Shown: piece by piece, positions 1-35,601 of the stretch
Numbering within the stretch: the stretch's first letter is position 1
Layout: each line of letters opens with the position of its first letter
Assembly (NCBI GenBank): GCA_947442065.1
Contig: CANEUY010000006.1
Location: 1 to 35,601 of the forward strand
DNA from: Verrucomicrobia subdivision 6 bacterium
GTDB taxonomy: Bacteria > Verrucomicrobiota > Verrucomicrobiia > Methylacidiphilales > Verrucolacustridaceae
Direction: 5' to 3'
Length of the DNA: 35,601 nt
Position numbers and translations under genes: made by a program
Notes under the pieces: model-generated
The model's database searches: none
What the model was told of the DNA's origin: nothing
Seen by the model: only the letters and a program-made list of their open reading frames with translations

Positions 1-391
1 CATTATCGCCACCTTGGGTCGAGTTAATGAATTCAAAGCCTTTGTAGGGGTCTCCACTATCGGCATAGAAGGCAGCCAAATGGTGGGAGATCGGGCAGGA
101 ATCCCCGTAGTTCCAGTAGGAGATCCAGGCGAGGGTTTTTTGCGTGGCAAAATCGACGGCGTGGGTTCCTCCGCCCAACTTTTGTGGGGTGAGGTAGATG
201 TATTTTCCGAGGGATTCACGGATCCCCTGGTAGACGGCATCCTCCATCAGGATCCCGTCTTCGTTTTTGGCGGCGTAGGAAGTGCCAGGAAGGTAGCGGG
301 TCAGACCGGCACCCGTGAGCCCGGCTAGACCAGCGAATCCGTAATAAAAGAAGCGGCGACGGCTGATTTTTTCGAGGTGGGGGTTCGACAT
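1..391 (-). CDS. Tat-exported protein, N-terminal part only (cut by window edge)
   Basis: Reading the minus strand from an ATG at 391 gives an open frame of 130 codons that runs off the left edge without a stop. Residues 10-15 are SRRRFF, followed by a glycine/alanine/leucine-rich hydrophobic stretch, which is a twin-arginine (Tat) export signal; the mature protein is therefore expected to fold in the cytoplasm, probably with a cofactor, before export. The visible mature part contains CPISHHLAAF near residue 100 and DPYKGFEFINSTQGG close to the cut. The Cys and His-His could be metal ligands, but that is inference. I do not recognise the family securely; a beta-propeller or copper oxidoreductase would be possible. 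It lies 60 bases downstream of sppA on the same strand. Confidence 0.75.
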   Translation of the reverse strand, partial: MSNPHLEKISRRRFFYYGFAGLAGLTGAGLTRYLPGTSYAAKNEDGILMEDAVYQGIRESLGKYIYLTPQKLGGGTHAVDFATQKTLAWISYWNYGDSCPISHHLAAFYADSGDPYKGFEFINSTQGGDN

Positions 392-450
392 GGAACCAAT
401 TTGTGTTTTAGGTGGATAAGATCAAGAGCTAAAGGAGTCCAGCGAGTGTC

Positions 451-1461
451 TTAGCGGCGAAAGAAAAGGTGGTCGGAGAGGTAGTAGAGTTTTCCGGCTT
501 GGAGGTGAAAAGATTCGGGAACCAAGCTGACTTGGACTTTCGTATTCGTGTCCTGCTTCTGCCCCAGGAATCTAAAAAGTTTACTCAAATGAAAAGGGGC
601 GTTGTAACGAATCACCGGAGCGTCCTCGGGGAGTTTGGCGATTTGCCGGGCGTCGGCGATGGCGTCCTCTAGGTAACCGGTCGCATCAATTAATTTGAGA
701 TCGAGAGCCTGTTTACCGGAAACAATCCGGCCGTCGGAAACTTCGCCGGGGAGTTTGTGGTCGGGGAAGTTGCGTTCGGCGATGACGATGGATGAAAAAC
801 GATCAAACGTCTCTTGAATCATCCCTTGGACCAGTTTCTTTTCCGATTCGGAGGCGGGGCGGGCGGGGTTGAGAAGATCCTTGAGGGCGCCGCTTTTGAA
901 GGTGAGGGTCGAAAGGCCGAGAATCTTGGAAAGGCCCTCGTAGTTCAGGGATTGCATGATCACCCCGATACTGCCTGTGATGCAGAGTTCATGGGCCACG
1001 ATGTGGGATCCGCCCATGGCGGTGTAGTACCCGCCCGAAGCCCCGACAGAATCCAAATAGACGATTACGGGTTTGTCTTCCCGGACGAGGGTGAGTTCGT
1101 GATAGAGGTTGTCGCTCGCGGTGACTTCGCCGCCCGGGCTGTCGACATGAAGAAGGATGGCGGCTACGGAGTCGTCATCGGCCGCCTGACGGATCTGGAG
1201 GATGAGGTCGTCGACCATGCTGGATCCGACATCTCCTGGAATTTCCTGGGCGATGACTCCGAAGAGATCGATCTTAGCGATGCGTTTTTTCTGGGAATCA
1301 TCCCCTTCGACAAACTCTTCTTCAAACGATGGGGCCGAGTTGATGTGGGAGGATCCGGAGAAAAACTGGTGGTCTTTGGACAGGAAGAGGAGATTGGCGA
1401 GGAGGCTGCTTCCGAGCAGAATCAGGCCCATGACGATCAGGAATTTAGGGGAGCGGGACAT
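451..1461 (-). CDS. sppA: Signal peptide peptidase SppA, short (36K) type
   Basis: Membrane-anchored serine protease of the ClpP/crotonase fold that degrades signal peptides left in the membrane. From the ATG at 1461 it has 336 residues. Residues 7-27 are one N-terminal membrane anchor. The nucleophile Ser142 sits in GASGGYY and the general-base Lys194 in SGALKDL, the Ser/Lys dyad expected for the family; VDSPGG at 106-111 forms the oxyanion region. The frame is open upstream to 1542, but that extension has no anchor-like sequence and overlaps tilS, so the start just before the membrane segment is preferred. Its start codon overlaps that of the divergent tilS in one CATG. Length matches single-domain SppA rather than the double-domain E. 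coli enzyme. Confidence 0.9.
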   Translation of the reverse strand: MSRSPKFLIVMGLILLGSSLLANLLFLSKDHQFFSGSSHINSAPSFEEEFVEGDDSQKKRIAKIDLFGVIAQEIPGDVGSSMVDDLILQIRQAADDDSVAAILLHVDSPGGEVTASDNLYHELTLVREDKPVIVYLDSVGASGGYYTAMGGSHIVAHELCITGSIGVIMQSLNYEGLSKILGLSTLTFKSGALKDLLNPARPASESEKKLVQGMIQETFDRFSSIVIAERNFPDHKLPGEVSDGRIVSGKQALDLKLIDATGYLEDAIADARQIAKLPEDAPVIRYNAPFHLSKLFRFLGQKQDTNTKVQVSLVPESFHLQAGKLYYLSDHLFFRR

Positions 1462-2446
1462 GCGTATCGAAAGGATGCGACAGAAAGGGCCCAAGGGCAA
1501 GGGTGCTTGGGAAAAGGTTTTTCGAGCGGTGGGGGAGGCCAAGCCCAGGCTGGGAAAAGTGGCGGTGGGGGTTTCGGGGGGTGCGGACAGTGTGGTTCTG
1601 GCCGAAGCGCTTTGGAGATGGGGGGCCCGACCGATGGTCTGGCATTTTGATCACCGGTGGCGGGGTCGGAAGGGAGCCGCAGATGCACGGTGGGTGAAGG
1701 CTTGGGCCAAGAAACGGGGGCTGAAGGTTGTTTTGGGCCGAGCGAAGAAGGAGGGGAGGACAGGGGAAGGGGAGGCGAGGGATTTGCGCTGGGATTTTTT
1801 TTCTCGGGCGGCGAAAAGTTCCGGAGTGAAACAGCTTTGGCTGGCCCATCAGGCGGATGATCAGGCGGAGACGGTTTTGATGCAGTTGCTTCGTGGGGCA
1901 GGTCCAGACGGGTTGGCGGGAATGTCGATGCGGGCGAGTCGGGGCAGGATCGAAGTGGTGCGGCCTTTGTTGGGGGTGGGGAGGGAGGAAGTACGGAAGG
2001 CGGCGACGGAGGCTGGATTGAGTTGGAGAGAAGACAAAACAAACATGGATCAGAAAGGATGGAGGTCCCGGATCAGGAACAGTGTTTTGCCCTATCTGGC
2101 GAAAAAGTATGGGCGTGATGTGCGGGGGGCTTTGTGTCGGGCAGCAGAGATTCTCGCTGGGGAAAAAGAATATTGGGAAAAGGAGGTTGGTCGTTTGGTT
2201 GGCCATCCCGATGTCCGGGATTGGAGACAAAAGCCGGTGGCATGGCAGAGGCGGGCGATTCGGGGTTGGCTGGTGCGTTTGGGGCAACGCGGGGCAAATC
2301 TTTTCGAAATTGAGGGAGTGAGAAAATTATTGGAGGGGGGCAAGACGGCGTGTTGGCAGTTCAAGGGAGGGAGGGTCGAACGATCAGGGAATAAACTGTT
2401 CTGGCGCAGGGAAATGGGTCGCATTGCTAAAGCCGGAAATCGGTGA
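1460..2446 (+). CDS. tilS: tRNA(Ile)-lysidine synthetase TilS
   Basis: Converts C34 of tRNA-Ile(CAU) to lysidine with ATP and lysine, so the tRNA reads AUA. The protein has 329 residues from the ATG at 1460, preceded by GGGGAG at 1448-1453. It has the N-type ATP-pyrophosphatase loop SGGADS at residues 39-44, HFDHRWRG, LAHQADDQAETVLMQLLRGAG and the tRNA-contacting segment ending RIRNSVLPYL. The frame is open back to 1202, but that part only mirrors sppA and contains no TilS sequence. A second in-frame ATG lies at 1475. The C-terminal half is shorter than in E. coli TilS, closer to minimal TilS. It starts the plus-strand housekeeping block and its stop overlaps the GTG start of ftsH. Confidence 0.92.
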   Translation: MRIERMRQKGPKGKGAWEKVFRAVGEAKPRLGKVAVGVSGGADSVVLAEALWRWGARPMVWHFDHRWRGRKGAADARWVKAWAKKRGLKVVLGRAKKEGRTGEGEARDLRWDFFSRAAKSSGVKQLWLAHQADDQAETVLMQLLRGAGPDGLAGMSMRASRGRIEVVRPLLGVGREEVRKAATEAGLSWREDKTNMDQKGWRSRIRNSVLPYLAKKYGRDVRGALCRAAEILAGEKEYWEKEVGRLVGHPDVRDWRQKPVAWQRRAIRGWLVRLGQRGANLFEIEGVRKLLEGGKTACWQFKGGRVERSGNKLFWRREMGRIAKAGNR

Positions 2447-4548
2447 TACTTTCTATCTTTTCGATTATGCCCAATCCCCGCAACCATTCACGCAAGCCGC
2501 CGAAGCTTCCCCGGCCTCCTTTGCGTCGTCAGGACCCCTCGAAAGGCGATGGCCCGAACTGGCGGGGTGTGGTTCTTTTCCTTGTGTGCGCATCGGTTCT
2601 TCTTTTGGCGTTTTATGCGCACCAAAGTCAGAACGCGGCCTCGGTGAGGGAGCTCTCCTTTGCGGAGTTCGAGGGATATTTGAAGGATGGCAAGGTCAAG
2701 GATGTGACTTTGAATGTGGAGCCGGCGGCGGGGATCCGCTGGCTTTCGGGAAAATTTGAGCCCTCGGAGGCTTTGAAGAAGAGTGTTCGGACGGATGCAC
2801 AGGGAAACACGGGTTACCGCGTGACGGTCGACTTGGAATTCAAACGGGATTTGGACAAGGTTTTGGCGGCGAACGGATTTCCGCAGGTCAGCCAGAAGGT
2901 GATCGACAATTCAACCTGGCAGGCGCTGGCCGGTACGTTGCCTTTCGTTCTTTTTGTTTTGATCATGTACTTTTTCTTCCGTCAGCAGATCCGGATGGCT
3001 GGAAAATCGGCCTTCAGTTTCGGCAAGAGCAAGGCCCGCATCCTCTCCAAGGACAAAAACAAGGTGACCTTTGCCGATGTGGCCGGCGTGGAGGAGGCGA
3101 AGGATGAGGTGAGTGAGATTGTGGAGTTTTTGCGGGATCCCAAAAAGTTCCAGAAATTGGGCGGACGGATCCCGAAAGGGATTTTGATGGTGGGACCTCC
3201 CGGAACAGGAAAAACCCTCTTGGCCAAGGCGATTGCCGGGGAGGCGGATGTTCCCTTCTATGGAATCAGCGGATCGGATTTTGTGGAAATGTTCGTCGGA
3301 GTCGGAGCCTCCCGGGTGCGGGACATGTTTGAGCAGGGAAAAAAGACGGCGCCTTGCCTGATTTTCATCGACGAAATTGATGCGGTGGGACGGAGCCGTG
3401 GCCATGGGTTGGGCGGGGGACATGATGAACGGGAACAGACCCTGAACGCGCTGCTCGTCGAGATGGATGGGATCGATACCGCCGAAGGAGTCATCATCAT
3501 TGCGGCGACCAACCGAAAAGATGTTTTGGATCCGGCTCTTCTCCGGCCCGGGCGTTTTGATCGGGAGGTGCACATCAATCTTCCGGACGTGAAGGGTCGC
3601 GAGGAGATTCTAAAAGTTCACGCCAAGAAGGTCAAAGCTGTGGAGACGGTTTCTTGGGCGACCTTGGCCCGGAGCACTCCGGGATTTTCAGGAGCCGAAC
3701 TTGCGAACGTGATCAATGAGGCAGCTTTGATGGCAGCCCGCCGGGATGCGGAGGCGATCACCCAGGCGGACCTGGAGGAGGCAAGGGACAAAGTGCGGTT
3801 TGGGCGGGAACGGCGGAGTTTGGCGATGAGTGATGAACAGAAAAAGCTCACAGCCTACCACGAGGCGGGACATGCAATGTTGAACATTGCGTTGGAGCAC
3901 ACCGATCCGTTGCACAAGGTTTCGATCATTCCACGGGGGCCGGCCTTGGGGGTGACCATGATGTTGCCGACGGAGGATCGCTACGGGTACGGGAAGAAGA
4001 AGGTGCTGGATGATCTTTGTGTGGCGATGGGGGGACGGGTGGCGGAAGAGATGTTTCTCGGAGATATTTCGAGCGGGGCGAGCGGGGACATCAAGATGGC
4101 CACCTGGTACGCGAAGAAGATGGTTTGTGAATGGGGAATGAGCGGAAAGATGGGGATGATCGAATACGGGGATCACGAGGATTATGTGTTTCTCGGCCGC
4201 GATATTGGTCGGTCCCGTGGTTACAGCGAAAACACCGCCCGGCAAATCGATGAGGAAGTGCACCTAATCGTCAACGGGGCATATGAGCGGGCCAAGAAGA
4301 TTCTCGAGGAGAACCGGGCAAAGGTGGAGTTGATTGCCGCAGCCCTGCTGGAATACGAGACGCTGGACGGGGCCCAGGTGGAAGAAATCGTGAAGCATGG
4401 ACGGATGATGAATCCTCCGCCGAAGGGGCTTTCGACTCCCAGTTCCCCTCTTCCCAGCGAGCCCCTGCCGGCGAACCGGCCGGTGGAGAAGATGAAGGAT
4501 AAGGGCGGAATCCTGCCCGGTCTCGAAGGTGCGCCCGCCGGGGCTTAA
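2443..4548 (+). CDS. ftsH: ATP-dependent zinc metalloprotease FtsH
   Basis: Hexameric inner-membrane AAA+ protease that degrades misfolded membrane proteins and regulators. Numbering from the GTG at 2443 (701 residues): a Pro/Arg-rich cytosolic tail, membrane segment about 43-60, a periplasmic domain, membrane segment about 163-180, Walker A GPPGTGKT 251-258, Walker B LIFIDEID near 306-313, the second region of homology ending RPGRFDR at 368-374, and the zinc site HEAGH at 473-477, with the further acidic ligand expected in [12 protein letters not shown]. The C-terminal tail is proline-rich. The GTG overlaps the tilS stop by four bases (GTGA), which suggests coupling; an ATG at 2467 is an alternative start. 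The order tilS-ftsH-folP is also found in other bacteria. Confidence 0.97.
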
Positions 4549-4566
4549 CGCATTTTCTCCGGAACG

Positions 4567-5406
4567 ATGACCTCCCCCGCCACGCAGACGTGGCTTTGCG
4601 GGAAAAAAAGTATCCGTATTTCCGTTTCTCGTCCCCTGATTTTGGGGATTCTGAATGTCACTCCGGATTCATTTTCGGATGGTGGAAAATTTGCTCAACC
4701 GGCAGATGCTGTCCGGCAAGGAATCCTGCTTTTTCAGGCAGCGGACGGAGTGGATGTGGGTGGGGAATCGACCCGGCCAGGTGCGGAGGGCATTTCGGCC
4801 AAAGAAGAGCGGGCGAGGGTGATTCCCGTCTTGAAGGAGTTAAGAAAAGAGATGCCCACGGCATTTTTGTCGGTGGATACCTACAAGGCCGAGGTGGCGA
4901 AGGCTGCGATCGGGGAGGCCGGAGTGGAGGTTGTGAATGATGTGGGGGGAGGGGCATGGGATCCCGGGATGTGGGAGGCGATTGCTTCCACGGGCGTGGG
5001 CTATGTCTGCATGCATGCAGGTGGAAAACCCAAGGAGATGCAGCAGAATCCAAGTTATCAAAATGTGGTGGCGGAAGTGGGGGATATTCTGCGCGAGAAA
5101 ATGGGGAAAATGGACGAGGTGGGGATTCACCAAGAGCATGTGGTGTTGGACGTGGGCATTGGATTCGGCAAGTCAACGGAGCATAACCGCGCGCTTTTGG
5201 AGGCGGATTGGACCGGATTGGGCCGTCCCCTTCTTTGGGGGCTTTCGCGAAAGTCATTTCTGGCAACGACCCAGCTAGAGAAAAAGCTCAAGGATCGGGA
5301 TGAGGCGTTGGACTGGTGGCACCGGGAATTGTTGAGAAAAGGCGGGGGGATGGTTTGGAGGGTGCACGATCCCGAACGAGTCCGAAAGGGGGCAGGATTG
5401 TGCTAA
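4567..5406 (+). CDS. folP: Dihydropteroate synthase, canonical FolP
   Basis: Joins 6-hydroxymethyl-7,8-dihydropterin diphosphate to p-aminobenzoate in folate synthesis; the target of sulfonamides. The 279-residue protein keeps the catalytic set: LNVTPDSFSDGG at 29-40, GGESTRPG at 65-72, SVDTYK at 102-107, the NDVGGG loop, DVGIGFGK (the usual DPG is DVG here), GLSRKSF with the pterin-binding lysine, and RVHD near the C-terminus. It lies 18 bases behind ftsH in the same transcription direction. This gene probably covers folate synthesis, which makes the divergent paralogue at 32383-33273 look like something else. Confidence 0.95.
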   Translation: MTSPATQTWLCGKKSIRISVSRPLILGILNVTPDSFSDGGKFAQPADAVRQGILLFQAADGVDVGGESTRPGAEGISAKEERARVIPVLKELRKEMPTAFLSVDTYKAEVAKAAIGEAGVEVVNDVGGGAWDPGMWEAIASTGVGYVCMHAGGKPKEMQQNPSYQNVVAEVGDILREKMGKMDEVGIHQEHVVLDVGIGFGKSTEHNRALLEADWTGLGRPLLWGLSRKSFLATTQLEKKLKDRDEALDWWHRELLRKGGGMVWRVHDPERVRKGAGLC

Positions 5407-5456
5407 ATTCAGGGTTTTTCGATTTGCCCGGGAGAGAAAACAGATAAGGTTCAAGG

Positions 5457-5996
5457 ATGAGCGAAGAGATCTTGTTGCGTAGAGAAGTGGAAGCAACGGC
5501 AATTCCGGCAGGAACCAAAAAGGTTCTGCCTTCGGGAACAGCCGTTGTGGTCACCCAGGATTTAGGGGGCACTTTCACCGTTCATGCGACGCATGACGGC
5601 GGATTATTCCGGGTGGAGGGGAAGGATGCCGATGCCTTGGGAAGAAAAGTCGTCGAAACACCGGCTCCGGCGGTGGGCAAGGAAGCGGGAGAGGATGAAG
5701 TATGGGCCGTGTTAAAGACGTGTTATGACCCGGAAATTCCGGTGAACATTGTGGATCTTGGCCTGATTTACAGCATGGAAATCAAGAAAACCGACGGAGG
5801 GGGGAAGCGGGCAGAAGTGAAGATGACGCTGACGGCCCAAGGATGCGGGATGGGACCTTCGATTGCGGCGGATGCCCGGCAGAAAATTCTTTCGTTACCC
5901 GGGGTCCAGGAGGCCCAGGTGGATGTCGTCTGGGATCCGCCCTGGGGACCCCAGATGATCACACCGGACGGGCGCAAGAAGCTGGGGATGGATTAA
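5457..5996 (+). CDS. sufT: SufT-type Fe-S cluster assembly protein (MIP18/DUF59 family)
   Basis: The 179-residue protein has an N-terminal module of about 75 residues (EILLRREVEATAIPAGT onward, with a short Gly/Thr-rich beta part) followed by a DUF59/MIP18 domain from about residue 80. The domain contains CYDPEIPVNIVDLGLIYS and the second conserved cysteine in LTAQGCGMGP, then VVWDPPWGPQMI. This two-part architecture matches SufT proteins associated with SUF cluster maturation rather than the short MIP18 proteins. No sufBCD genes are visible here. AAGG precedes the ATG. It sits between folP and hisA and may share their transcript; its stop is four bases before the hisA start. Confidence 0.85.
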   Translation: MSEEILLRREVEATAIPAGTKKVLPSGTAVVVTQDLGGTFTVHATHDGGLFRVEGKDADALGRKVVETPAPAVGKEAGEDEVWAVLKTCYDPEIPVNIVDLGLIYSMEIKKTDGGGKRAEVKMTLTAQGCGMGPSIAADARQKILSLPGVQEAQVDVVWDPPWGPQMITPDGRKKLGMD

Positions 5997-6000
5997 TCAT

Positions 6001-6720
6001 ATGTTTGTCATTCCCTCGATTGATCTCATGGCGGGCGAAGTCGTTCGGTTGGCCCAGGGCAAAGCCACGGAGAAGAAGGTGTACAGCAAGGATCCGATGG
6101 CGATGGCGCGCCGGTGGGAAAAAGTGGATGGAAAGGTACTGCATTTGGTGGATCTGGAAGGGGCGTTTGAGGGCCAGATGCGAAATTTGGAGATGATCGG
6201 GCAGATTGCCCGTTCCGTGAAGATGCCGTGTCAGGTGGGCGGAGGAATCCGGGATCTGGCGGTGGCGGAAAAGATTCTGAAGGCGGGAGCACAACGGGTG
6301 ATTTTCGGCAGTGTGGCCTGCGATTCCCCGGAAACGATTGATGAGGCGGTGAAAAAATTCGGGCCCGAGAAGGTGGTGGTGGGAATCGATGCGCGGGACG
6401 GTGTGGTGGAGACAAGAGGTTGGACAAAGCCAAGTGGTTGGAAGGCGGTGGATCTGGCAGCAAGGATGGCGCAAGGGGGGGTGATCCGGATCATTTACAC
6501 CGATGTGGTGAGAGATGGGATGATGACCGGTCCTAATATTCCCGCTGTTCAGGAAATGATCCGGGCGTTTCCCGGAAACGTAATTTCCTCGGGGGGAATC
6601 AGTGGTCTCAAGGATCTTCAGGCTTTGGACAAGGCGGGGGGGGTCGAGGGGGTGATTGTGGGTCGCGCGCTTTATGAAGGTGCGATGGAGGATGAAGTGT
6701 GTCGGTTGAGTACGTTTTAA
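6001..6720 (+). CDS. hisA: HisA: phosphoribosylformimino-AICAR-P isomerase
   Basis: Fourth step of histidine synthesis: isomerises ProFAR to PRFAR. The 239-residue TIM barrel has the two catalytic aspartates, Asp8 in IPSIDLMAGEVVRL and Asp130 in VVGIDARDG, plus the phosphate-binding loops QVGGGIRD (78-85) and SSGGISGLKD. YTDVVRDGMMTGPN is the usual active-site loop region. The other his genes are not in this window, so hisA is detached from a histidine operon here. Its last 22 bases overlap the uvrD start. Confidence 0.95.
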   Translation: MFVIPSIDLMAGEVVRLAQGKATEKKVYSKDPMAMARRWEKVDGKVLHLVDLEGAFEGQMRNLEMIGQIARSVKMPCQVGGGIRDLAVAEKILKAGAQRVIFGSVACDSPETIDEAVKKFGPEKVVVGIDARDGVVETRGWTKPSGWKAVDLAARMAQGGVIRIIYTDVVRDGMMTGPNIPAVQEMIRAFPGNVISSGGISGLKDLQALDKAGGVEGVIVGRALYEGAMEDEVCRLSTF

Positions 6721-8675
6721 GGGAAACAGCGAGGTCGGGGGACGGGCCGACGATTGATTACGCCAAGGAGCTGAATTCGGAGCAACTGGAGGCGGTAACC
6801 GCACCTCCGGGGCCTATGCTGGTCATTGCGGGCGCAGGCAGCGGGAAGACCCGTACCCTGACGTACCGGGTGGCGTGGTTGGTCGAGCATGGAGTGGCTC
6901 CCGAGAACATTCTTCTTCTGACCTTCACAAACAAGGCCTCCAAAGAAATGTTAAGCCGGGTGGCTTCTCTTCTACCCCATGATCTTTCGCGGCTTTGGGG
7001 AGGAACTTTTCATCATATCGGAAACCGGATTCTGCGGAGACATGCGGAACTGGTGGGATATGCAAAGGACTACACGATTCTGGACCGGGAAGACGCCGAA
7101 GATCTGATTTCGGCTAGTTTGGGAGAAGCGGGGGTGGATCCAAAAAACAAGGCCTTTCCCAAGCCCCAGGTTTTGGCGGAGATTTTCAGTCTGGCTGCGA
7201 ACCACCGGACGACCTGCGGATCGATTCTGAAGAATCAGTTCGGTTATTTCACCGAGTTTGAAAGTTGGATCACGAAAGTCGGGGAGATTTACCAACGCCG
7301 CAAAAAAGAAAGCGAAGCAATGGATTATGATGATCTTCTGACATTGCCGTTGCGGTTGTTGGAGCAGGAGGGGGAGTTACGGGAGCGTTATCGCGCGAGA
7401 TTTCAGCATGTTCTGGTGGACGAATACCAGGATACCAACCGGTTGCAGTCGGACTTTGTGGATGCCATCGGGGGTGGTCACCATCAGATCATGGCGGTGG
7501 GGGATGATGCCCAGAGCATCTATTCATGGCGGGGCGCCAAGGTGGAGCACATTCTCACTTTTCCGCAAAGGCATCCTGGAACCAAGATGGTGCGTCTCGA
7601 GACAAACTATCGGAGCATTCCGCAGATTCTCGATCTGGCCAACCACTCGATTTCTCACAACCCGAAACAGTTTCCAAAAAATCTGAAAGCGGTGCGGGAG
7701 GCGGGGGTCAAACCGGCGGTGGTGGCTTTGGAGGATGGCGGTCAGCAGGCAAACTTTGTGGCCCAGAGGATTCTGGAGTTGCATGAAGAGGGGGCCAATC
7801 TTTCCGATATCGCCATTCTTTATCGGGCGCACTTTCATGCCATGGAGATGCAGTTGGAACTGACGAGGAGGAACATTCCTTACACCATCACTTCAGGGCT
7901 GAGGTTTTTCGAGCAGGCTCATATCAAGGATGTCGCGGCCCATTTGCGGTTGGCCATCAACCCGAAGGATGAGGTGGCTTTTCATCGCATGGCCAAACTG
8001 TTGCCCGGGGTGGGGCCAAAATCTGCGACCAAAATGTGGAATGAGGTACAGGCGGGGAAGGGGTTGGGCCAGTTGAAAGTCCCTGAGAAGGGGGCCCAGG
8101 GATGGAGCCAGATGGTGCAAACCCTGGGTCAGTTGAACGGGAAAGAGCCGGCAGAACAGGTCAAAATCGTCATTGATGGGAGTTATGGGGACTATGTGAA
8201 GACACGGTATGCCAATGCGACAAACCGATTGGATGATCTGAGGCAGTTGGAGGATTACGCCAACGGTTTTACCGACACGGCAGAGTTCCTGGCCCAGTTG
8301 GCTCTTTTGGGAAACACGGAAACGGAAGTGGCGGGGCGATCCAGGGAAGAAGGGGGCGAGGCGGTGAAGTTGAGTACGATTCATCAGGCTAAAGGATTAG
8401 AATATGGAACGGTATTTGTGATCATGCTTTGCGAGGGAATGTTTCCCTCCGGGCGATCCATGGAAACGCAGGAGGGGGAGGAAGAGGAGAGGAGATTATT
8501 TTACGTCGCGGCAACCAGAGCGAAGGATGAGCTTTACCTGACTCATCCGAGGGTGCGGATGGGAAAAGGGGGGGATGCCTGGCAGACTCCTTCACGGTTT
8601 CTAAATGAGCTTTCGAAGGAACTGGTCAATGTGTGGCGGGTCAAAGGGGCGGCAGGGACGGGGGATTGGAGTTAG
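6699..8675 (+). CDS. UvrD/PcrA/Rep-type superfamily 1A DNA helicase
   Basis: ATP-dependent 3'-5' DNA helicase of 658 residues. Motifs in order: LNSEQLEAV Q-motif about 25-33, Walker A GAGSGKT 45-51, TFTNKAS near 75-81, GTFHHIGNRILRRH about 102-115 (family members more often have GTFHS), Walker B VDEYQDT 240-246, GDDAQSIYSWRGA 268-280, ETNYRS, TIHQAKGLEYGTVFV and the C-terminal RRLFYVAATRAKDELYL. The GTG start at 6699 has GGAGG at 6687-6691 and lies inside the 3' end of hisA, so translation is probably coupled. At about 660 residues it is somewhat shorter than E. coli UvrD (720). UvrD, PcrA and Rep cannot be told apart from the sequence alone. Confidence 0.93.
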   Translation: MSVEYVLRETARSGDGPTIDYAKELNSEQLEAVTAPPGPMLVIAGAGSGKTRTLTYRVAWLVEHGVAPENILLLTFTNKASKEMLSRVASLLPHDLSRLWGGTFHHIGNRILRRHAELVGYAKDYTILDREDAEDLISASLGEAGVDPKNKAFPKPQVLAEIFSLAANHRTTCGSILKNQFGYFTEFESWITKVGEIYQRRKKESEAMDYDDLLTLPLRLLEQEGELRERYRARFQHVLVDEYQDTNRLQSDFVDAIGGGHHQIMAVGDDAQSIYSWRGAKVEHILTFPQRHPGTKMVRLETNYRSIPQILDLANHSISHNPKQFPKNLKAVREAGVKPAVVALEDGGQQANFVAQRILELHEEGANLSDIAILYRAHFHAMEMQLELTRRNIPYTITSGLRFFEQAHIKDVAAHLRLAINPKDEVAFHRMAKLLPGVGPKSATKMWNEVQAGKGLGQLKVPEKGAQGWSQMVQTLGQLNGKEPAEQVKIVIDGSYGDYVKTRYANATNRLDDLRQLEDYANGFTDTAEFLAQLALLGNTETEVAGRSREEGGEAVKLSTIHQAKGLEYGTVFVIMLCEGMFPSGRSMETQEGEEEERRLFYVAATRAKDELYLTHPRVRMGKGGDAWQTPSRFLNELSKELVNVWRVKGAAGTGDWS

Positions 8676-9601
8676 ATTCGGGGGTGATTTTTCTCCTTGG
8701 ACCCACTGCGGCGGGGAAGTCGCGTTTGGCAATGACCCTAGCCGAAAAGACGGGGGCGGAGATCTGCTCGGTGGATGCGTTTCAGATCTACCGGGGATTG
8801 GACATCGGAACAGGAAAGGCCACAAAAGAGGACCAGGTTAGGGTTCCGCATCATCTGATTGATCTGGTTGAGCCGGAGGGGCAATTCACCGTGGCGAACT
8901 ATGTGAGGGAAGCAGAAAAAGTTTTGCAGAATCTCCAGAAAAGAAAGGCCTCCTCGATCTGGGTGGGTGGGACCGGCCTTTATCATCGGGCTTTAACGAA
9001 GGGACTTTCGCGTGCGCCAGGAACGGAAGAGGCGGTGGCGGGAAAACTGGAAAAAAGAACGACTGAAGAACTGGCCAAAGAGGTGAGGGAGGTGGATCCG
9101 GTTTGGGCGGCAACGGCCGATTTAAAAAATCGGAGAAGACTGATCCGGGCCTTGGCTGTGTGGCGTCAGACGGGGAAAACGATGTCCACATGGCATGCTC
9201 ACGAGACCGTGAAGGGACCCATGGCTGATGTGGAGGCGTGGTGTCTGTTTCCCAATTTGGATGTTCTGATTCATGTCATCCGCGATCGGGTGAAGGGGAT
9301 GTTCGATTCCGGATGGGTCGAGGAGGTCAGGGAGTTGATGAGTAGGCCGGCTTGGGCGGGATGTCCGGGTTCCAGAGCGATCGGGTACGCGGAGGTGGCG
9401 GAACTCGTGCAAGGGCGATCGGATCGGGAGGAAACGTGTGACAAAATTGTGTCGGCGACCCGGGCCTATGCGAAGCGTCAATTGACCTGGTTCCGGGGGA
9501 TTCCTAAGGTGCGAGCTATCGAGATTGATCCCCGAGAGCCCCTGCCCAAAGCCGGGGTGGAGATGCTGCTGCGATCGCTGCGCGCTGGGGGGATTTCCTG
9601 A
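8666..9601 (+). CDS. miaA: tRNA dimethylallyltransferase MiaA
   Basis: Transfers dimethylallyl to A37 of tRNAs reading UNN codons. The P-loop [10 protein letters not shown] lies close to the N-terminus, followed by [18 protein letters not shown] (the family usually has SxDSxQ, so Ser is Ala here), [20 protein letters not shown], and the C-terminal [13 protein letters not shown]. The start is uncertain: TTG at 8666, behind a G-rich stretch, gives about 311 residues and a normal N-terminus, while GTG at 8633 adds 11 residues without family character. Either start overlaps the end of the helicase gene. The stop shares one base with the hflX start. In E. coli miaA-hfq-hflX are neighbours; here hfq is absent. 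Confidence 0.92.
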
Positions 9602-11013
9602 TGATGATCACCACAGGGCGGGACAAGCCCATGGAGCGGGCGTTTCTCGTAGGGTTGGAAACCGCCAAAATGGGGCGATGGGATATGGGAGAGTCCTTGG
9701 ATGAATTGGCCTTGCTGGTGCACAGTGCGGGCGGGGAAGTGGCGGATCGGGCGACCCAGAAGCTGGATCATCCGGTGGCCCCGACCTACATCGGAAGCGG
9801 AAAAGCGGCAGAACTTGCGCGAACGGCGAAGGAAAAAAAGGCGGACACGATCATTTTTGACGATGAACTGAGTCCGGCCCAGGCCAGAAATCTCGAAGGG
9901 ATCTTTTCCTGCAAGGTCCTGGATCGGACCCAACTGATTTTAGACATTTTCGCGCAACGGGCGAAGTCGAAGGAAGGAAAGCTACAGATCGAACTGGCCC
10001 AGTTGGTGTATCTGCTGCCGAGGTTGACCCGGATGTGGACCCATCTTTCGCGTCAGTCCGGAGGCATCGGAATGCGGGGCCCCGGAGAAACCCAGTTGGA
10101 GGTGGATCGGCGTCGGGTTCAGGAACGGATCACGCGCCTGGAGAGGGATCTGGCCGAAGTGCGTAAGCACCGGACGATACAGAGGGAGGGGCGAATGCGG
10201 CAGCATTGGCCCGTGGCGGCGTTGGTGGGGTATACGAATGCAGGCAAGTCGACTCTGATGAATCGACTGACGCATGCGGAGGTGGTGGCGGAAGATCGTC
10301 TTTTTGCGACGTTGGATCCAACGATCCGGCAGTTCCGCATGCCGAATGGCGTGAGGGTTCTGTTAGGCGATACGGTGGGTTTTTTGAAAAAACTGCCAAC
10401 ACACCTAGTGGAATCTTTCCAGTCGACTCTGGAAGAAGTTGCTTTTGCCGATGTGTTGATTCATGTGGTGGATGCGAGCCATCCCCAGAGGGAGGAGCAA
10501 AGGAAGGCAGTGGATGAGGTGCTCAAACGGATCGGTGCGGGGGAGAAGCATACCCTGACGGTTTGGAACAAGGCCGACCGGTTGGAGAATTGGACAACCA
10601 TGGAATGGGAGGCGAGGCAGGTGCCGCATGGGGTGGTGATTTCAGCCAAGACAGGACAGGGGATGCCCTCTTTTTTCTCGGAATTGGCATCGATGTTGAG
10701 TGCCTGGAGCATGCAGGTGCGGGTTCGCGTCCCTCAAAGCGAGGGGGCCTTATTGGCGCTATTGTCCCGGGCGGGGCGTGTCTTGGAAAAAAAATATGAG
10801 GGGAATGATGTTGTGCTGGTGGCGCATATTCCTCCCTTCTTGAGGGGGAAGGTGGCTCCGTTTATGCTTCCTGAAGATGGGAAAAATCAGGGAATTACCA
10901 CAGGAGGAGAGACCCCGGGAAAGGTTGATGAACCAGGGTCCGGAAGCCTTGGGGGCATCGGAATTGTTGGGAATCCTCTTGGGGACGGGGTTGCCGGGCA
11001 AATCGGCGGTTGA
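9601..11013 (+). CDS. hflX: Ribosome-associated GTPase HflX
   Basis: GTPase that binds the 50S E-site and splits stalled or hibernating ribosomes. The N-terminal HflX domain (about 15-115) contains [10 protein letters not shown] and [13 protein letters not shown]; then [16 protein letters not shown] (152-167), a coiled linker of about 168-200, and the GTPase domain with G1 GYTNAGKS 210-217, DTVGF as G3, NKAD as G4 and SAKTG as G5. Canonical HflX sequence ends around [11 protein letters not shown]. The last 45 codons (residues 426-470) are read out of frame across the start of radC and give a glycine-rich tail with no family resemblance. Starts at 9601, 9604 or 9631 are possible. Confidence 0.93.
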
Positions 11014-11572
11014 GTTAGCGGCAGAAATTCTGGCTTCGAGAGAAGGAATGGGCGGACTGGCCCGCATTACGCCGCAAACCTTACAAAAGGAATTCAAAGG
11101 GCTGGGTGTGGCGAAGGCATGTCGGGTTGCGGCGGCCATCGAATTGGGGCGGAGGGTGGGAGTTGCCGAAATTTCCGGGGGGTTGATGGATAGTCCGGTA
11201 CGGGTGGAGGAATTGATGGGGCCCGAACTAAGAAAGAAGGACCGGGAGGAGGTCTGGGTGTTGATGTTAAACACAAAATTGCGTCTATTGAGGAAGGTTC
11301 AGGTCAGCCGCGGGTCCGTGAATGAAACGGCGGTCCAGCCTCAGGAGATTTTACGCGAGGCCCTGGGGGCAGAATCGGTCTATGCACTGGTGGTGGTGCA
11401 TAATCACCCTTCCGGGGATCCGGCGCCGAGTCCTGCCGACTTGGATTTTACGCGGAGGCTGAGGGATGGGGCAAAAACCGTCGGTGTGGTATTGCAGGAT
11501 CATGTGATTATCGGCGTAGCCCGGGGAGGCCGGGCAGGCTACTATAGTTTCAAGGAGGCCGGTTATTTGTGA
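10877..11572 (+). CDS. radC: RadC-family JAB-domain protein (DUF2466)
   Basis: The 231-residue protein starts with [18 protein letters not shown], the typical RadC N-terminus with its helix-hairpin-helix region ([15 protein letters not shown] onward). The C-terminal JAB/MPN domain carries [16 protein letters not shown] at about 175-190, the metal-binding His-x-His and Asp. The family's biochemical role is unsettled; an early DNA-repair assignment is not well supported. The start is fixed by homology and lies 137 bases inside hflX in another frame. The stop overlaps the GTG start of lpxA by four bases. Confidence 0.92.
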
Positions 11573-12384
11573 ACGAAACTCAAATTCATCCGACGGCGAT
11601 CGTGGAGAAGGGGGCCAAGTTGGGGGAGGGGTGTGTCGTGGGGCCGGGCGCGATTGTTGGGGCAGAAGTAGAGCTGGGGGCAGGATGTGTGGTCGGGCCC
11701 CGGGCTGTTTTGGATGGGCGGGTGAAGATGGGGTTGAAAAACAGAATTGGGGTGGGAGCGGTGATTGGAGGCGAGCCGCAGGATATTTCTTATGCAGGGG
11801 CGAAGACGGGAGTGGAGGTGGGAGACGGGAATATTTTCCGTGAATATGTGACGGTACACCGGGGCACGAAAGAAGGAACAAGCACGGTGATCGGAAACGG
11901 ATGTTTCCTAATGGTTGGAGCCCATGTGGCGCATAATTGTCGGCTGGCCGATGGTGTGGTTCTGGTGAACGGGGTCATGTTGGCGGGTCATGTGGAGGTG
12001 GAGGAAAAGGCATTTTTGGGTGGTGCGGTGGTGGTGCATCAGTTTGTACGGATTGGGAAGTTGGCGATGGTTCGCGGACAGACCAGGATCGGCATGGACC
12101 TTCCGCCTTACTGCATGGCTGTGGCGACGAATGCCGTTTGTGGCCTGAATCTGGTGGGAATCCGCCGCGCAGGGATCGGCGTGGAAGGAAGAAAGGCCCT
12201 GGAGAGGGTCTATGAGGAGTTTTTCTTTGGGGGCAAGAACCGGGTTCAGGCGCTGGGGGCGATCCGTCTAGGAAAGGACGCCCAATCTCCTCAAGTGAAG
12301 GAATTCTGCGATTTTATTGAAAAGACAAAGCGGGGAATCTGCCACGGGTTGCGGGCAGGGGATTTGCGGGAAGAGGAGAATTAG
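11569..12384 (+). CDS. lpxA: UDP-N-acetylglucosamine O-acyltransferase LpxA
   Basis: First step of lipid A synthesis: adds an R-3-hydroxyacyl chain from ACP to UDP-GlcNAc. The 271-residue protein shows left-handed beta-helix hexapeptide repeats from residue 6 to about 185 and then a helical C-terminal domain. GAHVAHNC at 117-124 carries the two histidines of the active site (His119, His122; the second matches the catalytic His125 of E. coli). VHRGT and GGEPQD are also typical. It shows that the organism makes a lipid-A-type outer membrane, although lpxD, fabZ and lpxB are not next to it. The GTG start overlaps the radC stop (GTGA). The stop overlaps that of the convergent gene. Confidence 0.93.
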   Translation: MNETQIHPTAIVEKGAKLGEGCVVGPGAIVGAEVELGAGCVVGPRAVLDGRVKMGLKNRIGVGAVIGGEPQDISYAGAKTGVEVGDGNIFREYVTVHRGTKEGTSTVIGNGCFLMVGAHVAHNCRLADGVVLVNGVMLAGHVEVEEKAFLGGAVVVHQFVRIGKLAMVRGQTRIGMDLPPYCMAVATNAVCGLNLVGIRRAGIGVEGRKALERVYEEFFFGGKNRVQALGAIRLGKDAQSPQVKEFCDFIEKTKRGICHGLRAGDLREEEN

Positions 12385-13625
12385 AAGCGGGACTGGATAC
12401 CGACTTCGAGGGCGAAGTTGTAGCTGTTTTCAAAATCGTAGTTCCCAATTCGCGGGGTGAAGGCACCCAATAGTTTCAAGGCTCCATAGAAGTCGACACC
12501 CGGAGTTACGGTGTAATTGGCTCCGACCTGGAAGTTGTAGCCAAATTGAAAGGCGCTACGGCAGTAGTTGGCCTGAACATCCGTTGCGCCGGCGTAGTAA
12601 TTGTTTACATCCAACTGCTGCCAAATGGCTCCAATCCCGCCTCCGACAAAGGGCTTGAAGGCCATGGCTCCCGGCCAACGAAGAATTCCGTCAATTTGGA
12701 CGGGAACCTGAACGAGGTCGCCATCCGCAGAAAAATGGTAGGAACCGGCAGGCAAGCTGCCTGATGTGTTTGCAGTTGTGGTGGTGACATTGTACTGATT
12801 GATGCCGTTGTAAACGATGCCGGTCTGTACGCTGACTCCCAGCCAGTCATAGATGTTGTAGCCGAATTCAACATCAAACCGAAATCCCGGATTGAAGGTG
12901 AAATTTTCTGAGGAGACCTTTGCCCCGCTTAATACTCCGGAAGTATAGGTGTAGGGGTACGCCTGCATATTCGACCCGTTGGAGACGCGCCGGGCTGTGA
13001 GTTGCCCTTGAATCGCTCCTCCAATGGCAGCATTCATAAAGAAATCATCGAACGTCCCGAGTTCAGTCGTTGCGGTCGCATCGGAAATAGGGGCAGGTTT
13101 TCCCGAGATGGTTTCGAGTGGCGGAGCGTTGGGCGTGGCGGCTCCTGAAAGGGGATCGACGGGTGCGGTGTCACCGCCCATGGGATCGCCCGCCGAAGTG
13201 GACGTGGACGAAACCGTGGTTGAATCCGGGGAGGGTGGGGCAGGCGCGGTAAGTGAAGAGGGGGTACCGATGGTGCCGATCGGGGCAACGGAAAGTCTTT
13301 CGGGAGAACGGGATTTTTCGGGTTGAGCGGGATTCGAGTAAACCGAAAGCTGGGGAGGGCCTCCAAAGGCATCCCCGTCATCCCGAAAATTTAGAGCTGA
13401 AATCGGGACGATTTTCTTTGTTCCATCCGGGTAAGTTTTAAGAATCTGGGCCTGACCGGAACCTGTTGAAGCCAAGGACTGTACGGAAGTTGTTGAAGCA
13501 GTGGCGGCAGGGTTGGAGTCAGGTGGAAGCGTTAATCTCTGGGCAGGGAGATTGAATGGTAAAACGAAAAAAATCGCAAAAAAACTTACCCAAGATTTTC
13601 TTGGGTCGATGGATGAAGGAATCAT
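12381..13625 (-). CDS. Outer-membrane beta-barrel protein with a Pro/Ser/Thr-rich N-terminal region
   Basis: A 414-residue exported protein. Residues about 12-28 (SFFAIFFVLPFNLPAQ) form a signal peptide ending near AQ. Next come a low-complexity part and a short segment around QILKTYPDGTKKIVPISALNF that resembles a small folded motif, then a Pro/Ser/Thr/Ala linker of about 90-170. From about 190 to the end the sequence alternates polar and hydrophobic/aromatic residues with many Gly and Tyr and finishes with SRF, the terminal Phe expected of a barrel strand recognised by BamA. The sizes fit an 8-stranded porin-like or adhesin-like barrel. I cannot name a specific family. It follows the HAD gene by 100 bases, and that gap holds a DnaA-box-like sequence. 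Confidence 0.8.
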   Translation of the reverse strand: MIPSSIDPRKSWVSFFAIFFVLPFNLPAQRLTLPPDSNPAATASTTSVQSLASTGSGQAQILKTYPDGTKKIVPISALNFRDDGDAFGGPPQLSVYSNPAQPEKSRSPERLSVAPIGTIGTPSSLTAPAPPSPDSTTVSSTSTSAGDPMGGDTAPVDPLSGAATPNAPPLETISGKPAPISDATATTELGTFDDFFMNAAIGGAIQGQLTARRVSNGSNMQAYPYTYTSGVLSGAKVSSENFTFNPGFRFDVEFGYNIYDWLGVSVQTGIVYNGINQYNVTTTTANTSGSLPAGSYHFSADGDLVQVPVQIDGILRWPGAMAFKPFVGGGIGAIWQQLDVNNYYAGATDVQANYCRSAFQFGYNFQVGANYTVTPGVDFYGALKLLGAFTPRIGNYDFENSYNFALEVGIQSRF

Positions 13626-13693
13626 CGGTGTGAATAAAACTTTGGGTAGAATGAGAGAGGCTCACAAACCAAACAGACCCCCTTATGGGAAAC

Positions 13694-13702
13694 TTATCCA
13701 CA
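13694..13702 (+). promoter_or_regulatory. Perfect DnaA-box consensus TTATCCACA
   Basis: The nonamer TTATCCACA matches the E. coli-type DnaA box exactly and lies in the 100-base gap between the HAD hydrolase and the barrel protein. I see no second box, AT-rich unwinding region or replication gene beside it, so it is not an origin. It could be a regulatory or titration site, or chance. Confidence 0.3.
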
Positions 13703-13725
13703 AGGTTGTGAAAAACGGAGGGGGG

Positions 13726-14340
13726 TTAAATACCGGTTAGGTTGAAAGGATGAAGGGCGGTGGCCAGATCCGAACCTGGAGGGAGGTGGAGGGTGTGCCA
13801 TCCAGACTTTGACGGGGTTTCGAGATTTTCGGCGAGATCATCGATAAAGAGGGATGATTCGGGCTTTGCGCCGGTTGCCGAAAGGGCTTTGTCATAGATG
13901 TCGGGATGCGGTTTGCGGGCTCCCACCTCATGGGAATAGATGCGGTGGCGGAAGAGAGGAAAGAAATCGAAGGTGGATTCGAGATGGCGGATATGGGCGG
14001 CACAAGTGTTGGAAATGAGGGCGAGGGGATAGTGGGCAGCCAGACACCGAGCAAGAGCCACCCGCTCCGGCAGGGGATAGAAGATGTCACAGAAGGCGTC
14101 CCGAAGCTCTTTCCGGGCTTGGGTGAGGTCGAGATCCTCGGCCAAAAGGGAAAAGTATTCATCGCAGGTATGAAGACCCCGCTCGTAGTCATGAGCCCGT
14201 TGGTGGGACCATATTTTTTCACAAAAAGCATCGACGGTTTGACCGGAACGTGCCGCCAAGGTCTTCAGTTTTTCACCGGAACGAAGACCCACGAGAATAT
14301 TTCCCAGATCAAAAAAAACGTGGGTAATCCTTCTGCTCAT
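13726..14340 (-). CDS. HAD-superfamily hydrolase, YihX-like
   Basis: A 204-residue haloacid-dehalogenase-fold protein, probably a phosphatase. Motif I is VFFDLGNILV with the nucleophile Asp near residue 11; the glycine two residues later, in place of the usual Asp, is normal for the YihX branch (a sugar-phosphate phosphatase in E. coli). Motif II is LISNT, motif III has the lysine in VGARKPHPDIY, and motif IV is SSLFIDDLAENLE. An alpha-helical cap lies between motifs I and II. The substrate cannot be predicted. It lies 24 bases behind the cyclase gene on the same strand, so it is probably co-transcribed with it. Confidence 0.85.
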   Translation of the reverse strand: MSRRITHVFFDLGNILVGLRSGEKLKTLAARSGQTVDAFCEKIWSHQRAHDYERGLHTCDEYFSLLAEDLDLTQARKELRDAFCDIFYPLPERVALARCLAAHYPLALISNTCAAHIRHLESTFDFFPLFRHRIYSHEVGARKPHPDIYDKALSATGAKPESSLFIDDLAENLETPSKSGWHTLHLPPGSDLATALHPFNLTGI

Positions 14341-14364
14341 ATCGGTTCCCGGGGTGATTCAGAC

Positions 14365-16464
14365 CTATTTGGAGGTCTGAATATATTCCCCTGCCCAGCC
14401 TGCGGGGGGAGGGGTTTTTAGGAATCCTTCACAGATCTTCTGATAGGTCTTCGAGGGGCCGTCGTGAGGATCGAGGGACAGGGCTTCCTGGAACTTGGTG
14501 ATCGCCTCCTTGAACTTTTTGGAAGCGTGCAATTTCCAACCCTCTTCAAAAATCTCGACCACCCGACGTTTTGTATCCGGTAATTCCCCTTTTTTGGCGA
14601 GGAGTTCGTAGCAGGGGACAGGTTCGGTTTTCCCTTTCACGATCATATTGGCGAGGAAACGGGCTTCGATTTTTTCTTTCGCCAGTTCATAGGTTTTGCC
14701 ACCGATCATGATATGCGTGTCGAATGGCTTGTTGGCAGGTTCGAATCGGGCGGCCTGATTCACCGCATCGCCCATCACGGTGTATTGAAACTTCTTGTCC
14801 GATCCCATGTTACCGGCAGCAACCTCCCCGGTGTTGATCCCCATTCGGGCATCGATTTCGCATCCATATTCGGCTTTTAACTCCTCTTTGAGGGTCTGGA
14901 GGCGCTCCTGTTGTTCGAGAGCCGACCAGCAGGCTTTCCACGCATGGGAGTTGGGATCCGGATCGGTCCAGACGGGGACGCCAAAATCGGCCATGATGGC
15001 GTCTCCTGCATACTTGTCGATGTAACCGCCATATTTGGTCACCAGATCACTCATGGGAGTGAGATAACGATTGAGAATCTTGGCCAAATCCTCCGCCGAG
15101 ACCGATTCCGAGATCGTCGTGAATCCGGCAAGATCGGAAAAAAAGATCGAGACTATTTTTTTCTCTCCGGTGAGGCGAAAGCGGTCCGGATCCGCCTGCA
15201 TATAGGTGAGGACTTCCGGACTCACCATGGTGGAGAACATTCCGCTGACGCGGCGCTTTTCGCGTTGTTCGAGAACAAATTCATAACTCAGGCATCCGAC
15301 TCCGCCCAAAAGCAGGGTGAGGGATGGACCGACCACGGGCAGAATGAGGCTAAGTTTGTCTTGGACGAAAAAGGTGAGAATGGCATATCCCAAGGCGAGT
15401 GCTCCCAAGAGAAAAAGCCGTGCGATGGGTTGTTTGGTCGAGAGGATCAGGAGGAGGGCCAATCCGGCCCCTCCTATAATGAGAAGCGGATTGATCCACA
15501 GAGGTGGAAGATGGAGGAAATTTCCCGAGAGGGCGGCTCCCAGAGCTGCGAGATGGAGTTCGGGTCCGGGCATGGGATTGGGATAGGGCGTACGGATGAC
15601 ATCTTTGGACCAATTTCCGTAGGGGCCGACGAGGACGATCTTTTCTTTGAGCATTTCGCCGTTTTTGAAGACTTTCTCCCATGTCGAGGGAACGAAAAGC
15701 TGGTAAACTGGGATCGCCTTATAATTGAAGTTTGGGGGGCCGGCAAAACGAAGGAGGCCTGAACCGCTGCTGGGAATGCGATTTTTGTATCCGGCTTTTT
15801 CGAGCATTCGCCCGGCAAGGGACACCGCGGGGATATTCTGGAACTGGCGATAATAGTCGGCCGTGCGGACGATTCCGTCCTTTTCCGGCCAGAGATTGAC
15901 GAAGCCGACTCGTCCTGCGGTGTTTTCCCTGCTGATCTCATTGGCCCCCAAGGAAGCCAATGCAGCTGGAAGGGTCAGTTGTACAGAAGTGCGGCCAGCA
16001 TTGCTTACCTCTTCGAATGTTCCACCCAAAACGGCATGGTCTCCTTTTTGTTGCATGAATTGGGCAAGTTCCGGATCCCCTTCTTTCGGGGTGGGGAACA
16101 TCAAATCGAGGCCCACGACCTTGGCCCCGGCATCCGTCACACGCTGCATCACGCTGGCCCATACCGAACGGCGCCACGGCCAGGAGCCGGTGGACATTTC
16201 GGCCAGCGCGGGATCGGCGGCAATTTCCTCTTCCGAAAGGATATCCTTGTAGGTGGCTTTATCGATCGCCAGAAAAACGATTTCCGGAGAGAGGGGGGCA
16301 GGTTGGCCAAAACGGATTCGAAGATCCCGGGTGTAAAGCTCGGCCTCGAGAAGTGGCTTGAATTGAATCAACTCCAGCAGGCCGAGGAAAAGAGCAGCAC
16401 CCAGACAGATCGCGGCAAGGATCAGTCGACGATGGAGGGCTTCTTTTTTTGCCGTCTTGGCCAT
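14365..16464 (-). CDS. CHASE2-domain class III adenylate cyclase
   Basis: A 699-residue membrane-bound cyclase. Order: an N-terminal membrane anchor (about 12-32), an extracytoplasmic CHASE2 sensor (about 40-315, with EIVFLAIDKATY and GAKVVGLDLMFPTP), three membrane segments (about 323-343, 347-366, 370-392), and a class III cyclase domain (about 430-600). Metal aspartates are Asp444 in FSDLAGFT and Asp488 in KYAGDAIMADFG; Lys484 and Asp566 (VMGDAVNQAAR) are the adenine-selecting residues, and Asn569/Arg573 stabilise the transition state, so cAMP is the expected product. The tail 635-680 (EEGWKLHASKKFKEAITKFQ) looks like one TPR unit. It begins eight bases after the glycine-zipper gene, pointing to an operon. 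The CHASE2 ligand is unknown. Confidence 0.92.
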   Translation of the reverse strand: MAKTAKKEALHRRLILAAICLGAALFLGLLELIQFKPLLEAELYTRDLRIRFGQPAPLSPEIVFLAIDKATYKDILSEEEIAADPALAEMSTGSWPWRRSVWASVMQRVTDAGAKVVGLDLMFPTPKEGDPELAQFMQQKGDHAVLGGTFEEVSNAGRTSVQLTLPAALASLGANEISRENTAGRVGFVNLWPEKDGIVRTADYYRQFQNIPAVSLAGRMLEKAGYKNRIPSSGSGLLRFAGPPNFNYKAIPVYQLFVPSTWEKVFKNGEMLKEKIVLVGPYGNWSKDVIRTPYPNPMPGPELHLAALGAALSGNFLHLPPLWINPLLIIGGAGLALLLILSTKQPIARLFLLGALALGYAILTFFVQDKLSLILPVVGPSLTLLLGGVGCLSYEFVLEQREKRRVSGMFSTMVSPEVLTYMQADPDRFRLTGEKKIVSIFFSDLAGFTTISESVSAEDLAKILNRYLTPMSDLVTKYGGYIDKYAGDAIMADFGVPVWTDPDPNSHAWKACWSALEQQERLQTLKEELKAEYGCEIDARMGINTGEVAAGNMGSDKKFQYTVMGDAVNQAARFEPANKPFDTHIMIGGKTYELAKEKIEARFLANMIVKGKTEPVPCYELLAKKGELPDTKRRVVEIFEEGWKLHASKKFKEAITKFQEALSLDPHDGPSKTYQKICEGFLKTPPPAGWAGEYIQTSK

Positions 16465-16472
16465 GAAGGAAG

Positions 16473-17798
16473 TTAGTTTGTCGAGGTGGGGCGAGCCAAG
16501 GTGGATTCCTGTCGCGTCCCTTCCTGGGTCAGTTCGTTTTCCAATTCCCGGATCAGCTTTCTTTCATATTCCGTGATTTCCCGTTCGATGGCTGCAATGG
16601 CACTTCGGCGGGCGGCTTTTTCCTGTTCGACCCGTTTTTCCTGTTCCGCATTGGCCACGATCGCCCCGATGAGCATCCCCGCCAGGGCCCCGGCTCCGGC
16701 TCCGATGGCGGCGCCATCGCCTCCGGCGATCGAGCCGAGACCTGCCCCGGTGGCGGCGCCGCCCACGGCTCCGATTCCGGCACTCGTGGGCACACCGCTT
16801 CCCGGGCCGAAGCCTTTGCTTTTCACGATGGCGGGAGCCGAAGCCATCATTTGAGAGCGATATTGCTTCACATCTTCGCGGATGGCGGTGAGACGATCTT
16901 CCAGACTCTGGGCGGCCGCCCGTCGTTTTGCTTCCCCGTTTTCCAATTCCCCGCGAGAGCGCAGAAGAGCAGGAGACGGATGGGTCGCCTCCCGAACGAA
17001 GATGGATTCCAACGCGGGGATCCGGGTGAAGGGAAGGAGATCGGCCTGACGGGCTTTCCAGCTCCCGGAGGTATGTTCAGCATGCCGGAGTGTCCATCCT
17101 CCCTGTTGCGTGCAACCTGCCGGGAAAATGTTTTTCGCCCCAGCGAGATCAAAGACTTTCCCCGGGGGAAGGTCATACGCATAGACAACCTTCGGAAGCA
17201 GACGATGGTGTTCGGTCGAAAGATGTTTTGGAATGCCCACGGGAATGACGGGGGTGAGAAGAATATCCTCTTTCGCCCTAAGCGTGATCGCGTAGTCCAC
17301 GGAGACACTATCTTCGGAGATGATCAATCTTCGGGGGGTGACTTGGGTGAGTTCAACCTGGGGAGGCAGGCGGCGGGCGAGAACAGAACGAGCCAAGCCT
17401 TCCGGGGGAAGATTCTGCCACCGATTCCACCAACCGAGGGTGGATTCGTCGGTCGGGATGGTTTGAGGAAGAACGGAAATAGGGGCAGGATTGCTTTCGG
17501 AACTGGCTTGGGTCAGCTCTCGCAGGGAGGAGCTCCAGCGGGCATAGTCCGCCTGCAGGATCTGGGGGGTGTGGACTTCGTCGTCATTTTTCGAGTAAAA
17601 GGATCCACGAAAAAGAAAAAAGAAAATCAGACCTCCCACGACAAACAGCAAGGTCGTTCCCACCATCCATCCGACCCGGGTTCGCCAAACATCTGCGGTC
17701 GGTGAATTAGGTTTTTCCCGTTGGGCCGGATTTTCCGGAGCGGGACGAGGGGGTTGGGGAAGAGGCTGAATTCGGCGGGGAGGGCCGGATCGGAACAT
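16473..17798 (-). CDS. Single-pass membrane protein with glycine-zipper and coiled-coil C-terminus
   Basis: A 441-residue protein of unknown family. A proline-rich cytosolic N-terminus (about 1-42) is followed by one strong membrane segment (VGWMVGTTLLFVVGGLIFFFLF, about 43-64). The large outer part to about residue 270 shows no recognisable fold. Residues about 270-310 are charged and helical, about 325-385 form a glycine/alanine zipper (GxGxGxG-like repeats around GAVGGAATGAGLGSIAGG and AGALAGMLIGAIV), and 385-441 is a highly charged coiled coil. Glycine zippers of this kind insert into or oligomerise in membranes. It is the first gene of the likely operon with the CHASE2 cyclase, eight bases upstream of it, so it may sense an envelope signal or anchor the cyclase; that is inference. 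Confidence 0.75.
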   Translation of the reverse strand: MFRSGPPRRIQPLPQPPRPAPENPAQREKPNSPTADVWRTRVGWMVGTTLLFVVGGLIFFFLFRGSFYSKNDDEVHTPQILQADYARWSSSLRELTQASSESNPAPISVLPQTIPTDESTLGWWNRWQNLPPEGLARSVLARRLPPQVELTQVTPRRLIISEDSVSVDYAITLRAKEDILLTPVIPVGIPKHLSTEHHRLLPKVVYAYDLPPGKVFDLAGAKNIFPAGCTQQGGWTLRHAEHTSGSWKARQADLLPFTRIPALESIFVREATHPSPALLRSRGELENGEAKRRAAAQSLEDRLTAIREDVKQYRSQMMASAPAIVKSKGFGPGSGVPTSAGIGAVGGAATGAGLGSIAGGDGAAIGAGAGALAGMLIGAIVANAEQEKRVEQEKAARRSAIAAIEREITEYERKLIRELENELTQEGTRQESTLARPTSTN

Positions 17799-17893
17799 TT
17801 CCGGACTCTATCACTACCCGGGTGCGCGAGAAAGCAGCAGGGGTAAGCTGATTCGGACTTGGGTGCGGCAAGGTTTTACGGCAGGATTTCGGA

Positions 17894-18196
17894 ATGGCGG
17901 TGAAGTTAACAGGACATCAGATCGAAGTGGTTCTTTCCACGCTGGATGGTTGGTCCCAATCGTCCGGCAGGATCCGGAAGGAATACAAGTTTCCCGATTT
18001 TATTGCCGCGTCGATGTTTGTGACCGGAGCCAACCTCGAGGCGGAAAAGGCGAACCATCATCCCGAGCTTTTTCAACAACACACCATGGTAAGGATTGAG
18101 CTAACCACGCATGACGTGGGTGGAATCAGCGAGTTGGATCTTCGATTGGCAAAAAAAGTGGATGCCCGGGCTCTCCCGCTCATCGGGAAAAGTTGA
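17894..18196 (+). CDS. Pterin-4a-carbinolamine dehydratase
   Basis: A 100-residue protein with the PCD signature: Glu51 spaced three residues before HHP (55-57), THD at 72-74 and Asp82. At residue 63, where the pattern has an aromatic residue, it has His. The enzyme dehydrates 4a-hydroxytetrahydropterin during recycling of the pterin cofactor used by aromatic amino acid hydroxylases; in bacteria lacking such a hydroxylase, PCD-like proteins may act in other pterin chemistry. No hydroxylase gene is visible here. The start has an AGGA-like site upstream. It is followed after three bases by gmd, though there is no obvious functional link. Compare the other pterin genes at 4567-5406 and 31661-33273. 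Confidence 0.88.
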   Translation: MAVKLTGHQIEVVLSTLDGWSQSSGRIRKEYKFPDFIAASMFVTGANLEAEKANHHPELFQQHTMVRIELTTHDVGGISELDLRLAKKVDARALPLIGKS

Positions 18197-18199
18197 TTT

Positions 18200-19210
18200 A
18201 TGGGAAAGAAAGCGCTCATCACAGGAATCACAGGTCAGGATGGCTCCTATCTGGCGGAGCTGCTCCTTTCCAAGGGATATGAGGTCCACGGAATCATCCG
18301 CCGTTCCTCCAGTTTTAACACCGAAAGGATTGATCCGATCTACAAGGATCGCCATGACAAGGGGGCCAGGCTTTTTCTTCACTATGGGGATTTGAGCGAC
18401 CCCAGTTCCCTCATCAAAATTCTGGGTGAGACACAACCGGAAGAGATTTACAACTTAGCGGCCCAGAGCCATGTCCGTGTCAGCTTCGACATCCCTGAAT
18501 TCACCGGCGATGTGACGGCAATCGGAACAGTAAGACTGCTGGATGCGATGCGGCATGTGGTGCCCAAGGCCCGTTTTTATCAAGCCTCCAGTTCCGAGAT
18601 GTATGGGCTTGTACAGGAAGTTCCCCAAAAGGAGACAACCCCATTTTATCCCCGCAGTCCCTATGCCGCCGCCAAGATGTATAGCCACTGGATTACGGTG
18701 AACTATCGGGAGAGCTATGGTCTCCATGCCACCAGTGGAATTTTGTTTAATCATGAGAGCCCCAGGCGGGGGGAGACTTTTGTCACCCGCAAGATCACAA
18801 GAGCCGTAGCCCGAATTAAGGCGGGGCTTCAGGAGAAGTTGTTTTTGGGGAATTTAGAGGCGAAGAGGGATTGGGGATATGCTCCTGAATATGTGGAGGC
18901 GATGTGGAGGATGTTGCAACAGGACAAAGCAGAGGACTATGTGGTGGCAACGGGGGAGACCCACACCGTGCAGGAGTTTCTCGATGTGGCTTTTGCCCGG
19001 GCGGGGTTGGATCCCAAGAAGCATGTGGCCTTTGACGAGCGCTACCTCCGTCCGGCCGAAGTTGATTTGCTGATCGGCGACGCCAGTAAAGCCAAGAAGA
19101 AGCTAGGTTGGGAGCCGAAGGTGAAATTCAAACAGCTGGCGGAGATTATGGTGGATGCGGATATCCGGCTTTTGGCCGAAGAGCGTGCGGGTCAACGGAT
19201 CCGCGATTAA
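18200..19210 (+). CDS. gmd: GDP-mannose 4,6-dehydratase
   Basis: First step from GDP-mannose to GDP-L-fucose (also GDP-rhamnose and GDP-perosamine): gives GDP-4-keto-6-deoxymannose. The 336-residue extended SDR has the NADP loop [11 protein letters not shown] (8-18), RRSSSF, the catalytic Ser132-Glu133 in SSSEMYG, and Tyr155-xxx-Lys159 in [26 protein letters not shown] and the C-terminal [21 protein letters not shown] are standard. fcl follows after three bases, so the product is very likely GDP-L-fucose for surface polysaccharide or lipopolysaccharide. Slightly short compared with E. coli Gmd (373). Confidence 0.96.
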
Positions 19211-19213
19211 AAA

Positions 19214-20143
19214 ATGAAAATCTTTGTGGCCGGACATCGCGGGATGGTCGGTTCGGCGGTGGTCCGGGCCCTGCAGAGGCGGGGGGAGAATCAAGTTCTT
19301 ACCAGAACACGTCAGGAAATGGATCTGACCGATCCGGCAGCCGTGGAGAAGTGGTTTGCCGTTGAAAAACCGGAACAGGTGATTGATGCAGCGGCCCGGG
19401 TGGGGGGCATCTTGGAGAATTCCCGGCGCCCCGTGGAATTCCTGATCGAAAACACGCGGATTCAAAACAACCTGATGGAATCCGCCTTTCGGAACGGCTG
19501 TAAAAAGTTTCTCTTTCTCGGAAGCTCCTGCATTTATCCCAAGCACGCTCCACAACCCATCCGGGAGGATTCGCTTTTGACCGGCCCCTTGGAACCGACG
19601 AACGATGCCTATGCTCTGGCAAAAATTGCAGGGGTGCGGTTGGCCCAGGCGTTTCGGGATCAGTATGGGAAAAGCGCTATTTCAGCCATGCCGACGAACC
19701 TGTACGGCCCGGAAGATAATTTTGACCCGGAAAGTTCCCACGCCTTGCCCGGAATGATCACCAAGTTTCACCGTGCCAAGGTCAAAGGGGAAAAAGAGGT
19801 GGTGCTTTGGGGTACGGGATCGCCCCGTCGGGAGTGGTTGCATGTGGATGATTTGGCCGGCGGATTGCTGATGTTGATGGAAAAGTATGACGGGAGGGAG
19901 ATTGTGAATGTCGGGGTGGGGGAAGATCTGACCATTCTCGAATTGGCCGAGCAGGTCCAGAAGGTCGTTGGCTATTCCGGAAAGATCCGTTGGGATCACG
20001 GCAAGCCGGATGGAACACCCAGAAAGCTCCTGGATGTGAAAAAAATTCAGGCTTTGGGGTGGAAGGCCTCCATTGCGATCGAACAGGGGATTGCGGGGAC
20101 GTACGAGTGGTTTTTACGGAATGCTCCCGAGCGAAAGGTCTAA
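19214..20143 (+). CDS. fcl: GDP-L-fucose synthase
   Basis: Epimerase and reductase that turns GDP-4-keto-6-deoxymannose into GDP-L-fucose with NADPH. In the 309-residue protein, GHRGMVGSAVV (7-17) is the cofactor loop, GSSCIYPKHAPQPI (103-116) holds the catalytic Ser/Cys, and Tyr133-xxx-Lys137 in DAYALAKIAG completes the active site. MPTNLYGPEDNFD and GTGSPRREWLHVDDLA are characteristic. It forms a two-gene unit with gmd. The last bases lead into a 75-base gap before the amidotransferase. Confidence 0.96.
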   Translation: MKIFVAGHRGMVGSAVVRALQRRGENQVLTRTRQEMDLTDPAAVEKWFAVEKPEQVIDAAARVGGILENSRRPVEFLIENTRIQNNLMESAFRNGCKKFLFLGSSCIYPKHAPQPIREDSLLTGPLEPTNDAYALAKIAGVRLAQAFRDQYGKSAISAMPTNLYGPEDNFDPESSHALPGMITKFHRAKVKGEKEVVLWGTGSPRREWLHVDDLAGGLLMLMEKYDGREIVNVGVGEDLTILELAEQVQKVVGYSGKIRWDHGKPDGTPRKLLDVKKIQALGWKASIAIEQGIAGTYEWFLRNAPERKV

Positions 20144-20218
20144 ATATATCCACGAACCTATTCGATCCGGTGAAGAAAGAGAGTTGCGGAATCGGATTTC
20201 CCTGCGGATCGTTTCGGA

Positions 20219-20917
20219 ATGTCGGAAGTCATCATCATCCAGCACCAGTTAGGGGAGGGCCCCGGGACCATCGAAGAGGAAATCCTGCGGGCGGGGCATA
20301 AGGTTCGGATGGTCCGCATTCACCAGGGGGACAAGGTTCCAAGTGAGGTTGGTTCGGTTGGTGGTTTGGTGGTGATGGGGGGATCGATGGGGGTTGCGGA
20401 TCAGGGAAAACTCAATCATCTGAAGGATGAGATTGCCCTGCTGAAGCAGTTCGTTCAGGCCGAAAAACCGGTTTTGGGGATTTGTTTGGGGGCACAGCTG
20501 TTGGCGGCAGCGTTGGGCTCGGAAGTGGTGGCGGGAGAAAAGGAAATCGGATGGTTCCCCGTGCGAAAACTACCGGACGCCTTTAAGGATCCTGTTTTGC
20601 GTAGGCTTCCGGAAAACTTTCCGGCGCTGATGTGGCATGGTGACCATTTTCCTTTACCCAAGGGTGCGGCTCAGCTTTTGAGCACTGAAAAGTGTTCCTG
20701 TGCGGGATTTCGTTATGGAAAAAAAGCGTATGGTCTGGTGGCCCACCTCGAGATGACGGCGGCCATGGTGGATGAAATGGTTGCTGGTTCGAGAAAGGAG
20801 CTGACCGCAATCGGGGTAGAGGCGGGACAAATTCTGGAGGAAACCTCGGAACATGCGGAGCCTGTGGAAGAGTTGGCCCGGGTCATGTGGCGGGCTTGGG
20901 TCGGATTGCTAATTTAG
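20219..20917 (+). CDS. Class I glutamine amidotransferase-like protein
   Basis: A 232-residue stand-alone GATase1 domain. It contains the oxyanion loop GLVVMGGSMG (49-58), the nucleophile Cys89 in GICLGAQLLAAALG, MWHGDHF (138-144), and the His176/Glu178 pair in GLVAHLEMT, so the hydrolase triad is complete. It resembles the GuaA-like amidotransferases of uncharacterised partners, not the full GMP synthase, which would carry an ATP-pyrophosphatase domain. The acceptor is unknown. It could act on a gamma-glutamyl compound or supply ammonia to an unlinked synthetase. Confidence 0.85.
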   Translation: MSEVIIIQHQLGEGPGTIEEEILRAGHKVRMVRIHQGDKVPSEVGSVGGLVVMGGSMGVADQGKLNHLKDEIALLKQFVQAEKPVLGICLGAQLLAAALGSEVVAGEKEIGWFPVRKLPDAFKDPVLRRLPENFPALMWHGDHFPLPKGAAQLLSTEKCSCAGFRYGKKAYGLVAHLEMTAAMVDEMVAGSRKELTAIGVEAGQILEETSEHAEPVEELARVMWRAWVGLLI

Positions 20918-20955
20918 CTTCAGTCTCTAGTCCGGCCTATGGCGGCCCCGAAGCT

Positions 20956-22053
20956 TTAGGAATTAAGGGAGAGACAGAAGTCGGCCAGACGGAGGGAAGC
21001 ATCCGGCTTGGAGGCCGCGGCCAGTTTCGCCTTCCATTCCTTCCAGCCCTTTCCGTTTTCAGCCAAGGCATCCCGGATCAGGCGAACGGCGGTCTCTCCA
21101 TCCGGACTGAGACAGGCAACGCCGATTTCCTTGAGGAGGGAGAAATTTCCCTCTTCTTGTCCTGGAACCACCTGAGTGACAAGAAATGGAGTGCGGGAGG
21201 CAATGGTTTCTTGTGTGAGGGCTCCTCCCGCTTTGCCGATAACAAAGTGGTGTTTGGCCAAAATGGAGGGCATTTCATTGGTCCATCCCAGAAGCTCCAC
21301 TTTCGCCCGAAGCGGCCCCAGAGCCTCCTCCACCCGGCGGGCGATCGCGGGATCCCGTCCCGTGCCAACCGTGACGGTCCAACCGTCCTGCGAGGCGAGG
21401 GCAGCAGCCAGTCGGGGGCCACCGAGAAGACCGGAACTGAGCAGATAGAGAACACGGGGATTATCACCGGGGGGCTCGTCCCCCGGGTGAGCATCAGGAG
21501 AGGCGAACCTGGGATCCACGGGAAAACCGATGGGTTTAATTTTTTCCATCGGGACACCGAGCTGATTCAGGGAGCGTGCCGTAGGTTCATTCGGGACGAT
21601 CCAGAGATCGGCGGGGGCACTGCACCATAGCCTGTGGACGGAGATGGAGTCCGTGACGACGGTGACGAGTTGGAAGGTTTTTCGAAACTTCTCCGGCAAC
21701 CATCGGATGAGATGCGCATAGACGGGGAATGTCAGGACGATGACCTTCGGGCGATGAGATTCGATGAGTTGCCGGATCCGGAGGTAGGCGAGTTGGTGAA
21801 CAAAGACGGTTTTTTCGATCAGAGGGAAGTGATGGCAGATGACATAGAAGAGGTTCCAGGCTCGGGGATGACGGTTGATCAGGGTCAGATAGAAACGGCG
21901 AAAAAAATCATTGATCCGAGGTCTGGATTCCGCAAACGGGTCGGCCACCACGGCCCGGCCGCCACGACGTTGAATTGCCTCTGCCAGACCCCGGGCGGCG
22001 GCATTATGACCGTCCCCAAATGCCGCGGTGAGAATGAGAACGGGGGAGCTCAC
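20956..22053 (-). CDS. MGDG-synthase/diacylglycerol glucosyltransferase-like glycosyltransferase (GT28)
   Basis: A 365-residue GT-B enzyme. LTAAFGDGHNAAARGLAEAI at the N-terminus is the GxGHxxAA lipid-acceptor loop of monogalactosyldiacylglycerol synthases and UgtP-like enzymes; VTVVTDSISVHRLW follows, and the donor-binding C-terminal part has LGWTNEMPSILAKHHFVIGKAGG and a Gln-Glu pair (PGQEEGN). Expected products are glycosyl-diacylglycerols in the membrane; MurG is less likely because of the N-terminal loop. It overlaps the upstream 127-residue gene by four bases (ATGA), so the two are probably translated together. Confidence 0.85.
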   Translation of the reverse strand: MSSPVLILTAAFGDGHNAAARGLAEAIQRRGGRAVVADPFAESRPRINDFFRRFYLTLINRHPRAWNLFYVICHHFPLIEKTVFVHQLAYLRIRQLIESHRPKVIVLTFPVYAHLIRWLPEKFRKTFQLVTVVTDSISVHRLWCSAPADLWIVPNEPTARSLNQLGVPMEKIKPIGFPVDPRFASPDAHPGDEPPGDNPRVLYLLSSGLLGGPRLAAALASQDGWTVTVGTGRDPAIARRVEEALGPLRAKVELLGWTNEMPSILAKHHFVIGKAGGALTQETIASRTPFLVTQVVPGQEEGNFSLLKEIGVACLSPDGETAVRLIRDALAENGKGWKEWKAKLAAASKPDASLRLADFCLSLNS

Positions 22054-22433
22054 ATCAATCCGTCCCGTTCGAGTTCATCGAGCCTGCGGTCATCCGACTG
22101 GTCGACGATTTCGGTGACGCCTTGGATTTCCAGAAGAATATCCAGGCAAAGGGCAATTTTTCCATGTGGCAAACCGGTCGTTTCAATGACCCGGCGCCCA
22201 CGGGTCAGGTAGGCCCAACTAAAGTCCTCTCCTTGGATCACACGGAATTGCAGGTGGTCGGAAGGCAGGAACTCCTTGGCCGAGGTTAGGGTCACGGTGC
22301 TATTACCCGCCTGCGCTCCGGGAACAACCTGTTCGACCCGGCTGAACCGTTCCAGCCAGGACTCCACAATGATGCGGATGGAGTCTTCCGAGTGGGGCTC
22401 GGAAAAAACAGCAACATATCCACGGGAAATCAT
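22050..22433 (-). CDS. Uncharacterised 127-residue protein
   Basis: I do not recognise this family. The protein is soluble, mixed alpha/beta, with no signal peptide or membrane segment. It begins MISRGYVAVFSEPHSEDS and has a short beta-rich middle (NSTVTLTSAKEF, LQFRVIQGEDF) and an acidic helical end. The reading frame is supported by its position: it lies between dnaB (51 bases) and the glycosyltransferase (four-base ATGA overlap) on the same strand. Its role could be linked to the glycosyltransferase, but nothing in the sequence proves it. Confidence 0.7.
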   Translation of the reverse strand: MISRGYVAVFSEPHSEDSIRIIVESWLERFSRVEQVVPGAQAGNSTVTLTSAKEFLPSDHLQFRVIQGEDFSWAYLTRGRRVIETTGLPHGKIALCLDILLEIQGVTEIVDQSDDRRLDELERDGLM

Positions 22434-22484
22434 GGCCGCAGTTTAACCGAGGAGAGGGAGGGGAGAAAGCCGAAGTGGAGGATT

Positions 22485-23963
22485 TTAGCGTGCTTCCCTC
22501 GGAAGTGAGTCGAAGCGGGTAAAGCGGGGTTGGAACAAAAGGCGCAAACGGTCGGTCGGACCGTTTCTCTGTTTGGCGATATTCAGACGGCAGGGGATGC
22601 CACGGACATTGGCGGCGATCGTTTGCTCTTCGCCCTCTTCGGTGGAAGCATGGCCTTCCGCGCTTTCGGTTGCCGATTCCCGGCTCAACAAGAGGACGAC
22701 ATCCGCATCCTGTTCAATGGAACCGGATTCGCGCAGGTGATGGAGAGCGGGCTCGGAATTGCTTTCCTCGGGTTTCCGGTTCAGCTGGGCGAGAACGACA
22801 ACCGGAATTTCGAGCTCCATGGCCAGGGCTTTGAGTCCCCGGGAAATTTCAGAAACCTCCACTTGGCGGTTTTCCTTGCCCCGACTCGTGCCGGAGGTGA
22901 GAAGCTGAAGGTAGTCGATGATCAGGATGTCGATGCCGTGCTGCTTTTTGATCCGGCGAGCCCGGGCCCGGAGTTGGCCGATAGTCAGGAGGCTGGATTC
23001 ATCCAGGAAAAGGGGGAGGTCGGAAATCTCCGCGGCAACACCGCGTAGGGCGGTGATCTGGCTTTCGTTGAGTTCACCCCGGCGGATCTGTTCCGAATCG
23101 AGGCTGGCGTGGGAGGAAAGGAGTCGGAACATCAGCTGCTGGGCCGACATTTCCAAAGTAAAGAAGGCCACATTGTACCCCGGCCGGACAAATTCATCTT
23201 TGTCCAGATCGTACCGCTGACGGAGCATGTGACGGGCCATGCTGAGGGCAAAGGCCGTTTTCCCGACCCCGGGTCGGGCGGCCAAGACGATCATCTCGCC
23301 CGCTTTGAAACCGGTTGTCATTTGATCCAGTTCATCGAAGCCGGAGGGAATGCCGCTGTAGTGGCCCTTGCCTTTGACGAGGCGTTCGATGAGAGCGATT
23401 GTCTTCGGTGTGACTTCCGATGCGCGGATGATTCCTTTCGTTTCCCGCCGGCCGCGGATTTCGAGAATATCCCGTTCGGCTTCGTCCAGAATGGTTTGGA
23501 CCTCGTGGGGGCGTTCGTGTGCACCGACCACGATCTGGGCGCAGGCTTGTTGGAGCTCACGCAGAAGACTTTTGTCCTGAACTTGGGAAAGATGGGTGTT
23601 GGCGGTGAAAACGCTAATGACTCCGGCCGCCAAGTCACTGATGAGGGCAGGGCCTCCGGCGGCGTCGGCCAATTTCCGGTCGGTCAACCAAGAGAGAAGA
23701 GTCGAGGGGTCAATGGCCAGACTGCTTTCCCGCATTTCAGTGATGCCGCGGAAGATGACCCGGTGAGCCGGATGAAAGAAGTCCTCCTCCCGAAGCCCCT
23801 GTTCCCGGGCCAAATCCACCACATGATCAGGATCGGCGAGCATGGCCCCGAGAAGGGAGCGTTCGGCCTCAAGATTATGATGGGCTGGAAGGCCCTCAAT
23901 CGTGATCGGGGCGGGGGTATCCCGCCGGCCACGGGGGCGAATCGGTTGAGCTTCGGCAATCAC
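22485..23963 (-). CDS. dnaB: Replicative DNA helicase DnaB
   Basis: Hexameric 5'-3' helicase of the replication fork. The N-terminal DnaB domain (HNLEAERSLLGAMLADPD onward) and RecA-like C-terminal domain are complete: Walker A AARPGVGKTAF, FFTLEMSAQQLMFRLL, Walker B IDILIIDYLQLL, QLNRKPEESNSEP, RESGSIEQDADVV and the arginine-finger region. The frame is open back to 24098, but the first 45 codons look non-conserved. The GTG at 23963, with AAGGA nine bases before it, gives 492 residues and a normal DnaB N-terminus with a short basic Pro/Arg lead, so I prefer it. It is followed by the small unknown gene and the glycosyltransferase. No intein is visible. Confidence 0.94.
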   Translation of the reverse strand: MIAEAQPIRPRGRRDTPAPITIEGLPAHHNLEAERSLLGAMLADPDHVVDLAREQGLREEDFFHPAHRVIFRGITEMRESSLAIDPSTLLSWLTDRKLADAAGGPALISDLAAGVISVFTANTHLSQVQDKSLLRELQQACAQIVVGAHERPHEVQTILDEAERDILEIRGRRETKGIIRASEVTPKTIALIERLVKGKGHYSGIPSGFDELDQMTTGFKAGEMIVLAARPGVGKTAFALSMARHMLRQRYDLDKDEFVRPGYNVAFFTLEMSAQQLMFRLLSSHASLDSEQIRRGELNESQITALRGVAAEISDLPLFLDESSLLTIGQLRARARRIKKQHGIDILIIDYLQLLTSGTSRGKENRQVEVSEISRGLKALAMELEIPVVVLAQLNRKPEESNSEPALHHLRESGSIEQDADVVLLLSRESATESAEGHASTEEGEEQTIAANVRGIPCRLNIAKQRNGPTDRLRLLFQPRFTRFDSLPREAR

Positions 23964-23993
23964 AGTTCTGTATCCTTGCCTCCCGTGTTTATG

Positions 23994-24010
23994 TGACAAT
24001 TTTTTGACAA
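23994..24010. promoter_or_regulatory. Paired TGACAA repeats in the dnaB/maf divergent gap
   Basis: TGACAA occurs at 23994-23999 and again at 24005-24010, exactly 11 bases apart, in the 146-base gap between dnaB and maf. One copy overlaps a TTGACA (24004-24009) that could be a -35 element toward maf, but no good -10 follows at 16-18 bases. Read on the minus strand the repeats are TTGTCA, possible -35 elements toward dnaB. Either overlapping promoters or a dimer-binding site would fit; this is tentative. Confidence 0.3.
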
Positions 24011-24109
24011 AAGTTGTTCGATCATAAGTTTGGGAAAACAGGGATAAAAATGAATAACTTCTCCAATCGAAGCGTGCCTTCGATGGAGGTTTGGGCAAGT
24101 TGCTGGGGA

Positions 24110-24691
24110 ATGCGGCTGATTTTGGCTTCCACTTCCCCCCGAAGGGCAGATCTTTTGCGGGAATCAGGAATTTCGTTCCAGGTGGAAAAACCGGAGGTGG
24201 AGGAGTGGGTGGCGGAGGATTTCCCTGAAGTCAGCCCGGGGGATCTGGCCCGGGTCAACGCCAGGCGAAAGGCCAAGGCAGTGGCGGAGCGACATCCGGA
24301 TCAACCGGTTTTGGCTGCCGACACTTTGGTGGTTTGTGAAGGTCGGGTTTTGGGAAAGCCGGCGGATGAAACGATGGCGGAAGAAATGTTGGGCTGGTTG
24401 AGTGGGCGCACCCATGAGGTGATCACTGCGTCTGTTTTGATTCTACCCGGGGGTAAGAAAACCCGGGAAGCTGTGGTCCGGACCCGGGTCAAGTTTCGGT
24501 CTTTGGAGGCAAGCGAAGTGCGTGCTTACATCCGGGAGGTCGAAGTGTTGGACAAGGCCGGAGCCTATGCCCTGCAGGATGGTGGAGACCGGCTTGTCGA
24601 GCAGGTGGAGGGCTCTCGGAGCAATGTGATCGGACTTCCGATGGAAACCGTCTTGCCCTGGTGCGAGGACCTGGCGGTGGGGGGTCGTTGA
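24110..24691 (+). CDS. maf: Maf-like nucleotide pyrophosphatase
   Basis: House-cleaning pyrophosphatase acting on non-canonical NTPs such as dTTP, UTP or methylated nucleotides, also linked to septum formation. From the ATG at 24110 the protein has 193 residues and the family N-terminus RLILASTSPRRADLLRESGI, then ILAADTLVV-like VLAADTLVV, GRVLGKP, LSGRTHEVITA and YALQDGG. The open frame extends to 24014, but those 32 residues are not conserved. A G-rich run lies directly before the ATG. It is divergent from dnaB and its stop lies one base from the stop of the convergent lipoprotein gene. Confidence 0.92.
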   Translation: MRLILASTSPRRADLLRESGISFQVEKPEVEEWVAEDFPEVSPGDLARVNARRKAKAVAERHPDQPVLAADTLVVCEGRVLGKPADETMAEEMLGWLSGRTHEVITASVLILPGGKKTREAVVRTRVKFRSLEASEVRAYIREVEVLDKAGAYALQDGGDRLVEQVEGSRSNVIGLPMETVLPWCEDLAVGGR

Positions 24692-24692
24692 T

Positions 24693-25181
24693 TTAAAGAT
24701 TTTTCTCGATGGCGGCTCTGACTTCGGTGCTTTTGATCGGGCTACGGAAACGCCCGATCACCTTACCTTCGTTGTTGAGTAGAATTGTGTAAGGGATCGT
24801 CTCCACGGGTTCAACGAGATCGAGCATGAGGGGGCCCGGACGAACCAAGGGGTAGCGGATCCCATGCCGTTCGGCAAAGACGAGCAACCCGGCGGCGGGG
24901 GCATCGTCGAGACAGACTCCCAGAACGACGAGCCCTTTTTTGGAGTAATCTTCTTCCAGGGCGACCAACTCCGGCAGTTCTTTTGCACTGGCGGGGCTCC
25001 AGGCGGCCCAGAGATTGAGGAGGAGAATCTTTCCATGGAGCGAATTCATTTCAAGGGGTTGAGTTGTCGCCAAATCAGAAAAAGCCATTTCCGGGGGAAG
25101 ACGAAAAGGTTCGGAATGCGGGCGGCAGGATCCGAGAAGGATCAGTCCGAGCAGACCGGGCAGAAGACGGAATATGCGCAC
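24693..25181 (-). CDS. Thioredoxin-fold lipoprotein (TlpA/ResA-like) lacking the CxxC cysteines
   Basis: Taken from a GTG at 25181 the protein has 162 residues and starts MRIFRLLPGLLGLILLGSC, a lipoprotein signal peptide with Cys19 as the lipidated residue; an open frame extends to 25280 but lacks signal character. The rest is a TlpA-like thioredoxin fold: NLWAAW at about 56-61, then SPAS where WCxxC would be, VVLGVCLDDA, and the cis-proline in ETIPYTILLN (Pro130) with a final strand GRFRSP. Both redox cysteines are replaced by Ser (62, 65), so thiol-disulfide exchange is not expected. The protein is probably on the periplasmic side of the inner membrane or the outer membrane. It is divergent from the cyclic-nucleotide/FHA gene, 91 bases away. 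Confidence 0.82.
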   Translation of the reverse strand: MRIFRLLPGLLGLILLGSCRPHSEPFRLPPEMAFSDLATTQPLEMNSLHGKILLLNLWAAWSPASAKELPELVALEEDYSKKGLVVLGVCLDDAPAAGLLVFAERHGIRYPLVRPGPLMLDLVEPVETIPYTILLNNEGKVIGRFRSPIKSTEVRAAIEKNL

Positions 25182-25272
25182 CCGAAAGAGTAGGTAGGAG
25201 CAGGGAGAGGGCTCAACGACCAACTTTCCGGAGCTTGCCTCCGCCTGACGATGGTTCCATTTTAAAGTCCGA

Positions 25273-26181
25273 ATGAGCACGGCTGTTTTTCAACCAGGAC
25301 AGATGATTTTTCGTGAGGGGGAACTCAGCCAAGAGGCCTATCGGATTCTTCGGGGTCGGGTCGAGATCAGTATTACGGGAGAAGGGAAACCGGTCGTTTT
25401 GGCTCAACTGGGGGAAGGCGACATTTTTGGTGAGATGGCCATGGTGGACGAGCGTCCCCGGTCGGCCTCGGCCCAATGTATGGAGGTGACGGAGTGTGAG
25501 GTTCTTACTGCGGAAAACTTCAATGAAGCGGTTTTACAGCGTCCGGAAATCCTGATCCCGTATTTAGCGTCCTTTTTTGAGCGGTTACGAACCGCCAACG
25601 ACCGGTTGCGGTTGGAAATGCGCCTACGCGCTCAGGCCGAACAAAAGGCGCTTGCGGGAATTGAGCCGGCCCCAGTCGTCCGGGCCGTTCCGGTCGCAAC
25701 CCCGGGGTTGCCTCCCTCGCTGGAAAGAACCCGGACGATTCCATCGGTTCCTCCTTCGATCCCTGTTTCCGTGCCTACGGCTCCTGCTCCCCAAGGGGGC
25801 TATCAGTCCGTGGTCCTGACAGCCCTCAATGACCATGCCCGGGCCCGAATGCCCGAGGGAACGGTCACGATTCAGAAGTTTCCCTTCCGGGTTGGTAGAA
25901 AACATGATGCCCCGGGAAAAGGGGTCACGGTCTTTGCCGCCAATGACCTGCCGATTGCGGATGAGAAACCTTATCAGATTTCGAGGAATCACTGCTCCAT
26001 TGAGAGGGAGGGGGATCACTTCTTTGTCCGGGACCGCGGAAGTTCTTTGGGCACGTTGGTGAATGATGTTCCGATCGGTCTTGCTGAAAACACCCTGACT
26101 CAGGATTTACGTCCCGGGGTAAATGAGATTCTGCTCGGCTCGGATGACAGCCAGTTTCGTTTTCAGGTCACCTTAAGCTAG
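25273..26181 (+). CDS. Cyclic-nucleotide-binding domain plus FHA domain protein
   Basis: A soluble 302-residue protein with no DNA-binding domain. Residues about 5-115 form a cNMP-binding domain with the phosphate-binding cassette FGEMAMVDERPRSASA (52-67), including the glutamate and the arginine that contact cAMP ribose and phosphate. A short helix leads to a Pro/Ala/Val-rich linker (about 130-185). The C-terminal FHA domain (about 195-290) has FRVGRKHD, ISRNHCSI, RGSSLGTLVND, the residues expected to bind phosphothreonine. It thus could join cAMP levels to a Ser/Thr-phosphorylated partner. No Ser/Thr kinase is seen here; a CHASE2 adenylate cyclase lies at 14365-16464. Confidence 0.9.
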   Translation: MSTAVFQPGQMIFREGELSQEAYRILRGRVEISITGEGKPVVLAQLGEGDIFGEMAMVDERPRSASAQCMEVTECEVLTAENFNEAVLQRPEILIPYLASFFERLRTANDRLRLEMRLRAQAEQKALAGIEPAPVVRAVPVATPGLPPSLERTRTIPSVPPSIPVSVPTAPAPQGGYQSVVLTALNDHARARMPEGTVTIQKFPFRVGRKHDAPGKGVTVFAANDLPIADEKPYQISRNHCSIEREGDHFFVRDRGSSLGTLVNDVPIGLAENTLTQDLRPGVNEILLGSDDSQFRFQVTLS

Positions 26182-26220
26182 GCGTTGGCAAAAAACGGGA
26201 AACAAGGTAGAGATTATTCT

Positions 26221-26367
26221 ATGGATACGGCTGAAATCTCCTACGTGATCCGTTGTGTGACGGCGATTGCGGTGCTGCTGTCCGTGGCGGGGGCCGTTTT
26301 CACCTACAATATTCTCCTCGAACTGCCCTTCTTCACGAACCTGCTGACCCTTGCGGGTCTGAACTGA
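26221..26367 (+). CDS. Small single-pass membrane protein (48 residues)
   Basis: From the ATG at 26221: MDTAEISYVIRCVTAIA, then a hydrophobic segment from about 13 to 45, with FTYNILLELPFF in the middle. A TTG at 26185 would add 12 residues without support. It lies 39 bases behind the cNMP/FHA gene in the same direction and may be co-transcribed with it. The stop directly abuts the stop of convergent pssA (TGATCA). No family is recognised; the reading frame is plausible because of its membrane-peptide composition and position, not because of homology. Confidence 0.5.
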   Translation: MDTAEISYVIRCVTAIAVLLSVAGAVFTYNILLELPFFTNLLTLAGLN

Positions 26368-27201
26368 TCAGAACCCGGAACGGGTTTTTTCTTCTTCGAT
26401 TCCGGACCGCAGGCGGCGACTGAGCTTCGGCCGGATGAATCCATACATCAGGTAACCGCAAAACAAGATTGCCAGGGAGTATTGGTAGGTCTGCACAACC
26501 AGGGCCAGGGTGGCCACAATCAGGAGCATCCGAGGCACGGGCCTTTGGCTTCGCCAATCAATCGTTTTGAAGCTGGGGTAACTGACCTTGCTGAACATCA
26601 TGAAGCTCAAGAAAAGAAGGAGGGCGGCGAGCACATACTTAAAATTTCCGATGATGCGTTCGGATTCGTAGTATTTCAGGAGAAGAAGGGTGACAGAGGC
26701 CACCAGCCCGGCCGCTGCAGGGATGGGGAATCCGGAGAAATCTTTCGTTCGGTTGGCCGGCTCGGGATGAAGCGCCAAGGTGTTAAAGCGTGCGAGACGC
26801 ATCGCACCGCAGACAAGATAGACAAAGGCGATCATCCAACCTAACCGGGCAGGAAGTTCTGCAAGGACGATCTTAAACACCAGGAGTGCGGGGGCGATTC
26901 CGAAGGAAATCACATCGGCGAGAGAATCGAATTCCCGCCCGAATGCGCTTTCGTGTCCGCCCAAGCGGGCAACCCGGCCGTCCAGCATGTCGAAAATGAA
27001 TGCGCCGAGGATCCAAAGGAGGCTCGTCTGATAATGCTGGATCCAGGCACTGTCATCCGAGGCCTGAAGAAGGCTCCCCTGAATGATCTGGAGAACGGCC
27101 ATAAAGCCGCAGAAGAGGTTTCCCGCCGTCATCAGGCTGGGGAGAAGATAAGCAACGCCTTTGCGGGCGGTGGCGGGTGGACGATTTTTTACGCGGGCCA
27201 T
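26368..27201 (-). CDS. pssA: CDP-diacylglycerol-serine O-phosphatidyltransferase
   Basis: Makes phosphatidylserine from CDP-diacylglycerol and serine in the inner membrane. The 277-residue protein has the CDP-alcohol phosphotransferase motif DG-x2-AR-x8-G-x3-D-x3-D complete at 74-96 (Asp74, Gly75, Ala78, Arg79, Gly88, Asp92, Asp96). Multiple membrane segments follow. GNLFCGFMAV at the N-terminus is typical of the integral-membrane PssA type II. It overlaps the end of psd by 13 bases, so the order psd-pssA is transcribed together and yields phosphatidylethanolamine. Confidence 0.95.
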   Translation of the reverse strand: MARVKNRPPATARKGVAYLLPSLMTAGNLFCGFMAVLQIIQGSLLQASDDSAWIQHYQTSLLWILGAFIFDMLDGRVARLGGHESAFGREFDSLADVISFGIAPALLVFKIVLAELPARLGWMIAFVYLVCGAMRLARFNTLALHPEPANRTKDFSGFPIPAAAGLVASVTLLLLKYYESERIIGNFKYVLAALLLFLSFMMFSKVSYPSFKTIDWRSQRPVPRMLLIVATLALVVQTYQYSLAILFCGYLMYGFIRPKLSRRLRSGIEEEKTRSGF

Positions 27202-27815
27202 AGAGCCAGGATGGTTTGGCCGCCTACGACACGTTGGCCGACTTGGACTTGAGGGGTGCAGGAGGAAGGAAAATAGAGGTCGGTTCTGGATCCGAACCGG
27301 ATCATCCCGATTCGCTCTCCGGTGGTGACGGTATCTCCGGGTTTCTTCCAGCCCACAATCCGCCGGGCGATAAGGCCGGCGATCTGGCGTACAAGGATGG
27401 GGCCACGGAGGGTTCGGAGAAGCCAGGTTTGATTTTCGTTCCGGATATCGACCTCGAGGTGTCGGGCGTCGAGAAATTCACCAGCCGAGTAGTGGGTTTT
27501 TTCGATGGTGCCCGAGAAGGGGCTGCGGTTGACGTGGACATCGAGGACGGAGAGGAAAATTCCGACGCGGCGAAACTTTCCGAGGCCGAACGCAGGGTCT
27601 TCCGCCTCGTCGACACATATCACCCTGCCGTCGGCGGGGCTGATGAGGGCGAGTGGATTGGCAGGAGGGGTGCGTTCCGGATCCCGGAAGAAGAGGAGCA
27701 GGCCAATCAGGAGGAGGGATCCTAAGAGGACTCCGATCATCCACCCCATCCACCAAGAGAGGCCAAGGAAAGCGGCGGCGCCGATGAGGAACGGTCTTGC
27801 TTCACGTAAAGCCAT
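27189..27815 (-). CDS. psd: Phosphatidylserine decarboxylase, short type
   Basis: Converts phosphatidylserine to phosphatidylethanolamine with a pyruvoyl cofactor. The 208-residue proenzyme has two membrane segments in residues 8-43, then FFRDPERTPP, SPADGRV (Asp62), DVHVNRSP (His94) and the cleavage site FGSR with Ser176, which becomes the pyruvoyl residue; Asp/His/Ser form the self-cleavage triad. The compact length and FGS site match the short PSD-like class rather than the LGST class of E. coli. The gene runs divergently from cofG, and the gap is only 29 bases if cofG starts at TTG. Confidence 0.94.
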   Translation of the reverse strand: MALREARPFLIGAAAFLGLSWWMGWMIGVLLGSLLLIGLLLFFRDPERTPPANPLALISPADGRVICVDEAEDPAFGLGKFRRVGIFLSVLDVHVNRSPFSGTIEKTHYSAGEFLDARHLEVDIRNENQTWLLRTLRGPILVRQIAGLIARRIVGWKKPGDTVTTGERIGMIRFGSRTDLYFPSSCTPQVQVGQRVVGGQTILALWPA

Positions 27816-27844
27816 GCTAGAATTTTAACTGGAAAATCCCCTGA

Positions 27845-28837
27845 TTGAAAGCCGTTTGCGAAGAGCCTGTTTTGTGGCGAAAGGATTTCAAATCCGGAAG
27901 GCCGGTGACTTATTCGCGCTCTATCACCCTTGTTCTGACCCATGACTGCCCCTGGCGTTGTCGCTATTGTGGATTCCGGTCGGACCACGAGGGGCTAATT
28001 TCGGAGGATAGGATCGACCGGATTGTGCGGGAGGCAAGTGAGGGAGGGGCCAAAGAAGCTCTGCTGATTTCGGGAGAGCGACCGGGAACCATGCCGCACA
28101 TCGGAAGCGAATTGGCGCAGAGGGGGTATCCAGATTTCTGGAGTTTTGCGGCGGTCGTGGCGGACCGATTCCGGGAGGCGGGGCTTTTTCCGCATGGGAA
28201 TTTCGGCCGAATGACGGAGCACGAACTTCGCAGGCTCCGTCCTCACTTTGTTTCCATGGGGATGATGCTGGAGAGTGCTGTGGATGACCCGGGATGTGCG
28301 CCTGAGAAAAAGGCGGTGGGGCGAAAAGCGGGAATTGAGGCGGCCGGTCAGGCCAAGGTTCCGTTTACGAGCGGGATTTTGGTGGGTTGGGGAGAGAGTC
28401 AAAAATCCCGACTGCAATCCTTGGAGGTGCTGTCAGGGATACATTCTCAGTACGGGCATCTGCAGGAAATTTTGATTCAACGGTATGTTCCAAATCAGGG
28501 CTCGAGTTGGCCGGCAGGTGCTCCACCGACTTTGGAGGAGTACCGGGAGATGATCGATTTTTGGCGTAAGCATGCTCCCGGGGTGGCGATCCAGATTCCT
28601 CCCAATCTGGAACCCCGTTGGTTTGAGTTGCTGGACGAACTGGATGACTTGGGCGGAATTTCATGGGCCAAGGATGAGGTCAATCCCAGTCGTCCCTGGG
28701 AACAGCTGGAACATTATCGAAATCTTTGCCGGAGGGCCGGGAGGGAGTTAAAGGAGAGGCTTCCAGTTTATCCAACGCATGCGACCGAGGAATGGTTGGA
28801 TCCCATCTGGCAAAACCGAGTGAGGGAAGAAGGATGA
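27845..28837 (+). CDS. cofG: FO synthase subunit 1, CofG-like radical SAM enzyme
   Basis: With CofH, makes FO (7,8-didemethyl-8-hydroxy-5-deazariboflavin), the deazaflavin core of F420 and a light-harvesting pigment of some photolyases. The radical SAM cysteines are Cys35, Cys39 and Cys42 (CPWRCRYC). Family sequence continues with ISGERPG, FPHGNFG, SMGMMLES, KVPFTSGILVGWGES, YGHLQEILIQ, AIQIPPNL, GGISWAKDEVNPSRPWEQLE and ERLPVYP. MqnC and MqnE of the futalosine route lack this set. From the TTG at 27845 it has 330 residues; GTG at 27905, right at VTYSRSITL, where many CofG proteins begin, is an alternative with GGAAGG just before it. The stop overlaps the cofH start by four bases. Confidence 0.86.
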   Translation: MKAVCEEPVLWRKDFKSGRPVTYSRSITLVLTHDCPWRCRYCGFRSDHEGLISEDRIDRIVREASEGGAKEALLISGERPGTMPHIGSELAQRGYPDFWSFAAVVADRFREAGLFPHGNFGRMTEHELRRLRPHFVSMGMMLESAVDDPGCAPEKKAVGRKAGIEAAGQAKVPFTSGILVGWGESQKSRLQSLEVLSGIHSQYGHLQEILIQRYVPNQGSSWPAGAPPTLEEYREMIDFWRKHAPGVAIQIPPNLEPRWFELLDELDDLGGISWAKDEVNPSRPWEQLEHYRNLCRRAGRELKERLPVYPTHATEEWLDPIWQNRVREEG

Positions 28838-29937
28838 GGGATTACTGGAAAATGCCCTTGGATGAATTACGGGAAGAGGCCCGGGAAAAGACATTGCGCC
28901 AACATGGTCGTAAGGTGACTTATGTCGTCAATCGAAACGCCAATTTCACACGAGTCTGTAATGTGGGGTGTTCTTTTTGTGGTTTCGGACGCCGTCCGGG
29001 AACCAAGGGGGCGAACTCCGACCGGATTGATGAAGTGGTGGCTCGTGTGGCCAAGACCCCCTGGGTGACGGAAGTTTGCCTTCAGGGGGGGATCGATCCC
29101 GATTTGCCGCCAGAATATTATTTCGATTTGGTGCGTGCTCTACGAGAGGCATTTCCCTGGATGCATCTGCACGCCTTTTCGCCCATGGAGATTGATTCCC
29201 TTTGCGCCAAAGCGGATTGCGAACCGGAAGAGATCCTTTCCAAGATGCGGGCGGCCGGGGTGGGAACGATTCCCGGAACGGCGGCGGAAATTCTTGTCGA
29301 TGAAGTGAGGAGGAAAATCTCCCGAAACAAATTGCCGGTCGCCCGATGGGTGCAAATCGTCCGTGCGGCTCACCGAACAGGTTTAAAGTCGAGCGCCACC
29401 ATCCTGTTCGGCCATGTGGAAAGATGGGAGGATATCCGGGCACATTTCGATGTCTTGCGGTCTGTTCAGGAGTCGACGGGTGGATTCACCGAACTGGTTC
29501 CTTTGGCCTTTATCCCGTATCAAAATCGGCTCGGATCCATGCTGGCCCGCCGGGCGGGGAGTATGGGGGTGCTTGAGGAGAGGATTCGGAAGCGGGCGAT
29601 GCGGCTTTATCCTTTGGCACGAATGGTTTTAGGAGAGGTCATCCCGAATTTGCAAACGAGTTGGGTTAAGCTGGGGGTGGAGGGGGCGGTCGAATCCTTG
29701 GGGTGGGGATGTAATGATTTTGGAGGCACTCTCTATGAAGAATCGATCACCCGCTCGAGCGGAGGAAAACACGGGGAAAAAATGGAACCCGATGAAATTG
29801 AGGCGGCCATCCGAGGGGCGGGTTATCAGGCCTCTTTGCGTTCGACTGTGTACGGCCCGGTGAAAAATCGTTTTTCCCTCGTAAAAAAGAGTTGTCACCC
29901 TCCTGCGAGGGAGCATCTTGTCCCTCGTATCGCTTAA
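28834..29937 (+). CDS. cofH: FO synthase subunit 2, CofH-like radical SAM enzyme
   Basis: Condenses a tyrosine-derived unit with 5-amino-6-ribitylaminouracil, giving the substrate for CofG. From the ATG at 28834 (GGAAGAAGG upstream) it has 367 residues. Radical SAM cysteines are Cys42, Cys46 and Cys49 in CNVGCSFC after VVNRNANFTRV. The rest follows CofH: CLQGGIDPDLPPEYY, HLHAFSPMEI, TIPGTAAEILVDEVRR, LFGHVERWEDI, TGGFTELVPLAF, QTSWVKLGVEG, NDFGGTLYEESITR. The PGTAAEIL wording separates it from MqnC, which has PGGGAEIL. The four-base overlap with cofG implies coupled translation. Genes cofC, cofD and cofE for F420 are not in this window. Confidence 0.85.
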   Translation: MRDYWKMPLDELREEAREKTLRQHGRKVTYVVNRNANFTRVCNVGCSFCGFGRRPGTKGANSDRIDEVVARVAKTPWVTEVCLQGGIDPDLPPEYYFDLVRALREAFPWMHLHAFSPMEIDSLCAKADCEPEEILSKMRAAGVGTIPGTAAEILVDEVRRKISRNKLPVARWVQIVRAAHRTGLKSSATILFGHVERWEDIRAHFDVLRSVQESTGGFTELVPLAFIPYQNRLGSMLARRAGSMGVLEERIRKRAMRLYPLARMVLGEVIPNLQTSWVKLGVEGAVESLGWGCNDFGGTLYEESITRSSGGKHGEKMEPDEIEAAIRGAGYQASLRSTVYGPVKNRFSLVKKSCHPPAREHLVPRIA

Positions 29938-29950
29938 CAAAACCCAAACC

Positions 29951-29956
29951 AAGGAG
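29951..29956 (+). promoter_or_regulatory. Strong Shine-Dalgarno AAGGAG before the SWIB gene
   Basis: AAGGAG lies ten bases before the ATG at 29967 and is one of the few clear ribosome-binding sites in the window. It decides the SWIB start over the in-frame upstream codons at 29892, which overlap the end of cofH. Confidence 0.7.
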
Positions 29957-29966
29957 ATTAAGTAAC

Positions 29967-30224
29967 ATGGCAAGAAAACCGAATGCAGCGTTTATGAAAC
30001 CCGTACAACCCGACGCCATCCTGGCGGCAATCGTTGGAAGCAAGCCGCTTCCCCGCACGGAAATGACCAAAAAGCTCTGGGCCTACATCAAGAAGAAAGG
30101 CCTCCAAGACAAGAAGAACAAGCGGATGATCCATGCGGACGAACTCTTCAAACCCCTTTTCGGTGGAAAGAGCTCGGCCAACATGTTTGAACTGACCAAG
30201 TACGCCAGCAAACACGTTAAATAA
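29967..30224 (+). CDS. SWIB-domain protein (85 residues)
   Basis: The whole 85-residue protein is a SWIB/MDM2 fold: PNAAFMKPVQPDAILAAIVG, PLPRTEMTKKLWAYIKKKGLQD, RMIHADELFKPLFGG, FELTKYASKHV. In eukaryotes SWIB is part of SWI/SNF chromatin remodellers; among bacteria it is known mostly from chlamydiae and relatives in the PVC group, alone or fused to topoisomerase I. Here it stands alone and very basic, so DNA or nucleoid binding is likely but not shown. A terminator follows closely, so it is either the last gene of the cofGH unit or a single-gene unit. Confidence 0.93.
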   Translation: MARKPNAAFMKPVQPDAILAAIVGSKPLPRTEMTKKLWAYIKKKGLQDKKNKRMIHADELFKPLFGGKSSANMFELTKYASKHVK

Positions 30225-30269
30225 GCTTTTCTCCTTGCTGGGAATTTTTTCCGGCAATTGAAAACAGAA

Positions 30270-30310
30270 ATACCCCGTCGGGAAACAGCCCCGGCGGGGT
30301 ATTTTTTTTG
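30270..30310 (+). terminator. Rho-independent terminator after the SWIB gene
   Basis: A 13-base stem (30270-30282 with 30290-30302, one G-U wobble, otherwise fully paired, GC-rich) with a seven-base loop is followed by eight or more T. It ends transcription of the SWIB gene and probably of the cofG-cofH-SWIB unit. It is the clearest terminator in the window. Confidence 0.9.
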
Positions 30311-30346
30311 TTCGTCAGTTGTCAGATGAGTTGTTAGATTATCGTT

Positions 30347-30751
30347 ATGGATATAACCAAACTCACGGCGAAAGAATTCACCCGCATTATCAAACTATTG
30401 CGGAAAAAAGAGACTCTGGAAAAGAAACTGGGCGCCCTAGAGCGATCGGTGGCGAAAGTGGTGGGAGCAGGCGCATCTGTGGTGGCCCGCAAGGCGAATC
30501 GAATTGCCCGCAGCCGTGTGGCCCGTGGAGGGAAGCGTTCGACGGGTCAGAAATTCAACCGACGAGGCGGATTGCGAAAAGTGATTCTTGCCCAGTTGAA
30601 TCGGGCCGGAAAAACCGGATTAAAGATCAAGGATTTGGCGAAACAAATGAACATCCAGCGCCAGCGGTTGGATACATGGTTTTATCAGAATGTAAAAAAG
30701 ATCCGGGGGTTGCGCAAAATCGGTCCGGGTCATTATCACCTCCGCGGGTAA
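30347..30751 (+). CDS. Basic winged-helix protein, uncharacterised
   Basis: A 134-residue protein. Residues 1-45 are a helical coil (MDITKLTAKEFTRIIKLL onward). Residues 45-75 are very rich in Arg, Lys, Ala and Gly (VARKANRIARSRVARGGKR), like nucleoid tails. Residues 75-134 look like a winged helix: RKVILAQLNRAGKTGLKIKDLAKQ, NIQRQRLDTWFYQNV, then the wing GPGHYHLRG. It has a likely DNA-binding role. It comes just after the SWIB gene and its terminator, so the two basic proteins are adjacent but separately transcribed. I do not recognise a named family. Confidence 0.75.
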   Translation: MDITKLTAKEFTRIIKLLRKKETLEKKLGALERSVAKVVGAGASVVARKANRIARSRVARGGKRSTGQKFNRRGGLRKVILAQLNRAGKTGLKIKDLAKQMNIQRQRLDTWFYQNVKKIRGLRKIGPGHYHLRG

Positions 30752-30756
30752 AGCAG

Positions 30757-30843
30757 CGGACGAGGTAGGATTCGAACCTACGAATGCCTTTCGGCATCTG
30801 CGGTTTTCAAGACCGCCGCGTTCAACCGCTCCGCCACTCGTCC
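30757..30843 (-). tRNA. tRNA-Ser(UGA)
   Basis: An 87-base cloverleaf on the minus strand: acceptor stem GGACGAG pairs with CTCGTCC, discriminator G, D-arm GCGGAGCGGTTGAACGC, anticodon arm GCGGT-CTTGAAA-ACCGC with anticodon TGA, long variable arm GATGCC-GAAA-GGCATT as expected for serine, and T-arm GTAGG-TTCGAAT-CCTAC. It reads UCN codons. CCA is not encoded; the next bases are CTG. It is transcribed against the flanking protein genes. Confidence 0.97.
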
Positions 30844-30868
30844 CTTGTCTTATGCTTAGACGGGTTTT

Positions 30869-31624
30869 GTGGTGAAAGCGAGTCCACCCCGACTCCTGAT
30901 CCTCGGTGCGGGTTTCCTCGGGAGGGAAGTCGCGCGGCAAGCAGTCGCAGGCGCATGGTCAGTTTTTCCGATCGTCCGAACCGAAGATTCCGCACAGGAA
31001 CTGAGGAATCTTTTCCCGTTTGCTCAAGCAGCGGACGGATTGGAGTCCGGTTTCTGGGATGAGTTGGCTGGAGAATGGGGAGGTTTAGTCTGGTCGATGA
31101 CTCCTTCCCGAAAAGTGGACGAGGGGAATTTTGAGGTTATGCATCGTCAGGGGGTTTTATTGGCTACCGAATGGGCGAAAAAAAACAGCGTTCCCTTCGT
31201 GTATCTGTCCTCGACTTCGGTGTATGCGGAATCCGGAGGCAGATGGGTCGATGAATCGTCTCCGGTAGCGGAGGATGATCCCCGTGCCCAAGCGATGGTG
31301 ACGGCCGAAAGGGCGACCCTCCGGATCGGGGGTTCGGTTTTACGCTGTGCCGGGCTTTATGGACAGGGACGGGAACTCAGAACGAATGCGACCGGACCGG
31401 AGAGATGGCTCAACGTGATTCATGTTGAGGATGCGGCGCGGGCTGTGGGGGTGGCTTTGCGAAAGTCGGGTGAAGTATTCAATGCATGTGAGGATTATCC
31501 TTTGGCCCGGGGAACTCCCGGGGGTGTCTGGGGTGAGAAATCGGTTCGAAGCCGGAGAAGCAAGAGAGTGCAAAATGGAAAACTTCGAGATGCCGGATGG
31601 ACACCGCTGCATCGGGCGAAATAA
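30869..31624 (+). CDS. NAD-binding SDR/epimerase-like protein
   Basis: A 251-residue protein with the extended-SDR cofactor loop ILGAGFLGREVARQ (about 10-24) and YLSSTSVYAES, RCAGLYGQGREL and a short sugar-nucleotide-like C-terminal half. The YxxxK pair of true epimerases is not found at the usual place (after SSTSVYAESGG the expected Tyr is missing), as in the YeeZ-like branch of this superfamily. The substrate is unknown. The start is GTG at 30869 or at 30872. It follows the tRNA on the other strand and ends 36 bases before the convergent SDR. Confidence 0.8.
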   Translation: MVKASPPRLLILGAGFLGREVARQAVAGAWSVFPIVRTEDSAQELRNLFPFAQAADGLESGFWDELAGEWGGLVWSMTPSRKVDEGNFEVMHRQGVLLATEWAKKNSVPFVYLSSTSVYAESGGRWVDESSPVAEDDPRAQAMVTAERATLRIGGSVLRCAGLYGQGRELRTNATGPERWLNVIHVEDAARAVGVALRKSGEVFNACEDYPLARGTPGGVWGEKSVRSRRSKRVQNGKLRDAGWTPLHRAK

Positions 31625-31660
31625 AAACAGAAAAAGTTACGAGAAATATTCGGGTTGCGG

Positions 31661-32386
31661 CTAGAGATTCCAACCCCCGGAGAGGATCAGATTTGTGCCG
31701 GAGACCTGGGAAGCTTCGGGCGAGAGAAGGTAACGCATCGCGGAAGCGACCTCCTCGAAGGAGACAGGTCGACCGGAAGGAAGGGAGCGAGACGGCGGAA
31801 GTCCGATGCTGTTCTCCAGATAACCCGGGGAGATGAGGTTCACGGTGATCTTGCGGCGGATCAGTTCCGCAGCAAAGGAGCGGGTGAGGAGCGTGACACC
31901 GGTTTTACCGACGTGATATCCGGGAGCCATCCGTCGGGCATGGAGTCGATCCCCAGCGGCATCCCCGAGATTGATGATCCGGCCTCCGGATTTTGGAAAA
32001 AGAGGAAGGGAGCCTTGGGTCGTGAGAAAAACCGCAGTTGCGGTGCTTTCCAGACCCGCCTGCCAATCCTCGAAACGAGTACGGAGGAGGGGGGTGGGGC
32101 GGTAGGTGCCTGCATTGTTGATCAAGACATCCAGTCGGCCGAATTTTTTGCGAATCTGCAGGATCATGCGGTTCACGTCCTTGGGGCGGGACAGATCGGC
32201 CCGGATGACTTCGGTTGGGGTTCCTCGGGCACGAAGCTGGCGGGCCAACCGGAGAGTCGCTTGCTTTCCACTTCGATGGTGAAGGACGAGGGAATAGCCC
32301 AGGTCGGCCAATTCCCGGGCGAGGAAAGCCCCCAGCCCCCCGGAAGCACCGGTGACCAGAGCAATGCCGGGTGGGAATTTTTTCAT
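31661..32386 (-). CDS. SDR reductase resembling pteridine reductase (PTR1/FolM)
   Basis: A 241-residue classical SDR from the ATG at 32386 (the frame is open further but not conserved). TGASGGLG (12-19) is the cofactor loop, NNAG 90-93, and Tyr157-xxx-Lys161 the catalytic pair. Two features point to pteridine reductases: LHHRSGKQA (35-43), like the HxRS NADPH-binding motif of PTR1, and IINLGDAAGD (137-146), where Asp142 stands where classical SDRs have the catalytic Ser, as in PTR1. So reduction of a biopterin- or folate-type substrate is the best guess; general SDR activity is possible. Its ATG overlaps the stop of the DHPS-like gene (ATGA). Confidence 0.82.
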   Translation of the reverse strand: MKKFPPGIALVTGASGGLGAFLARELADLGYSLVLHHRSGKQATLRLARQLRARGTPTEVIRADLSRPKDVNRMILQIRKKFGRLDVLINNAGTYRPTPLLRTRFEDWQAGLESTATAVFLTTQGSLPLFPKSGGRIINLGDAAGDRLHARRMAPGYHVGKTGVTLLTRSFAAELIRRKITVNLISPGYLENSIGLPPSRSLPSGRPVSFEEVASAMRYLLSPEASQVSGTNLILSGGWNL

Positions 32387-33273
32387 GAAAGAATGCCGAG
32401 AGTCCGGGCGACGGCGCGAACCTTGGGGATTTCGTGAGTGCGCAGAAGATCGGTTTTGCCGAGTAGGGCGAGGACGGCAAAGAGAGGTTCGGCCGAGCGA
32501 ACCTCGTCTTGGAAAAACTCGAAAGCATGGGGAAGGGCGTGACAAACGGGCCAACCCAGCTTCCGCAGGCGGAAACTATTTAAGAAAGTTTCCGCCTGAT
32601 AGCGGATTCGGGCCGAGCTGTCCTGAAGATTGCGATAATAAAACCCCAACCCCGGATCGATCCAGATGGCGTGGACACCGGCATGGACGGCACGATCAAT
32701 TTCAGACCGGAAATATTCGAGCAGGGTGTGGGTATGGTCGGCCGATGGGGTGAAGTCCCCGACTTCGCGCACATTTTTTCCCTGTACGTAGCAAAGAATC
32801 ACGCCGGCTCGGTGCTCGGCAACCATACGATAAACTTCATCGGAGGGGCGCGTTCCCGTGAGATTGAGAACAGCAGCACCGGCTTCAAGACAGCGGCGGG
32901 CAACTTCCGGTTGGTAGGTTTCCACTGAGATCAGGGCACCTGCACGGGAGAGGGGTTCAAGGATGGGGAGAAGGGTTTGGATTTGTTGTTGGGCGTCTGC
33001 CCGGGCGGCATGCGCGAGGCTGGACTCGGCGCCGAGATCAATGAGGTGGGCTCCTTCGGCCTGGAGGCGGTAGGCCCGGGCAAGGGCCGCGTCGGTTCCT
33101 GTGACCACACTTTCCCGGTACCAAGAGTCGGGACTGAGATTGATAACTCCCATGAGGTGGGGGCCGTTGGCGGATGAAAAAGAATGACCCCGGAGGGTAA
33201 ATTCCGCAGTGCGGGAAGTCAGGTCGGAGGCATATTTTTGTGCCAGTTCAGCCAAATGTTCCAAGGAAAGCAT
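32383..33273 (-). CDS. Divergent dihydropteroate synthase-like (pterin-binding) protein
   Basis: A 296-residue TIM-barrel protein of the pterin-binding family. Kept: VINLSPDS (43-50; Asn45 matches the loop Asn), Asn137 in VLNLTGT, Asp206 in IDPGLGF, Arg278/His280 in RTHEI. Changed: ESTRPG is ESSLAHA, SVDTYK is SVETYQ (Glu118 for Asp), and the SRK lysine that binds the pterin is missing, with the segment near 241-251 reading WPVCHALPHAF. These losses affect the p-aminobenzoate/diphosphate loops and pterin clamp of real DHPS. A canonical folP lies at 4567-5406. A pterin-binding enzyme with another reaction is the likeliest reading. It is coupled to the downstream PTR1-like SDR. Confidence 0.82.
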   Translation of the reverse strand: MLSLEHLAELAQKYASDLTSRTAEFTLRGHSFSSANGPHLMGVINLSPDSWYRESVVTGTDAALARAYRLQAEGAHLIDLGAESSLAHAARADAQQQIQTLLPILEPLSRAGALISVETYQPEVARRCLEAGAAVLNLTGTRPSDEVYRMVAEHRAGVILCYVQGKNVREVGDFTPSADHTHTLLEYFRSEIDRAVHAGVHAIWIDPGLGFYYRNLQDSSARIRYQAETFLNSFRLRKLGWPVCHALPHAFEFFQDEVRSAEPLFAVLALLGKTDLLRTHEIPKVRAVARTLGILS

Positions 33274-33355
33274 GAAGGAATCAGCTTAGGGGGAAAATCG
33301 GCGCTGGGCGAGAGTGGGGATGGACGGGAGGGGAGGGCGAATCCAGAGTGGCTGG

Positions 33356-33799
33356 ATGGACACGAAACCAATGAGCCAGTCAGAGTTGATGGCTTGGGAG
33401 ATCAAGGCCCGCCGCTGGTTGGTGTTGGGGTTGGCGGGGTTGTTGACCGGAGTGTTTGGAGTGGGGCTACTGACCCTGCAGATGAGCTATGAGATGTTGA
33501 AAAAGACCGAGGTGATGCGGGAGGCAAAAGACCGGATTTTTCAGGATGAAAGAGTCTTGAGGGAGCTAGGAAGCCCACTCCGACTTGGGTGGGCGGTCGC
33601 AGGAGAAATCGAGGATCTTCCAGAGCGGGGAACCGCCCGGTTCAATTTCCATATTTGGGGCCCACGGGGTCGGGCAGCCGTCAATCTGCGTGCAGAAAAG
33701 AACTCCTTGGGAAAATGGAAGTATCTACTTCTTGAGGTGAAGGCGCCGGGTCATCCCGCGATTTCTTGTGCGGACGGATTGCTTCGTCCGGGGACTTAG
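33356..33799 (+). CDS. Coa1-like single-pass membrane protein
   Basis: From the ATG at 33356 (alternatives 33314, 33371) the protein has about 147 residues: one membrane segment (WLVLGLAGLLTGVFGVGLLTL) and an outer domain around AKDRIFQDERVLRELGSPL, GTARFNFHIWGPRGRAAVNL, KNSLGKWKYLLLEVKA. This order, LG-P, GxAxFxxxxxGPxGxAxxxxxxxKxxGxW, resembles the Coa1/Tim21 fold used in cytochrome oxidase assembly. No oxidase gene is here, and Coa1-type domains in bacteria are often of unknown role. Its stop overlaps that of the convergent glucosaminidase gene (TTAG). Confidence 0.6.
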   Translation: MDTKPMSQSELMAWEIKARRWLVLGLAGLLTGVFGVGLLTLQMSYEMLKKTEVMREAKDRIFQDERVLRELGSPLRLGWAVAGEIEDLPERGTARFNFHIWGPRGRAAVNLRAEKNSLGKWKYLLLEVKAPGHPAISCADGLLRPGT

Positions 33800-34674
33800 T
33801 GGGCTCCGGCGGCAGTTTCCGTTTCGTCGACCGGTACGGACTTGGCGACGGCTTCCTTGTTATCCACGATATTTTCGAGAGCGGCATCCAATTGGTCTAG
33901 CCCGTGTTTCTGGATGATGTTGCGGATATGCGTCAGGTAGTCCGTATCCGGGCAATAGCCGGAGGAGAGGATTCCCGAGACAAACTTCACGCCGGACTTT
34001 TCCCCGACATATTTATGGTACCGGTCGTTCGAGAGAAGGAATTGGGCGTATCCTTGAAATCCAGCTCCCAGATTTGGGTAGGCTCGAAAATCAGCCGTGG
34101 TATCGACTCCGCTGTCGCGGGTCGGCATGTTGAGGGCGCGTGCACCAGTCCAGCTGTCGAACGCCTTCATTCCAAAATAATTGTTGTATTCCTTCGCCAG
34201 GATGCTGTTGCCATACCCGGATTCGAAGATGGCCATGGCGAGCACAGCCGAAGCGGGAATCTGGGTGCTGGTCTGGATGAGCATGGCTTCCGGGATTGCG
34301 CTTTCGAGAAAGCGCCGCTGCCGGCCGTTGGCAGAGTCGAGAATTTTTGAAATACGGGTGGCGAGTCCGAGTACATCGGTGGTATCGGAGGTATGCGAGG
34401 CGATTAACCGGGCGATCCGCATGTCCCGTTCTTCGATTTCTTTTTTCTGGGCCAGACGGTTTTGCAGGGAATTCCATTTTTCCTCAAGGTAGCTTTTCGA
34501 GAGAGCTGCGGAGAACTGGGTCACCCCGATCAGGGAGACAACGGCGATTCCGAACAGAATCAACCAGGCAAAATTTGAAAGGACCAGAGTTCCAAACAAA
34601 CCCAGACGGAATTTGGGTTTTTGGGCAAAGGTCTTTCGGGCAATCGCCGGAGTCAAATCAACGATTTGAGGCAT
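33796..34674 (-). CDS. Membrane-anchored GH73-type glucosaminidase
   Basis: A 292-residue protein that probably cuts peptidoglycan between GlcNAc and MurNAc. An N-terminal membrane anchor (about 27-50) is followed by a charged coiled-coil linker to about 85 and the enzyme domain: IPASAVLAMAIFESGYGNSI with the catalytic glutamate at Glu151, EYNNYFGMKA, and YAQFLLSNDRYHKYV. This matches the FlgJ-C/LytF-like glucosaminidase family. The C-terminal tail is acidic. It is not next to flagellar genes, so a general wall-remodelling role is likeliest. Confidence 0.85.
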   Translation of the reverse strand: MPQIVDLTPAIARKTFAQKPKFRLGLFGTLVLSNFAWLILFGIAVVSLIGVTQFSAALSKSYLEEKWNSLQNRLAQKKEIEERDMRIARLIASHTSDTTDVLGLATRISKILDSANGRQRRFLESAIPEAMLIQTSTQIPASAVLAMAIFESGYGNSILAKEYNNYFGMKAFDSWTGARALNMPTRDSGVDTTADFRAYPNLGAGFQGYAQFLLSNDRYHKYVGEKSGVKFVSGILSSGYCPDTDYLTHIRNIIQKHGLDQLDAALENIVDNKEAVAKSVPVDETETAAGAH

Positions 34675-34770
34675 AGATATAATCTTAGGACGGAAGGGGG
34701 AATCGTCAACCCACAGACGAGATGCGTAAAATATTGATAATCAATGACCCGCTTATCTTTTTTTCAGGGC

Positions 34771-35601
34771 TTAACTATGTGATTTTTTTTGATCTTTGAG
34801 TATGGAGGCGACGATGGAAAGGGTCAGAACGCCGATGACAAAGCCAAGGGTCCAAGAGATCGGAAGGTGGACGTAGCCAGAAATGAGCATTTTGACTCCA
34901 ATAAAGGACAGAATGACCGCCAAGCCGACATTCAGGTAGGCAAACAGTTTAATCAGGCCTGCAATGGCAAAATAGAGTGCCCGGAGTCCGAGAACGGCAA
35001 AGGCATTCGAGGTTAGGACAAGGAACGGGTCTCGGGTGATCGCAAGGATGGCGGGGATCGAATCAATTGCGAAAACTAGGTCGGTGGTTCCGAGGGCAAT
35101 CAGGACCAGAAAAAGAGGGGTGCCGACCCACCGATGATTTTGGCGGACAAAGAAATGGCCTTCATGAAAATGAGGGGTGATCGGAATGAATTTCCGGGTC
35201 AGGCGGACGAGGAAATTCTGGTCGGGCTCCACCTTGGCGTCTCCTCCCTTGAGGAGTTTGATCCCCGTGTACACGAGGAGGGCGCCAAACACATAAATGA
35301 GCCAATGGAAGCGGTTGATCATCGCAATGCCGGTAAAAATAAAGAGAGCCCTGAGGAACAAGGCCCCGATGATGCCCCAGAAAAGAGCGGGGAATTGGGA
35401 TTTTTCCGGAACGGCGAAATACCGAAGGAGAACGGCAAAAACAAAAACATTGTCCACACTAAGGGAGAGTTCGACAACGTATCCGGTGAAGAATTCCATG
35501 GCCGGATGAACCCCCAGGGTGAGGGCGATCAGGGCCCCGAAGGCGCAGGCCAAGGCTACCCAACCCGCGGTCGCCTGGAGGGATCGGCGAAGGTCGACCG
35601 G
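34771..35601 (-). CDS. TerC-family integral membrane protein (5' end cut by window edge)
   Basis: The frame is open to the right edge, so the true start is outside. The visible part (about 276 residues) has seven or so membrane segments with the TerC marks: EFFTGYVVELSLSVDNVFVF, with the acidic residues that may bind metal, then LIALGTTDLVFAIDSIPAILAI and ALYFAIAGLI. The VDN and DSIPA motifs are typical. TerC proteins are linked to tellurite resistance and to metal (manganese) export in other bacteria; the transported ion here is not known. An inside TTG at 35553 could start the frame but would drop the usual N-terminal segment. Confidence 0.9.
   Translation of the reverse strand, partial: PVDLRRSLQATAGWVALACAFGALIALTLGVHPAMEFFTGYVVELSLSVDNVFVFAVLLRYFAVPEKSQFPALFWGIIGALFLRALFIFTGIAMINRFHWLIYVFGALLVYTGIKLLKGGDAKVEPDQNFLVRLTRKFIPITPHFHEGHFFVRQNHRWVGTPLFLVLIALGTTDLVFAIDSIPAILAITRDPFLVLTSNAFAVLGLRALYFAIAGLIKLFAYLNVGLAVILSFIGVKMLISGYVHLPISWTLGFVIGVLTLSIVASILKDQKKSHS

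What the first reader, a model, noticed from the sequence alone, without database searches (positions are those of the whole stretch)
27845..29937. CofG-CofH pair, the FO (deazaflavin) synthase, in a likely Verrucomicrobiota genome
Two radical SAM genes with four-base overlap, each with CxxxCxxC, match CofG and CofH by their diagnostic segments (GMMLES, IQIPPNL, PGTAAEIL, NDFGGTLYEES). F420/FO synthesis is well known in archaea and Actinobacteria and also occurs in some other bacteria; I do not recall a well-described case in the PVC group. With no cofC, cofD or cofE nearby, FO could serve as a photolyase antenna instead of becoming F420.
Basis: partly seen in the sequence, partly recalled or inferred. 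Interest (0 to 1): 0.72.

Follow-up and report, generated by a model that had tools for sequence, protein, structure and literature searches.

The report
FO synthase pair feeding DNA photolyases
Freshwater Verrucomicrobiota carry a genuine two-gene FO (deazaflavin) synthase but lack the later F420 genes, and their light-driven DNA-repair enzymes keep the residues that hold FO, so the pigment most likely serves as a light antenna for repairing sun damage, as in cyanobacteria.

Summary
In detail: cofG (27845-28837) and cofH (28834-29937) overlap by ATGA, each with CxxxCxxC. CofG exceeds both NCBIfam equivalog cut-offs. CofH falls just under its own (365.3 against 374.1 bits) but is resolved as CofH by tree and diagnostic residues; the genome has a separate MqnC-clade gene. 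All 21 genomes of the genus (named relatives are lake Verrucomicrobia, several labelled subdivision 6) carry cofG; three other families of the order also have it. None of the 24 cofG+ genomes has a CofD, CofE or luciferase-family (typical F420-dependent) gene. 23 of 24 have a photolyase. Their class I photolyase is nearest the FO-binding Synechococcus elongatus enzyme and keeps its FO-pocket residues (apolar 41, Arg51, Leu55) in 19 of 19 scorable sequences; cofG- relatives of that clade mostly lose Arg51 (2 of 10 keep it) and Leu55 (1 of 10). Best explanation: FO made as photolyase antenna, not as F420 precursor: a new member of a known kind, apparently unreported in this phylum. In passing: 16 cofG+ relatives also encode a 'short photolyase-like' FAD domain with its missing antenna domain as a separate downstream gene keeping the FO-pocket residues. 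FO production and binding remain to be shown.

The parts
27845..28837 (+). cofG: 7,8-didemethyl-8-hydroxy-5-deazariboflavin (FO) synthase subunit CofG, radical SAM, TTG start
   Evidence: NF004884 270.6 bits (cut-off 209), TIGR03550 243.9 (cut-off 213.35); CofG clade in tree; 47 of 63 CofG-conserved columns kept
27947..27970 (+). CofG [4Fe-4S] radical SAM motif CPWRCRYC (C35, C39, C42)
   Evidence: translation; invariant column set
28834..29937 (+). cofH: 5-amino-6-(D-ribitylamino)uracil--L-tyrosine 4-hydroxyphenyl transferase CofH, radical SAM
   Evidence: TIGR03551 365.3 bits (cut-off 374.1), MqnC 291.6, MqnE 257.8; CofH_C PF19288; 11 of 14 CofH-specific residues
28957..28980 (+). CofH [4Fe-4S] radical SAM motif CNVGCSFC (C42, C46, C49)
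   Evidence: translation
28834..28837 (+). ATGA overlap of the cofG stop and cofH start
   Evidence: sequence
27189..27815 (-). psd (phosphatidylserine decarboxylase), divergent neighbour; genomic context only, not functionally linked
   Evidence: PF02666 E 1.6e-41; same position beside cofG throughout the genus and in two other families
26368..27201 (-). pssA-like CDP-alcohol phosphatidyltransferase, genomic context only
   Evidence: PF01066; synteny

Best explanation
The two genes make FO. CofH joins the hydroxybenzyl part of tyrosine to 5-amino-6-ribitylaminouracil, and CofG closes the ring to give 8-hydroxy-5-deazariboflavin; each uses S-adenosylmethionine and a [4Fe-4S] cluster (established chemistry of these families; inferred here by homology). 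Because the lineage lacks CofD and CofE, FO is not turned into F420. It is bound by the cell's DNA photolyases, most clearly the class I CPD photolyase, where it absorbs blue light near 440 nm and passes the energy to FAD for repair of UV lesions, as in Synechococcus elongatus. Shown here: presence, family membership, conservation, absence of the later pathway, presence of photolyases and their pocket residues. Inferred: catalysis, FO binding, physiological role.
For: Equivalog-level CofG match and CofH far above MqnC/MqnE. Tree and diagnostic residues. cofG in 21 of 21 genus genomes and 24 of 62 in the order, in one syntenic place beside psd in three families, so vertically kept. CofD 0 of 24 and CofE 0 of 24 cofG+ genomes; luciferase-like proteins, a main F420-dependent group, 0 of 24. 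At least one photolyase in 23 of 24 cofG+ genomes against 16 of 36 cofG- ones. Own class I photolyase: best solved structure is the S. elongatus FO enzyme, 391.7 bits against 337.7 for the E. coli enzyme. Ile41/Arg51/Leu55, named as FO contacts in PMC9178010, correspond to I/R/L in the own protein; Arg and Leu in all 19 scorable cofG+ sequences, Arg in 2 of 10 and Leu in 1 of 10 cofG- members of the same clade, while 99 of the 158 columns invariant in the cofG+ set are kept by all 10. An FeS-BCP photolyase, the S. elongatus version of which binds FO, is also in the own genome.
Against: The residue correlation rests on only two phylogenetically independent contrasts. Two cofG- genomes (G028, G031) keep Arg51, and separate or fused photolyase antenna domains of Deinococcus keep it too, so Arg51 alone is not proof of FO. 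The CofH score is slightly below its curated cut-off. CofG departs from 16 of 63 otherwise conserved columns. RibD, needed for the CofH substrate, was not recognised above cut-off in the 82% complete MAG. G008 has cofG but no photolyase was found (63% complete).
Confidence: 0.78

Rival explanations
1. FO is an intermediate of F420 or a modified F420, with CofD and CofE replaced by unrecognised or unbinned genes.
For: Other Verrucomicrobiota families carry cofG with cofD; MAGs are incomplete.
Against: No CofD or CofE in any of 24 cofG+ genomes, two of them at least 95% complete, although the same searches find them in control genomes; no luciferase-like F420 enzyme family; the F420-type CofG/CofH of the same phylum belong to a separate clade.
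Confidence: 0.06
2. The pair makes a related but different product, because this CofG clade has changed otherwise conserved positions (e.g. genus-specific QRY.PN for QNF..K).
For: 16 of 63 CofG-conserved columns differ; CofH is below its curated cut-off.
Against: All cluster cysteines and 47 of 63 columns are kept; some altered positions are shared with a Lokiarchaeota and another bacterial CofG; photolyases of the same genomes keep the FO-pocket residues.
Confidence: 0.07
3. FO is exported as a shared pigment or signal to neighbouring plankton rather than used by the maker.
For: FO crosses membranes readily (stated in PMC8498797); a cofG- relative (G028) keeps the FO-pocket residues, as a scavenger might.
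Against: The makers have their own photolyases in 23 of 24 genomes.
Confidence: 0.04
4. The genes are futalosine-pathway enzymes (MqnE/MqnC) or other radical SAM proteins misnamed.
For: Family resemblance of CofH to MqnC/MqnE (291.6 and 257.8 bits).
Against: A separate MqnC-clade gene is present in the own genome, and MqnC- and MqnE-clade genes in the genus; CofH-specific residues are kept and MqnC/MqnE-specific ones are absent.
Confidence: 0.01

Closest known systems
FO synthase CofG/CofH (FbiC when fused)
   Same: Two radical SAM proteins with the family motifs; closest annotated matches on plasmids are cofG, cofH and fbiC records
   Different: Separate but overlapping genes; CofG only about 32-38% identical to F420-type sequences and forms its own deep clade; no F420 genes in the genome
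Synechococcus elongatus FO-photolyase system (SePhrA, SePhrB, SePhrC plus cofG/cofH)
   Same: Class I photolyase with Ile41/Arg51/Leu55, an FeS-BCP, in most relatives a short photolyase-like protein, separate cofG and cofH
   Different: Verrucomicrobiota, not cyanobacteria; cofG and cofH overlap here, whereas the cyanobacterial locus tags are far apart (H6G84_11875 and H6G84_12985); relatedness to cyanobacterial CofG/CofH not tested, none could be fetched
F420-type CofG/CofH of other Verrucomicrobiota (families f52, f55)
   Same: Same phylum, same enzymes
   Different: Score 462-473 bits to the CofG model against 244 here, group elsewhere in the tree, and cofD is present

Membership tests
CofG | Above the curated equivalog cut-off | tested here: met
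   270.6 against 209 and 243.9 against 213.35 bits
CofG | CxxxCxxC cluster motif and placement with CofG | tested here: met
CofG | All family-conserved columns | tested here: inconclusive
   47 of 63 kept; the role of the altered positions is unknown, and no CofG relative was found among PDB sequences
CofH | Above the curated equivalog cut-off | tested here: not met
   365.3 against 374.1 (TIGR03551) and 345.6 against 426 (NF005609); orthologues in G008, G045, G018 and G019 pass TIGR03551. The miss is small and the next two tests separate CofH from its neighbours, so the name is kept on those
CofH | Groups with CofH, not MqnC/MqnE | tested here: met
   SH-aLRT 85 with CofH, MqnC and MqnE clades each 100
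CofH | CofH-specific residues | tested here: met
   11 of 14 kept in all nine order sequences; 1 of 31 MqnC-only, 1-4 of 28 MqnE-only
CofH/CofG | Produces FO | not testable with these tools
   needs expression and spectroscopy
F420 biosynthesis | CofD and CofE present | tested here: not met
   0 of 24 cofG+ genomes
F420 biosynthesis | CofC present | not tested
FO-antenna class I photolyase (own genome, L080) | Class I enzyme with N-terminal antenna domain | tested here: met
   PF00875 and PF03441; 391.7 bits to 1owl
FO-antenna class I photolyase (own genome, L080) | FO pocket: apolar 41, Arg51, Leu55 | tested here: met
   I/R/L in the alignment
FO-antenna class I photolyase (own genome, L080) | Bound FO | not testable with these tools
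   needs purified protein

The most novel reading that the evidence does not exclude
An FO-only lineage outside cyanobacteria and algae has kept FO synthesis to serve several photolyases at once: the class I enzyme, the iron-sulfur 6-4 photolyase, and (in most relatives) a two-gene photolyase in which the FAD domain ('short photolyase-like') and the FO antenna domain are separate proteins encoded in reversed order. The last would mean that short photolyase-like proteins are not all antenna-less ancestors but can be halves of a split enzyme.
Probability: 0.3. Interest if true: 0.72.

Novelty: new member of a known kind. Interest (0 to 1): 0.5.

Why it matters
It extends FO-antenna DNA repair, per the F420 review read here (PMC8498797) a trait of cyanobacteria, unicellular algae and possibly some higher eukaryotes, to small-genome lake bacteria of another phylum, and warns that cofG/cofH alone must not be read as F420 production. 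Because cofGH is present or absent within one order while class I photolyases persist, the group offers a natural test of how the antenna pocket changes once FO is gone.

Tried and rejected
MqnC/MqnE identity: rejected by tree and residue test. Recent transfer: no close donor found, and the conserved position beside psd in three families argues for vertical inheritance; no relative in viral contigs. Contamination of the MAG: rejected, same flanks in all relatives. F420 use: rejected for lack of CofD, CofE and luciferase-like enzymes. Solved-structure look-up found no CofG and only MqnE for CofH. Literature: no held paper has CofG, CofH and Verrucomicrobia together; the F420 review read does not mention Verrucomicrobia. 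RibD check in the own MAG gave only short deaminase-type matches, inconclusive. Cyanobacterial CofG/CofH could not be fetched, so their relation to this clade is open. The FeS-BCP antenna loop (H-L-R-Y) resembles the S. elongatus-like subgroups rather than the DMRL-binding Y-V-x-H, but two cofG- relatives have a similar loop, so it is not diagnostic. A Foldseek search of the viral library was started but not collected.

Full report
Observation. Two overlapping ORFs lie at the stated place: cofG 27845-28837 and cofH 28834-29937 on the + strand. Their products match CofG (270.6 bits, cut-off 209) and CofH (365.3 bits, cut-off 374.1; MqnC 291.6, MqnE 257.8). Pfam gives Radical_SAM for both and the CofH/MqnC C-terminal domain for the second. 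Codon differences against relatives are concentrated at third positions (for example 65/49/170 at positions 1/2/3 of cofG), as expected of working genes.

Whose genome. The window is contig 6 of a 1.33 Mb, 82% complete genome. The nearest named relatives are Verrucomicrobia MAGs, several from lakes and several labelled subdivision 6. cofG is in 21 of 21 genomes of the genus and in 24 of 62 of the order, including one genome each from three other families. The order pssA-psd-cofG-cofH is kept across the genus; pssA-psd-cofG is also kept in families f5 and f2. The pair is therefore an old, vertically kept trait and not a binning error.

Family. In a tree of 78 CofG, CofH, MqnC and MqnE sequences, CofG is in the CofG clade with relatives of its order and an unnamed bacterium (L034). 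CofH lies outside the MqnC and MqnE clades (both 100) and beside other CofH (85). Of 14 residues found in reference CofH and never in MqnC or MqnE, 11 are kept in all nine order sequences; of 31 MqnC-only and 28 MqnE-only residues, 1 and 1-4 are present. The own genome has a separate MqnC-clade gene. CofG keeps 47 of 63 reference-conserved columns with all three cysteines; the 16 changes are a caveat.

What FO is for. CofD and CofE families are absent from all 24 cofG+ genomes, and so is the luciferase-like superfamily. Elsewhere in the phylum, families f52 and f55 have an F420-type CofG (462-473 bits) together with CofD, in a separate part of the tree. At least one photolyase is present in 23 of 24 cofG+ genomes against 16 of 36 others. 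The own class I photolyase (L080) matches the FO-containing S. elongatus enzyme best. PMC9178010 names Arg51 (salt bridge to FO), Ile41 and Leu55 as pocket residues. The own protein has Ile, Arg and Leu there. Arg51 and Leu55 are kept in every scorable cofG+ sequence; position 41 is Ile or Leu. Of ten cofG- class I sequences in the same clade, two keep Arg51 and one keeps Leu55, although 99 of 158 columns invariant in the cofG+ set are kept by all ten. The trend fits release of the pocket when FO is gone, but only two independent contrasts exist, and the exceptions (G028, G031) are real. An iron-sulfur 6-4 photolyase, the S. elongatus version of which binds FO, is also present.

Extra finding. 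Sixteen of 24 cofG+ genomes (1 of 36 others; not the own MAG) encode a FAD-domain protein, about 260-290 aa, of short photolyase-like type, with PF03441 but no N-terminal antenna domain. In all sixteen, the next ORF on the same strand, overlapping or within a few dozen bases, is a ~136 aa protein (in G045 the reading frame is broken). It weakly matches PF00875. Its predicted fold (pLDDT 81.6) has the Thermus photolyase with 8-HDF as best PDB match, and 15 of 15 intact copies keep an apolar residue at 41, Arg51 and Leu55. Deinococcus sp. QL22 has the same overlapping pair, and two other Deinococcus carry the two parts fused in that reversed order. Four held papers use the term 'short photolyase-like'; the passages read in three of them describe the family as lacking the antenna domain or do not mention a partner. 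This is a lead, not part of the given finding.

Verdict. An FO synthase pair, most likely for photolyase antennae: known machinery in a lineage where it seems unreported. Identity about 0.93; antenna role about 0.8; FO production and binding unproven.

Noticed in passing
L100:520-1715 (-), L099, L101, L102, L216-L228 (relatives; not in the own MAG): Short photolyase-like FAD-domain gene followed directly by a separate ~136 aa gene with the photolyase antenna-domain fold and FO-pocket residues: a split, order-reversed photolyase; fused in the same reversed order in Deinococcus wulumuqiensis and D. psychrotolerans (L229, L231), an overlapping pair in Deinococcus sp. QL22 (L230).
   Followed up: partly
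L147:399-1931 (-) (own genome contig C27): Iron-sulfur 6-4 photolyase (FeS-BCP, PF04244) with antenna loop H-L-R-Y, unlike the DMRL-binding Y-V-x-H; possible second FO user.
   Followed up: partly
L157, L158, L159, L160 (families f52, f55): Other Verrucomicrobiota with an F420-type CofG and a CofD gene in the same genome, apparently capable of F420 synthesis.
   Followed up: partly
L107, L192 (G024): In family f5 cofG stays beside psd but cofH has moved to another contig, so the pair is not always kept together.
   Followed up: no
L123 (G044): Class I photolyase and FeS-BCP genes lie side by side in a cofG- relative; its FeS-BCP has the DMRL-type loop Y-V-P-H.
   Followed up: no
window 25273-26181 (+): Protein with a cyclic-nucleotide-binding domain followed by an FHA domain.
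   Followed up: no
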